DNA of 64,000 nucleotides from Cylicocyclus nassatus. Lineage: Eukaryota; Nematoda; Chromadorea; Rhabditida; Strongylidae. The position numbers and the translations under genes are program-made. Shown here in pieces: positions 1 to 64,000 of this stretch (within the stretch, counting starts at the first letter, position 1; each line of letters begins with the position of its first letter). The stretch is taken from contig CATQJL010000112.1 of assembly GCA_958299035.1 (NCBI GenBank), positions 7,788,880 to 7,852,879 of the forward strand, written 5' to 3'. Below the pieces are notes generated by a model. It did no database searches. It was given only the letters and a program-made list of their open reading frames with translations, and was not told where the DNA came from.

Positions 1-782
1 GCTATCGAAACTGTCCAACTTCTCTTCAAACTTCGAAATCCAAAGCTTCCAAAAACAGCTTATGGCTGAACACTAATTTTAGCAAGCAACTGCGCGTTTA
101 GCAATTCGAAAAGTGATTTTCAAATCCTCTAAATACAGCCCAGGATGCGTCTGAAAATAAGAACTATGATGATTCTATCCACAAGTACTATACAAATCAG
201 GAAGGAAAGAAGTTTATCAGAAAGAGTAGACGGCATCGAAAGTCGCTTTGATTGCTCGCCATTTACTGCTCTACAAGAGTTGGAATGCCCAAAAATGGAA
301 TTTGATATCGCTTGAAAAACGAAGAAGGAGCGCTTGATTGCGTGAAAGGTACTTTTCTAGCATCTCTAGCTGATATTTCAGAAAGATCTCAAATTTTCAG
401 GTGTTAGCTCGCCGCTTGATGCTTTACGTGGTTTGGGGTTACCAAATACAGAATTTGGTAGCCCCAAATCACGACCATTCTAAAATTTATGAATACCCAG
501 CTATGAATGCTAAAAATTGCATTGTCTTGCGTTCTCTTTACTCTATCCGATAGTGGTCAAAATCTCCAAAATTTAGAAGTAATTTATTGGGTTGTTGATA
601 AATTCTGTCAGATTTTTTCTTTTGATTTTTTCTCAACATTCCTTTAGAATTTAAGTCTTCTTTTTAACGTGTCTTTAACGTTGACCTTCCCCACCTGAAG
701 GCATTCCTTAGAGAGGAGGTCTACGGATAATCCAGAAAAGACAAAAGAAATGGTCTGTGACTACAAAGGATTTAATTTATAG
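1..782. other. Upstream region of a plus-strand gene, unresolved
   Basis: No repeat family or recognisable protein was found. A short open frame at about 134-249 ends in a basic tail (KKFIRKSRRHRKSL, then stop) and may be an exon, but no convincing splice sites tie it to the exon at 783. The stretch may be intron or upstream sequence of that gene. Confidence 0.3.
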
Positions 783-932
783 GTTAATTGCCCAAAAATT
801 TGAACTTTGTGAGTCACACAGCTTGTATACGTTAGAAGACGAACATCACCGCGACAGAGTCTTGCTTCGCCGTCTTTTGAAAAAATGGCACGAAGGAAGG
901 GAACAAGCGCAAACAGTGACAGTACAAACATA
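783..932 (+). CDS. 3'-terminal exon of an unrecognised gene
   Basis: An acceptor (TTTAATTTATAG) is followed by an open frame of about 49 codons that begins LIAQKFELCESHSLY and ends GREQAQTVTVQT before a TAA stop at 930-932. The translation is rich in Glu, Arg, Lys and Leu and looks helical rather than random. A polyadenylation signal AATAAA follows at about 966-971, roughly 35 nt after the stop, which supports a true terminal exon. The exon starts with one extra base before the first full codon, so an upstream exon is required. I do not recognise the family and I could not find the upstream exon with confidence. The gap-free frame, acceptor, stop and poly(A) signal together make a real gene likely. 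Confidence 0.5.
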
Positions 933-1127
933 AGAGTATATTAGGTTATTTTGTTTGCTGGTTTGTTGAATAAATTTTATTGATAGAAGGTTGAGTTGAA
1001 GAGACAAAAGATGTCAGGATTGATTTTTCTTCCTTTCTTGTTTTAATGCCAGAATCTTCCTTTCATTTTTCTGTTAGGTTAATGGATGACGCATATGCAT
1101 TTGCAGAGCAGACGGTTCAAACGCATA

Positions 1128-1804
1128 CTCAGACACTGAGACCGGCCGAGCCGCGGCCTCAAAAGGCCTTTCCGGCCCGTCCGCGGCCTTAATTTGTGGG
1201 CGTGGCCGGAGTGCGGCCCAGCCGCGGACTGAATATGGCTTACCGGCTCAGCCGCGGCCTTAATGATGGGGGTGGAGCATTGAACCGGCTGAGCCGCGGA
1301 CCGAAATCTTTATAATGAAACTCCGGCCGAGCCGCGGCCCATATCAGATAAGGTCCGCGGCTCGGCCGCTCCCAGAATCTGAGCATAAAGAATACTTGCG
1401 TGATGTACGACGCATGATCAGGCTGCCCTCAGTGTCCATAGCCTTCGATGTCCTTCCAGTCTACAAGGCGGAAACAAGATCAATATGTTGTACATCCTTG
1501 GATAGTACCTTGTGTTGTCCAACGTTGAAGTCGGACTTGGTACCCGAAACCGCCATGTAGGTGGCTTCAACTTTTGTTTTTTTACTGTGTAATTCTAAGT
1601 GCCAGTGAATAAAAAAACAGTTCTACTGTATCCGAGCTGGATGAACTAGACGGCCCGACAACCAGCTCCGGCTGAGCCGCGGCCCAAAAGCGGACGAGCC
1701 GAGGCCCTTCTCCGGCCGAGCCGCGGACCATTCACCGGCTGGCCCGCGGACGCTGCGAAATTCCAGCCGGAAATGGGCCGCGGATCGTCCGTCCCAGTGT
1801 CTGA
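1128..1804. mobile_element. CTCAGACA-family DNA transposon, small member with CCGGCCGAGCCGCGG repeats
   Basis: The termini are CTCAGACACTG and CAGTGTCTGAG, perfect inverted copies over 11 bp, flanked on both sides by TA. Both subterminal regions consist of GC-rich tandem and inverted copies of a CCGGCYGAGCCGCGGCC unit. The middle (about 1368-1558) has ordinary base composition and may hold a captured gene fragment, described separately. The termini match those of the elements at 4758, 21826 and 55840. Confidence 0.75.
1368..1558 (-). pseudogene. Possible captured two-exon gene fragment inside the CTCAGACA element
   Basis: On the minus strand two open segments flank a 48-nt intron-like sequence (1508 to 1461) that begins GTACTATCC and ends CCGCCTTGTAG. 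The upstream segment reads MAVSGTKSDFNVGQHK and the downstream one TGRTSKAMDTEGSLIMRR; the join is in phase. The intron length matches that of the CTR9 fragment in the related large element. I do not recognise the protein. It lies between the GC-rich arms of the transposon, so the inference is that this is host DNA picked up by the element. The alternative is chance open frame; the plus strand is also open here. Confidence 0.35.
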
Positions 1805-1806
1805 GT

Positions 1807-2045
1807 ATATTGCGAAACACTGTGCAAATATTAGTAAAAATCAAAAGAAAAAATGGGACAGAACTTACTAGCTAGTAGAAATACATAGCTAAAATGAGTG
1901 TAGGCAAAGGTGGGTTGGAGATTCTAACAAATATGTGGCCAAAACCGGAAGAAAATTCGCATCAAACTCTTTTTAGGGCATTTGTATAGCTTTATTTCAA
2001 GCGGCTTTGGAATATATCTCAGAAACGGCACAAACTAATACATAT
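1807..2045. other. No feature recognised
   Basis: AT-rich spacer between two mobile elements; nothing identifiable was seen. Confidence 0.4.
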
Positions 2046-2410
2046 CAGTGGCGGTCCCAGGACTTCCGTCCGGGGGGGGGGAAGCGGAAATTTTTTTAAA
2101 AGGTGTGTGGCGTCAGCCACGCACCCCGAAAATTTTTTTGGGGTATCAAAGTCTTTGAGGGCTCGTAACCCCTAAAACTAGAAAGAGGGGCATAGAGTTA
2201 GCCATGCCCCCAAAGAAATTTTTACAAGACTGATTTGTATCTTTAAAAAACTTCAAAAATTATTCTGATTATTTACAGAATTAAACAAGTCACTTGCACA
2301 TTTTTATAACCCATAGAAGTAAATTTCAAGAATTTCGCAACCTGATCTCTCTATAATAAAGCGCAGGATGACTAAGCGCCATTCTGTAACACCCCCCCCC
2401 CCCCCCACTA
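2046..2410. mobile_element. CAGTGGCGG hAT-like MITE, right end unclear
   Basis: The left end CAGTGGCGGTCCCAGG, the G-run after it, and two GTGGCGTCAGCCACGC-type hairpins match the element at 34335-34704, which has a clean 8-bp duplication. The right end runs into a long C-run near 2395-2407 and the expected terminal inverted repeat is not visible, so this copy is probably damaged. Confidence 0.6.
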
Positions 2411-3560
2411 GCGATGGGACAGAAGATGTCAACAAGTTTGTCGTTGCATGCAGGCGTACCGAGCTGATGACTCATCATATTTTTGATGTCTGGTTTAGAT
2501 GGTGTTGATCGACAACCCATGTGCAATCACAAGTAGCTAAACCCAGCCAACGGTAGCATCATTGATTAGAACCATTTAATTCGCGACAGATGGGTTTACA
2601 TTGCGAGGAGCACCTGTACAATTCACGAGCTTGCCATTAGAGCACCCTGGAAAAATGGAGTAAATTCAAATCATTCTGATTCAAATGCCAAAAATTTTAG
2701 GAAAGTCAGCCGCTACGTAACTGATTTTCGAGAAAGGCATGTCAAAAGGAGCGGGAAGGTCGAAAAAGGCGTGTCAAGAGGGGCGAAGAGGAAAAACTGA
2801 GATCCAGAAAATTATGAAGTATACTTTGGCTTAAAAAATTGTTTTTTAACTCCTGAAGGGAACTCGGGCCTTTACTAGAAAAGTAGGAATCACGAGTTGG
2901 GGATTCCCGCAGGAGAAGCATTCAAAAAGGCCAGGAAAAGTTCTTCAATGGTTTTCGTTACGGTTACTCAGGCTGAATAGAGTAAGGAAGAGGAAGGGTG
3001 AGGGGTAAGGAGTGGGTGCACTTTGCCAGGGCCTTTATTTTTCTCTGTCGGTTTCACCTGTCAAAAACTAGTTACTATAAATCTATGAACTTAAAGACAA
3101 AAGCTTGGCGATTTTGTGTGTCTGAAGACCATTGGAGAGAAGAAATTAGTGGAATACCTAAGGAAGAACTTGGGGAGTCAAGCCCACCTCACTCAGGCTT
3201 TATCGATACTTCAATCTAAAACGTCAAAGTGCCATGACTAAGACAGCAAAAAGTAGATCAAGAGCATGCGGAAATTCTAGGCTATTTAGAAAAGCCTTTT
3301 CAAGGAAAAAAAGTTTCGCTGAGTAAGCTTTTGAGAGTAGAAAAAGGGAGATGGGGAGCCGGAAGGGGGGGGGGGAAGCTTCACGTTCAATCAGGTAAAG
3401 GGTTCTTTAATTTCTTTTGAGGAGTTAAACGAGCATACTCCCAATTCATTCCAGCTGCGCGGTTCCATTTCACACACTACGAGCTTTCCACCATCTTCCG
3501 AAGACCAAGGTGAGAAAATCAAAATCCACGTCTTTCCTTGTGACAGCCACATTTGTCGCC
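2411..3560. other. Spacer, possible weak coding on plus strand
   Basis: No repeat family was recognised. A long open frame without a start codon (about 2566-2808, ending in a basic RGAKRKN tail and a TGA) and another at 2998-3219 exist, but neither has clear splice signals. A G-run lies at 3366-3374. Confidence 0.3.
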
Positions 3561-5957
3561 TCAGGACTGCGATAACACGGACAAGCCACCCTGGTAAGGG
3601 GTTGTATTCACTTTGGTCTGTATGTAATATATTGGTATCCAGCAGTTTGTGCAACACATCTTGCCGACCTGGTCATATGTTTTATACTTCCAATAAATTC
3701 GATTAGTTGGACAGTAAGGGGAAAAAATTTTAGTACCCTACTTTCTGGAAACTTGTCAAAATTATTGGAACATTTGTCGGAAAAATCCTTATCTGCACGT
3801 ATAATCTTTACAACCTTCAAACAAGACGACTAAGAATAAGACTTTTCATTGCTCGTACCGCTACTACTAATTCACAAGCGGAACGATGTAATTGGTGTCA
3901 AGAGAGGAACGAATCAGGGAAATTTTACATACAAGAATTGTAAAGAAACAGTCTTTCATCACAGCTACCCTTGTATGTTCGAAAGACTTTTTGTTATAGC
4001 GATGTCGCAGTAGATTGACCGTTATCCTCATATTTCAGGTACATACGTTTTGGTCGGACCGCTTAAAATCAATCCAGTACCGTTGAAGGAAAGCGAAATA
4101 GAATAAGTGCCTCTGCTGAGAAAAATGAGATCATTGTATGCACGAAGTCAGCTTATCAGTTTTGCCCATTTGCTACCTTTCAAATGCGTCAGTGGCTGCT
4201 GGCCGCCCTATATATGCCAAGTCAAGTTCTTACAAAGCTCTGCTTGTCACTGGCGGGTTATTCACTCAGGCGATTTAAAAACTTCAAGCATAACATCAAT
4301 ACACTACTCTAAATTGTCCCACCTTGAATAAGTTTTCTTTGCTTCCACGAAAGTGGTCCTTATATCTAGGATCTTCCATCATCCAATATGCAAATTCCTC
4401 AGCCATGTATTGACTGGCTTTACCGCGCTTCTCGATATATCTAAAATATGATAAATGGTGCAAGAAAAATCGGAAAGGACTGTTACTTTGACTCACTTGA
4501 TATCGAAATCGTACATTATTCCTTCCTTAAGAGTTTTACCGATGTGAACAGCATCCTTGAACTGCCGGCACAAGTCACCTTCCTTCACATATTGCTAAAA
4601 ATGTTGTTTTCTTAAGTTGTAAAATTAAAGTACAGGACATAATTTGCACTAATGATGGCAATAGATCTTTTGTTCTCGAATATATGGATGTAGAAATGCT
4701 GCCCGAAGAAAATTCGACCGGTTCAGAAGCGATTATTTGTGCAAGTATCTAAGCCTACTCAGACAATCACCGGGGGCAGGCGGGCACCGGAAAAATAGAT
4801 TGCTGATCTCTCGCACCCCGCTCGCGGATTTTTTGCAAAGCAATCAGGACTTTTCGGAAGACCGCTTGCTGAATTCTCGATTCCTCAGAGATTCAGCAAT
4901 ATATCTGCAAAAGATAAGAGCGAGAAAAAATTCAACAGGCGGTCTCTCAAAAATTTGCTGACTCAGCAAGCGGTCTTCCGAAAAGTCCTGATTGCTTTGC
5001 AAAAAATCCGCGAGCGGGGTGCGAGAAATCAGCAATCTATTTTTCCGGTGCCCGCCTGCCCCCAGCGATTGTCTGAGTAAGGCCTCGGGCAGAGTTCACG
5101 CGATTTGATCGTCGCGATTCAGTCGCGACAAGACAACTGTTACGAGTTCATTGCATGCCGACCAGCTTGCATTTCGCTTATGATACTTTTCCAGTTCGAA
5201 ATTTTTGAATGGTAAAATGAAAATGAATGGAAATCGCAGCGATTGAATCGCGACGATGAAATCGCGTGATTCTGTCAGAAACCTAAGGCCTTAGGCAGAA
5301 TTCACGCGATTTCATCGTCGCAATTCATCACGACAAGATAAGTGTTACGAGTTCATTGCATGCCTAATTTCTTGTATTTCGGTTGTGATAGTTAGTCACA
5401 ATTAGTCGTGTTGGAAAACTATCACAAACGAAATGCAAGAAGATTGGCATGCAATGATATTGTTGCAGTTATCTTTTGCGAAGAATCGCGACGATGAAAT
5501 CGCGTGAATTCTGCCAGAAGCCTGAGGCATACTTCCGGCGATCTCGTCAGGTCGCTGCATCCCCGCGACAGTAAAAAGCGTCAAGCCCGGCCCAAGGAGT
5601 GCGCTTACGACCAATGATGAAGCGCCGTTACAGGCCGACTGGATTCGCGTGAAGTTTGCCTAAGACGTGAAGGCAAGAGCGTAACTTACCATTCCTAGCT
5701 GACCTCCTTTTCCTGGCTGACCTTCTTTTTTAGTGCAAAAAATGCTGAATCCATTCCTTAGGTTTTGCTCCCAGGTTTCTGGATCCTTGTTGATATTCCA
5801 ATCATATTCTTGACATTTATGAGAATAAAGCTTGGGAAGAGACAAGGGATCAGCGTCGCAGAAGGCGGGCAAGAGCTAAAAACTTTAATCATCACCGATT
5901 TTTCAAGATATATGGTAAATTATATGTACTTACAACGAATATGCGGTAAAACAACAT
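3561..5957 (-). CDS. Six-exon gene for a secreted cysteine-containing protein (209 aa), family not recognised
   Basis: Read on the minus strand, six exons join with every phase consistent: 5957-5934, 5875-5690, 4594-4497, 4440-4323, 3814-3737 and 3686-3561 (TGA). Donors are GTAAGT, GTAAGT, GTGAGT, GTGGGA and GTACTA; acceptors end TTTTTAG, CATTTTTAG, ATATTTTAG, TTTGAAG and TTGGAAG. The protein starts MLFYRIFVLLPAFCDADPLS, a plausible signal peptide. It has about eight cysteines (near residues 14, 29, 55, 79, 157, 179, 180 and 183), including a KMCCTNCW motif near the C-terminus. No domain is recognised; a nematode-specific secreted protein is the inference. Intron 2 (about 1.1 kb) holds a CTCAGACA foldback and two CGCGATTTCATCG MITEs. 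The last two introns use weaker acceptors, so the 3' half of the model is less certain than the 5' half. Confidence 0.7.
4758..5077. mobile_element. CTCAGACA-family foldback element in an intron
   Basis: Termini CTCAGACAATC and GATTGTCTGAG are flanked by TA on both sides. Almost the whole 320 bp is a near-perfect palindrome, with each arm carrying CACCCCGCTCGCGGATTTTT and related sequence. It sits in intron 2 of the minus-strand secreted-protein gene. It shares only its termini with the larger gene-carrying elements. Confidence 0.8.
5081..5288. mobile_element. CGCGATTTCATCG-type MITE, copy 1
   Basis: The left end reads GGCAGAGTTCACGCGATTTG and the right end carries the inverted form (CGATGAAATCGCGTGATTCT). 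It abuts the next copy almost directly and lies in the same intron as the foldback above. Confidence 0.65.
5289..5528. mobile_element. CGCGATTTCATCG-type MITE, copy 2
   Basis: The ends TTAGGCAGAATTCACGCGAT and ATCGCGTGAATTCTGCC are inverted copies. Partial relatives occur at about 31895-31965, 38065-38135 and 38722-38812, so this is a dispersed family. Confidence 0.65.
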
Positions 5958-6603
5958 TGTTTTATATGGTCACATTCTCCAAGCGCTTTTATAACGGGAG
6001 AGCTCAATGCGAATGAACGAATCAGCAGGTTTGTATTTGACAAAGTGCGTTTGGGATAGAATGAGTAATTGTAGATTTGTTGTGTGGTATGTAATAGCGC
6101 AGATGTTTGTCACACTATAACTATTCATAAAATATACTTTTTTGAATGTTATGAATGGGAGAGCCGTTTGACGACTTTTTTGCTCCTCTGACTTGTTAGA
6201 AATGTGAATGAACATCAATTGTTTTTGGACACATCTATAAGTACATACACATGGAAAAACCTTACTGAATAATACACTATTTTCAGCTTTGGTGGAATTC
6301 CAATTTAAATAATTGGAACTCCAATTAAGATAATCTATGAGTTATAGCTTCCACACAAAAAATGACAAGGTTCATTCTTGCCGTAGGTAATGAGCAAGCC
6401 AATTTTGTCACCATCCGTCAGCATTAGTTTCAGACATTTTCAGTCAAAAAGAATGTAAAATATTGTAGTACCATACGATACCCAGCAATATTGTTCATTT
6501 GCACCTTCTTAGTCCAGGAGTATTTAGCTAACTCAGGCTGCTAGAATTCTGTCTCACTGTGCGGTCTACTAGTATCCCTTTCAATGTATGTTACTGTTAA
6601 TAA
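5958..6603. other. Upstream region of the secreted-protein gene; no repeat recognised
   Basis: This is the presumed promoter side of the minus-strand gene starting at 5957. No TATA-like or other site could be assigned. Confidence 0.3.
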
Positions 6604-7214
6604 TCTTATATATAAAGCTGATTGTCTGTTTGTCTGTCTGTCTGTATGTCTGTATGTCTGTCTGTCTGTCTGTCTGTACGTATGTTCCGAATAGAAAATT
6701 CCATTTCTGAACCGATCCGGACCAAACTTGGCACACATACACTACGGGCCCCGGCGGGTGTCATAGGCTACTTTTCGTCATCGATCGATACCGATTTTAT
6801 CGATTTTTTGCAAAATTTGAGCTACGGGGCTGGGAGTTGGCACAGGGGGATAAGTGAGCATGGGGATTCCGAATACAATTTTAGTTTTTAAAATCGTGCA
6901 TTACTTTTATCGATTTTATCGATTTTTCTGCAAAGTTTGAGTTACGGGGCTGGGATTCGGCACAGGGGGGTAATCGAGCATGCTGATCACCCCCGTGGGG
7001 GTGATCAGCATGCTCGATTACCCCCCTGTGCCAAATCCCAGCCCCTAGCTCAAATTTTGCAAAAAATCGATAAAATCGGCATCAATCGATAACGAAAAGT
7101 GGACTGTGACACCCGCCGGGGACCGAAGTGTATGTGTGCCAAGTTTGGTTCGGATCGGTTGAGAAATGGAATTTTCTATTCGGAACATACGGCGGAGCCG
7201 GTTTTGCCAGCTAG
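6604..7214 (+). mobile_element. Non-autonomous Helitron-like element
   Basis: The 5' end is TC preceded by A (A|TCTTATATAT) and the 3' end is CTAG followed by T, after a short GGCGGAGCC hairpin (ACGGCGGAGCCGG), all as expected for a Helitron inserted between A and T. A (TCTG)n tract follows the 5' end at about 6623-6682. The body contains the family sequence CCGATCCGGACCAAACTTGG and a perfect inverted repeat about GTGCCAAATCCC/GGGATTCGGCAC centred near 6992. No Rep/helicase is encoded. Confidence 0.7.
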
Positions 7215-8372
7215 TTAATTCATAACGCAATTGGTGAGACTCTCCCACTGCCCCCAAAAGGTCATATTGAAAAAAACAAATTTTTATTCATATCGAGTGG
7301 AAATCACTTAGCTACAGGAATCCTCAAAAAGACGAGGGTTTGAAGACACTGCCAGAACCAAGGGCCATTCCTACAAAGTAGATGGCAACTTAGAATTTTA
7401 TTAGGGCATAAAATAGCTCAACTCTTAGTTTGTAATCTTTGGTTTATGACTGCAGAGAGTTAGAAGGACGGCAGTACCTTCCTGTTCAAGGAACTCTTAT
7501 ATACTGGTTCTTTGCATGCATCACTTGTTAAATGAGTGCATAAGATCCCTTATGCCATGGAATTGATAAACATATGCTTGCCTGATCAACACAGCAAAGG
7601 ACTTTTCAAGCGCGCAAAGAATAACTTTAACGCAATGGCAATATTGGAAACTAAGAAAAGTAAAGGATAAATCGTATGACAGCATATAGTACTTCATAAC
7701 AATAATTATGACCGATGTATTACTTCTTAACTGTGAATCCTAAGACCTTAAAAGGGGCATGTCAGCATTCGGAAGGCCACGCGTGTAAGGTGAGAAATAA
7801 GGCACGAAGTGGGGCTCAATTAAATAATTCTCGCTCGTAGAAAGTCGTTCAGTTCACAGTTACACTTAATCCTAATACTTCGCAAATCTTCAAACTACCC
7901 GGAAAGACGCAAAAAGTAGTTAGAACAGTACATGCAACTCTATTTGCCGGTATAATAGTCGCTCAATTATATGACGACTAGCTTTTGACGTCAACTTCAG
8001 CTAGTTGCCAAGCGTACTTTACGTGGTTCTTCAATGCGTGCAGTCTCTTTACAACAACGGTATGGCTGATGTTTTTCATTCGAGGTCATTTTTCGCTTCT
8101 CTTCACACGATAGCTTCTGCTTGCTTCTATAGACTTCTTTCTTCGGCATTTTAAATGACTTCCGTACATTTCCTGGTCTTCCATTATTATTCTTAGCCTT
8201 CGAGTACTATGTCAATTATGATTATTAGTTCTTAGACCTTTCATACATGCTCTAGGAGCCTTAATTTTGATATTTACAATTCATCAAATGGCATTAATTC
8301 CAATCTCTGGCGATGGAGTGGATCCCTAGCTGTAGCGCTCACTCTTGATATCCGCTATTCGCTGTGCCACAG
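7215..8372. other. Mostly unresolved spacer
   Basis: No repeat was recognised. On the minus strand a 50-codon frame with its own ATG (about 8150 to 7998, starting MPKKEVYRSKQKLS, Lys-rich) looks more coding than random, but has no supporting splice sites. Confidence 0.3.
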
Positions 8373-8558
8373 CTCTATGTCCACTCATTCTATTCGAAAC
8401 TCTGTAAGCACTTTCACACATCGGACGGCAACATTGATGCATGTATGATGCATCTGTTCCATTCAATAAAATGTAATTTTGCCACTCGTAAAAGGAGTAC
8501 CTTAAATCAAGTCATGGATGCATTTGAGAGTTTATTGGTTCGTGAATGCCCTAGAAAG
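8373..8558 (+). CDS. Internal exon of an unrecognised cysteine-containing protein
   Basis: A 186-nt exon of exactly 62 codons lies between an acceptor (GCTGTGCCACAG) and a donor (AAG|GTTAGA), phase 0 at both ends. It begins LYVHSFYSKLCKHFHTSDGN and continues with a Cys-Met-Met-His segment, ending LLVRECPRK. Cysteine spacing (four Cys in about 50 residues) and the aromatic/basic composition resemble nematode secreted cysteine-rich modules, but I cannot assign a family. Flanking exons were not found: an acceptor-like TGCATTTTAG at about 8729 gives only a short frame. The length divisible by three, good boundaries and protein-like composition favour a real exon; it could also belong to a decayed gene. 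Confidence 0.45.
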
Positions 8559-9285
8559 GTTAGAATCTAGCCTTCGAACTTCCGTAAATGACGTCACAAT
8601 GTCAATGGGTGTCATGGGCATGTCATGCCTTTCAAAAAATTTTGGTTCACAAAATTACTTAAAAAGCTAGACTCAAAGCCAGTAAGAGTTCAGCTGTTCA
8701 AGCGAAAGCTTGCACACTTACCCACGTCATAGGTGCATTTTAGACATTGTTGATTCCTGAAAGAGATGTCTGATTTTACTATTTTCCCATAAATGAGCAA
8801 CAAAGCGTACAGTACCGTTACCTGGAATAAGTAGCAAACTATAAACTTCTTTGAGAGAACGTTAGTTAAGAACTCAGTGCTTGCAATTGAAGAATTTCCT
8901 TTCCGATAACTACATGAGGGTAGTTCAATGAAAAATCTAGTATTTAATCAAAGCTTCCAAATTTAGATTTCCTTGGCACTGTGGAATTCTGAGATATCAG
9001 TCAGGGACAGCAAACAATCACATAGTACCGAATTTTCAAAATGTGTCTAAAAAACCGACAAAATTTTTTGATAAAAGCAATGAAAGTCTTTCAATTATAA
9101 CTAAAAATTAGATTTGTGATAGACTAGACATGCCTACAGTTGAGACCAGCAATATATACTACAGTTCGCTTTGAACTGCTTCAGTACTTAACGCTGGAAA
9201 ATGCTATGTTTCTTGCTTGGTCGAGTCAATTATAACTCAATGCGTGGGCTCGCACACAACGCGCGCCAAATGACAGTACTCTTGT
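8559..9285. other. No feature recognised
   Basis: Likely intron or intergenic sequence; no repeat family or further exon could be supported. Confidence 0.3.
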
Positions 9286-9890
9286 TAGTGATATTTCACC
9301 CAGGAGAGAGGTCAAAAATCAAAGTGGCCAATCCAAACATGCTGCATACCTTAAATGCAGCACAAAACGCTGACCACGAAACTGTACAAGCTGGATATCG
9401 TTTTTGGGACAAGAAGCAAAGGGGATATCGTTTTTGTCGACAAATTGCGACGTTCTTTTCTTTTTTTTTAGTCGACGCTTCATTTTTTGAAATTCCCTGG
9501 TGCCACCTCGTGCCGAGCCCTGTTATCTGCTTAGCGCCTATGTGGGCGAAGTTATGACCGTTAGAGGCCGTTATTTTGCTAAGAAATATTGCATGCAAAG
9601 CGCAAATTTGGCAGTACAGGTTCATGCTCGGCTTGATGCCGGGCCAAAACATGCAGCTAAGTTACTTCATATTCTTAAAACTTAAGGGGGGGGGGGTTGA
9701 AAGCGCAACAATGGGCCAATTTTGAGATTTTTATGTACGACTTTTTCACAATAAAACTGCTCATAACTTTGTCCACAGGCGCTAAGCAGATATGGAATAA
9801 AGATTTGAATTCAGCGTTGAATGCTGCGTCGGAACTCAACTTGCTTGGATTGGCCAATTCGACTTCTGATCTTTCCCTTGTCAGTAGATT
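9286..9890. mobile_element. Foldback MITE with nested hAT-like end
   Basis: The outer arms (GAGAGGTCAAAAATCAAAGTGG near 9304, and the inverted GGCCAATTCGACTTCTGATC near 9852) match the palindromic MITE at 38146-38602. Inside, about 9389-9522 is the right part of the GCCGAGCCCTG hAT-like family (GGATATCGTTTTTGGGACAAG ... CTCGTGCCGAGCCCTG), so a second transposon landed in the first. A G-run occurs at about 9686-9696. Confidence 0.55.
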
Positions 9891-10895
9891 ATTTTTTGAG
9901 TTACAAAGAAAGTATCACTGATTAATACGCATCCAGAAAGCAAGGACATTGAAATTAAGCAGGCGCTGGCTTACAAGGCGTCAATTAGCGTGCATGGTTT
10001 GCGCTACGCATATTAATTTACAAACTCGAGGATATGTTGCTTACACGCATCATTATCCTCAATATTCAATCCGGCAATAAGCCAATATTCCCACCGTGAA
10101 AACAGAATGAACCTACCGCTTTTGTTTACGCGAAATCACATGGCTTGTTAATAGATGTCAAAAATTCATTTTTACGCCAAAAATCAATAAATCAATAGTG
10201 GTCTAGCAAATCGCCGCAAAAAGTAGCCCTAAGCAACCGACGAAGTCAAAAAACACATGCATGTCAAGTTTCAATTAAATCGGTTCAGCCTGCAAGCGTT
10301 TCTGTAGCATACGAACACCCAAACGAACACCGTCAATAATAAGAATTGTCCTAAAGGTACAAAAATCTGATTCCCTGCCCAACCAAAATGCCCTACGTTT
10401 CGCATACAGACCGGTATCTACTTGAAAGAAAGGTGCTAGCAGGATTCAGCTACAAAAGAAGCAAGGCTGTTCCAAGTTGTTCCGCTTATAAGAATACCAA
10501 CGAGATACAGTTACTTGCGCGCATTTCTGTCACGTGAGAAGCAAGATTATCCCACTGAATATTTTTAAAATTTTTCCAAGAGTTTTACAGGGAACGTACA
10601 CGAATTTGGCTGAAATCATGCTTACGCAATTTGGCATCATTTCAAAAGCAAGGAGTAGGATATAACAGGTGGGTAGTGCAGATAATTAATAGTGCCTGGG
10701 TGATTCCATGGCTGCCAAAATGAGTAAGACACAGATAATTTGTATTTTCTAGGGACCTACAGGCCGCTAAAGGCAAATAATTTGCAGTGTTTAGGTGACC
10801 TTAGGGGCCGCTACCAAGTGGGTAGAGCAGATAATTAGTATTGCCCTTGGTGACCGTACAAGTCGCTAAAATGACAGATGATTTGTAGTGCCTAG
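9891..10895. other. Spacer with local short repeats
   Basis: From about 10660 to 10900 a loosely repeated unit (GCAGATAATTAGTAGTGCCTAGGTGACC-like, GCCGCTAAAATG) recurs four times. It may be a decayed tandem repeat or low-copy LINE tail. Nothing else was recognised. Confidence 0.35.
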
Positions 10896-11560
10896 GTGCT
10901 ACGGATCTCTAAAATGGTTAGGGCAGAGAAGCATTCTATTCTGTACATTAGGAGGTCACCATTTTTCAAATACCTGGGCTCCCGAGTAATGTCGGATTGC
11001 GACACGATCACTGATGCTCGTGCTAGGACGAACGCGGCGTGGCTAAAGTGGCGACAAGTTACAGGAGTACTCTGCGACCGCCGAATTCCAATATACCTCA
11101 AGTAGAAAGTGTACCGGACTGTGGTAGGCCAGTCGCCATGTACGGAGCCGAATGTTGGCCAGCAACAAGGAAACACGAGCAGATCCTGAGTACGATGGAG
11201 ACGAGAATGATAAGATGGATATTCGGCCTAAGGAGAAGAAACTGCGTCACGAACGTTGATGTGCGACACATTCTCGAAGTAGCACCTATCGCGGATAAGG
11301 TGCGAGGTGCCAGATTACGATGGTATGGTCACGTTTTATGAAATGAAGATAATACAGTAGCAAAAACAGCACTTTGCCTAGATCCGCAGGGGAAAAGACC
11401 ACGTGGCCGACCAAAGCAACGCTGGTCGGACAGCATTCGAAACGACTACATTACGAAGCTCAAACCACAAGAAGCAGCTGATCGAGTCAAATTGAAGCAA
11501 AAATACACCACAGCCGATCCTGCCCCGCGGGACAATGGCGAGGATAAAGAAGAAGAAGAA
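10896..11560 (+). pseudogene. Non-LTR retrotransposon (RTE/CR1-like) reverse transcriptase, C-terminal fragment
   Basis: Two overlapping frames give a diagnostic LINE C-terminus: FKYLGSRVMSDCDT and RQVTGVLCDRRIPIYLK in the first (from 10896), then AMYGAECWPATRKHEQILST, ETRMIRWIFGLRRRNCV and KVRGARLRWYGHVL in the second (to 11341). After an internal stop, GKRPRGRPKQRWSDS and a basic tail continue to about 11560. These motifs are typical of endonuclease-reverse transcriptase ORFs that are common in nematode genomes. The catalytic palm (YADD) and endonuclease are missing. One frameshift near 11103 and a stop at 11339 show it is dead. It is a 5'-truncated copy, the usual product of target-primed reverse transcription. 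Confidence 0.85.
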
Positions 11561-12353
11561 GATTTCACGATTTCGAGAAACATCCAGCCAGTATAATACG
11601 TCTGGTAATGCGCCTCTTGGAATTTTTATTTTCAAAGTCAAAATGCACATCAAAGCCAGTCTGCTTTCGATGCATTTCTCAAATCTTTACCCACCTCCTG
11701 CACTTCCGGTCTTCAATGACGTTTTCTGCGTTAATCTGCTCATCAGTTCGAGTCAGAACATTTAAGCGTGAGAAAAATGATCGCCTACTTACTTCAAAAA
11801 AACTGCGAAGAAAAACTCACTTTTTGCAGCTTTTAGATGATTCGTCAGGTGAAAATTTTACTGGCGAAAAAACTGCGTGAAAAGAGTTATCAAAGAAAGA
11901 ATAAGAGGGTGTCGGAAAACAGCGTTTTGCTAAATTTTTTTTCAATCCAAAAAAATGAAGCTCAGCAACGCTGTCAGCGCATAAGCAGACATCAAGGGCT
12001 ACAAGAAAATGTAAGATCTGCCAGAAATTGATTCGAAACAACATAGAAAAGGGTGCCGGCCAAATGCTCCGTGGATAGCTTGAGGGGTGCGAGATACCGC
12101 GCAATAAGTGGACGCGCAGACGAGCAAAGAAGAAACAACAGAGCCGAGGGGGCATGTGGCTCTGGTCGTAAACATCCGTTTTAACGGAAGCAAAATTACA
12201 TATCTTTTTAACCCCCTGAGACAACTGAATGCCCCTGACAACGCTGCCGATGTTGAAGACCATTCTATAACGAGATAAAGTCGCATATTAATGTGCAGAT
12301 CTTGCTTGTTTGGGAGCCTTCAGACCGCGTCTGCCTGTTACCCTTTCATAACT
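11561..12353. other. Spacer with partial repeats
   Basis: A GC-rich patch at about 12060-12160 (GAGATACCGCGC, GGCATGTGGCTCTGG) resembles the small foldback at 52825-52941. No coding sequence could be supported. Confidence 0.35.
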
Positions 12354-12361
12354 ACTAGTAT

Positions 12362-13637
12362 CGGGCCCGGCACCGATGGTTTGGGGTCAAACTGGACTTC
12401 GTTTTTGGAGTTAGAAGCAACGGGGACATCGTTTTTATGAGATCCTGGAGGAAGCGTCAAAAAAACACGACGAACATGTCAGGTTTCACGAGTTGAACGT
12501 GTTCTTTCGCAAGCGCGCGAATTTTAAATGCAAGACTCGAACAAACAAATGGCTTGTTTACAGCGCACAAACAATCACATGGCTCCGAATTTGGGCTATG
12601 TGTATACAATATTACTCCAAACTATGTTATGTAAAAAGTTCCCAAAACTTATGCGTCCTAATATCCGTTCTCGGATTTGTTGGTTTCTAGACCAACTACC
12701 AAACCAACTGATTTGGTTTGGAGCATAAATATCGGAGAGTTCACATAAGTTTTGAACCTTTTTGATTTGGACGATTAGAACGGTCAAAAATCTATCATAT
12801 AGTGAAGAGAGCGGATCAAACCGTTGCCTCTCCCCTTTTTTGAGTCAAAAGTAGTATAATTTTACGCGTTGATATCGCGCTCCAATCACTTGCGGTGTCC
12901 TGTGAAATATGTGGCGAAAAATGCATCGCAGGATTGTTGAGGCTACAGATTTGGTTGGCCTAGTAGATTTTCGACATTCCCAGCATCAAAATGGTACTAT
13001 ACCCAATGGCAGAGCCTTTAAAGGCAGTGTCTCACCATAGTTGAGGTCGTTCGGATCTTCACATATTGTATTATAGGGACGTCTAAACAGGCCATTGCAA
13101 CAAGTCCCACTCAATTTGACCCCCTCCACGCTGAAAAAAATTCGCTCAAAGTGGTACGCGGAGAGCGAGTTGGTACGCGCGGACGACTCCTTCGGTCTCC
13201 CCCCTTACGCGTTTAAACATGTCCCTCCACTTGGCATCCACCTCCCCTCTGTTGCTGCCACTGTGGCTGGGGCTGAAGTTGGAAGGCACAACTCGTCCAT
13301 GTTGCTTCGGCGGGGCCTCCATATAACGGGGTTTTTGGGAACTTCGCGCGATTTTAAGCCTATACAGTGCTAGACAGGGTCCGACAGGCATGCAAAATGC
13401 AAAAATCTCGACAACTAAATTTTGATGAGACACTGCCTTTAATCGACTCGAAATGTCTTCTTTTTGCTTTTTTGTTACATACCTCAAAATGCGGTTTTTT
13501 TGCTTTTTTGCTGCTATTTTAGTTGAATAAGGGTTTCCCTACTGATTTTCACATCGAGAGGGACTTCGTAAATTTTCGCGAAGGCGAGGGGGACTTCGTT
13601 TCCTAAAAACCTCCAAACCAACGCGTGCCGGGCCCTG
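12362..13637 (+). mobile_element. hAT-like element with perfect 8-bp target duplication, carrying a nested TTAA MITE
   Basis: The ends are CGGGCCCGGCACC and GTGCCGGGCCCTG; they are flanked by ACTAGTAT on both sides (12354-12361 and 13638-13645), a perfect 8-bp duplication. A copy in inverse orientation lies at about 53615-54455. Without the nested MITE (13022-13438) its length is about 860 bp, close to that of the other copy. No transposase is encoded. Confidence 0.8.
13022..13438. mobile_element. TTAA-duplicating (piggyBac-like) MITE
   Basis: The ends AGGCAGTGTCTCA and TGAGACACTGCCT are perfect inverted repeats, flanked by TTAA at 13018-13021 and 13439-13442. It is nested in the hAT-like element and absent from the related copy near 53.6-54.5 kb. 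Confidence 0.8.
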
Positions 13638-13645
13638 ACTAGTAT

Positions 13646-14565
13646 TCTTTGAGCCTCGATTGTTCAGAAATGTGGGAAATTGGTTACGCATATGTGTTGG
13701 CTAATCAAACATTCATCAAGGGTTAATCACTCTATGGTGGGCCTACTATTCACTTATTCACGGCAGTAGTTCGACCCATCTCGTTCTTTGTCTGTAATTT
13801 TTTTTGCTTTCTCTTTATGCAAATTTCATTATTTTACACAGTAAAATAAATCCCGAAAAGATTCCATTTGCTTGTGCATTGAAAAAAGGAGAACGGTTTC
13901 TACCTTCAAAATAGCATACAAAGTCTGCAACCGAACAATGAACAATTGATTCCGAAAATCGAAGCTTCGTTTCAAAAGGGTAAAAATTTCTTACTTGCTC
14001 CTGCGTATAGCAGACACATGCACTTATCCATGTATTGCTATATTTTTTGGTTGGAAAAAATTTAGGTTGTAAGTCAAGTAAAAATGAAAAGCGAAAAATG
14101 GCAAACTCCGCCATACTGTCAGAGTCGACGAAAACTGAACCCAAGGGCATCTTCATTCAGTTCGGTAAAATGCATCTTCTTGTATATAACCCATCAAGAA
14201 TTCACAACTTTCAGATTTCTGCTTAGGCTAGGTTACTCAATGAGCGCAATGAGCACCCTACCATAAACAAACATTTAAACCGATTCGTGAAATTTGACCT
14301 TCCTGAGCCCAGAGGACGTGCGTGGCGATGTTGCACTCTAGTGGATCGGCCACTTTTTTGACTAATATTAGGCTGTACTATATAAACCCAGTCTTAATTA
14401 ACATACCAAACGCATGTACTATTTTTACTTGCAAGTTAAATGTTTAGCGGTCGATATGTCAAAGTAATTAGTGCGTCGGACGTAAATGTCAAATGTCAGA
14501 CACGACTGATACATTTTTTAGTTGAATAAACAGATTAAAAATCTAAATATGAAGGAAAAGTTGAT
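13646..14565. other. No feature recognised
   Basis: AT-rich spacer between transposons; a few open frames around 13815-14266 lack splice or start support. Confidence 0.3.
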
Positions 14566-15539
14566 CTATCGGGTTTCCCATAAGTTCCGTCTGTTTTGAA
14601 TTTCAACCATAATAAGTCATATACGTCCATTTTTGAACAGGTTGCAAAACAACATTCGTTAGCGTAAAGCAAACTCTACAGGATAGCAGTCTTGTTCTTG
14701 CACTACGTCTGATCCGTCTCGATTTTCAAGCCAAAACTAAAAAGATCCAACTGCCCGAAAAAACAAGAAAAATCGTTGCTTTTTCTCAAAAGTTCCTACA
14801 AAAATTTAACTTGTTCGCGTGAACACTATCCATTTGACATTTGTGAACGCGTTGCCGTAATTCCTCTTCGGTAAGGAATCAAAAAAAAAAACGAAAATCA
14901 TCATGCTTTTGCCAGAATGATTTTGTGCTTTTCCGTAAGTGATTGTATAGATTGTATACTGCTACCCTATGGAAGTACAAATAAAGAATGATTTTGTGCT
15001 TTTCCGTAAGTGATTGTATAGATTGTATACTGCTACCCTATGGAAGTACAAATAAGAATCCTTTCCAGTTCCCTACAAGCACTAGTTTTCGAGAAATATC
15101 GAACATAGCTTCCCCCGTCAGGTGACTTGTGAACCCGTCAGGTGACTTGCGCCGAAATCCATATTTCTCGAAAACTAGAGCTTGTAGAGAGCTGAAAATA
15201 TGTGTTAGTACTTCCACAGTCTAGCAGTATACAATCAGAACAGCACATCATCACTTTGGCAAGTGCCTAAAAACCATCGTTTTCTTGTTTTTAACCGGAG
15301 AGAAATTACGGAAAGGGCGTTTATAAATGTCTTATGTAGATGGTGTTTGAGTGAACAAGTTAGAACTTTTGCAGGAACTTTTTTAGACAAATTTACGATT
15401 TTTCTTGTTTTTCCGGCAGTTGAATTTTTTTAGATTTTGGCATTAAAACTCGAGATGGATCAGAGCTGGTGCAAAAACAAGATTGCTATCCTGTAGAGCT
15501 TGCTTTGCTATATCGAAGTATTTGCAACCTATTTATAGA
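14566..15539. mobile_element. Mariner-like foldback MITE, eroded termini
   Basis: It shares the family body: an outer CATAATAAGTCATA segment, CTTGTAGAGAGCTGAAAAT hairpin arms with CGAGAAATAT in the middle, and TGTAGAGCTTGCTTTGCT near the right end. A 71-bp stretch is repeated in tandem (14915-14984 and 14986-15055). The right end is cut by a Helitron-like copy beginning at 15540. Confidence 0.6.
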
Positions 15540-15656
15540 CTAGCTGGCTTACCCGGCTCCGCCGTATGTTCCGAATAGAAAATTCCATTTTTTAACCGAT
15601 CCGGACCAAACTTGGCACACATACACTTCGGGCCCCGGCGGGTGTCACAGTCCACT
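15540..15656 (-). mobile_element. 5'-truncated Helitron-like copy
   Basis: On the minus strand the sequence ends ACGGCGGAGCCGGGTAAGCC followed by AGCTAG and then T, the same 3' end as at 7214. The family body is recognisable to about 15656 (GGTGTCACAGTCCACT), where it stops abruptly. Confidence 0.65.
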
Positions 15657-15735
15657 CCATAATTGTGTGGATTACTTGAATGTGTGAATGCAGACCTTAG
15701 TTTTCATTATCTAATCGGTTTTTCATGATTAGAAA

Positions 15736-16004
15736 TTAGTTTGCTTCTGCAAAGAAAGCAAGCAGGACGGCTATCGAATGATGATTAAACTCGACATCAT
15801 ATGATCTGCAAATGGGGTCGGTGTAAAAAGTTTCGTGATATGTTCGGAGCAGAAAAATTCTGAAGTTTCTACAAAGATAGCAAATCTTTCGTGGCATCCT
15901 CAAATTTTTTAGGGAATGTTTCAAACGGAACGATTAACAGGGAAAAAATGATCAATCTTATAGCACAAGCTTTTTGAGGCAGAACACGTATCTGATCGAT
16001 CTTG
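15736..16004 (-). pseudogene. Decayed copy of the membrane-anchored protein exon at 42075-42350
   Basis: The minus-strand translation QIRVLPQKACAIRLIIFSLL aligns with QMRIRSGKTCAIVLFITFVT of the 42-kb copy. The start codon has become ATA and a stop interrupts the frame after KFEDATKDLLSL. The nucleotide similarity continues beyond the exon on both sides (to about 16260), so this is part of a segmental duplication rather than a gene family convergence. Confidence 0.6.
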
Positions 16005-16260
16005 GTCGAGATGATAATATGGCATGTCCTTACACAAACATAAAGTTGTATGTGTTTTTCAATGGCAGGTATTCGTTTGAGGCAGAGCAACGATAGTTAT
16101 GCATCAAGGGTGTCTCATATAAAAACATGAGACCCCATTTAAGAAGAATTTGTTCTCATTTAATCTCAAGTTCTGCTACGTGTCATGAAAACTCCAATCA
16201 CTGTTTACTCCTTATGTGCTTCTTCAAATAAAGGGGTAGCCATTCAAAATGGACCATTCA

Positions 16261-16830
16261 GCATTCGTGAGGCAGAATCCTTGTAGGGCATTATATGTGA
16301 GCAGAAATGAATTCATTCTGCTAAAAAAGATATTTGAGGAAAAAAAGGTATTGAATTCGTGCAGTTTGAATGCAGTTGGCAACAGTGCAACTGAAAAATA
16401 AATGTTTGGCGTGCCTTTTAACACAGGCTATTTTGATAAAGTTATATCTGAGTTTTAGCCATCAATACCAACAAATATTCAAATTTCCGATTCCAAGTGT
16501 GGCGATCCGAGACTCTCGCAGAGGAGAGGGGAAGCGCAAAAATTTTTCCCGAATGATTTGGCATGGCCTTGGCTACGCTTACGCCCTCTCGAGGCTATGG
16601 CATCAAATTTTTGAGAAGTGTAAGGTCATTTCAGATCATTCGAATTCAGCATATTTTCATAACTCTTGTAAGCCACTTTCAAAAATTGCTCCAACCCTTG
16701 GGGGAGGGGGAGGGGGGTTCAATGGCTGTGAGTGATTTCACTGTGAAGTATCGCTCTTATACCCCTACTGATATCTCGCTTGGTGTCATGAACAAAAGCA
16801 TTCAAAATAGTTTTTTATCGGTCTTGCTGA
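16261..16830. other. No feature recognised
   Basis: Spacer between the duplicated membrane-protein region and the hAT-like element; no supported gene or repeat. Confidence 0.3.
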
Positions 16831-17966
<1,136 letters not shown>

Positions 17967-18574
17967 CCTACTAAGATGAATCACCACTGGAAAATTTTAA
18001 AGAATTGTTAGTTCGATTAAGTTCCTCCGTTTCCAAATCCATGTTTAAACCACTCAGAACAATGGCAGGCAAACGCCCTAAATATATGCAGATGCTCTAC
18101 AGAATCTCTTTGAGGCAGAAGTTCCTTCTCTTTTGAACAATAATGTTCTTGTTTTTTTTTCAGTTTTTTTTATGTCTCTCGAATAATCTTCAGAATATCC
18201 AACCCATGGTTTTCGTGAGTTTGACTGTTTTTTCGAATTTCTGTTTTTAACTTTTGGACTAGCTTTGATAACAGTTCGATAGAATAAACCAAATGCACAC
18301 ATTACGTTCATTTGGTATCTCCAGCTAGCTTCTCAAAATTTTGAAAATTTTTTGATGCTATCAAATTCTATATTTGGGTATTCCAATCCTCATTCCTAGA
18401 CTTCTTTCCTTCCTGATTTCTACAATAATCGAGAATAAATTCATGACAATTCTTGTTTCCAGACTCATCCGAGGCTGTACCCAAAATTTCTGATTCCTGT
18501 ATTTCGAATCGCTGAGCGCTTTTGGAAAGATTATTTCAAAAAATACTGAAGACTAGGCTAAAATAGTTTATTGC
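17967..18574. other. No feature recognised
   Basis: Spacer; part of the duplicated block may be present but too diverged to align by eye. Confidence 0.3.
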
Positions 18575-18796
18575 ACTGCGTTTTGTTTACTCTATCCAAT
18601 TGTCAAAGCTAGTCCAAAAGTTGAAAATGGAAATAAATGATCAAGATGGGTAAAAACCCTGGTTGGAAATTATGGATGTTTGAGCGGACATCACAAGTAA
18701 TTTGAAGAAGTCACCTTAATGGCTTAAAGCATTTGTCTTATCATCATTCTAAACGGGCATAGGGATAGAAACGGTAGAACCTTCGAACCGACCTAA
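18575..18796. mobile_element. Right part of a TTAGGTCAGTTC-type mariner MITE
   Basis: The sequence from GCACTGCGTTTTGTTTACTC to CTTCGAACCGACCTAA followed by TA matches the right half of the element at 39137-40129 and the copy at 43790-44431. The left terminus is not visible. Confidence 0.55.
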
Positions 18797-18825
18797 TATG
18801 TAGATTGTAGTTTATCAACTTGCGA

Positions 18826-19790
18826 CATTTTAGACATTCATCGGAGAGCTATGGATGAAATAGATGTGGCGAAAGTAGAGCTGCACAAAAGCATGAGGGA
18901 GAAAAGAGAGTTGGCATTTGAACTAGAAGAAGTGCTTGTTTTATTCGTGTAAGGTCCTCCTTGATGATAGAGTCTGCACTAAAAGAAAACAAAATTTTGC
19001 AGCATGTCGCATTGGTCTTTCTGGACCAAAAGGGTATCCAGGATATTTGGCTAATAATAACATGGATAAAATGTTAGGTACATGCCGTAAAACGTTCAGA
19101 GTGCATTTGAACTGCTGATTTTGACAGGCCATTGAGCGTTCGTGAATGCCTTATTGGTGAGCGAGTGTAAGCCAAACTCAAAAGCTTCAAATCATAATCA
19201 AGACTAGATTGATTTTGCAGGAGGCGTGGGTGAAAAAAGACGAGGTAGACGCGGAGCAATGAAGTGCCAGGGGAAGCTCCATCTTCTCCTGCAGAAATGT
19301 GGAAAAACGGGAGAGCAAGATTCTAAAGGCATTACTGAACTACCAGGAGAGTCTAGTGAACCGGGAAAGGTGTTCGCAATGGATGGACCACCCGGGAAGA
19401 TTGGTGAACCATTACCTCGAGGCCTAATGGAGAAGAATATGAGGACAGGGTGGTAACGATGGTTAGTCAGAGTGCTGGCAGAAAGACGGGTTTGAGGAAA
19501 TGCTTTCTAATCATAGGCCTGAAAGGGCAGCCTGGAGAACGCGGATACTTAGAGCTTAGGTCACGTCCATGCTGATCCCGAAGTCTGCCATAGTTCCAAC
19601 ATAGTGCTAAGTTCGAATGCTGTGCTAGAACTGTTCCCAAATTTTCGGATCAGTACGAACGGAGAAAGGTGACAAAGAAAGGAACGAAGTGGGCCCTCAG
19701 GTCCACAGGACCACCGTGGCCAAAATACCTTGCGAAACGTATTCCCCATCTCGGGTATCGCCGGGATTACCATCTCCAAAAAAATCTTAT
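18826..19790 (+). pseudogene. Cuticle-type collagen gene relic, copy 1
   Basis: Segments in the order expected for a nematode cuticle collagen are present: an N-terminal piece with a basic cleavage-like site (AKVELHKSMREKRELAFELE), a short Gly-X-Y piece (GLSGPKGYPGYL near 19014), a non-collagenous RPLSVRECLI-like join near 19134, and a longer Gly-X-Y-like stretch from about 19220 (GEQDSKGITELPGESSEPGK, GPPGKIGEPLPRG). Further collagen-like pieces run to about 19790 (EKGDKERNEVGPQ). Gly periodicity is broken in many places and frames shift, so it is dead. A second, also dead, copy is at 43120-43770 in the same context. Confidence 0.7.
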
Positions 19791-19910
19791 CGAAACCAAT
19801 ACTGATTTTCATCGATGCCAAAACGTGTTTAATCTGTACATCAACAGAGGAAATCCTTCCAACCATAGAAATTTCACAATTGTTCTTTCCGTGGACATTT
19901 TTTTGTACCT

Positions 19911-19915
19911 TTCAG
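19911..19915 (+). promoter_or_regulatory. Probable spliced-leader acceptor
   Basis: TTCAG preceded by a pyrimidine-rich TTTTTTTGTACC lies 17 nt before the ATG at 19933. This is the usual spacing for a nematode trans-splice acceptor; an internal cis-splice acceptor is the alternative. Confidence 0.5.
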
Positions 19916-19932
19916 AGAATTTTATCCAAATC

Positions 19933-20169
19933 ATGGGTGATCTGATAACTTCTAACTTGCTCTGCACTCGAGTTTTGCGATCTGCGCTCAGATATTACAA
20001 TCTGTCGAACTTGCGTCTGACTGCATCTCTTTTCGCGGTTGGCGTCGCTTCTGCGGGGATCGCCACACCGAATGATGGGTCCAAAAGATGGGTAAGGCAT
20101 TACCCCAACAATGTTGCAGCAATCAAAGATTTGGTCCGCCGTGCGCAGAACGAGAAGTCTTCAAAGTAA
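19933..20169 (+). CDS. Small single-exon protein (78 aa), probably a mitochondrial membrane protein
   Basis: The start is chosen at the ATG 17 nt after a TTTCAG acceptor. The first 30 residues (MGDLITSNLLCTRVLRSALR, then YYNLSNLR) lack acidic residues apart from one Asp and can form an amphipathic Arg-containing helix, as in a mitochondrial presequence. One short hydrophobic stretch follows (LTASLFAVGVASAGIA), then a polar tail with Trp-Val-Arg-His-Tyr-Pro and a basic end (KDLVRRAQNEKSSK). This architecture is like small subunits or assembly factors of the respiratory chain, but I do not recognise the family. It is unspliced and uninterrupted, in a neighbourhood of relics, so it is either an intact gene or a young copy. 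No clear AATAAA was found shortly downstream. Confidence 0.55.
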   Translation: MGDLITSNLLCTRVLRSALRYYNLSNLRLTASLFAVGVASAGIATPNDGSKRWVRHYPNNVAAIKDLVRRAQNEKSSK

Positions 20170-20584
20170 CTTACTCTAAAAATGGTGCATTTTTGGGGGC
20201 AAAAAGTGGCCGGTTTTTTAAATTTTCTGGAAAAACTTTTTTTGCAAGTGGTCGCTCAATGACTTGAATAGTTCACATAACAGCAAAGGCAGACTTCTAT
20301 ATAACTGCAGCATCCGAGCTACCCAGCTCTCATCATGCCTGAGATAATCCTGCACAAATAGGTCACTTTTTGGGTCGACCTTTTCCCCCTCTCGCATGTT
20401 GGTGGACCGCTGTGATGTGCTGCAAAGCGAACAAGACAAATATATGTTGTAGACAAGATTGTCTTTGCGGTGAAATTAGTAGCTCTAAAGAAGAATCAAT
20501 CTGCTTTAAGCTACAGCGATCTTAAAGATTTTTTTCGCAAGTGCCCGGGAACTTTCGTTACGACCTAATAGATAATCTATCACA
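20170..20584. other. No feature recognised
   Basis: Downstream flank of the 78-residue gene; no repeat or exon could be supported. Confidence 0.3.
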
Positions 20585-20887
20585 CTACCTACGTATAGAT
20601 GTTATTGAACGATGCGCAGCGTTTGAAAGAAAACAAAACAATATTTCAACTTGAACATAATCATTCGCTGCCAACAATTTTTCCTCGAAAAGGCTAACTA
20701 CGGTGTAATTACAAGCTATATCGTCAGCGAAAACTTGGATTTTGATATTAGAATAAGTCTTCAAGACGGATGGTAACTCAGCGGTGTACATGAGAAAGGG
20801 GAAGTGAGAGGATGCCCCTGCGGTGCTCCATTGCAGCAAGGGAAATGCCGATTCAGTCTCAACAAAAACTCGGTCTAGATTTAACAT
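20585..20887 (-). pseudogene. Non-LTR reverse transcriptase fragment with FADD box
   Basis: On the minus strand FLMYTAELPSVLKTY is followed by IKIQVFADDIACNYT, which is the conserved LLF-x-Y-x-x-x-LP ... FADD block of the reverse transcriptase palm (motif C). Upstream, LLQWSTAGASSHFP is a decayed GVPQGSxLGPLL motif. The flanking fingers and thumb are missing or unreadable, so it is a short dead piece of a CR1/Jockey-like element. Confidence 0.75.
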
Positions 20888-21320
20888 TCTTCCGCATCAT
20901 TCGTTTGAAAACTGAGCAATTACTGGATTTTTCTACCGTGTAGTAAACGAACGGGAGGGCTTTTTTGGGATATCGCAAATTAGAGACCAAAATCATTTGA
21001 AATGCCTTTAACTCATTTGCGACTTCCTGCAGATCTAGAATGTTTGCAAGAAATTAACCTCAATAGACGTTTTAACTATATGGCACATTAAGCCTGCTTC
21101 TCTCACAAAAATAGCTTGTTTATGTGCCACTAGTGCCCGCCCAGGCCTTGCGATGTCTACCTCGCTTTTTGTGAGCATTTGACCAGAATCCCTAGAAGTT
21201 GTGTGCGTCTTTCATTTGAAGTTCACTATATTTTTACTATCACCTTTTTCTTCGCTCATATGCGCATCAGACTTGGTATTTCGTCTTTGTTGGTGTATAT
21301 CTGATGATGCTTGGAGCGCC
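20888..21320. other. No feature recognised
   Basis: Spacer between the reverse transcriptase fragment and the TTAA MITE. Confidence 0.3.
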
Positions 21321-21324
21321 TTAA

Positions 21325-21732
21325 AAGTAGTGTCTGGACAGGGTGAGAGCTTTGGGATTCCAGTGCCAAGCAAAAGTGGGCCTTTCGGACATGCCAAAGC
21401 GCCAGGGCGAGCCCATAACGCTTGACCACAAGCAAGAAATATGGTCGGAAATTTGGGAAATTAACGCCCTGGGGGAGGGGCTTTGCACCTGTTTGAATTC
21501 CCGCTTTGCTGCAGAGTGAGCATACCTCCACAGTTGAAGTCGTAGGGTCCCGCAGTGACTCTGCGTCTCAGTCTTGGCGGTGACCGCTCCATTCCAAACT
21601 GTTAAGCTTTGAAAACTCATGGTCTTGCCGTTTTCGCATTTCGCACTTCCTAATGGGGTTTTTATTTAGCATTGCGGACAGCTCCAGGTAACTAAATTTT
21701 TTAGAAATTTAGGTCTTGCACGGACACTGTCT
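21325..21732. mobile_element. TTAA-duplicating MITE
   Basis: The ends AAGTAGTGTCTGGAC and CGGACACTGTCT are inverted repeats flanked by TTAA (21321-21324 and 21733-21736). The termini are related to those at 13022 (AGGCAGTGTC). Confidence 0.7.
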
Positions 21733-22084
21733 TTAAGCATGGCGACACCATAACAGCATGTTCGCGTAATGATAAAAACGTCTGCGAGGAATATGTGCAC
21801 TGTGGATTTAAACTACCTGTTTGTGCTCAGACAATGGATCGGACCCCTCCGCTGGGCAAGCCGAAACTGCCAGACTCGCGCCGGACCCAATTGACCAATG
21901 AGAGCGGGGCAAATGGGCGGTCCCTCGCGTGACATCACTGCCAGGCAAATGGGAGGCTTCTCCGGCCCTGCTGCAAAGGTCCGCCATTTCTCCGGCGCGA
22001 CCCTGGCAGATTTGCCAGGCTCGCGCCGGACAAATTTGTCCGGCGCGAGCCTGGCAAATCTGGCGGAGTCGCGCCGGAGAAAAT

Positions 22085-22245
22085 CGGAGGGGTCCGGAGC
22101 AGAAATGGGAGGTATCCGGAGCAGAAAATGGGAGGTATCCGGAGCAGAAAATGGGAGGTATCCGGAGCAGAAAATGGGGGGTATCCGGAGCAGAAGATGG
22201 GAGGTATCCGCCGGAGAAATGGGAGGTATTCGGAGCAGGCTGCGT
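22085..22245 (+). repeat. 23-bp minisatellite in the left module
   Basis: Six or seven units of a 23-bp repeat (GGAGCAGAAAATGGGAGGTA plus TCC) lie in tandem. The same unit, or its complement, occurs at 25170-25270, 55905-56020 and 58135-58320. Confidence 0.9.
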
Positions 22246-22637
22246 ATCGATTTGGCGCGTAGCAAGCAAACGTCTAACTCCACGGTGATGAGTCCTCTGT
22301 TTACGCTCTTTGTCCATATTTTAGTCGCCGTTTATTTGATTCTGTTGTTTTTGCGCGTTTCTTTACCGTTTTTTCCTTTTCCGCGTTGCTCTTCGTCGCG
22401 TTGGCGTTTATGTTGCTGTAAGTTCCTCGTTTTCAGGTTTATGTTTGAAATTTTCGTGCGGTTGCACTCAATCACCTTCAGTGTTTGGCTCTTTCCGACT
22501 TGCTGAGACATCGTAGACTATTGATGGAGTGGTTTTTGTGATTAATTCTGGATTTTCGAAACAATGAGGTTAGTTGCGCAACTATCTAGTGTTGTTGTGA
22601 TGAAAGTATCGTCTAAATAATCCGTTTATTGCTATAG

Positions 22638-23353
22638 TGTGGACCCCGGCCAGGTTCCCATAGGTACCTCCGCGGCGCGCCCGCAGCTGCCTTCAGTGCG
22701 CTTTTCGTTTCGGCTCTGAAGGGATTTCTTTCAATTTCCTCTTTCAAGTGTGTTTGTTCTCTTCTGTAATCTCTACTTTAGATGTAAACGACACACGTCA
22801 ACTGCTGGTGATGGATTTTTACGAGTCTTGACAGTCTTGCAAGCATTTGTTTCGAAAATCTTGTTCTTTTCTCAATAGTGAAGATTTCGGTGTAGTTCAG
22901 AGACATCTCTCCAAATGTTCAGAATAAGTGTATATGCAGTTGATTTTGTGGAGTGTAGATGCTTCTAGCCTTTTGTTACACCATCAGAGCTTTGCAATCG
23001 TGCTCTTGAGCTCAAACTTTCTGGGTTTTTTTATGAACAGAAGGAAGACTTTTCAGAATTGTTCTTCGACTTTTCCTGTTACTTCTATCATCCATCGCTG
23101 GTAGTGTCATACACTACTAGCGATGGATAATAGAAGATTCCAGTTATTTATGAGATTGACTGGAATCTGAGCGCTAGTAGTAGAAGTTGTGAAGGTTCTC
23201 CTATTGCCTTGGCTTTTCTCGTGTTCGGATTAGAGGCCTCCACATCTCATTTCACTCCTGTTTTCGGTTATAATGCTTTTTTGTTCGTAAGTGAAATGAG
23301 AAGCGTTCAAGTCGGGCGCGCGTTGCGTGTGCGCCGCGCTAGTACCTGAAGCT
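22638..23353. mobile_element. TA-flanked MITE nested in the transposon cargo
   Basis: The ends GTGTGGACCCCGGCCAG and CTGGCCGGGGTCCACAC are perfect inverted repeats flanked by TA on both sides. The subterminal regions are also inverted (GCGGCGCGCCCGC / GCGCGCGTTGCGTGTGCGCC). The interior codes for nothing recognisable. Confidence 0.8.
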
Positions 23354-23457
23354 GGCCGGGGTCCACACTATCTCTCTCGTACGTATGCTTACCAAGTCGA
23401 TCGACTTTTCATCAGACGTTGCAGATCCTCACTATATCGTTTCTGGCTTGAAAGATA

Positions 23458-24332
23458 GGACAAGGCAAGAGATATGTTGACAAAAGTCTTGGAGGCAACT
23501 CCAAACGATGTTGAAGTTTTGTGACTGTTACTGAAGCATTGTGACTGTTACTGTTGCTTAGTCACATCACATTGCTTCCAGTATTGCTTAGCGAGATTAG
23601 GGACTGATAAGGCTAGGTAAGCATGTAAATGTGAAATGTTTGAGTCACATAGCTTCTTCTTTACTGTTTATGTGACTTTCAATTACAATTTGCAGAATCG
23701 CTTTTGAACAAGCGTTGGAATTGCAAAATGACAATGTTTGTGCTCTCTCAGCACTTGCCATTTTGGATTACAATACGCATACTGTCGAGGGATCCCAAAG
23801 TGCAGTGGCTTGTCTAGGCCAAGCGTATAGTCTGGAGCCGGAGAATCCGGTTGTCTTGGTCCATCTTGCCAACCACTTCTTCTTCAAAGGAGTCAGTGCA
23901 GAAATTCTTTGAATTAATTACGAATTATCTATAAAAGGGACCTTTTAAATTTGTCCAAGCTGTTACATCGAGGTGTTTATCGCTTTATCTGAAGGCATCA
24001 CTTTTTCAGGAAATGAACAAGGTTGAACGGTTAGCGTGGCATGCAATGAGTATGACGGAAAGTGACGAAATCAAGGCCGAAGCTTGTTACATTCTTGCGC
24101 GGTTTTTCCATTTCAACAGAGACTATGAAAAGGCGTTCAAGGTAAGTTGCATATGCAAGAATTTCAATCCATGTCATCATCGTGTCCTAGTACTATTATC
24201 AAGCAACTACGTTGAATCATCCTACTTTCGTTTTGCCCCAGTATGGCCTTGGACCTCGGAATTCGAAGATGTTTGGATGAATATAGCTCATGTATATATC
24301 GCACTTGGACAATATGTCCCTGCTTTGCAAAT
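23458..24332 (+). pseudogene. ctr-9: CTR9 (PAF1 complex TPR protein) gene fragments with introns
   Basis: Three exons match the TPR region of CTR9, a subunit of the RNA polymerase II-associated PAF1 complex. Exon 23696-23891 includes QALELQNDNVCALSALAIL, LGQAYSLEPENPVVL and LANHFFFKG. Exon 24010-24141 includes NKVERLAWHAM and the DYEKAFK end. Exon 24191 starts YYYQATTLNHPTFVLP and YGLG, then, after a frameshift and loss of roughly 500 residues of the normal protein, jumps to EFEDVWMNIAHVYIALGQYV. Introns are intact: 49 nt (24142-24190) with GTAAGT and TAG. A further TPR piece (ARDMLTKVLEATPNDVEVL) at about 23458-23521 lies upstream although its counterpart comes later in CTR9, so order is rearranged. 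The copy cannot encode CTR9. It lies wholly between the end modules of the transposon. Confidence 0.85.
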
Positions 24333-24760
24333 GTGAGTTTATGGCGTTCCTCGCTGTTTTGTTTCATGTTGCACAGAATGCTTTTTTGATCTTTTTGTCA
24401 TTTTCTTACCATGTTAAAACCATATGCTTATACTGTAGTGTTACAAGGTTCTTTTTGCAACTAGGAAATTAGTTTTTCTTTGAATATTCTTATCACTCCT
24501 AGTATGGTTTTTGTAATATGAATTAACTGTTGTACGTATGCTGGAGATAGATAGATAGATTTTTCGAAAGTTTGATAAATTTGAAATAAATGTCTTATCT
24601 CTTCGTTCTTTCTTCTATCTTTATCCACAAACGCTAGGGGTGAGAGGGAGGGGGTAGAGTACGGGGTGAGGGTCGCGCTAAACTCCTACCCGGGGGGGGG
24701 GGGGTCCTATTCGGCTTATTTGGGTGGGGTTTAGAGACAAAATTGGGGTTTGGAGCTTAA

Positions 24761-25115
24761 AGGCAGCGTCCAGGCAAGTCTGGACCTATGGGGATTTTAC
24801 ATGGAAAGTATTTTGGGGCCCTAACTAAGCCACTACCCAACCGGCAGCTCAAGTAGTGCTCTAACGCCTGAGATATTCTGCTCGAAACCGGACCCCGCGA
24901 CCGTGTTTCGCATGGATTCATGGCGCAAAGAGTGGATCCTGGCGCGAAACTGCCATGAATCCATGCGAGTACGTTCGCGGGGGTCTGTTTCGAGGGGAAT
25001 ATCTCAGCCATTGGAGCACTACCTGAGCTGCTGCTTCGGCAGTGCCTTAGTTAGGGCCCCAAAAGTACTTTCCATGTAAAAGCCCCATAGGTCCAGATCT
25101 GCCTGGAAGCTGCCT
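24761..25115. mobile_element. TTAA-duplicating MITE nested in the right module
   Basis: The ends AGGCAGCGTCCAGGC and GCCTGGAAGCTGCCT are inverted repeats flanked by TTAA (24757-24760 and 25116-25119). The whole element is a foldback (CCCCATAGGTCCAGA arms). The related module at 55840-56235 lacks it and reads straight through (CCCTAAATAAGCTCC). Confidence 0.85.
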
Positions 25116-25135
25116 TTAATTAGGGCTAATTACAG

Positions 25136-25285
25136 TATGCCGCGATCGGGGGGCTCCGGCGCACAAAATCGGGGGGCTCCGGAGCAGAAAATGGGAGGTA
25201 TCCGGAGCAGAAAATGGGGGGTATCCGGAGCAGAAATGGGAGGTCTCCGCCGGAGAAATGGGAGGGCTCCGCCGGACGAATGGGT
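25136..25285 (-). repeat. 23-bp minisatellite in the right module
   Basis: Units of CTCCGGAGCAGAAAATGGGA type alternate with variants (CGCACAAAATCGGGGGG). The unit is the same as in the left module. Confidence 0.8.
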
Positions 25286-25354
25286 GACCCACCGCTGGGG
25301 AAACGCCGCGACCCTGCCATTTCCCCAGCGGAGGGGTCCGATCCATTGTCTGAG

Positions 25355-25957
25355 TGATAGGTAAGCGATTGCTAGCATGGCAGTTGATCCTTCTCGCTAA
25401 TCCTGGTGGCGCTATCTCCTATTGCTTAACTTGGGAACGCGATCAAGAACACTAGTACAACAGAGACTCAACTGCCAATACATTACACTAGCTAAGTAGC
25501 ACATTTTCAGGAATGCCAAACTTTCTCGTATAGTACCGGGTTGTAGAGGATAGGTGCCCTCATAAATGCTGCAGTTTTTTTGTTGGTTTTTTTTGGCAGA
25601 TAAACAATGTGATGGTATTTGAACACTTGTTGAGCCTTATGCTTTACAAAAGTGAAGCAAATGCGAATAACTTAAGCAAGTTTCGTTTCTATACACATCA
25701 AAAATCAAAGTCCAAATCCTATACAATGATCAAAAATCGTACCAAAAAACCAGTGTGAGGCGAACAAAAGAATTCTAAATGGTCGCATACATGCTGCTAA
25801 TAGCTATGAATGCACTCTCTCACACACAAGGGTGCTTATTCCACATCACAACATTGTAATATACACGCCTGAATATGGCGCATTCTACCATTCGCAAGCG
25901 CTTCAAACGACCTCGGACATTCAAAAAGTACTAGAGCTATTTAGCATTTGATGTTAA
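25355..25957. other. No feature recognised
   Basis: Spacer flanking the large transposon; no gene or repeat supported. Confidence 0.3.
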
Positions 25958-26292
25958 AGGCACCGTCCATCCTAAGTTGAGGGTGTTGAGCTTTATACAG
26001 CATATAATAGTAGGGACCCCTATCAATCCACTGCCCTAGTCGCAGCTCAAAATGCCGCTTCGGGAGAGAGAAAGTCGCTTCGGAATAGCAGATGCACGAG
26101 AACGCCCATCCATGCCCGCCCATTTGTGGCGCCCATCCAGTCACCGTTCCGGAAAGCAGGCCTGTGGGTTCTCCGGAACGGGGATTGTCGGGATTTCCGC
26201 GCATTCTCGACTTCATATTCGGAATCAGGGACATGAGAAGACCCTAAAACGACAAAAACGTGGAAGTCGTAAATCTGGGTGGAACGATGCCT
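25958..26292. mobile_element. TTAA-duplicating MITE
   Basis: The ends AGGCACCGTCCATCC and GGAACGATGCCT are inverted, flanked by TTAA (25954-25957 and 26293-26296). It contains a GCCCATCCATGCCCGCCC segment and inverted GGTTCTCCGGAACGG pieces. Confidence 0.7.
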
Positions 26293-26900
26293 TTAACAGA
26301 CTTTCGAAATCAGTCAGTTCAAAAGTGCTTGAGAGTGTGTGAGCACCAGTTTGAAGATGTTGCACACTTCCTTATGCTTCCCATGGTGAATGCGCATTCT
26401 ATGGGAATCAACGAGTAATGACTGCAATTATAATTTTTGCCAATGTATTATAAGCTATGACATGACAACATGCTCTTTAGCGTCGTCCTCAGGGTCATAC
26501 AGCTCCTGCAATTTCTCTAATGGCTCCCTCCATTAGAGAAAAAACTCTCGCAAAGTTTCAAGTGGTTGTGGCCAAAACAAAAACCTGCAATCGGTCAGTT
26601 CAACTTGTGTCACATTCTTATCCTTTAGTACTCAACACATCATTCTCAGCATCCGTTTTATCATTCTAGCTTGAAGAACTTTTTTTAGGAAGGAAGAAGA
26701 GCTCAATCAATTTTGTCTCATAGCATTTATCAATTGGAAAGAGAAGGCGAAGAGTGTAGCGGGACATCTGGTTTGGTTTGACAGCCATCTGTGTTCTTCA
26801 AATTTCTTCTAGAAGGTATTGAAATTTCAAAAATGCGATCTCGCATTAAGCTCGGTGATTGTGTATTTTTTCCTTTCTATCTCCTCTCCTTTCTCCCTTT
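26293..26900. other. No feature recognised
   Basis: Spacer with a short hairpin at about 26510-26545 (CTAATGGCTCCCTCCATTAG). No gene supported. Confidence 0.3.
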
Positions 26901-27316
26901 CTATTACACCCCTGTGCCAAATTCCAGCCCCCTAGCTCAAATTTTCAAAAAATCGATAAAATCGATAAAAGTAATGGACGATCCTGAAAACTAATATTGT
27001 GTTCGTAATCAGCATGCTCGATTACCCCCCTGTGCAAACTCCCAGCCCCGCAGGTCAAACTTTACAAAAAAAATCGATAAAATCGATAAAAGTAATGGAC
27101 GATCCTGAAAACTAATGTTGTATTCGGAATCCCCATGCTCACTTCCCCCCTGTGCCAACTCCTAGCCCTGTAGGTGAACTCTGCAAAAAAATCGATAAAA
27201 ATCGGTAAAATCGACATCGATCGATAACGAAAAGTGGACTATGACACCCGCCGGGGCCCGAAGTGTATGTGTGCCAAGTTTGGTCCGGATACGGCGGAGC
27301 CGGGTAAGCCAGCTAG
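26901..27316 (+). mobile_element. Helitron-like copy with internal tandem units
   Basis: The 3' end (ATACGGCGGAGCCGGGTAAG, CCAGCTAG, then T) matches the copy at 6604. The body repeats a unit of about 119 bp three times, each starting CCCCTGTGCMAAYTCCAGCCC and including AATCGATAAAATCGATAAAAG. The 5' TC end was not found. Confidence 0.65.
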
Positions 27317-29204
27317 TTACTAATAATCCCGCAAAGAAGGTTGCGGTTCCACGAAAGTTGAACCTCAGGCCGTCCTGCTCCATTCAAAGAAATGAGATTT
27401 TCTCCATGTATCACAAGTCTGCTCATTCACTTCTTCGCTTTGACGGCCGCAAATGAATGTCGGCTGCTTTATGCTTGCGCGAGAAGTGCTGCATCATTGC
27501 AGTTACACTGAAGAGCCTCGACTTTAAGGTTGGTAGCCTTGTACAACTGGTCAAAGGACTACCTCAAGGTGCCTCATGCATCCTACAGTTGGCAGATCTT
27601 ACATTAGCTTATATGGAGTACGAGTGCATCAAAAGGCAGACGAGAAACCCAAGTTATAGAAATAGTCTATATAGCTTTACGTATACATACTACACGTCAC
27701 CAAAAACATATTCGTTTGAGAACGAATCACAAGAAATATATCAACCCTTTGGAGTTAGAAAAAGCCAAAATCGCCTAGAAAAACGAACTTTTTAGACCTC
27801 GCAAACAAAGTAGTTTAGATAGTATCAGCACAACAAAGCACCTTTGAAGTGCACATGTATTCTAAGTGGGAATCCAGCATACTCATCATTAATATATTGT
27901 TGAACACTTGTACCTCTAAAGTTTTCAAAATCTATAAAAATTGCTCAAACTTTTTCAAAATTTAGGGACAGTATAGTTAAACTATGTGAAAAGTTCAAAA
28001 GACTGGAATGGCTGGAAATGTTGCACTTTCTTGAATGCTTACTATCAAACATTATACGACAGACCTTTTTTATGCATGGAACTGGTTTCCTTTGACAGTT
28101 AACTTCTCCCGATTACATGTCCTTGTGCATGTTTACAACATTCTGCATTCCTCTTGCTTCCCTCAACGTTTGCAAACTTTTGAAGTTTCCTTGGAAGCTA
28201 CTGATGAGGGGCACCAAGAAAAATACGCTATCGATATAATTCTTAGCCCCGAACCGCTTAGCGTGAAAATGCCAAGGACCAAAAACGCATCTTCTCATTT
28301 CATAACTTTTTATCATGTGTGAAGTCCCCATAAGCATCCTTTACTGGGTGGTATAAAACCTTCCTCTGAATGTTGAAGCAAAACTGCTCTCGTGTGGAGG
28401 TGCTCAGTTATAGTTAAAGGCAGTGGCTCAGCAAATCTCAACCTAGTCATATTTCCGCTTACTTGGGGTTATTCATTACGCTGATCCCGAAAATCCACTT
28501 TTGAAAGCTTGAAAACGGCGAAAATAAGCGTTTTCTAATGCCCTTCCCTTTGGAATTGGACGAGTAGAGCAAGGCCGATGACGCTGAATCGTTGCAGGAC
28601 CCAATGGTTGTAGCGTTGCGGCGGGCAGCCTCCAATGGTGAGAAGAAAATTGCCAACTCATCCAGATGCGTGTAAGATTGGCCAGCGCGTGTAAGGTTGA
28701 GAGCGATTCTCTCGGCAGTGAAAGCATGCTGTGCAACCGCGATTGCACTGTTTTCATACTTGGGCGATAAGGAACCATATTTTACGCATGTCAACATCAC
28801 CTCCGTAATCCTTTTGCATTGCGCAAGAAGAAACAGGTTTTGAAGTGCTGTGATATGCAAAAGACAATTGCTCGGACCCTACAGCAGGAATCTGAAGATC
28901 TTTCAGGTTCCGTGGAGCACTCTCAACTACTGGAGCTGCCAGATAAGGCGGGGCGTGGGCCCTGCACTGAAGCTAGCGGCACAGTCTAAACACAGGGTTT
29001 CCCGGAAATTGAGCAAAGTGTTCTCCGGCAGTTCCTTAAACTCCCTCAGACAGTCGATGCATTCATTTGCGGCCGTCAAAGCGAAGAAGTGAATGAGCAG
29101 ACTTGTGATACATGGAGAAAAAATTTTATTTCTTTGAATGGAGCAAAACGGCTTGAGGTTCAACTTTCGTGGAACCGCAACCTTCTTTGCGGGATTATTA
29201 GTAA
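27317..29204. mobile_element. Segment bounded by 140-bp inverted repeats
   Basis: Left (27317-27458) and right (29061-29204) arms are near-identical inverted copies, with outer ends TTACTAATAATCCCGC and GCGGGATTATTAGTAA. The left arm starts directly after the CTAG end of a Helitron, so its true outer limit may have been displaced. The 1.6-kb interior has several open frames (for example VSLEATDEGHQEKYAIDIIL on plus near 28190) but no recognisable gene. A left end of the TTAAAGGCAGTG MITE family lies at 28414. Confidence 0.5.
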
Positions 29205-29626
29205 TGATCCCTAAAAGTGTCGTAGTCAACAAATCTCTGGCGATATCAGTCATACTAACATGTCAGCATTAACAATAAACACATTTGATTTGAAGACTGA
29301 CATTGTTGACAACCCTAACTTTGAAAAGGCACAACCTCGGTAGTTGTTGTAGTAGCATTACAGCACTTTTCATCAAGCGAGGTCTGCGCTCTTGTAGGTC
29401 TTCCATTCCCTCCAGTCTGAAGCTTGCTCTTCGTTCAGACAAAAATTTTCATGTCTACTCTAGTACTGTTTAGCCATCCAATTTAGGTATTGCTCTTATT
29501 GTTAAGCATAGAAGTCACTGTTTAGTATACCATGTTAGATCGTTCTGGCAGTCCTCGGGTTTCGAGAAAATTTCACGCAAAATATTCTAGTACATTTCGA
29601 ACATGCACTCAACTCTCTTCTTTCAG
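29205..29626. other. No feature recognised
   Basis: Possible intron or promoter upstream of the exon at 29627. Confidence 0.3.
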
Positions 29627-29779
29627 AAAGGCAAGAAATTTTTTTGATTCGGTTTTAGCAAATAAGCAAGTTGTTCTTCGTTTCTGTGATATAATCAACG
29701 TTTGCCGTGCAGAAGAAAGTTCCTTAGCGCAGTATGTTCAAAAAAAATTTGTTCAAACTTTACAAGAGATCATATTCAG
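29627..29779 (+). CDS. Probable internal exon of an unrecognised protein
   Basis: A strong acceptor (CTCTCTTCTTTCAG) precedes a 153-nt open segment that ends at a CAG|GTGAAC donor. After one extra base the frame reads KARNFFDSVLANKQVVLRFC and continues DIINVCRAEESSLAQYVQKK to QTLQEIIF, leaving two bases at the end. The composition is that of a helical protein (HEAT- or TPR-like in feel), but no family is recognised. No partner exon was located. It might belong to a live gene whose other exons are short, or be another captured fragment. Confidence 0.45.
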
Positions 29780-30045
29780 GTGAACATTTCGAGGAACATT
29801 CCTAGCATAAACTGTACATAATCCTCGAGATTCTCTCATAAGGAATGTCAAGAAGAAAGAGTTGGAATCATTCCTAAATAGGATAACTAGCGAAGGTGAC
29901 TGCTTTATCGACAAAACATAATTTAAGTATCAAAAATCAGCTAAAAGCTCTCGAACTCGAATATATGTAAAATGTAACAACTATGTGTGATAAAGAAACA
30001 CATCATGGAATCATCTACACGCCTCTATCATTTTGATAATAATAT
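29780..30045. other. No feature recognised
   Basis: Sequence downstream of the candidate exon; no repeat identified. Confidence 0.3.
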
Positions 30046-30490
30046 CGGCTGGTTGATGAGTGTTTTTTATTCGAATGTCTCGTTCATTCGACAACTCGGA
30101 AGAATAAATTATTCGAATTGAATATGCGAGGAACTGTAAAATAAAGTTATTCAATTATACAAATATCGAGAAATTTCGGAAATCCTTGTTCTAATACTTG
30201 AATCGACTATTGCGATTAAATACTCCAACATTGCATGTGAGTATTCGAATATTTATTGCATTCGATATTTAATGCTATTCAGTTGTTCTTTTATGCAATT
30301 ATTCGATCTTTTTTTAATCGAATATTCGAAAGTTCGAGTTTTTGAATGTGCCCATATTCGAATATTCGAATTCGAATAGTATAAAAATCGAAGTCGACCA
30401 ATATTCGTTCATTTGGGGATCTCTCAAAATTCAACTATTCATTCGTTCGATAAATTTTCAAAAATATTATCTAATATTTGTTCATTCGAT
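30046..30490. repeat. ATTCGAAT-rich AT low-complexity region
   Basis: The palindromic ATTCGAATA/ATTCGATA motif recurs more than twenty times at irregular spacing. A shorter stretch of the same kind is at 41860-41960. Confidence 0.7.
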
Positions 30491-30889
30491 GAAGATTTGC
30501 GTTCGTCACAACTATATCACAAACTAGCAAAAAGCATAGCTCATGGTTTGGTTTCGGTAAAAATCTTGCGAAAATCTGTTACATTTACATTTCTGGAAAA
30601 GAAGGTGGTTGGGACTACATATTAGTTTCTCAATGCTGGTAGTTGTATGGTTGAAAAGGTCATGCGAAAATGGTAATAAAATTTAAGTAGGCAGAGCCTA
30701 CTGCCTACTAGTCTACTAGCCATTTGTGCCATCAAGGATCGTTCTATAAGACCACTTAGGGTGCATGTGTTTTTGAAAAATATGAATGAGACTACTTATG
30801 GCTTTGATTTCACAGCGCACGCAGCTGCTAAGAGGTTCAAGATGGAATACGGCACTGATGGCTGGCTGACGAAAACCGTGAATTGCATT

Positions 30890-31440
30890 TTCATGCAAAA
30901 TGATTAGCATATTCATAATCAGCATGGCAAATAACCCCACCACACCAATTTTCAGCGAATTTTATGATTTTCGCCCAACTACCGTATCCCCACCGTAACC
31001 ACGTTATGTGGCACCGTAGCGAAAAATGAACATTGTAGTCGTTATCGGCGTGCCAAATAATCCCAGTGTACCGAGTTTCAGCAAATTTTGTGACTTTCGC
31101 CCAACTACCGTGTTCCTACCGTAACCTTGTTATGTGGGCGAATGTCGATAAATGAGCATCGGATTCGTGATCAGCGTGCCAAGAAACCCCACAATACCAA
31201 TTCACTCGATTTAGTAATTTTCGCCCAACTACCGTGTAGCTACCGTAATTCCAATTTGTGGCCCTGTAGCAAAAAATAGATATCATAATCGTGATCAGCG
31301 TGCCAAAAAACCCCATTGTACCAAGTTTCAAGCAATTTTGTGACTTTCGCACAACTACCGTATACCTACCGTAACCCCCTTATGTGGGCGAATGGCCAAA
31401 AATGAGCATCGGATTCGTGATCAGCGCGTCGGATAACCCC
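30890..31440 (+). repeat. Tandem array, about 125-bp unit, about four copies
   Basis: CGCCCAACTACCGT-like motifs recur at about 30973, 31099, 31223 and 31349 (spacing 124-126 bp). Each unit also has GTGATCAGCGTGCCAAAWAACCCC followed by TACCAAGTTTCA. This resembles the AATCAGCATGCTCGATTACC / CTGTGCCAACTCC section of the Helitron-like family, so the array may be an amplified diverged internal unit. Confidence 0.75.
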
Positions 31441-31890
31441 CGGGACCAAAATTTTTCAAAATTTAAAATTTTTGTGTTCAACGGTGCACCATGATACCCC
31501 CATCATGCTTCATGAAACTCGGAGCAAAATCTACCCTGGAGGACTTTTTTCTGGACCTCTGCGTTTACGCACTATTTCTCTTTCTCTAACCAAACTCGGA
31601 GTTAATCCGAGTTTCACGCGAGCCTGAAACGCGCAGCAAACTCAGAGTTAACGCGCAGCTGAGCTGCGCGTTTCGTCGCGTAGCGTCTCGCGTGGAGCGA
31701 ATTACGCTACGTTTCCACACTTGGCATAAAGTACGTCTTGCGGGGTATCCTGCCATATCACCCTTTCCCCAATTTGGTTTGTTTATGCAGGTGTTAATGG
31801 TAACTGAAAGGTGCGTGTTAACTCAGAGTTAACTCTGAGTTAACTCTGAGTTTGAGCTGCGCGTTTCGACAGGTTTACTACCGGCCCAGA
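31441..31890. repeat. Inverted repeats with ACTCAGAGTTAAC motif
   Basis: Inverted and direct copies of AAACTCAGAGTTAACGCGCAGC and GAGCTGCGCGTTTCG lie between about 31590 and 31875, with TTAACTCTGAG repeated three times. This may be a MITE with eroded ends. Confidence 0.5.
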
Positions 31891-32448
31891 TTTAGTCGTC
31901 GCGATTTCGTGCCGCCACCATCAAAATGTTTTTCGACCACATCGCGACGATAAAATCACTGCAGATATATCCAGGAATAGTAACGGGTGCGACTCCGGTT
32001 GAAATGTGGCTAAGTATCTGAAAGCAATCGGCTGATTGGATGCATCGAGAATTCACAGCGCGATTTGGATAGTGCGATTGTCTATTTTTCGAATACGCAT
32101 CTCGCAAGAAAGACGTAGCATGAATGCATTAGTTTACAAAAGCTATGCCCTATGTAGAAGTTTGAGCAGCCTAGATGGGTCAGAACGGGGCACAGCTCAT
32201 TCGGGGTGTTTTCAAGAGAGCGTCTGAGTTTCTTCAATGCGCAATCGCCAACAGAGTCGTGCACGTTCCCAATGCGGCTTCGTTATGCAACAAAGTGCGG
32301 AAAATCCTTGAATAGGCTGTAAGAGCTCACATAAGTTTCACTTAAAAGTTGAAGAGGAAACGGGTTAATCCTTTTCTGCTGTCAAAACTCAGGCAGGTAC
32401 GGTACACCTGCGTTTTTAATGCTGATGGGTTTCAAATTTATAAGAAAA

Positions 32449-33014
32449 TTACCTGGGATAACCGGTCTCCGTAATTAACCATAATGCATAATCCGATACA
32501 CAAACGCCTGCGCATTTTCTTGTACTATCGTTCGTCGCCAAATTCTGGACAGCGATTGAAAAGAAGATGGAAAACATTTTGTCACACAACCCACTCATAA
32601 ATATTTGTATAAATATTGCGAGTTGGATCCTCCTGTTGCCTTCGCGCAAACCAATCGACATAGGGAAGAACGGTGTCATCATAATTCCAAAAAAATTCTT
32701 TCAAACGATTACACAAAATTTTTTGTTAAAACGCTGGTACAACTTTCGCAATCAAGCAACCTTTTTGGAAGCCATTGATCAGAAGATCTGCTGTTTTTGA
32801 GAAATTTTCGAAGGCCCTGCTGAACCATTACTTGTGCATTTTCAGCAAGCTGTGATGTTGGACTTGCCAGGTTTATATCTACGTCAGCAGGATCACTTAT
32901 GGATTTGGGTTCTTTATTAGGATCATTTCTCCATTCAGGGCGGAAGGGAATGCTAGGATTAGGATCTCGCCAAACGTACCAACCAATGTAATAAGTCATC
33001 TCATATTCAATCAG
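32449..33014 (-). CDS. Two candidate exons of an unrecognised gene
   Basis: On the minus strand an acceptor (CTAATTGACAG) at 33015 opens a phase-0 frame LIEYEMTYYIGWYVWRDPNP that continues through PFRPEWRNDPNKEPKSISDP to QLAENAQVMVQQGLRKFL (about 32790). Further on, a second open segment (about 32690-32595) reads FFWNYDDTVLPYVDWFARRQ and EDPTRNIYTNIYEWV. Both have strongly protein-like, non-repetitive composition rich in Trp, Tyr, Pro and Asp. I could not find a splice that joins them in phase, and the first segment runs to a stop. Either an unusual intron or gene decay is possible. No family is recognised. Confidence 0.4.
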
Positions 33015-33667
33015 CTGTCAATTAGGCGTCATTGAGCAATTTGTTCGTATGTAATGTCAACCTTAGACTACTGATAGAGGTACTAAGGATGGTGTTGTCG
33101 AAAGGAAAGCGCTCGATGCGTCATGACTTCGACTGACATGAAGACTTTGATTTTATGGTCGTCAAAAGAGTATTTTTCGCTTGAAAGAAGCTCCGACTAC
33201 GGAGCTCAGTCGGCAATAGCAAATTGCGAATATTAAGGATACAGCACAGATTTTCAACCAAAGTTCCGCAGGTTCTGCAAGCTATCATCCAAAGATGACT
33301 TACGCCTCAAGGAGTAAATTGTTGTTATTTTTCGAGTATTATTGTGTGGAGCATGTTGTATCTCTTGAGCTGATCAGCGCTGCCTAGCACCACTACGCAT
33401 CAAGAACGTGTCTCAAGCCAGCGTTTCATTCGCAATTTTATTTTTTTCATAAAGAGGTGGCAGCAATTTTTGGACAATCCAAAATTGGTGCGGGTTTTCG
33501 AAAATGCGTTTTGCGCAACACTTATTTAGAAGGGGGACGGGATAACACAGCGATCGCCGACGTCGCGCTCTCTTAAATCTTGGGTCGGCTTAGATAAAAG
33601 GCTTGCTTAGATTTTGCGTATGCCCTGTATTTCATCGCTTTACGATAAAGTAAACGTCACAAAAATA
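33015..33667. other. No feature recognised
   Basis: Upstream side of the minus-strand candidate gene; no supported promoter element or repeat. Confidence 0.3.
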
Positions 33668-34982
33668 TTAGGTTGTCCCGAAAGTAAACTCCTTTTTCAT
33701 ATAAATTGAGCTGCTTTTGTTTCCCTAACAGACTTAAGGTAATATTCGATAGAGCGAAGCAAGCTCTACTCAAAGATCACCAAGGATCCACCGAAGTCGT
33801 ACTCTAGGCATTTGGCTCTAGGCAGAAGCCAAAATACGAGATTTTCGTCCAAAATATCAGATCTTCGTTCAAATAATTTCTACGGATCTCCCACTCGCAC
33901 ACGTCAATACTATCGATATCTGATATCCATATGTGCGATTGCCATACTTTTTCCTTGACTAGAAATTGAGAAAACGAAAATTTCCCTGATTTTCTCAAAG
34001 CAATGCTGAGCCGTTTTTGCATATGTAGTTCTATACTACAAGCCTAGGTAAGCATAATTGTAGTAATTGTAGATTTTCAGCCCATTCCAAGCGGTAGTTT
34101 TCGAAAAATAACGAAATCGATTTTTTCGTTTCAGTTCCAGTGCTAAAATCGGCATTTCTTGAAAAGTACTGCTCGAAATAGGCTGAGAACCTACAGTTAT
34201 GCTTATCTAGGCTTGTAGTATAGAACTACATATGCAAAAACGGCTCAGTATTGCTTTGAGAAAATCAGGGAAATCTTCGTTTTCTCAGTTTCTAGTCAAG
34301 GAAAAAATACGGCAATCGCACATATGGATATCAGCAGGGGCGTACCCAGGATTTCGGCTCGGGGGGGGGGGCGACAAAAATTTTTTTTAATGAAGGTGCG
34401 TGGCGTCAGCCACGCACTCCGAAAAAAATTTTAAGGGTGGTTTCAAAAATTTTTCCGGCCTCATAACCCCGAAAATCCAGAAAAAGGGGGCGTGGCGTCA
34501 GCCACGCCCCAAAAAAAAATTTTTTATAAGGCTAATTTGAATTTTTAAAAAATTTTAAAAAATATTTTAATTATTTACAAGTTTGAACAAGTCCTCTGCA
34601 CATTTTTATAACACATAGAAGTAACTTTCAAAAATTTCGCGACCCATTCTCGGGGGGGGGGGGCGCGCCCCCCCCGCCCCCCCCCCCCCCTCGGTACGCC
34701 ACTGGATATCAGATATCGATAGTATTGATGTGAGCGAGTGGGAGGTCCGTAGAAATTATTTGGACGAAGATCTGATTTTTTTCGATTTTTTGGACATTTG
34801 GAAATCTTTAGATTTTGAGTTCGAACTCTCCGTGGATCGAGCATTTCGCAAAGACATGAGTGCGATCTTGTAGAGCTTGCTTTGCTCTATCGAACGGTAT
34901 CCCTTATCCTTTGTTGGATTGAGCCTGTTTGCTTTGTTAAAGCAAGCAAATAAAAAACGTCACTATTTTCTTGACAACCTAA
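33668..34982. mobile_element. Mariner-like foldback MITE with a nested hAT element
   Basis: The left end TTAGGTTGTCCCGAAAGTAA follows TA; the right end is CTTGACAACCTAA. Inner inverted arms (GTAGTTCTATACTACAAGCC; ATATGGATATCAG) make most of it a foldback. A hAT element (34335-34704) is inserted in the right arm; the left arm at about 33925 shows the empty site. Confidence 0.7.
34335..34704. mobile_element. CAGGGGCG hAT MITE with perfect 8-bp duplication
   Basis: The ends CAGGGGCGTACC and GGTACGCCACTG are inverted, flanked by GATATCAG on both sides (34327-34334 and 34705-34712). It has long G- and C-runs at both subterminal positions and GTGGCGTCAGCCACGC hairpins. It is related to 2046-2410. 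Confidence 0.85.
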
Positions 34983-35533
34983 TTGTTGTATACCACATGC
35001 CTGTAGAAGTATAGACTTGAATTTTCAGCTCTCTACAAGCTTTAGTTCTCGAGAAATTTGAATTTTAGTTTGGCCTAACTAGGGAAAGCTATATTCGGTA
35101 TTTCTCGAGAACTAAAGCTTGTAGAGAGCTGGAAATTTACGTTTGTACTTCTTGAGGTTTGTAGTATACAACTACCAATGTGGGAACGGCACAGCATCAC
35201 TTTGGCAAATGCACGGAAATTTCCGTTTTCAGAAAAAAAAATGCGACAAAGGCGTATATAGATGTTTTATGTGGATAATGTTTACTTGAGCAAGCAAGAA
35301 TTTTTGTAGGATTTCTATAAACTGAGTTACGGTTTTTTTCGATTTTTCGGGCTGCTGAGTCTTTTTAGTTTTTAGCGCGGAACTCGAGATGGGTGAGAGC
35401 TGTTGCAAAAGCAAGAAAACCATCTTGTAGAGCTTGCTTTACTCTATCGAATGGCACTTTGCAACCTATTTAGAAATGAGAAGTGTATGACTTATTGCGG
35501 TTGAAATTCAAAACGGGCATTAATTTCCGGACA
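34983..35533. mobile_element. Truncated mariner-like foldback MITE
   Basis: The core hairpin (CTCTACAAGCTTTAGTTCTC and its complement near 35100) and the right terminus (TTTCCGGACAACCTAA, then TA) are present, while the left terminus is missing. Confidence 0.55.
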
Positions 35534-35756
35534 ACCTAATATAAAAAGTTGACTTTTTGACTTTTGTAACCAAGTTGATCATGTTCGAAAATCACGCTTT
35601 TAAGACATTAAAAAACACTGAAAAATGTGATAGATAAGGGTTCCTACGGGAATATACCCAATTTACATAGCAAGCTTCTTTCTCGATTTTACGGAACGTG
35701 TAAAGTGAGAATTGAGAATTCAAATTTGACTGAGACTTCAGTAGTAGAGTTAATTA

Positions 35757-36541
35757 TTAGTGTCCCAAAAGTAAATTCCTTTTTTGAATAATTCAAGCTG
35801 TTTTTGCTTTCCTAGTATATTTAGGGTACCATTCGATAGAGCAGATCAATCTCTACAAAAGGACCACCAAGGGCCCGCCTAAGCCGCATACCGTGTAAAG
35901 TGTGAAGCCATAATCGAAAAAAATTTTGTCACCTGAAAATTGAATTTTCGCGAGAAAAGACCCTACGGACCTCCAGCTTGGCCATTATACAGTAGGCACA
36001 TAGTAGTACTCAGACATGCCTTTACTGGATTTTTTCGACGCATTGAAAGTGAGAAACAATAATTGTCCAAAAATGACGAACTCCGCCCTCATCCCCTCCA
36101 ACGTATGTCATTGTATGCTACTAGCCTTACTAAGTAGAATTTCAGAAACTTACCCCTGTATGTGCTCTTATATTCGAGGAATATTGAGTTTTACATTAAA
36201 AAAACCCGAAAAAAGGGCATTTTGGCATTTTCGGACCATCATTTTCTCCCAATTTTAAGGGCCGGAAAAAATCCGCCAAATACATTTTTGGGTACTACTA
36301 TATGTGTACTATATAGAAATTAAGTTGGAAGTCCGTAGAAATTCTCTGGAAGGAGATCCGTAGGGTACTTGAAAAATCTTGATTTTTGGCCCCAACTTTT
36401 ATCTGGATTACGACTTACGTGGTTCTTTGGTGGTCTTTTTGTAGAGCTTGCTCCGCTCTATCGAATGGTAACTTTATCTATTAGGAGAAAAACAACAGGC
36501 TAATTTATTTGCAAATGGAGTTTACTTTTGAGACAACCTAA
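35757..36541. mobile_element. Mariner-like MITE
   Basis: The ends TTAGTGTCCCAAAAGTAAAT and TTTACTTTTGAGACAACCTAA are inverted and flanked by TA on both sides. Subterminal segments TACCATTCGATAGAGC and GCTCTATCGAATGGTA are shared with the family. Confidence 0.75.
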
Positions 36542-36682
36542 TAGTACCAATCTTTCAGTTTTGGTGAAGTTGTGATATTCACCGGTCCAACGTTTTTCTT
36601 TTTTTACCTTACTCAATTGTAATACCTAATTAATTTTAAAGAATTCGGCTCTTGATTACGGCCCCCATTCCTACAATCTTAC

Positions 36683-37906
36683 CACCAGGTCGGGCACGCC
36701 TGGCCCCACGCTTAATCCTGAGTACAACGCTACGCCACAGCTGAGAGATGTCGTTTTGGTGTGTAATCCAAATGACAGCATCAAAAAGGAGTTGCTTAGA
36801 ATAGATCATACTAAGGATGCTGGGTGATTCAGCAATGCATAGTTTGACCGCTTGATACCTAGGTAACAAGCTTCTATCGCTTGTTTATAATCGAGTGTAC
36901 CTTCCTGAAACTCCACTCCTTGCATCTGCTCAGAAAAATTCATGGCAGTTGAAAGGCGTAAAAACTCTTTTACACCTGGTGGAGATGACCTTAATGATAA
37001 TTTTGAAATGCTAATGCGAGAGGAATCCTTGATTAAAAAGGCTTAGAAGCTGTTTTTGATTTTATCAAGCATTCAAACAGTGACCATTTTAGTAATTTCG
37101 ACTTCCTTTCACTCATACTCGCACAATAATTGTGGTTAGGTAGGTACACAACTGGGTTTTGAGGCAAGCTTCTTCTTCTACCACAGTCATCCCATCGCTA
37201 CAGAATTTTGCATAGCGGTGATCTGTCGGTCTCTTTGTGCTTGACTTTTTCGACACTGAAGTTGAGCGATGTTCAAAAACTGCAAGATTGGAAAGCGTTT
37301 TTGGCGGCACGGAGTCACAGCAGACGCTCTGTGCCAGTTAGTCTTTCACGAAGACAAAATGTGGAAACTTCAGACTTTATTTGGATCAATAAAATTTACC
37401 CAAGCTGATGCACAGAAATCTTTGAAACAGTCTCAGAAGATCATTTTTTCAAAAAGCAAACTTGCGGGAATAGCACAACATGTGTATTACACGAACAAGT
37501 AAGCGCATGGAGCAAATAATGTTAAGAACTATGTAATTTGTAGACGAAATGATTGATATACACGCAAGAGTTTCGTTGCACTTTTTGTTGAAACAGGGTT
37601 TGAGCAAGATGCAGTGTACAACAGCAGGTCATTCTTGCATGAATACTTATTGATGATTATGAAGCAGAGGAATATAAGTCACAGACACTTTCTGATGCAT
37701 TCATGACATACTACATCCACCTGCTGATGTACATTACAAGGGCAAACTCGAAAGAATTACCTACTTCTTCTCCGGAGTTTGAAGCCATCATTTGAGCGAT
37801 TGTATACAATGTTTTGTAACTTATTGTCGTCTCAAAAAGCATAAATTTCATGCACATGATAAGAGCGCAACCATAATTTTCTTTACCGGGAAATCGGCTA
37901 GGATGT
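36683..37906 (-). CDS. Four candidate exons of an unrecognised minus-strand gene
   Basis: Exons at 37906-37765, 37255-37148, 37041-36812 and 36740-36683 have good boundaries (acceptors GGTTAG, CAACTTCAG, CTTCTAAG, TCTCTCAG; donors GTAGGT, GTACCT, GTATGA, GTAAGA). The last three join in phase. Key sequences are RFPGKENYGCALIMCMKFML (first), YAKFCSDGMTVVEEEACLKT (second), SSPPGVKEFLRLSTAMNFSE and DYKQAIEACYLGIKRSNYAL (third). The first and second do not join in phase, so a small exon is missing between them or one boundary is wrong. The plus strand is also open at 37269-37502. The family is not recognised. The gene would continue leftwards past the mariner MITE at 35757-36541. Confidence 0.45.
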
Positions 37907-38145
37907 CTAACCAACAGATAAGTTGTTTTCAATGCTCTTATATGCGAAGTCCTGGAAGTAATCAGAAGCTGATAGAAATGCCAATATTAATAGAAATACA
38001 TCGCGACAGTTTTCTTTAGATTTAAATCGCTTATCAAAAATAGAATTAAAATTCTTTTCATGATAAACCCGTCGTCGCGTTTTCATCGCTCAAACTATCG
38101 AGATTGTCTGCGATTACATCATGAAATCGCGTGAATTGGCCCTAC
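37907..38145. other. Spacer with a CGCGATTTCATCG fragment
   Basis: About 38065-38135 is a damaged copy of the CGCGATTTCATCG MITE family; otherwise nothing was recognised. Confidence 0.35.
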
Positions 38146-38602
38146 AAGGGAATGGTCAGAAGTCGAAGTGGCAAAACCAAACAAGCTGCATATCATTCGA
38201 TGCAGTATAAAACGCTGACTTCAAATCTGTATTCCTTATCTGCTTATCGCTTCTGTGGACGAAGCTACAAGCGGTCTTATTGCGAAAAAAATCATACATA
38301 AGAACTGCGAAATTGAGGACATTGTTGCTCTTTTAACTCAGCTTCTGGCTTTGAAAATTTGAAGTAGGCTAGCTGCATGTTTTGGCCCAGCGTTAAGGCA
38401 AACTTGGCTCTGTGCGGCTAAATTTTCAGTTTCACGCATAAGTTCCCAACAAAATAATGGCCTTTAATGGTTTATGGCTTCGTCCAGAAAAGCGATAAGC
38501 AAATAAGAAAGACAGATTCAAAGTTAGCGCTTATGCTGCATCTAATGGTATGCAACTTGTCTGGATTGGCCACTTCAATCTCTGACCATTCCCTTGTTAG
38601 CA
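38146..38602. mobile_element. Foldback MITE (ACAAGGGAATGGTCAG ends)
   Basis: The ends ACAAGGGAATGGTCAGA and CTGACCATTCCCTTGTT are inverted and the arms stay similar over roughly 80 bp (GCTGCATATCATTCGATGCA). It is related to 9286-9890. Confidence 0.65.
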
Positions 38603-39134
38603 CAACATCGCCGTGGTTGAGAAGGAAGTGCAAAGTTTGGCGAACCAGCATGAACCACACAAAAATTGAGTTTGATTTGTAGAATATTCGCACTTCAAGC
38701 AGCGTCGATTGGGTGCTGCTTGAAGTGCGTTCGCGCGACTTTGATTTCATTGTCGCGATCAATCGCAACGATGAAATCGCGTGAACTCTGCCCAAGGCCT
38801 GAGGCGATTGTGCAGTTCAGCCCGTTACCGCTGATCATTACGAAGCTACTAATCTTTCGTCGCTCGTCGGATGAACAAAGGTAGTTAGTTTGAATTTATT
38901 TATTTCTTTAATTATTTACGAGCTGGCATCCCGGGTTCCTCCACGGTTTGGAGCCAGTCCATCGTGCTTTACCTCTTATGCTGCGGAACTTAGCCTTCTT
39001 TTAATTCTGACTCGTCTTGGGTTAGCTTCCTACCGTTCGCTCATGTCTTGATGACCAGCAGATCAAAATGAGCTTTACCACTCATCATTCATGACTATGG
39101 AGATTGTGCGCAAACATACAGATTTCCTCTTTTA
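38603..39134. other. Spacer with a CGCGATTTCATCG fragment
   Basis: A partial copy of the CGCGATTTCATCG MITE family lies at 38722-38812; a short direct/inverted CACTTCAAGCAGC pair is just before it. Nothing else was recognised. Confidence 0.35.
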
Positions 39135-39136
39135 TA

Positions 39137-40129
39137 TTAGGTCAGTTCAAAAGTTTTTTCCGTTTTTTCATCCTAAAAACAAGTGGAATTGAGGTAGACA
39201 AATGCTTCAAGCACTGACACGCAGTTTTCTTCCTCTTTCCAATATTCACATCTCGGGACTATTTGCTTTGGTGGTTTCTGAGATGATTCGAAATTTCGAA
39301 CCCATGGTTTTTTACCATGCCCAACTTTGGCAATTTTTCAAAATCTTCATTTTGAACTTTTGGAGAAGCTTCGATAGCACTTAGATAGCGTAAACAAAGT
39401 GCAATGCAGTGAAATCTTTGACACCTAAATCTGGCTTCCTAAATTTTAAAATTATATCTCTGATCTTATTAAATTCCACTTTTGGTCATCCCAAAGCTCA
39501 CAGAACGTCAAACGGAGCACAACTGAGGCGTCATTCGATGCAGTTTTTTCTCCCCTTTTTGATACGCCTTTTTTCTTCCCACTTGGTGGAACATTTGGCA
39601 AAAAAACTATCATAATTCCTGATTTTGAGCCCTCCTCATATTGCACCTGTAGAATGCAATTCGACATTTCTAAGCGACAAACTCTGATGTTTTGTAATAT
39701 TGGTGCGTTATCAAAATTGATCTTTGCAAACTTCAGATTCCGACGATTTGATAGTGTTAGAAGCCTTTGTGTATTTTGCCACTTCGCAAAAATGAAGACT
39801 TTTGAAAAAGTTATCCTAAAAGTGCTAAGAAGTTAAATAGAAATGCGAGAAAATTGCACTCCATCGCACTTTGTTCATGCTATCTAAATGCTATCAACGC
39901 TTTTCCAGAAGTTCAAAATGAAGTTTTTGAAATTCGTCAAATTTGTGTATGGTAAAAACCGTGTGTTGGGAATTTCGACAATTATTTCAGAAATTACCAA
40001 AGCAAAAGGTCTCAAAACATAAGGTGGAAAGAGCAAGAAAAACTGCGTTTGATATTGTTTAGAGCCTTTGCCTGCTTTTATTCCAAGTGTTTTAGCTTGA
40101 AAAAACGGAAAACATTTGAACCGACCCAA
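39137..40129. mobile_element. Mariner-like MITE (TTAGGTCAGTTC family)
   Basis: The ends TTAGGTCAGTTCAAAAG and CATTTGAACCGACCCAA are inverted, flanked by TA on both sides. Arms are similar over several hundred bases, for example ACCATGCCCAACTTTGGC and its counterpart. Partial copies: 18575-18796, 43790-44431 and about 61810-62053. Confidence 0.75.
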
Positions 40130-40702
40130 TATGTCATATGCTGGATTTTGTGAAAATTGTAAATTTGGTCCTACTAAATTGATACTGTTGTGTCCTTGAC
40201 TTCGGACACTTCGACTCTTCGTCTGTAGGACACAGAAGGAAGCAGACAAATTTATTAGAGAAATAATAGAGAATAATAAATATGAGGCGAATGATGAAAA
40301 CTGAACTGAACTGTAGAACTGACTAAAGCTATGAGTGAGCGCCTTTTATAGCGCTCATTTCCCGCGCACTCTGAGGCTAAGATCGAATGCGCGAGGGCAG
40401 ATCACTACGGGGAAAACAGCTGATCACTTACGAACACTAACACAACAGATACCTAGTTCATTCATCAACTTTTGTATGTAAAATCTTTTACATATGAGGC
40501 TAAAATTATTGCTGGCTTTATCTAATGGGCATATTACGAAGTTATTTCTTAGCTCTCTGAAGTATGGAATAGAAATCATAACTATGTTTGATTTTTAATC
40601 TTGTAAAGAAGTGGTTTCAATTTTACGGAATTTGAAGGAATTCCTTAATGTTGATGAGTTTTTCATTACTTATTTTTATTCTCATTACGTATGTTTAATG
40701 TA
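40130..40702. other. No feature recognised
   Basis: Spacer between two mariner-like MITEs; contains a GTGTCCTTGACTTCGGACAC hairpin at about 40190-40215. Confidence 0.35.
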
Positions 40703-41786
40703 TTAGGTTGATGCATAATTCCTGCACCAAAATAGGTACAGACCGCAATAATCCGAAAAAAGCTATATCTCAAATAGCATTCGATAAATCACTAGATAGA
40801 GCATACCTAGCTCAGGCAGTTCTCAGATATCTGCACCAGCTTTGATCCATGCAAAGTTTCGAGCCGAAAACTGAAAAAAAACATACGTTCAAAAACCTTA
40901 AGACCAATCAAGACAGAAATGTAACTTCGTTTAAAAAGCTCCTACTCAATTTCTTTTTTGCTCACGCGTAGATATTTTACGTAAGATATTTATCTATGCG
41001 GTTGCTGTATTTTTTTCTCAGCTAATCGATGAGAAAACGAAGTTTTTCATGTTTTTCCAAAATCAGTTGTATAGTACATGCCATTAGCAGTGAAACTTTA
41101 CATTTTCAATCTTCTAGAACTGCTAGTTCACGAAAAATGACGAATTTAGCTCTTCTTATCCGAATTTTTCTTGCACATTTGCTAATAATTAGATATTTTT
41201 CCTAAGCTGCTTTAAAAAGCTGAAAATTCACACTCACACTTCTAAGGTCCTATAGTATACAACTGTTGGTGCTAGAACGTCTCAGCATTGTTTTGGAAAA
41301 AAACATGATGAATTTCGCTTTTCAATTTCTAGCTGAGAGGGAAATACAGCAACTGCATAGAGAAGTGTCTTTTACGAAATGACAATGCATGAGCATGTTA
41401 GGAATTTTGAAGTACTTTTCTAACGGGATTCCAATTTTTTCTTGGTTTTTTGGGGCGCTTGGATCTTTTTCGTTTTGGCTTCAATCTTCGCTGAATCAAA
41501 GCTTCTGCAAATCTTTGAGCACTACCTGCCTTGTAAAGCTAAGTTTGCTCTATCTAATGATTTAACGAATTCTATTTGGGATATAGGATTATTTCGGATT
41601 TTTGCGGTCTGTATCTACTTTGGTGCAGGAAATCTTGGATCAAGGCTTCTGCAAATCTTCAAGCACTACTTTGTAGAGCTAGGTTTGCTCTATCTAATGA
41701 TATATCGAATCCTATTTGGGGTATAAAATTATTCCGATTATTGCGATCTGTACCTATTTTGGTGGAGGAATTATGCATCAACCTAA
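40703..41786. mobile_element. Mariner-like foldback MITE (TTAGGTTGATGCATAATT)
   Basis: The ends TTAGGTTGATGCATAATTCC and GGAATTATGCATCAACCTAA are perfect inverted repeats flanked by TA on both sides. Near the right end a segment of about 120 bp is duplicated (CTTCTGCAAATCTTTGAGCA at 41505 and its copy at 41648). Confidence 0.85.
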
Positions 41787-42074
41787 TATGTATTCATAAC
41801 TCTTTCTACAGTTGCATGAATCCATTCAAGTACTTCTTTTTATAGTCAAACTGCATACTCGCAATCGAATTATTTATTTTCAGCATTCGAATATTTGAGT
41901 ATTTGAATAATTGAATACTTGAGAAAGTGCATTCATACGATAATTTTGATGGTCGAAATGATACATTTAGAATATCTTTGCATTGACGGCCGGCCAGTGA
42001 ACTTTAGAATTATGTAAAATTGATTGTAAAGAAATGGCTAGATCATAATGATGTTTCACTATTTCTTAGTCAAA

Positions 42075-42350
42075 TCAACGACTTTTCTTCTTCTGCAAAG
42101 GAAGCATCCAAGACGGAAGTATCGGATTGTAATCGACTTCAACATCATATAACATCTCCAGGGCAGGGTCTTTGATGAAATCTTCCGTGGAATCTTCTGT
42201 TGTTGCAGACAATTTTGAAGCACTTTCAAAAATAGCAGAAACTTCCGTGGTGTCCTCAGTTATTTTAGAAGATGTCTTAAACAGAAAGGTTAACGTGACG
42301 AAAGTAATAAATAATACGATAGCACAAGTTTTTCCAGACCGAATACGCAT
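42075..42350 (-). CDS. Membrane-anchored N-terminal exon or small protein (91 aa)
   Basis: The chosen start gives MRIRSGKTCAIVLFITFVTL followed by TFLF: a short basic head and a single hydrophobic span, as in type II membrane proteins such as Golgi glycosyltransferases. The rest is Ser/Thr/Glu-rich (KITEDTTEVSAIFE, TTEDSTEDFIKDPALEM) and ends in a basic QKKKSR tail before a stop. It could be a complete small protein or the first exon of a longer one; no convincing donor was seen. A second, dead copy with the start codon lost lies at 15736-16004. The catalytic part of any enzyme is not visible, so no function is assigned. Confidence 0.45.
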   Translation of the reverse strand: MRIRSGKTCAIVLFITFVTLTFLFKTSSKITEDTTEVSAIFESASKLSATTEDSTEDFIKDPALEMLYDVEVDYNPILPSWMLPLQKKKSR

Positions 42351-43119
42351 CTGATCGATTTTGATCGAGATAATAAATACAGCATAGTCCTTGTACAAAC
42401 ATTTACATCTGTATTGTGATTGTGATTGGCTATTTCGTTAGGCAGAGCAAAGATAAATATGCATCAAAGGTGTGTCATATAAGAATATGAGAAACCATCT
42501 CTTTGAAAGAAAGTGTTATCATCTAAAATCATATTAGTGGGTTTTGCAAGAAACATCAAAGTCGTGCCACGTGTCATGAAAACTTCTATCATTATTACCC
42601 CATCAACTGCATAGCTATTCATATAGGACCTCTATCACCCAAGTATGGCAATGGGCTGCGCAAAGTTTCTTTTTTAGGTTAAGTAGATGTAAGTAGACAA
42701 TATTTACTTCAATGTAGGTATTTAGCGGATCTGTCCAACAAGCGAAAAAGTGCAATCGTAGTGGTTTCGTGTGATCTGTAACTAAAAATAGTTCCACCTC
42801 ATTAGCCAAATAATAAAAAATTGAGTTTAACATTGTCCGCATAAATTAATAATGTCATATTAGATTCGCTTATAACTTACTGATGCTATTCAGGCTCTAG
42901 CTACTGGCATACTGAAAGTTCTACCAAATTTCGCTTATCCATCGTCTTAACCATCTCCAACATACCAATCATCCTGGAATGACGACTGATAAAACTTTGG
43001 ATGTCATGACAATCTTATACTTACAAATATAGATTTTCTAGTAGAAAATAATGAAAAATCCATGACTCTTTAAAAATATTTTGAAAACGTAATTACGCTT
43101 TATTCAACTAAACAATTTC
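42351..43119. other. Duplicated flank, no gene
   Basis: About 42400-42610 aligns by eye with 16050-16215 (GGCAGAGCAAAGATAAATAT; CACGTGTCATGAAAACT), extending the segmental duplication. The remainder was not recognised. Confidence 0.45.
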
Positions 43120-43770
43120 AGAACCTCATCGGAGAACTATAGAGAAAAGTGGATGTAGCGAAAGTGGAGCTGCATAGAAGTACAAGAGAGAGGAGGAAGC
43201 TGGCATGTAAGTCTGTTGAATATTATACGTTTAAACTCAATTTTTAACAGAGATGCATCTTTTCAGCGTGCTGCGTTGGCCTTCCTGGACCCAAAGGACA
43301 TCCAGGACATCCAGAGATGGCATGGACGGGGTGCCAAGTACGTGCAGTAGAACATTTCGTTTTGTGGACTTTTAAAAGCATTGAATCTTTGAAGGTCAAC
43401 CAGGACGAGCTGGTCGTCCTGCTGATCTAGATACTAGGCCATTATGCGTCCGAGAATGCCCTGTCCTGAGAAAATCCTGTCGGTGAACCAGGGTGAGCCA
43501 ACTTCAGAAATCCATTAAGACTATTGATAATGTTAAAGTAGCCACATTTTGCAGAAGACGTGGCCCACAAAGAGAAAAAGGTGATCGCGGCAGACGCGGC
43601 AGCAACGGACTACCAAGAAAACCTGCTGCACCTTCTCCTGCAGGAGAATGTGGAGAAATGGGCAAGCAAGGATTCAGAGGTATTACTGGATCACGAGGAG
43701 AGCCTGATGAATTGGAAAAGGTGTTCACAGCGGATGGCCACCCGGGAAGATTGGTGGAAAAAAATTTATT
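43120..43770 (+). pseudogene. Cuticle-type collagen gene relic, copy 2
   Basis: An N-terminal piece with a furin-like RERR (DVAKVELHRSTRERRKLAC) ends at a GTAAGT donor (43207). It is followed by GLPGPKGHPGHPE near 43276, GQPGRAGRPADLDTRPLC near 43394, and a long Gly-X-Y piece near 43556-43760 (KGDRGRRGSNGLP, GEMGKQGFRGITGSRGEP). The N-terminal frame has a one-base insertion relative to copy 1 (giving a TAG), and some glycines are replaced (GLPRKPAAP; EPDELEK), so it is dead. The 3' end is cut off by mariner MITE sequence from about 43790. Confidence 0.75.
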
Positions 43771-43789
43771 TCAATTATATTTCTGATGC

Positions 43790-44431
43790 TATCAATTTCC
43801 ATTTTAGTCATACCAAAACACACAGAACATCAAACTAAGCACATCTAAGATGTCATTTGATGCGTCTTTCTCTTCTCTTTCTAATAGGCGTTTTTTCCAA
43901 TTCGTGGAGTATTTGGCGATAAAATAATCATAATATTCAATATCGAACCCGCCTCATACAAGACCCGTAGAAAGCGAGATTCGATATTTCCAAGCAAACG
44001 CTCTGATGCTTTGTAAAGTTAGTGTATTATCATAATCGACATTAAGTTTCAAATTCCAGCGATTTGTTAGTGTTTGGAGCGTTGATGTATTTGTGATTTC
44101 GCAAAAATGAAGACTTTTGAAAACCTATCCTAAAAGATGCTAAGAACTGGATGGAAATGCGAGAAAATTGGATTGAACTGCATTTTGTTTACGCTATCTA
44201 GCTGCTATCAATGCTTCTGCGAAAGTTCAAAATGAAGATTTTGAAAAATTGTCGAAGTTAGGCATGGTAAAAACCATGGCTTCAAAATTTCGGCAGTTAT
44301 CTCAGAAACCAGACATTGGAAAGAGGAAGAAAAACTGCGTCGGTTAGTGCTCGAAGCATTTGTCTACCTTAATTCCACTCGTTTTTATGACAGGATGATT
44401 AAACGGAAAGAGCTTTTGAACCGTCCTGATA
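43790..44431. mobile_element. Left-truncated TTAGGTCAGTTC-family MITE
   Basis: It matches 39455-40129 (CACAGAACATCAAACTAAGC; ACTGCATTTTGTTTACGC; CTTTTGAACCG) and ends where the next MITE starts. It truncates the collagen relic. Confidence 0.6.
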
Positions 44432-44433
44432 TA

Positions 44434-45111
44434 CAGGGTGTCCCAAAAAGATGTGCACACTGTTTGATTGTTAGTAACTCTCTTGCTTTCATGTCTTTTG
44501 CCGAGCTTGAGGTACCATTCTGTAGAGCGAGGATAAACTTAGATTTACAGTATAGAGGGACTTATCAGCCGCTTTTCATTACTGTAGGATTACGGTGGGA
44601 ATTTCGAGGAGGATTTTAAGCAATGGAAAGCTGTATCTTGCCTCAGAGAAAAGCAAATAAGCCAGAAACTCTTGAACTGGCTCAATCGTAGTCGCTGATT
44701 CTAAATATGAAAACTGCACGTCAGTACACTGTTTCATTCATGAGTCATTTCAGATTTGGGGTAACAAATGATTTTCCGAAGTTCAACAGAAATGTGAATA
44801 CGTCGTCAAGAAAGCACGAGAAACCGATGGAAAGCTATGTAGTGGAATCAGCAAGCGTGAAAACCTTGCTACACAATTTTTTAGATTTTTTTGAAATTAT
44901 TTCATCAAAAGGCTTATTACACACTGATGCTGCATGCTGAAAGTTCATATCGTAATTCTACAGTAGCAAAAAGAGATTGGAGTTTCGTTTGATACTGTAA
45001 ATCTAAGTTTATCCTCGCTCTACAGAATGGTACCTCAAGCTCGGCAAAAGACATGAAAGCAAGAGGGTTATTAACGATCAAACAGTGTGCACATCTTTTT
45101 GGGACACTCTG
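44434..45111. mobile_element. Mariner-like foldback MITE (CAGGGTGTCCC)
   Basis: The ends CAGGGTGTCCCAAAAAGATG and CATCTTTTTGGGACACTCTG are inverted and flanked by TA. The arms are nearly identical for about 140 bp (to GATTTACAGTAT). It inserted at the end of the preceding MITE. Confidence 0.85.
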
Positions 45112-46380
45112 TATATAGAGGGATTTTTTTATTTATCATCTGTTAAGGTGAGCAGCACCTCTTAAGGTGTTGTTAAGGCAGCAACACCTGTCAAGGTGTT
45201 AGTTGTTTGGAGGGTTGGGCTCTTTTCTGTATTTGGTGAGGTGTTTGATCGGATACTCTAGTCATGTGTTTTCGGCTCTTCAGATTCTGAAGAAGGCTAG
45301 TTTGCAGAAACGTCAGTTTGTATATTGTGGAATGGATATCTGTACCAATCTTGGACGCTGCTAAAGAAACCATCAGAAGATTTAATTATTTTTTAAATAT
45401 ACAAATAGTGCGCCTATATAGACTAGGAAAAAAACTAAATGATAGTCATCAAGAGAACGATGAAAAAACACTAATTCTAGACAGATATTTGAAATCATTA
45501 CTGGAAAATCTCAAGCAACAATCATCAGTCATACATAGAGAGCCAGAATGTTACTGCCCAAAAAGATCGGTCTACGGACTATCTTAAACACTAAAAATGA
45601 AAGAGATCCTTAGTCAATTATAGGATGCAAGAACGAATTTTAGCTTGTACCAAGATTAGAAGCAACTGAAAATGTAGTCGCAATCTTGGAGCCCTATGAG
45701 TGGAGGCGCGAGCCATCAATGTACTGAATGAGGCTTTCGTGGTATTGTCCATCTCTACACTACTTGAAGAATGATTGTATAAAGAGAAGGGAAGGTGATT
45801 ATTGTGCGCTGTTAGTCAAAAAGTATTGTATAAAAGCTCTCCTTTAATTTTCTCAAACAACTGTGTCTAGGCACTCAGTGTCCCTCTAATGCATATATTG
45901 AATGTTTCCAATGACAAGCCCAGTATCAAGATTGCAAGGACAGGCTGCATTTGTTGCAGAACCTAAGCGTACAAGTCAAAAATTAGGCCTATCACTATTT
46001 CGCCGACATCTTATAAGATAGGAGAAATCTTGCTTAGTCGATTAGATTGGCGCAGCAAAGTAGATTTTTCGTACAACACGCGTTCATTGCTAGTCCTGTA
46101 CCCCCTATGTTTACAAGGTTGCCGAGATTGTCATCGGAGCAACGAAAAATTAGATAAAACTCTATATGTTCTGATATAACGAAAACATGTATCTGGTTGA
46201 TTATTCAGAAATTCGAAGGTAACAGTACCGAACTTTATAGCTAAGTTTGATTGATTTTTTCTAAAACCGGATTTCTTCCTCCGTATGCGAAGGTTATTCT
46301 CGTGTTCCCCAGGTTGGGGTATCCCATCGAAGTACAATGTCTCCACTTATTGACACTTATCTCCTATAGAGTTCCCAAGC
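45112..46380. other. Spacer with short AAGGTGTT repeats
   Basis: At 45145-45210 TTAAGGTGTTG/AGGTGTTAGTTG repeats occur. An open frame at 45318-45587 (contains YLKSLLENLKQQSS) is not supported by splice sites. No other feature was recognised. Confidence 0.35.
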
Positions 46381-47282
46381 TGCTGTGAATTCATACTCAA
46401 ATTTGTTGCAGCATATGCCGACGATCTAAAAAAAGCTGTGCTGTTTATGGGGTAATTGAACGCGAAATTTCGAAAAACGAAGGGGCTGCCGATGCATCAA
46501 ATGCTAAAATGGTGTGAGTTTGAAGACTGAGAGTTGATTATCAGAAAGCTTAACAAAGTTGAGAAAAAGCTATAACAATAAACTTTTTCCGAATCTTCGG
46601 CATGAAGTTTGCAATTAAAACTGGTAATAGAGCCCATTTTAAGTACTTTAGCCAAAACTGACACCTATTTGTTGAACCTTCAATGTTGTGCCATGTGCTC
46701 CATGCTTGAAAATGTTTGTTCTATGCATAAAGCAATTTGGATGAGAGGGAGGTACAAAGCGTACCTTTTCTCGATTCTGGAATACTGTGGTTCAGTCTGG
46801 AATATTAGTCCAAAAAAGACATTTCTAAACTAGATAGATTTTAGCGTGCATTCACTAGCATCCTGTTTATTGCTTGTTTTGAGCAAAGAGTATCTTGGAG
46901 TTCTTCCGTAGTAGCATGGATTGGCTAGTCTTATTATCAAGAGTTTGTACCACAGACGTATTTTGGCTCTCTTCGGCTCAAAATACTTTTAAGAATTCCG
47001 CTTTTTGAATGTTGCTGCGCTCCCAAAATCAAGCCCCAAACGCATATGTTTTATTCTGTCGAAATAGTGTCAAGTTCAGAAAATATCTACTCAACTCCGA
47101 TCTTCTCGGCTTGCTAAAATCAGAGGACCTACAATGCATACTGTTATTTTTGACTTGCACCCCATGTCTACCATTCTAGCACTTCCGGTCATTTTTTTCT
47201 ATGATCAGCTTACATTGTGGCATAAGTAGCAGCCTTCATAACAACTTTTGTTTACCCAGCACACCCCTACAAGTACTTATAG
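46381..47282 (+). pseudogene. Non-LTR reverse transcriptase C-terminal part and LINE 3' end
   Basis: The palm motif C appears as KFVAAYADDLKKAVLFM at about 46408, followed by WCEFE, then FSILEYCGSVWNISPK at about 46770, the canonical LEYCSxVW block of CR1/Jockey-like LINEs, and a decayed SLIIKSLYHRRILALF segment. Several stops and frameshifts are present. The 3' part (about 46960-47282) recurs in inverse at 51562-51870, where the frame is better preserved. Confidence 0.75.
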
Positions 47283-47284
47283 TA

Positions 47285-47520
47285 TTACGTTTGCTCGAAA
47301 GCTCTCAGACATTGCATTTGGACAAAGTTTTTGTTTCGATGTAAGCACTGTTCGGGGCATGCTGCGCACCGTTGGATAGAGAAAAGCAATCTCTACAAAT
47401 GGTAAGCACAAGCGTCGTCAATGTTTTTTATAAAAATTTAGGCAAAGGCTCTAAAGCATAGGTTTTTCACCTAACCCAGATCCCCAATTCCATAAACGTT
47501 ATAAAGCCCCCGCACTTTGA
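47285..47520. mobile_element. Left part of a mariner-like MITE
   Basis: It starts TTACGTTTGCTCGAAAGCTC after TA and matches the element at 49239-50610. It shows the site ACCTAACCCAGATCC without the hAT insertion found in that copy. It ends where another inverted-repeat unit begins. Confidence 0.55.
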
Positions 47521-48985
47521 CAGTATATCATTCAAAGAGCGTTCCTCTTAGAAAAGAAAGAAAAAGGGAACAGAAAAAGTTGTAGTTCAAAAACCACCTA
47601 TTGAAGATCGGGAACAAAAATAGGAAATTTCGTTTATCCTGATATACGCAAGGTTTTGCGGAAAGAAGTGCCAGTGAAAAAAGAAAGAACTCGGAGGTTA
47701 ATACTCTCTACGGGCATGCGCCAAACAATTCTACTAGAAGAAAAAAATTAAAGCCCGTCAAACTAGAGTTTGGAATTGATTAGCGCGACTAATCTGTATC
47801 AACGGAAGCATAAGCGAATGGTTACCGCACCATGTTCTTGTCGAAGTTTAAGACAATGAAAAGACACACCCCAAATTGTTTTTTTCAACGAATAACTCCT
47901 ATAGGTCAGAACCACATCTTATGGTTGAATGAAAGAATTAATATGAAATTACAGTGTCTCTAGTAGATTTTTCACATACTTGAAGAGATTTTATCGGATG
48001 AGCGATAAGAGAGAACGGCTCTGGTGCGGAATCTCTGACAAAACGATGTCTGTGGTCGAAAAGATGAAGGAAATTGAAGTTGATGAGCGTTTTCCAAGTT
48101 TTCGCTTTAGCCTGATAAATGATGTCATCAACGATCCTTCACGGCTAAACTCGCATTCAGCAAAATTTATGCAAAAATGGCATCAAAAGAAATATTTTCA
48201 CATTAAGAAATTCACATTAAACATTTCACATTAAACTTTTAGCATAAGCATTGCAACTAGACAATAATAAAATAACTCTTGCATTCAACAACCAGACAGT
48301 TGAATGAAAGCACTGTATGAATTACAATCAAGCCTTGTCAAAGAGTGCGTAGTTGAGGCGTTCCTATGAACAGTTGAGCGGATGGTTCAATTCCGCCCCT
48401 GGCTAACCAAATTGTCTACCCTTCGGTTAATTGGTACTGGAGCAACTGATCAGAGCACTGATCTGGTATGCGGCCGACTTGTCAGTAACATTGACCTCTT
48501 CGAGTAGAATGTGTTTGGCGCTTGCTCGCAGAAGGTAGTATTGACCTCCGAGTTCTTTCTTTTTGCACTGGCACATCTTTCCGCAAAACCTTGCATATAT
48601 CAAGATGAATGAAATCTCCTACTTTTGTTCCCGATCTTTAATAGGTGGTTTTTGAACTATAGGGCATTCGAAAAATCGTGACGATGGCTCGACCGCGTGC
48701 AACACGCACGCACTCCCCATCTTTGGTCCTGTCTCCACTCAAATAGCTTTTCTGTTTACATATGATAGTATTCAAGCACTGAAACTGACTAAGCTTAGCG
48801 TAGAGGTGTTGCCTGTTTGTATGAGTTTTATCCTTCTGTGTGCGAAAAGACCGCAGTCAACTCGCCGTCCCTATTTCAAAAATGAACCATGCCTACAGCT
48901 TCTCTGTTCTCTTTTTCTTAAGAAAAAAGAGGAACGCTCTTCAATTGATATACTATCAAAGGCTGAGTGTCACTGCTATCAGATG
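47510..48985. repeat. Inverted-repeat unit flanking a coding-like segment
   Basis: Left arm about 47520-47730 and right arm about 48515-48660 plus 48890-48965 are inverted copies (AACTCGGAGGTTAATA / TATTGACCTCCGAGTT; AAAACCACCTATTGAAGATC). The right arm is interrupted at about 48662-48890 by unrelated sequence. The middle contains the segment at 47976-48234. Confidence 0.6.
47976..48234 (+). CDS. Coding-like segment between inverted repeats, with poly(A) signal
   Basis: An open frame of about 84 codons includes RFYRMSDKRERLWCGISDKT, SVVEKMKEIEVDERFPSFRF and LINDVINDPSRLNSHSAKFM, and ends in a basic tail before TAA. A possible acceptor (TTTTTCACATACTTGAAG) precedes it and AATAAAATAA follows the stop at about 48266, so it looks like a 3'-terminal exon. 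No family is recognised. Its position between inverted repeats of a mobile unit suggests either captured host DNA or the tail of a transposon gene. Confidence 0.4.
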
Positions 48986-49238
48986 CACATGTCAAAGGGG
49001 CATACAGATTGGGACAAAAAAGCGGATAAAACAGAAATTCTGTTAATTACTACCATTTTTTAGATAAATGAAAATCCGATAGTGGATTAGAACATGTATC
49101 CTTACTGTCAAGTAAGAGCATCAAATGGCTCATCTCATTTCAGATAAAAAACGTGTACACAATGCGCGTTACTTTAATTAGCATCATGAATTAGAGGATC
49201 AGCTTAACAAACAAACGATGACACTAGTCTAGCACATA

Positions 49239-50610
49239 TTAGGTTGGCTCGAAAATTCTCCGACATTTTCAAACTGAATCTGTTATCTCAAAAAGTAATA
49301 CATATACATCCTTAAAAATTTGCAGCTCTACTCTCTCGCCTATAGCTAATACTCAAGCAACTGAGAGGAGCCTAAGATCAGTGAAGGCAAGGTTTGCCAC
49401 ACTTTCAGTCACCTCGTTTTTTCGTTGTTCAAGCTAAAATTCCGTTTAAACTATGCATGTAAGTATGTAAGTATGTGTATACCATAAATTGGAGCATGCG
49501 GGGGTTTTATAACGTTTACGGAATTGTGGATCTGGGTTAGGTCAGAATCAGGGCCCGGCAGGAGGTGGCATTTCAGAATTTTGAAAACGATATCCCCTTT
49601 GAAGCCAAAATTTCTTACGACTTCTCCTTTGACCCTATTTTTGACCCCCGTAAGTCCCTGACAAACAGATATACACAAATAATAAGATCGGCGGCCGCAG
49701 CGCTTATTATAGTAGTACTACCTGGCTTTCCTGGTCCAGCCCGGGTCATAAAGTTTCAGCTCAATGGGTTCATCCGCAAAGGAATCTATAAAAAAAACAT
49801 AGGGTCAAGATTTGCACAAACATTGACGTTTATATACCTAAGATACTACTCATTTATTAGTCAGCTGCGAAACTTTACAATTTACAATAACCGATTGAGA
49901 TTGAAGCGCGTTTTCCGAGGCCGATCATAACGCTGTGAACCCTATTTGGGGCTGTATCGAAGCGGTGCCTTGGTGGTTTTGGAAGCAGCTTTGAACATAT
50001 AGTAATACTCTCGACCTAGTCCACATTTATGTAAAGAAATCCGGGAAATTATGTGAAGGGAAGCAGGGAGCAACTCCAGGTCGCTCCCAGGTGGCGCGGG
50101 AGCCACCTAATTTCGAAAAACACTTACCATTTTTTAAACTCACATAAGTTTTTCATAATTCTTCATACTTTTTTGTGCTCATGGTCCTCCAACTACACAG
50201 CAAATTTGGTGCCATATCGTTACTTGTGCATTGAAAACGAGCCTATTTTGTTAATTTCTTCTTACAAGAATCGCGATTTGAATTCCCGCCTGCGGGCAGG
50301 CTAGCGATCGGAGCACAGAATCTTCACATTGCTGGGATCTAAGTTCATAGGACAGTAGCATCAACAAGGGATGATGAATAAAGAATGATATGTGCATTGT
50401 AAGCGCCACCCCCGCCGGGCCCTGGTCAGAATCTATGCTTTAGAATTTTTGCCTACATTTTCATTAAAAAAACGCTGATGATGTTTATGCTTATTTCAGT
50501 TTGTAGAGATTGCTTTTTCTATACAACGTTACGCAGCATGCCCCAATCAATGCGTACATCAAAACAAAAATTTTGTCTAAATATATCTGAGAGCTTTCGA
50601 GCCAACTTAA
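49239..50610. mobile_element. Mariner-like MITE with nested hAT element
   Basis: The ends TTAGGTTGGCTCGAAAATTC and GCTTTCGAGCCAACTTAA are inverted, with TA at 49237-49238 and 50611-50612. The hAT element 49549-50424 sits inside. The next MITE starts immediately after the shared TA. Confidence 0.75.
49549..50424. mobile_element. hAT-like element with perfect 8-bp duplication
   Basis: The ends CAGGGCCCGGCAGGAGGTGG and CCACCCCCGCCGGGCCCTG are inverted and flanked by GTCAGAAT on both sides (49541-49548, 50425-50432). The related MITE at 47285-47520 lacks the insertion. A GCTCCAGGTCGCTCCCAGGTGG segment lies inside. No transposase. Confidence 0.9.
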
Positions 50611-50612
50611 TA

Positions 50613-51559
50613 TTAGGTTGTTACATAAGTCTTGTTACACTTAACTTCTAACGGCAATAAGTCATACACCTCATAGTCTTTGCAGGACTCCAAGGTACCA
50701 TTCGATAGAGCATAGCAAGCTCTACAAGATGGTCTGCAAAAGTTCGCACCAGCTCCGACCCACCGTAAGTTTGCACCCAAAATCTGAGTCGTACTGAAAT
50801 TCAAAAAATCGCAAAAAATTCATATCTTTCTTCAGAAAAATCCTACAAATCTCCAACTTGTTCACAAAAATTGCCCACTATATCAGACACTTATATGTAC
50901 CGTTGCTGTATTTTTTCCTTATCTAGAAATCGAGAAAAAGAATTTTTTCAGTTTTTACAAAAAGGAAGCCATGCTGTTTCTACTCATGTAGCTGTATACT
51001 ACAAACTTTTGAAAGTATAACTGTAAATTTTCAGCTTCCCAGAAGCTCTAGTTTTCGAGAAATACCAAATTTAGCTTTTGTCACTCGGGTGTTCAATGCC
51101 AAATTGAGTAATTTTCGAAAACTAAGGCTTCTAGAGGGCTGAAAATTTACGGTTATATTTCTAAAGGCTTGTAGTATACAGCTACGTAAATAGAAACAGC
51201 ATAGCTTCGTTTTTGTAAAAAATAAAAAATTCTTTTTTTTCGATTTCCAGATAAGGAAAAAATACAGCAACGGTACATACAAGTGTTTGATATAGTGGGC
51301 AATTTTTGTGAGCAAGTTGGAGATTTGTAGGATTTTCTGAAGAAAGATATGAATTTTTCGCGATTTTTTGAATTTCAGTACGACTCAGATTTTGGGTGCA
51401 AACTTACGGTGGATCGGAGCTGGTGCGAAATTTTGCAGACCATCTTGTAGAGCTTGCTTGGCTCTATCGAATGGTACCTTGGAGTCCTGCAAAGACTATG
51501 AGGTTTATGACTTATCGCCGTTAGAAGTTAAGTGTAACAAGACTTATGTAACAACCTAA
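50613..51559. mobile_element. Mariner-like foldback MITE, near-perfect palindrome
   Basis: The ends TTAGGTTGTTACATAAGTCT and AGACTTATGTAACAACCTAA are perfect inverted repeats with TA on both sides. The two 470-bp arms remain nearly identical, so both strands show the same open frame (NFSTTQILGANLRW), an artefact of the palindrome. Confidence 0.9.
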
Positions 51560-51561
51560 TA

Positions 51562-51872
51562 CTATATGATTTTACTTGTAGGGGTGTGCTGGGTAAACAA
51601 AAGTTTGAAGGCTGCTACTCATGCCACAACGTAAGCTGATCATAGAAAAAAATGACTAGAAGTGCCACAATGTAGAGATGCGTGGAAGGCAAAAATAACA
51701 GCTTGCATTGTAGGTCCTCTGATTTTAGCAAGCCGAGAAGATCGGTGTTGAGTAGATCTTCTGAACTTGACAGTATCTCAAAAGCAGAAACCTTGGGGGT
51801 TTGGGCCTTGATCTTCGCAGCAACGTTCAGGAAGCAGAATACTTGAAAGTATTTTATGCCGAAAAGAGCCAA
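51562..51872 (-). pseudogene. LINE 3' end, inverted copy
   Basis: The minus strand reads ALFGIKYFQVFCFLN and ILSSSEDLLNTDLLGLLKSE, the better-preserved version of the plus-strand LINE end at 46960-47282. The two copies face each other across the mariner/hAT cluster. Confidence 0.65.
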
Positions 51873-51899
51873 AATACATTTGTTGTAATGGTCTACGAA

Positions 51900-52220
51900 A
51901 CTATGAGGAAATTGAAAGCAACAAGTACGCCTGCATACTTTAGAATTTCACAAACTGTATTTCGCGCGTCTTGGCTTGCCCCTTAGCTCTGATTATTATG
52001 CGTTTCTGATGCTGGGAAAATTTCCCGAAATCTGGAAGGACATTATTGTAACAGCAATACTTAAAGCTGGATATCTTGATACTCTTTCCAACAGCTCTTT
52101 GAAGTTGCACTTTGAAAACCGTCGCTCTCGTGCTGAAATTTTCTTGAATATGATAATTGATACATATCTTTACAATTTTTTTGTTGTAAACATCATGCAA
52201 GGAGTCCCACAATTGTAAAA
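51900..52220 (+). pseudogene. Non-LTR reverse transcriptase N-terminal fragment
   Basis: RISQTVFRAS then LPLSSDYYAFLML and GKFPEIWKDIIVTAILKAG match the start of the LINE reverse transcriptase domain (F-P-x-x-W-K-x-x-x-V-T-P-I-x-K-x-G). NIMQGVPQL near 52190 is a remnant of the GVPQGS motif. It is frameshifted and ends shortly after. Confidence 0.7.
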
Positions 52221-52824
52221 AAAAAGTCGTGTCCTCTGTTCCAATAAATTTTGTATATGAGTAGGAGTTTTGTTGTTTTGATAGCATGAAGCGGAAGCAC
52301 CATACCCTCGATACATAGAGCCACGTACTCTGGTAAACTTCACTTTGAGGGCTATGAGGGGACACAACCTTCACCTGGAAAAAACAGAAGTCATCCGAGG
52401 CTTCGCCCCGGATGTTGTTATCCTGATTATATCAGGACGAATGTTAATGAAGCAAATATACGGAATATGCGTAATATCTTTAGCTTATCTGAGCGAAACC
52501 GAGAATTTGCGTTTTCACAGCCTTTTCACCTTTAAAAAAGGTTTCTGTGGGATTTTCGCCAGAATTCAGGACAGAATTTCTTAGTTGACCTCTCATTTGA
52601 ACAAAATCAAGTTTCAGAAGTTTAGGAAAGCTATTGGAGTTAAATAAGAACGAAAAACTGCGCTTAAATCTTGCGCAGAGAGTCGTGCACGAAAACGCTG
52701 GTCTATCTCGTTAATGAGTGATTTTCAAAGCTTGGGACGTTGTCAGCTCTCCTCGCCGTGTCATGGCGATCAGAATGATACATACTGTTGCAAGATTTCA
52801 TTGAAACTTCGCGGAGATCTACAA
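52221..52824. other. No feature recognised
   Basis: Spacer with a short CATCCGAGGCTTCGCCCCGGATG hairpin near 52393. No gene was supported. Confidence 0.35.
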
Positions 52825-52941
52825 CCAGAGCCAAATGCCCCGTCGGCTCTGGTCTGTCTCCGCTGCTCGTCTGCGTCTCCGCGCGCTGCGCGCTACCTCG
52901 CTACCCCAAACGCGGGGGGGGGGCGGGGCATTTGGCTCTGG
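52825..52941. mobile_element. Small foldback MITE
   Basis: The ends CCAGAGCCAAATGCCCC and GGGGCATTTGGCTCTGG are perfect inverted repeats enclosing a GC-rich core with a G-run. A related patch is at 12060-12160. Confidence 0.65.
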
Positions 52942-53614
52942 TACCCTTTTCTTCGCTGTTTCGGACCCAATTTTAGCAAGCTATATATCATTTCAAAGCT
53001 CTTGATCTCTATTTTCACGCTGACAACTTTCCAGAACCACATTTTCCGATTTGATCAAAAAATCCGGCAAAAATTGTTTTCCAAAATCTCTTGTTTTTCT
53101 CTTAGTCTAACTGTTTTCACGCGTTTTCTTCGTGCATTCTATAAATCTTGCTTCTGTTCATAATGCAGACAACCACCCAGCCTATATCTCTTCGACTATT
53201 ATGGAATTTTTTGCGAAAAATCGTAAAAAGTGCATTTTTCTTTACCTTGTTCTGTTTCAGTACTTTCGCATCGATTTTTTTCCAACTTGGGCGATGGTTG
53301 CTCAAAGCAATAAGCGCAACAATCCAGACAACGTCCCAGGAAAGGAACGTCAATGCGGGGGTAAAAATTTAAAGGACGCATCAAAAATCAAAACCCCGTG
53401 TTGCGAATTGCTGGTCCTGAAGCGCACTTTGAAAAGCCGCCAAATGAAAGGTTTCAGGCCTCATTGCAGCGTTTTTGTCCGGTTTTCAGCAGTTTCTTTT
53501 GCCTTTTTTTATCTGTTTTATGTCATTTTCTCTTCTCTGATCATCTTCAAACAATCTTCACTAATTATGACGTCAGATGTTCAAACAACTTTCACTTTTG
53601 ACGCCCTGTCTCTA
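52942..53614. other. No clear feature
   Basis: An open frame of 184 codons (53132-53686) overlaps this stretch and the hAT copy to its right; it is Phe/Ser-rich without recognisable motifs and is probably chance. Confidence 0.3.
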
Positions 53615-54455
53615 GACTATCGAAGGTATGTTGGAAACGAAGTCCCCTATGAATTCGCAAGAATTTACGAAGCCCTTTTAACGTAAAAGTCAGTAGAAAA
53701 ACCCTTGTTCAATCAACATAAAACATAATGATAAAAAGGCAAAAAAAGCGAGTTTTGAGGTACCTAATATAGACAAAAAAAGCAAAAAAAAACATTCTGA
53801 GTCTATTCAATTCTTGAGTATGGTACCATTTTAGTGTTCAAAACGTTGAAAACTTTTTAGGCTAACCAAATCTGTGACCTCTGCATTCTGGCGATGCATT
53901 TTCGCAGCATAGTTCAAAGGACAGCCATGTGATTGGACGCGATGTCTATCAATGCTTCGGTCTACACTATTTGTGGCTCAAAAAAGAGGAGAAGAAGTGA
54001 TTTGATTCACTCTTTTGGCTATATGATAGATTTTGGAGCGTTCTCTTCGTCCAAATCAAAAGGTTCAAAACTTATGTGAACTCTCCGATTTTCGTGCTCC
54101 GAACCAACTCAGTTGGTTTGGTGTTGGTCTACAAACCAACAAATTTGGGAACGGGTATTAGGACACATAAGTTTTTGAAACTTTTTACATAATGCTGTTT
54201 GGAGTAATATTGTATATACATAGCCCAAATTTGGTGTGTGATTGTTTGTGCGCTGTAAACAAGCCATCTATTTATTTGGGTCTTACGTTTGAAGTTCGCG
54301 CGCTTGACAAAGAACACGTTCAACTCGTAAGACCTGACATGTTTGTCGTTTTTTTTCAGTGCTTCGCCCAGGATCTTATAAGAACGATATCACCGTTTCT
54401 TCTAACCTCAAAAACAAAGTCAATTTTGACCCCGAACTATCTGTGCCGGGCCCTG
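53615..54455 (-). mobile_element. hAT-like element, inverse copy of 12362-13637
   Basis: The right end CTGTGCCGGGCCCTG and the body (GCGCTGTAAACAAGCC; GAACACGTTCAACTCG; GTCAGTAGAAAAACCCTTGT) match the element at 12362 in reverse, without its TTAA MITE. The left terminus near 53615 is eroded and no duplication was found. Confidence 0.65.
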
Positions 54456-55008
54456 AGCGGAAGGGCACATGGCCAGAAAATATAATGCTAAGTAAAACTT
54501 CTGTAAAAGACCTGGTAAAGATCCTTAATGTTGCGTAGTTTTCAAAAAGAGAGTACCAATCAATTTTCCCAAGGACTTCATTAATTTGCAAAAATGCTGT
54601 TTTTAGAAAATCTGGGTATGGAAGGAAAAGTCCTTCGCTTTTGCTGAATCCGGCCTCAAACTTAAACCACATTATGGTCTGAAGACGCGAAAGGTGGGAA
54701 AACCTCGACATTTTGGAGCACGCGTTCCAGAGAAAATATCAGTTCAATGACTGGGCTTCCTCTAGTCGAAAAATCACATTTTGCTACAGGTCATAATATT
54801 TTAGGTAAGAGAGAAATTGACAATTGGGAGCACTAGGAGACAAGTAGTCTATGTTAAAATCACCAAAAGTCACAATTGGAAGAGATCATGAATTTTGCGC
54901 GATACATCTGTTCTACACAGGCATACATGCCCTCTCTAGTGAAATGAGATCGGTAACGATATCATAATCCGGAAGAAACATCGAGAAAAACTCACTATTA
55001 GGAAATAA
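54456..55008. other. No feature recognised
   Basis: Spacer; no repeat or gene supported. Confidence 0.3.
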
Positions 55009-55293
55009 CTAGTTGGCAAACCAGGCTACGCCCGGGCCTGTCAATAATATATTTGTAATCAGCATGCTCGATTACCCCCCTGTGCCAACTCCCAGCCCTG
55101 TAGTTCAAATTTTGCAATAAATCGATAAAATCGATATCGATCGATGACGAAAAGTAGCCTATGACACGCTCCCTGCCCCGAAGTATATGTGTGCCAAGTT
55201 TGGTCCAAATCGGTTCAGAAATAAAAATTTCTATTCCGCACATACGTACATACAAACAGACAGGAAGACACACATTCAGCTTCATATATAAGA
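55009..55293 (-). mobile_element. Short non-autonomous Helitron-like element
   Basis: On the minus strand it begins A|TCTTATATATGAAGC, has a TCTG/TGTA-rich tract, the family body (CCGATTTGGACCAAACTTGG) and ends CCAACTAG followed by T. At 285 bp it is about half the length of the 6604 copy. Confidence 0.7.
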
Positions 55294-55839
55294 TGGCTAT
55301 ATGTACTCACCGATTTCCCAGATCTCTAATTTTATAACTACTAGAGCAGATCTTCTCAAAAAAGGACAAAATGGTCGAATATTCTCGGAAGTAATCTGCA
55401 AAGCGAAAATTGTACTTAGAAGTTCGAATATCTTGTGTGCCGTTCAGTTTTGAAAAGGGTTTTTGTTTCTTCCAATCACGGCCTTACGTTCCGACGCCTT
55501 TCGTCATCCTCAGAGACCTGAACTGTTCCAAGTGTCATCCTCAACTCCAGACCGCCAAGCGTTTCCTCCAACTCTACTAGTTCTCGACTTCCTCACAATC
55601 TCGCTACAAGATAGGTGTCACTTTAGAGGACATATCGGAAACAGCTATTGCTACTAGAGCAGTGGTCTGTGTCATCCGCTCCTGTTCAAAGGTATGCATT
55701 TCATCAGTTCTTTTGTGTCAAATTTATGTTCGCGCGAGTTACGCTCTTATCTTTATTCATCCTGAGACCGTAATCTAAATACTATCCTGCCAAATCCTAA
55801 GGCTCGGCACGAGCATGCGCAGCGGCATTTTTAGAACTA
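55294..55839. other. No feature recognised
   Basis: Spacer between the Helitron and the large transposon. Confidence 0.3.
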
Positions 55840-55904
55840 CTCAGACAGCCGATCGGACCCCTCCGGCGCAGAAACGGCAGGGCCGCGGGGTTTCCCCAGC
55901 GGGG

Positions 55905-56020
55905 GGTCTGCCACTCGTGCGCCGGAGCCCCCCGATTTTCTGCGCCGGAGCCCCCCGATTTTGTGCGCCGGAGCCCCCCGATTTTGTGCGGCGGAGCCCC
56001 TCCCCCCCCATTTTGTGCTC
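55905..56020 (-). repeat. 23-bp minisatellite in the right module
   Basis: About five units of GCCGGAGCCCCCCGATTTTG(TGC) type in tandem. Confidence 0.85.
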
Positions 56021-56261
56021 CGCAAGTCTGCCGCGGCATTTTGTAACTAACCCTAAATAAGCTCCAAACCCCAATTATGTCTCTAAACCCCACCCAAATT
56101 AGCCGAATACGAACCCCCCCCCCCCGGGTAGGACTTCAGCGCGACCCTCACCCCCGTACTCTACCCCCTCCCTCTCACCCCTAGCGTTTGTAGATAGAAA
56201 ATAGAAGAGTGAAGACAAGACGAAACATTTATTTCAAATTGACTGCAAAACGATTTACTGA

Positions 56262-57220
56262 AAATTGCAGTTGTTTTGATTTGCATCCAATTCTGTTTGT
56301 GCCAGATGTGATGAGATGCAGTTCGATCACTACGGGCTTGGTTATCGGGAGGAACAGCTCCGGTCGAGTTCAACGTTGTGTGGTCCTCGAGCGATTCCTC
56401 CAAAAAACACACTCTGGATAACATTGGTGGAGTGGCCGTGGAGGTTAATCGGAATTTTTTTAGTGATAGGTGTCGTAATTTGTGGTTTTTCCAGGTTTAT
56501 AAGTGCGAAGCTCTTGCATCGAACTGTGGCCGATGTCTTATGCTGAATGCCGAAAAGTATGAATGTGGCTGGTGTGTTATAGACAACAGATGTGTTAGAC
56601 CAATGGCATGCTTGGCAAGATCACCACAAGATTGGCTGAATAGCACGCAGCTGTGTGCAAATCCAGCTAATGAAGTCTTCAGTCCTAAAAAGGGGACCCG
56701 TCGGTGGAAAAACGAAGGTTAGGTCTACTGCTGCTGCGTTCACCTGTGGAATTGCGCTTTTACTAGCGAGAAAGTACTATCAGGTGGGGTGACCATGTGT
56801 GATGAGACTAGTGAACCAGTAACTAAAGGTACCTTGCCAAGCATCTTGCCAAGCATGCCATTGGTCTAAACATCTGTTGTCTATAACACACCAGCCACAT
56901 TCACATTCATTCATACTTTTCAGGACATCGGCCGATGTAAGACATCGGCCACAGTTCGATGCAAGAACTTCGCACTTATAAACCTGGAAAAACCACAAAT
57001 TACGACACCTATCACTAAAAAAATTCCGATTAACCTCCGCGGCCACTCCACCAATGTTATCTAGAGTGTGTTTTCTGGAAGAATCTCTCGAGGACCACAC
57101 AACGTGAACTCGACCGGAGCTGATCCTCCCGATACACCAAGCCCGTAGTGATCGAACTGCATCTCATCACAAGCACAAACAGAATTGGATGCAAAATCAA
57201 AACAATTGCAATTTTCCTCA
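56262..57220. repeat. Inverted duplication of a plexin segment
   Basis: The left arm (about 56262-56630) and right arm (about 56845-57216) are inverted copies with few differences, around an axis near 56740. Both include intron sequence before the PSI exon (GGTGTCGTAATTTGTGGTTT). Confidence 0.85.
56495..56720 (+). pseudogene. Plexin PSI-domain exon, inverted copy
   Basis: After an acceptor (GTGGTTTTTCCAG) the frame reads VYKCEALASNCGRCLMLNAE and YECGWCVIDNRCVRP, then DWLNSTQLCANPA: a plexin PSI domain with its cysteine pattern. The following FSPKKG would continue into an IPT domain (GPVGGKTKV), but an extra G in the GGGG run near 56695 shifts the frame. It lies in the left arm of the inverted duplication. 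Confidence 0.8.
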
Positions 57221-57486
57221 TATCACATTGTCGTCGAATGTCCCGACAGCAGGTTTTTCGCGTTCAATGTTTCCTACTTTAAAATGACATCGAAAATCCG
57301 TCATGAAGATCAGATCGAGGTTTTGGACCTTACAAATCCAAGCTCCAAAATGAGCACTTCGTAGAATGTACCACTCACCTTCACTGTGATATCTCTCCTT
57401 TCACCTGCAGCTTCGTAAAGTTTGGTTTGCGGTGCGACGATACGTGGACATTTCTGTGGACCTTTTCTCCTAGAGTGACCCTCACG
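56845..57486 (-). pseudogene. Plexin multi-exon fragment
   Basis: Minus-strand pieces follow plexin order: exon 57486-57379 (after TTTGCATTCCAG; QKCPRIVAPQTKLYEAAGER, ending DITVK and a GTGAGT donor); exon to 57227 (GAWICKVQNLDLIFMTDFRC, HFKVGNIEREKPAVGTFDDN); exon from 57156 (FDHYGLGVSGGSAPVEFTLC, GPREILPENTL); and the PSI exon from 56983 (VYKCEVLASNCGRCL, ECECGWCVIDNRC). The CP-x-I and WICKV pattern is typical of the region between plexin PSI domains. Defects: a frameshift at the first join, TAG after PENTL (the other arm has TGG), and a small duplication in the PSI exon. Plexins are semaphorin receptors; this piece lacks the sema, transmembrane and GAP domains. Confidence 0.75.
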
Positions 57487-58134
57487 CTGGAATGCAAATT
57501 TGAAGGCTTATCTATCATCAGAAACAAGGACGCAGACTTTCCCTGCATATTATGACTTTGTGCAAAGTCTGAGAACTTGGAGTCTCGAAAAAAAAATGAA
57601 AATTTCTTGAGCGCCGTCACAATTTCTAACAGGTAAACTGTAAGTAGACGATATACTGAAAATGTGAAAGAGTTGCATGAACTTGCATAGCAGATCTGCA
57701 TTTAGCAAGACTGCGACAGACTAACCGTATAAGATATTCCCTGAGACAGAGCCAAGCAGTGTACGGATAATTCTAGCATCAATCAATCCCGGAAACACGG
57801 AAATAATTCAAGAGACACCACATAAGGGTACCGAGGCCAAATCTCAATCACAAAAACCACTCCATCAATAGTCAATGATGTCTCAGCAAGTCGAAAAGAG
57901 CCAAACACTAAAAGTGACTAAGTGCATCCGCACGAAAACCTAAAACCTGAAACCTGAAAAGAAGGAGATGAACAAATAAACGCCAGTGCGCCGACGAGGA
58001 ACACGAAAAACCAAAAAAAAAAGAACGAGCGCGAAAGAACGACAAAAAACGAGTAAGACGAGAGCGATGGCAACTTATTTTCGAAACTGCTAAGCTGCGT
58101 ATCACAGCAAACTGACTGCGTACATATATCTGCG

Positions 58135-58320
58135 CCGGACCCCTCCCATTTTGTGCGCCGGACCCCTCCCATTTTGTGCGCCGGACCCCTCCCATTTTGT
58201 GCGCCGGACCCCTCCCATTTTGTGCGCCGGACCCCTCCCATTTTGTGCGCCGGAGGCCTCCCATTTTCTGTGCCGGAGCCCTCCCATTTTCTGTCCCGGA
58301 CCCCTCCGATTTTCTGCTCC
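58135..58320 (-). repeat. 23-bp minisatellite in the left module
   Basis: About eight units of CGCCGGACCCCTCCCATTTTG(TG) in tandem, with variants (GCCTCCCATTTTCTGTGCCG) at the right. It is the complement of the unit at 22085. Confidence 0.9.
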
Positions 58321-58659
58321 ACGGCTCGTCCAAATCTGGCGGACTCGCGGCGGGCAAATCTCTGCGCCGCGACCCCAGCAAATCTGGCGTACTTGCGGCG
58401 GAGAGATTTGCAAGCCCGCCGGAGGGGTCCGATCTGCCTTCTTGTGACGTCACAAGAAGGGACCGCCTCCTCGCCCCGCTCTCATTGGTCAACTGGGTCC
58501 GCCGCGGCTCTGGCAGATTTCGACTGTCCGCCGGAGGGGTCCGATCGACTGTCTGAGTATGTTCCTATTGAAGCAGCAAAAAATTGCGAAATGCCTTTTG
58601 GCTAATAGGAAAATGGAGATAAGAGAGAAAAACGGAGTAGAACACTAGACTGATTTTAA

Positions 58660-59215
58660 GGGTGCCTTCATACCGCGCCGGCAGCCGCCGCTGGCAGCCC
58701 GTAGCAGTCGCTGGCAGCCCGACTGGCCGCTTTTGTCATGAAAACGCGAAATCATCAGAATCATCATGCCTTCTTTCTTCCACGCATTTTTCTTCCTACT
58801 ACCATTAATGTGCAGTCGCACACATTACGGAGTCAAAATGAGCACCGATAGCCAAGGAAAAAAATTGAAGCAGAACCATACTTAACAGAAACTGGACGCA
58901 TCCAAAGTCAAGAAATCACACGCGAAGAAACTTTGGTGAGCTAGGATTCAACTGCGAGAGGAAAATTGCGCACCAATAGGATAATCAATTTACGGCAAGA
59001 AGATGACAACAAAGACATAAAACAACAATGGTCACAAGTAAGATATTTGAAGTCGAATTGCGGGAATAGGAAGGAAAAAGCGTGGAAGATGGGAAGCATG
59101 CGCGATTGCACTTAGAGTAGTAAGAATTTAGTGATTTTGCGTTTCTATGACAAAGGCGGCCCAGCGGCGGCTACGGGCTGCTAGCGGCGGCTGCCGGCGC
59201 GGTATGAAGGCACCC
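58660..59215. mobile_element. PIF/Harbinger-like MITE with TAA duplication
   Basis: The ends GGGTGCCTTCATACCGCGCC and GGCGCGGTATGAAGGCACCC are perfect inverted repeats flanked by TAA. Subterminal GCAGCCGCCGCTGGCAGCCC blocks are also inverted. A 3-bp TAA duplication and GG start fit the PIF/Harbinger type. Confidence 0.75.
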
Positions 59216-59575
59216 TAAGCACACATTGAACAGATAACGGGGCTTGTACCGCCCACTATGGAGCATTTGTGGCGCAATCACAGCGCCTGAATCAAGTTTG
59301 CGCCGTCATCCTCTTCTATAATAATGACTCGAAACCAAAAAACGTGATGACTAGATTTCTCCGGCCCCATGTATTGCTATAACGTCGTTTTGAAGAGCCT
59401 GTCGCATGAATCGCGGCCTATTTTTAAGGCCAGCAACAGCGTAAGCATGAGGACAAGATGACACACAATTCGAGAGCGCTAGTGGAGTGTTCTACGATGC
59501 CACAATGGTAAGTTTGTTGAACTTTACTCGGTGCACTGCTTCCACAATTTTTTCGCTATTTAGATTATCCCATGA
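59216..59575. other. Upstream side of a candidate exon
   Basis: A GTAAGT donor after GATGCCACAATG (59497-59508) and an acceptor CGCTATTTAG (59575) would define a 56-nt intron, but none of the frames across it stays open. Confidence 0.3.
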
Positions 59576-59726
59576 CTCTACAAATTCACTTTATGACGTA
59601 GTCGGGAGTGCATATGCAACTACGCATTCAATCGGAACCACAGTGCCATGTTCACTCAGTGACATTCATGTTTGCCGCATGCCGAATGATTTTGTGCGAG
59701 GATTGCTTGAATATCACAATAGCTAA
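59576..59726 (+). CDS. Candidate 3'-terminal exon
   Basis: After an acceptor (TTTTTTCGCTATTTAG) the frame LSHDSTNSLYDVVGSAYATT continues through SIGTTVPCSLSDIHVCRMPN to GLLEYHNS and a TAG. The composition is protein-like. The frame needs two bases from an upstream exon, and the obvious upstream donor at 59509 would create a stop at the join, so the model is incomplete. No family is recognised. Confidence 0.4.
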
Positions 59727-60975
59727 TTTCGTTACTTCTAAAACCATGCTACCCATCCAGTTGCATTATCGCACATTGTAGCTGAATAACTGTTGCGGAA
59801 GAGCATAGTGTCTTCACAAAAACCGAAAAGTACGAGTACATATGCAGATATCAAGATCGCTGAAAAACTCGCTTTTGAGTGCGCTTGCTCTGCAGAAATC
59901 GCATTTCCTCTCAAAAAGCGAGCGTTGAGAAAGCATGGTAATATAGGAAGGAATTGCATAGCGTTCCTTTGGCATAGCATTTTGTGGAATTTCATCCATT
60001 TTATTGGCAAATTAAAAGCGAATCGCTAAAAACCCGCTTCGGAGAGCGATTGCTCAGCTAAAAGTTCTTTTTTTTTTCAATCAGAAAAGTGAGAATGTGA
60101 GTAAGGAGGATATTAATAGGGAGTTGTACAGTATATAGCTGATAACTTATGTCATTTTCTCTTTGAATCCGAAAGATACCAAAAGATTTCTGAAATATTC
60201 GGAATTGCTCCATATATGGGGCACGACAGGGCCTAGCATGATTGATATCGCAAATGCACAAATAGACAGCAAGTTCACGACAGTCTTGTAGATGCACTTA
60301 GAAGAGAAGACATACCTAAAAGAGAAAACATAGTCTAAAAGTCTTTTCCTTGTTTTTTTTCTCTAACGGTATGTTTTCTCTTTTGAGAGTTCTTAGAATG
60401 TACATATTTTTTTCATTTCGTTTATTTTAGCACTCTGGTGCTGCTAACTTGTCAATAACGAAGGATGAAAAGTACCCCATAAAAATCGAAATTTGAAATT
60501 TTTTCATTGTCAAAAGCTTTGCCTCGTCAACTACATTGAGCAATAGTTTCTCCGGAAGCTTCTTAAGTTTTTAAGATATATGAAAGTGTTACAGAAATCT
60601 CCTGCCGCCTAATGAATGAATGCTCAAAGTTGGGGGGGGGGGGGGGGGGAAATCGAAAATTCGTTCCGTATTTTAGATTAATTCGCAAATCCCATGAAGA
60701 AAGCCAGTATTTTATGTATCACTCGATAGGAACTTTACCCGTTTCTATCATCTATGCCTTTAAATAACTCTTTGACAGTCGCTCATTATTTGATGTTCCC
60801 AATCCATCCTTGTCTTATTTAGTTCAAATAGATTTCCAAAAATTTTGCCTCGACTTCCGAAAATACAGTTCTCCCCAGCAAACATAGCAAAGCTTTTTAC
60901 AGCACTCTTCAAAGACTGGCTGCTTTTGACAGAGCCTCAATGGAAGATTCCAAAATAGCAGATACTTGTTCTGTC
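59727..60975. other. Mostly unresolved; possible minus-strand exon and a G-run
   Basis: On the minus strand about 60290-60100 reads DCRELAVYLCICDINHARPC and RAPYMEQFRIFQKSFGIFRI, which looks protein-like but lacks clear boundaries. An imperfect hairpin lies at 60299-60400 (AAAGAGAAAACATAG / GTATGTTTTCTCTTTT). A run of about 18 G occurs at 60633-60650. Confidence 0.35.
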
Positions 60976-61797
60976 CAGGGCACGGCACAGGTGGCTTAGC
61001 AAGCAAGCTGGATATCGTTTTTGGGGAGAAAGCAAAGGGGATATCGTTTTTGCGGAAGAGCATAACGTTGTCTTTCGACCTGCGGCCGGCACGCTGCCGG
61101 CATGCCGCTAGCAAATAAACAAAAGGTTTGTTTACAGCGAAGTGAGGATGAAATGACACCAAAACAGGTGTGTAGATGGACAATGGGGAGTTAGAACTAA
61201 GTATGAAAAATTATGAAAAAATTATGTGAACTAAAGGCGTGCTCAACTTTTTTCGGAGTTAGGTGGCTTGAAAGCCACCTGGATAGCCACCTGAGGTGGC
61301 TTAGGAAAGAAAAAGTCATAAATTTTTCCTCCCTCACATAATTTTTCTACTTTCTTTACATACTTTTCATCTACATCCCAAACCCTACAAACTGGTTCCT
61401 AAACCGCCTCAAACCCCCTTCTTCCCGCTTAGTTATAGCCCCTTGAAAATTTTGAATGGCCGCGGAAAGGCTGCTCTAGGCGCGTATTGCTGCACGATGG
61501 ATACATCATGCCGCCATTCCGGAGAATATGAATATCATCGCGTGTGTTCGATGATTCTTTTTCGTTTTTTTCTGCTGTTGCTTTGTTCCGTTCCTTTTCA
61601 TGTATTTTCTCTTCGAATATCTCGAGGCGGATATCGTAATTTTATTGTCAAAGGGGACTTCATTTTTTTGCAATTTCGGGACGCCACCTCGCGCCGAGCC
61701 CTGGTCTAGGGTCAAAGGGGACTGCGTAAAAATTCGCAAAGGTCAAGGGGGACTTCGTTTTTTGCATTTTCAACTAGCCACCTCGTGCCGAGCCCTG
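60976..61797 (+). mobile_element. hAT-like element with near-perfect 8-bp duplication
   Basis: The ends CAGGGCACGGCACAGGTGGC and CACCTCGTGCCGAGCCCTG are inverted; flanks GTTCTGTC and GTTCCGTC agree at 7 of 8. The right end is duplicated internally (a second GCCACCTCGCGCCGAGCCCTG at 61683-61703). It encodes no transposase. Confidence 0.8.
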
Positions 61798-62109
61798 GTT
61801 CCGTCTACTAGTCAACGCTCCCATAAGAGCAAAACAAAAATTTGAAAATTAGCTAATGCTAGACAAGTTAGAACTGAAGAAGTAGAAACATTGTGAATTA
61901 TCCGAGCGGATGCCGAGAGCATCGTTTCGAAACCACAGCTACTGAAAATTTGAGAAATCCTGTATCGAGATACATAAAATGCTAACGTGTCTTTACTCTA
62001 GAAGAACTTGCAGATTAAACCAAAAAACGGCATAAATCTTCGTACCGACCTAACATATGCAAAAAATCGTCACTGGTCATGATTACAAACACTGTTGAGC
62101 GTGGGGTCA
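61798..62109. other. Remnant of TTAGGTCAGTTC-family MITE
   Basis: The right end CTTCGTACCGACCTAAC near 62053 matches the family at 39137; the left part is eroded. Confidence 0.4.
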
Positions 62110-63725
62110 GGCGCCCGTTTAACCCTGTTTGTCCGGGAGGCGTGCAAGTGGCACCCGGGCAGCCGACTGCTGCCGCAGCCAGCCGCCAGCGCTGCCGGCA
62201 AAGCCGCTGCAACTGGTACAGTAATTACGCTACTCGTCTAAAACTCTTGCCGAGAGGATTCCTCGCACCTCGTCGCTCTGAGGTGCGAAATCAGCCCCAG
62301 GAAAGCGTGATATCCCCGATATTTATATCATTTTGAACAGCAAAAACTTCGTGCTTTTTGAGAAACATGCAGATAAACGAAGGTGAAGAGGAGGGTTTTT
62401 CTAGAGGAAAATGATCACAAAATCAAATCACTTCAAAAACTTCAAAGGAAGCAGAAGCTGAAAAAATTAAAAATTCTTAAATTTCTAAAAAAATTTTCTC
62501 TCTTTTACGTCGAAATATGGACGAGAACAATTACAGGAAAATGTCATGGATACAACGTTAAGAAAACTGTGTCAAAATGATTATTTCATACATAGTGATG
62601 TCAATCGAGCTAAATAAGGCAAAGTAGGTCAATCAAATTGAGTGAGTCGTGATATAGCGTGATATCCTCAATATCTATATTATTTTAAACAGCAGAGAAA
62701 AACCATATTTCATTGAGAACTATACAGTCGAATGCAAAACTACACCAAAACATACATGTGAAAAAGCGATAATGTGTTCCTACCCCCTTCACCCCAGGGC
62801 CGGAACCCAGCTGACTCCCCTTCACCCAAGGCCGATGAGAAACTGTAAAAAGTGAGACCAAGAAATTAATATTTTGAGCAAAATTATAAAACTATCCACA
62901 TTATTAAAATAAAATTTTGTAATACTTTAATTCATAATATCATCAATATGACCATCAAAAACCTATCTGCAGGTTCACTGAGAAGTACGTCGGAAACCTG
63001 CCGCCTATTGTCCACTTTTGGAAAACGACGAAAAAGCCTGGAGAAAAATTTACGTGTGAAGCCTCCATGTGTATATGTCAATGAAGTTACTCACGTATTT
63101 GCTGAAATAATAAGTGAAATAATATATGAAGTTTGATAATCGGTGCGCAGTTGAATTATATTCTCAAAATCAGCAGATGTGGCGTATTTTCATCTTTTAT
63201 TATTGACTTTTATTTTACTCAATTTGATTGACTTTCTTTGCCTTATTTAGCTCGCTTAACACTGTATTCGAAATAATCATTTTGACAGAGTTTTCTTACC
63301 GTTATCCATGACATTTTCCTGTAACTGTTCTCGTCCGTTCTGTAAAAGCAAGGAAAAAATCTCTAGAAATTTTAGAAACTTCTGAACTTTTCAGCTTCTG
63401 CTACCTTTGAGTTTTTGAAGTGATTTGAATTTGTGATTATTTTCCTTTAAGAAACCTCTCCTTTGTTTACCTTTGCTTATTTGCATGTTTCTCAAAAAAC
63501 ATGGATTTTCTGCTGTCCAAAATTATAGATATCGAGTATACCACGCTTTCCTTAGGCTGATATCGCACCTCAGAACGACGAGGTGCGAGAAAACCTCTCG
63601 GCAAGAGCTTTAGACGACGAGCGTAATTACTGTACCATCTGCAGCGGTTTTGCCGGCAGCTCTGGCGGCTGACTGCGGCAGCAGTCGGCTGCCTGGGTAC
63701 CACTTGCTACGCACCCTGTTTGTCC
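62110..63725. mobile_element. Long foldback element, 1.6 kb
   Basis: The arms (about 62110-62648 and 63205-63725) are inverted copies about 500 bp long, separated by about 550 bp. Both arms read the same protein (GQPTAAAASRQRCRQSRC on plus, RQPTAAAVSRQSCRQNRC on minus, then RLKLLPRGFLAPRRSEVR in both). No clean target duplication was seen. The arms differ by scattered substitutions and small indels, so the duplication is old. Confidence 0.7.
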
Positions 63726-64000
63726 GGTCGTACTGAGGTAGGACTGAGGGAGTGGGGGGGGGTCGTAATTAGGAATGAATTCATTCAGAAAAATAAGAAG
63801 ACATAGATTAAAATACAGAAGGAAAACGCTAGTCCGGTGAATATCGCAACCGCACCAGTACTGAAGGAACGACGGTCGTGGACAGCATAGTGATATATTT
63901 CACAATCGAAGTTTCGGCCAAAGTTCAGAACTTCATCACTTACCTTATCATAAGGTCATCAGGTAAAAATTAGGTTTTATACCGTTTTTAAACAATGGAG
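63726..64000. other. No feature recognised
   Basis: Window edge; nothing supported. Confidence 0.3.

What the first reader, a model, noticed from the sequence alone, without database searches (positions are those of the whole stretch)
21826..25354. Gene-capturing DNA transposon with intron-containing CTR9 exons
The CTR9 exons lie exactly between two end modules whose outermost 31 bp are perfect inverted repeats starting CTCAGACA. The introns are retained, so the fragment was taken from genomic DNA, not from mRNA. A second element with the same two end modules but different cargo exists in this window. This matches the logic of Pack-type elements known from plants (for example Pack-MULEs), which are poorly documented in nematodes. 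The termini do not match a superfamily I can name.
Basis: partly seen in the sequence, partly recalled or inferred. Interest (0 to 1): 0.92.

Follow-up and report, generated by a model that had tools for sequence, protein, structure and literature searches.

The report
Gene-snatching jumping DNA in a roundworm
This roundworm genome (likely the horse parasite Cylicocyclus nassatus) holds many copies of a jumping DNA element whose fixed ends carry pieces of at least seven different worm genes, and its cargo was likely swapped by faulty copying when broken elements were repaired; such gene-shuffling packs are well known in plants but hardly known in animals.

Summary
Confirmed and extended. Window 21826-25354 is one complete TIR element (34-bp TIRs, 33/34; 2-bp TSD) carrying CTR9 DNA with introns. 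A second element, 55840-58557 (-), carries Plexin-A exons. All 26 complete elements that I examined (selected, not random) have an exact 2-bp TSD of variable sequence. Near-identical ends flank CTR9, a DUF7802 gene, a family-2 glycosyltransferase, an ankyrin gene, PRIM1, and KDM4 joined to a second donor segment.

The intact CTR9 gene lies elsewhere, with no TIR in the stretch read. One CTR9-bearing type occurs at 63 loci, the window included; 16 copies diverge by 0.45% on average. The window type, a longer CTR9 type (19 loci, one checked) and three other cargo classes share a right edge inside CTR9, so they likely descend from one CTR9 pack whose interior was later replaced. The window type contains upstream CTR9 exons found at none of the 19 longer-type loci: the lineage likely went back to the same host gene. 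The first CTR9 insert is circularly permuted with an 11-bp overlap.

It works like a plant Pack-TYPE element. The superfamily and the transposase source remain unidentified. Gap repair as the capture mechanism is inferred.

The parts
21824..21825 (.). target-site duplication, left copy (TG)
   Evidence: direct; (25 of 25 elements with identical 2-bp flanks; L055 makes 26)
21826..21859 (+). left terminal inverted repeat (34 nt)
21826..22635 (+). left end module: TIR, GC-rich inverted repeats, 23-bp subterminal tandem repeats (22078-22238), inner module; shared by the cargo types read up to element positions 768-822
22636..23369 (.). TA-flanked MITE inserted at the left edge of the cargo in the window's CTR9 type; absent at the same site in L055 and L039
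23379..23453 (+). CTR9 piece 1 (donor coordinates 4502-4576); begins with the 11-bp GTACGTATGCT
23457..23521 (+). CTR9 piece 2 (donor 2910-2974)
23522..23581 (.). 60-bp filler, no match found in the 5.7-kb donor stretch
23582..24254 (+). CTR9 piece 3 with exons RIAFEQ.., EMNKVE.., YYYQATT.. (donor 928-1604): likely a later acquisition, its exons found at none of the 19 loci of the longer CTR9 type
24253..24471 (+). CTR9 piece 4, exon EFEDVWMNIAHVY.. (donor 4165-4382), joined out of frame to piece 3
24475..24542 (+). CTR9 piece 5 (donor 4441-4512): deletion scar before it and right edge shared with other cargo classes; ends with the second GTACGTATGCT (24532-24542)
24571..25354 (+). right end module with AATAAA near its inner edge and 23-bp subterminal repeats (25155-25284)
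24757..25119 (.). nested MITE-like inverted repeat with TTAA at both borders, absent from the element at 55840-58557
25321..25354 (-). right terminal inverted repeat
25355..25356 (.). target-site duplication, right copy (TG)
55840..58557 (-). second complete element of the family, TSD TA, more diverged subfamily
56373..57105 (-). its Plexin-A cargo (PSI domain exon present twice as an inverted duplication, arms 56373-56540 and 56938-57105)
   Evidence: L058 holds the same cargo at 94.6% over 1662 aligned bases, its TIRs not read

Best explanation
This is a family of TIR DNA transposons that carry intron-containing pieces of host genes between fixed ends (a Pack-type element in a nematode), and their cargo was likely acquired and replaced piece by piece by template-switching gap repair. 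Shown: complete elements with TIRs and an exact 2-bp TSD; seven donor genes identified by protein or domain matches between ends of this kind; an intact CTR9 gene elsewhere with no TIR in the 5.7 kb read; a CTR9 remnant with the same right edge in five cargo classes; one CTR9 type present at 63 loci with low divergence. Inferred: movement is driven in trans by an unidentified transposase; when an element's double-strand gap is repaired, the new strand jumps to unrelated host DNA, and an element that already carries CTR9 can be led back to the CTR9 gene by homology, which would explain why the window's type holds a second, upstream stretch of the same gene. Also inferred: the sense orientation of the captured exons and the AATAAA near the right inner edge would let the element's transcripts end normally; no transcript was examined.
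For: (1) Transposition: 25 of 25 complete elements have identical 2-bp flanks, in 12 different dinucleotides, and 0 of 25 match at 3 bp. L055 adds a 26th (TC). (2) Cargo diversity: of 30 loci with the left module at 98% or more, 16 carry CTR9, 9 fall in the class of L003/L005 (DUF7802 found in the two read further), 3 in the class of L004/L008/L030 (GT2 found in L008), 1 carries an ankyrin gene and 1 KDM4. L052 (left module 96.5%) carries PRIM1 and the window's second element Plexin-A. (3) Donors: intact CTR9 exons at C223:37950359-37952958, no TIR in the fetched stretch; likely KDM4 donor at C316:51402632-51404381, 89% and contiguous. (4) Descent with replacement: L055, the window type, L033/L037, L032/L034 and L039 all end at donor 4512; those that reach further left (all but L039) also share the deletion after donor 4382; the remnants get shorter from class to class. 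(5) Second trip to CTR9: the exons of donor 928-1604 are found at the true gene and at 63 other loci (127 of 127 candidates scored), 61 of which also show the window type's rearranged piece 2, and at none of the 19 loci of the longer type (107 of 107 scored). (6) Recent spread: mean pairwise divergence 0.45%, range 0.09-0.88%, in 16 copies. (7) Sense orientation in 7 of 7 identified donors, plexin also inverted.
Against: No autonomous element or transposase was found, so mobility in trans is not shown. The gap-repair step rests on architecture alone, and the four junctions printed show at most a base or so of overlap. L027 and L052 keep no CTR9 remnant, so descent from the CTR9 pack is not shown for them. 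The circular permutation of the first CTR9 insert fits an extrachromosomal circle as well as looped template switching. The elements read were chosen by similarity to one left module (40 of 1176 candidates scored) or by me, so diversity over the whole family is unmeasured. Donor loci for DUF7802, GT2, ankyrin, PRIM1 and plexin were not located. The upstream CTR9 tract could have come from a pack no longer present. Donor peptides were picked by eye from ORF lists of both strands, which could bias the orientation count.
Confidence: 0.75

Rival explanations
1. Capture by fusion of neighbouring elements: two nearby insertions lose their inner ends and the outer ends then move the host DNA between them, as proposed for Arabidopsis Pack-CACTA.
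For: Plant model described in passages of PMC8903248, PMC8616336 and PMC13317346. The KDM4 cargo matches a contiguous 1.7-kb donor stretch, as this model predicts.
Against: It predicts a colinear block of host DNA. The CTR9 insert is permuted and patched, and later cargo classes keep graded remains of the earlier CTR9 cargo at one edge.
Confidence: 0.2
2. Capture from an extrachromosomal circle: a 1,668-bp circle of CTR9 DNA (donor 2909-4576) was copied into, or integrated in, the element, read slightly more than once round.
For: The order [4502-4576][2909-4512] is a circular permutation with the 11-bp GTACGTATGCT at both ends; the 11-mer occurs once in the 5.7-kb donor stretch. My rough estimate of so close a fit by chance is about 1 in 100 (not computed by a tool).
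Against: One event only, noticed after the fact; two independent template jumps could end close together. No circle was observed.
Confidence: 0.25
3. Ordinary repeat family: the host exons were part of a segmental duplication or lie by chance between unrelated repeats.
For: Two loci, L028 and L029, show the same 10 bases upstream, so some copies may be segmental.
Against: 26 of 26 complete elements have an exact 2-bp TSD, and their flanks as printed differ. The same ends hold unrelated genes.
Confidence: 0.02

Closest known systems
Pack-TYPE elements of plants (Pack-MULE, Pack-CACTA)
   Same: Non-autonomous TIR elements with TSDs that carry pieces of host coding genes and multiply them (definition seen in passages of PMC8903248).
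   Different: Host is an animal; 2-bp TSD of variable sequence; termini CTCAGACA...TGTCTGAG; cargo replaced in place with scars and, likely, a second acquisition from the same donor gene.
Turmoil-1 of C. elegans (Harbinger superfamily)
   Same: Nematode DNA transposon with transduplicated host exons and an intron (PMC2572040, part 1 of 2 of its text read).
   Different: There two fragments lie inside 760-bp ITRs of a transposase-bearing element, with one complete copy and eight fragments and a usual superfamily TSD of 3 bp; here seven identified donor genes between short TIRs, 63 loci of one pack type, 2-bp TSD.
CACTA/EnSpm-type (CMC) transposons of animals
   Same: A 2-bp TSD is reported for CACTA-type elements in a passage of PMC6004678; subterminal short repeats are also typical of CACTA (recalled).
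   Different: That passage names invariable CAC...GTG termini; here CTC...GAG.

Membership tests
Pack-TYPE element | terminal inverted repeats and target-site duplication | tested here: met
   26 of 26 complete elements examined
Pack-TYPE element | host gene fragment inside, donor gene elsewhere in the genome without the ends | tested here: met
   CTR9; KDM4: (coordinates and identity only; its flanks not read for TIRs). Not tested for the other five donors
Pack-TYPE element | no own transposase (non-autonomous) | tested here: inconclusive
   the window element is largely accounted for by modules, two MITEs, CTR9 pieces and a 60-bp filler; no systematic transposase scan was made; the long left-module ORF matched one short unnamed protein only
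Pack-TYPE element | mobilised by an identified autonomous superfamily | not tested
   no search for a transposase was made; the TIR census that might have led to one did not complete
CACTA (CMC) | termini CAC...GTG | tested here: not met
   termini CTC...GAG in the elements read; criterion from a passage of PMC6004678
CACTA (CMC) | 2-bp TSD | tested here: met
MULE / Pack-MULE | 8-10 bp TSD (recalled) | tested here: not met
   2 bp in 25 of 25, match at 3 bp in 0 of 25
Tc1/mariner | TA target only (recalled) | tested here: not met
   TA in 7 of 25, eleven other dinucleotides in the other 18
PIF/Harbinger (as Turmoil-1) | 3-bp TSD | tested here: not met
   criterion from PMC2572040
Helitron | no TIRs and no TSD (recalled) | tested here: not met

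The most novel reading that the evidence does not exclude
A nematode DNA transposon acts as a self-updating exon shuffler: fixed ends keep swapping their cargo, an element that holds part of a gene is led back by homology to fetch more of that same gene, and the founding capture was copied from a circular DNA template, so gene capture runs through repair on circles as well as chromosomes.
Probability: 0.25. Interest if true: 0.87.

Novelty: new variant of a known kind. Interest (0 to 1): 0.74.

Why it matters
Gene capture by cut-and-paste transposons has been treated largely as a plant phenomenon. The one paper that I read on a nematode case (PMC2572040, 2008) calls protein-coding transduplication unknown in animals before it. 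Here one strongylid genome holds packs with at least seven donors, an intact donor gene, and a graded series of packs that bear the same scar. That makes the order of capture, replacement and amplification readable, and makes the mechanism (neighbour fusion, gap repair or circles) testable from sequence. Pack exons also enter the gene annotation: a predicted C. nassatus protein ends in the pack's own out-of-frame CTR9 junction.

Tried and rejected
Chance match of the ends: rejected. Retrocopy origin of CTR9: rejected, introns present. Independent end modules: not supported; 23 of 23 left modules followed to the far end had an inverted right TIR, but a search with the right module alone was not made. 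A scan of viral contigs for the TIR found nothing. No tRNA and no Rfam match in the window. Three searches for the C. nassatus genome paper listed none. One peptide of the GT2 cargo found no solved relative. The protein search with the left-module ORF gave one unnamed hit. The second donor segment of L027 reminded me of ABHD5 (recalled) but gave no Pfam match, so it is left unnamed. Six other peptides of the cargoes gave no Pfam family at E 0.1, and of two PRIM1 peptides one was named only by the solved-structure search. Naming the superfamily was given up: CACTA, MULE, mariner, Harbinger and Helitron each fail at least one feature. Short alignments were left out of the printed tables by length limits: below 90 bases, 250, 150, 170.
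Full report
OBSERVATION. The finding is right in its essentials. The 31-bp terminus is present exactly at both ends and the arms reach 34 nt with one mismatch. The flanks are TG on both sides. The cargo is CTR9: two exons translate to 110 aa that match human CTR9 at 2.9e-28, separated by an intron. The second element lies at 55840-58557 on the minus strand with TA on both sides. Its left module is 80% identical (545 of 680 aligned bases) and its right module 92% identical (166 of 181) to those of the first. Its cargo is Plexin-A: the best solved relative is Plexin-A1 at 1.1e-13 and the PSI domain scores 3.2e-8. The PSI exon is present twice, as an inverted duplication.

GENOME. The genome search placed the window at C112:7788880-7852879 of a 514.7-Mb assembly. 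A protein record named as Cylicocyclus nassatus lies on a contig of 83,539,078 bases, the length of C305. I therefore take the genome to be C. nassatus, a strongylid (lineage) of horses (recalled). Three searches listed no genome paper for it.

TRANSPOSITION. The left module gave 1176 first-look candidates, of which 40 were scored; the 40 best rows are 95-100% identical. The more diverged subfamily of the second element gave 1617 candidates, 40 scored. Twenty stretches from the first list, the next best after the window, were read in full: 20 of 20 have the right TIR 3.3-4.6 kb downstream and identical 2-bp flanks. With the two window elements and three more chosen by me (L027/L051, L052, L053) 25 of 25 have the 2-bp duplication, in 12 different dinucleotides (TA 7, TG 3, TC 3, the rest 2 or 1), and 0 of 25 match at 3 bp. 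L055 makes 26. One of these, L053, is a 1.1-kb form without cargo. These were selected by similarity to one module or by me, not drawn at random.

CARGO. Thirty loci could be read 1.9 kb into the element. All 30 share the left module at 98% or more to at least element position 767. Behind it, 16 carry CTR9 (the window included), 9 form a class with L003/L005, 3 a class with L004/L008/L030, and L010 and L027 stand alone. Domain searches identify a DUF7802 gene in the L003/L005 class (1e-11, 1e-13; peptides of L032/L034, the longer stretches of L003 and L005), a family-2 glycosyltransferase in L037, which is L008 (6e-9), and ankyrin repeats in L039, which is L010 (2e-7, 4e-5). L052 carries the DNA primase small subunit (2.6e-16; Pfam 4.5e-14). 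L027 carries KDM4 (6.6e-17). With CTR9 and plexin that makes seven identified donor genes. L027 also has a second donor segment: bases 1-228 of the query match four other loci at 91-98% without the rest, while 228-1970 match one locus at 89% as a contiguous block, the likely KDM4 donor, and three further places or pairs of places at 97-100% that look like pack copies (10 of 10 candidates scored). In 7 of 7 identified donors the exons run in the sense direction from left to right module; plexin is also present inverted. I chose these peptides by eye from lists of both strands.

DONOR CTR9 AND HISTORY. A query of CTR9 residues that the window element mostly lacks found 104 matches from 107 scored candidates. 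By my count of the table they are: two exons of an intact gene at C223:37950359-37951104; 61 places of the window type, marked by stop codons and including all 16 complete copies I had read; and 41 rows from 19 loci of a longer CTR9 type. The intact gene (L054, L056) shows no TIR in the 4.5 kb checked. Mapping to it (donor coordinates of the 5,701-bp reverse complement) gives L055, a complete element and the only one of the 19 that I read: left module, donor 4502-4576, 2909-3582, a 998-bp foldback insertion, 3574-4382, 4439-4512, right module. The window element reads: left module, MITE, 4502-4576, 2910-2974, 60 bp unassigned, 928-1604, 4165-4382, 4441-4512, right module. L033 and L037 keep 3978-4382 and 4439-4512; L032 and L034 keep 4263-4382 and 4441-4512; L039 keeps 4439-4512; L027 and L052 gave no match. 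The shared edge at 4512 and, in all but L039, the shared deletion after 4382 are best read as common descent: new cargo replaced the interior while the right-hand remnant of CTR9 stayed. For L027 and L052 this descent is not shown.

SECOND VISIT TO THE SAME GENE. The exons of donor 928-1604 were searched with 127 of 127 candidates scored. Apart from the true gene (C223:37952510-37952958) I count 63 loci, the window included; 61 of them are the window-type places. None of the 19 loci of the longer type is among them. So the window type likely did not inherit that tract from the longer type as read in L055; it took it from the host gene, or from a pack no longer present. Homology between resident CTR9 cargo and the CTR9 gene is the obvious guide; this is inference.

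CIRCULAR PERMUTATION. The left CTR9 junction is CTCTC|GTACGTATGCTTACC and the right one GTACGTATGCT|GGAGATAG. The 11-mer occurs once in the donor stretch, and twice in L055 and in each of the 16 window-type copies. The order [4502-4576][2909-4512] is what one lap and 11 bases on a circle of donor 2909-4576 would give. Two unrelated template jumps could do the same; I put the chance of so close a fit near 1 in 100, a rough estimate made after the fact.

AGE. Sixteen window-type copies differ by 0.45% on average, range 0.09-0.88%, whereas pack and donor differ by about 3-4% in the longer tracts. Spread of this type is younger than capture. Pack against donor, exons differ at 14 of 660 and other sites at 33 of 962 positions for L055, and 7 of 383 and 29 of 713 for the window element (not every exon was marked). 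That contrast is expected from constraint on the donor alone, so I draw no function from it. A predicted C. nassatus protein contains the pack's out-of-frame CTR9 junction; this is annotation, not proof of expression.

MECHANISM. Mobility by a transposase in trans is inferred from TIRs and TSDs; no autonomous element was found and no transposase search was made. For capture I favour template-switching repair of the gap left in or by the element, because later cargo sits inside older cargo and because the pieces are patched. Fusion of neighbouring elements, the model favoured for Pack-CACTA in the passages I read, fits the contiguous KDM4 block but not the CTR9 history. A circular template would explain the permutation.

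COMPARISON. It works like a plant Pack-TYPE element. Membership in a superfamily is open: the 2-bp TSD fits the CACTA-type elements of the passage but the termini are CTC...GAG, not CAC...GTG; the TSD excludes MULE and mariner (rules recalled) and Harbinger (rule). The nearest animal case that I read is Turmoil-1. Five literature searches, judged by the titles and abstract beginnings listed, showed no report of Pack-type elements in strongylids; the library lacks most subscription papers.

Noticed in passing
L053:517-1617: 1.1-kb derivative with both TIRs and expanded 23-bp subterminal repeats but no cargo; coordinates suggest similar forms of about 0.5-0.7 kb at C305:74017287, C305:2745226 and C1:51349198 (not read).
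   Followed up: partly
L055:2969-3967: 998-bp foldback insertion (282-bp arms, 94%) inside the CTR9 cargo, flanked by a short direct repeat of donor bases 3574-3582.
   Followed up: no
P0005 (C. nassatus predicted protein, 159 aa): Annotated chimeric protein: an unrelated N-terminal stretch followed by CTR9 pack exons with the pack-specific junction; the N-terminal part was found in none of the loci then held.
   Followed up: partly
P0003 (ENA contig of 2,462 bases): Encodes the same pack-specific CTR9 fusion as the window (one residue differs in the part compared); source organism not shown, possibly another sample of this or a related worm.
   Followed up: no
L028 and L029: Two elements on C112 about 150 kb apart in opposite orientation show the same 10 bases upstream, so one may be a segmental copy.
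   Followed up: no
L058 (C305:9645600-9648100): A second copy of the plexin cargo with its inverted duplication; beyond the part matching E2 position 2320 it runs into other sequence and no right TIR was reached.
   Followed up: partly
window 50608-51564: Large nested inverted repeats (232 and 242 nt arms, 97% and 86%) that look like a foldback element.
   Followed up: no
window 16949-17238: Nearly perfect (AC)n array of 290 bp.
   Followed up: no
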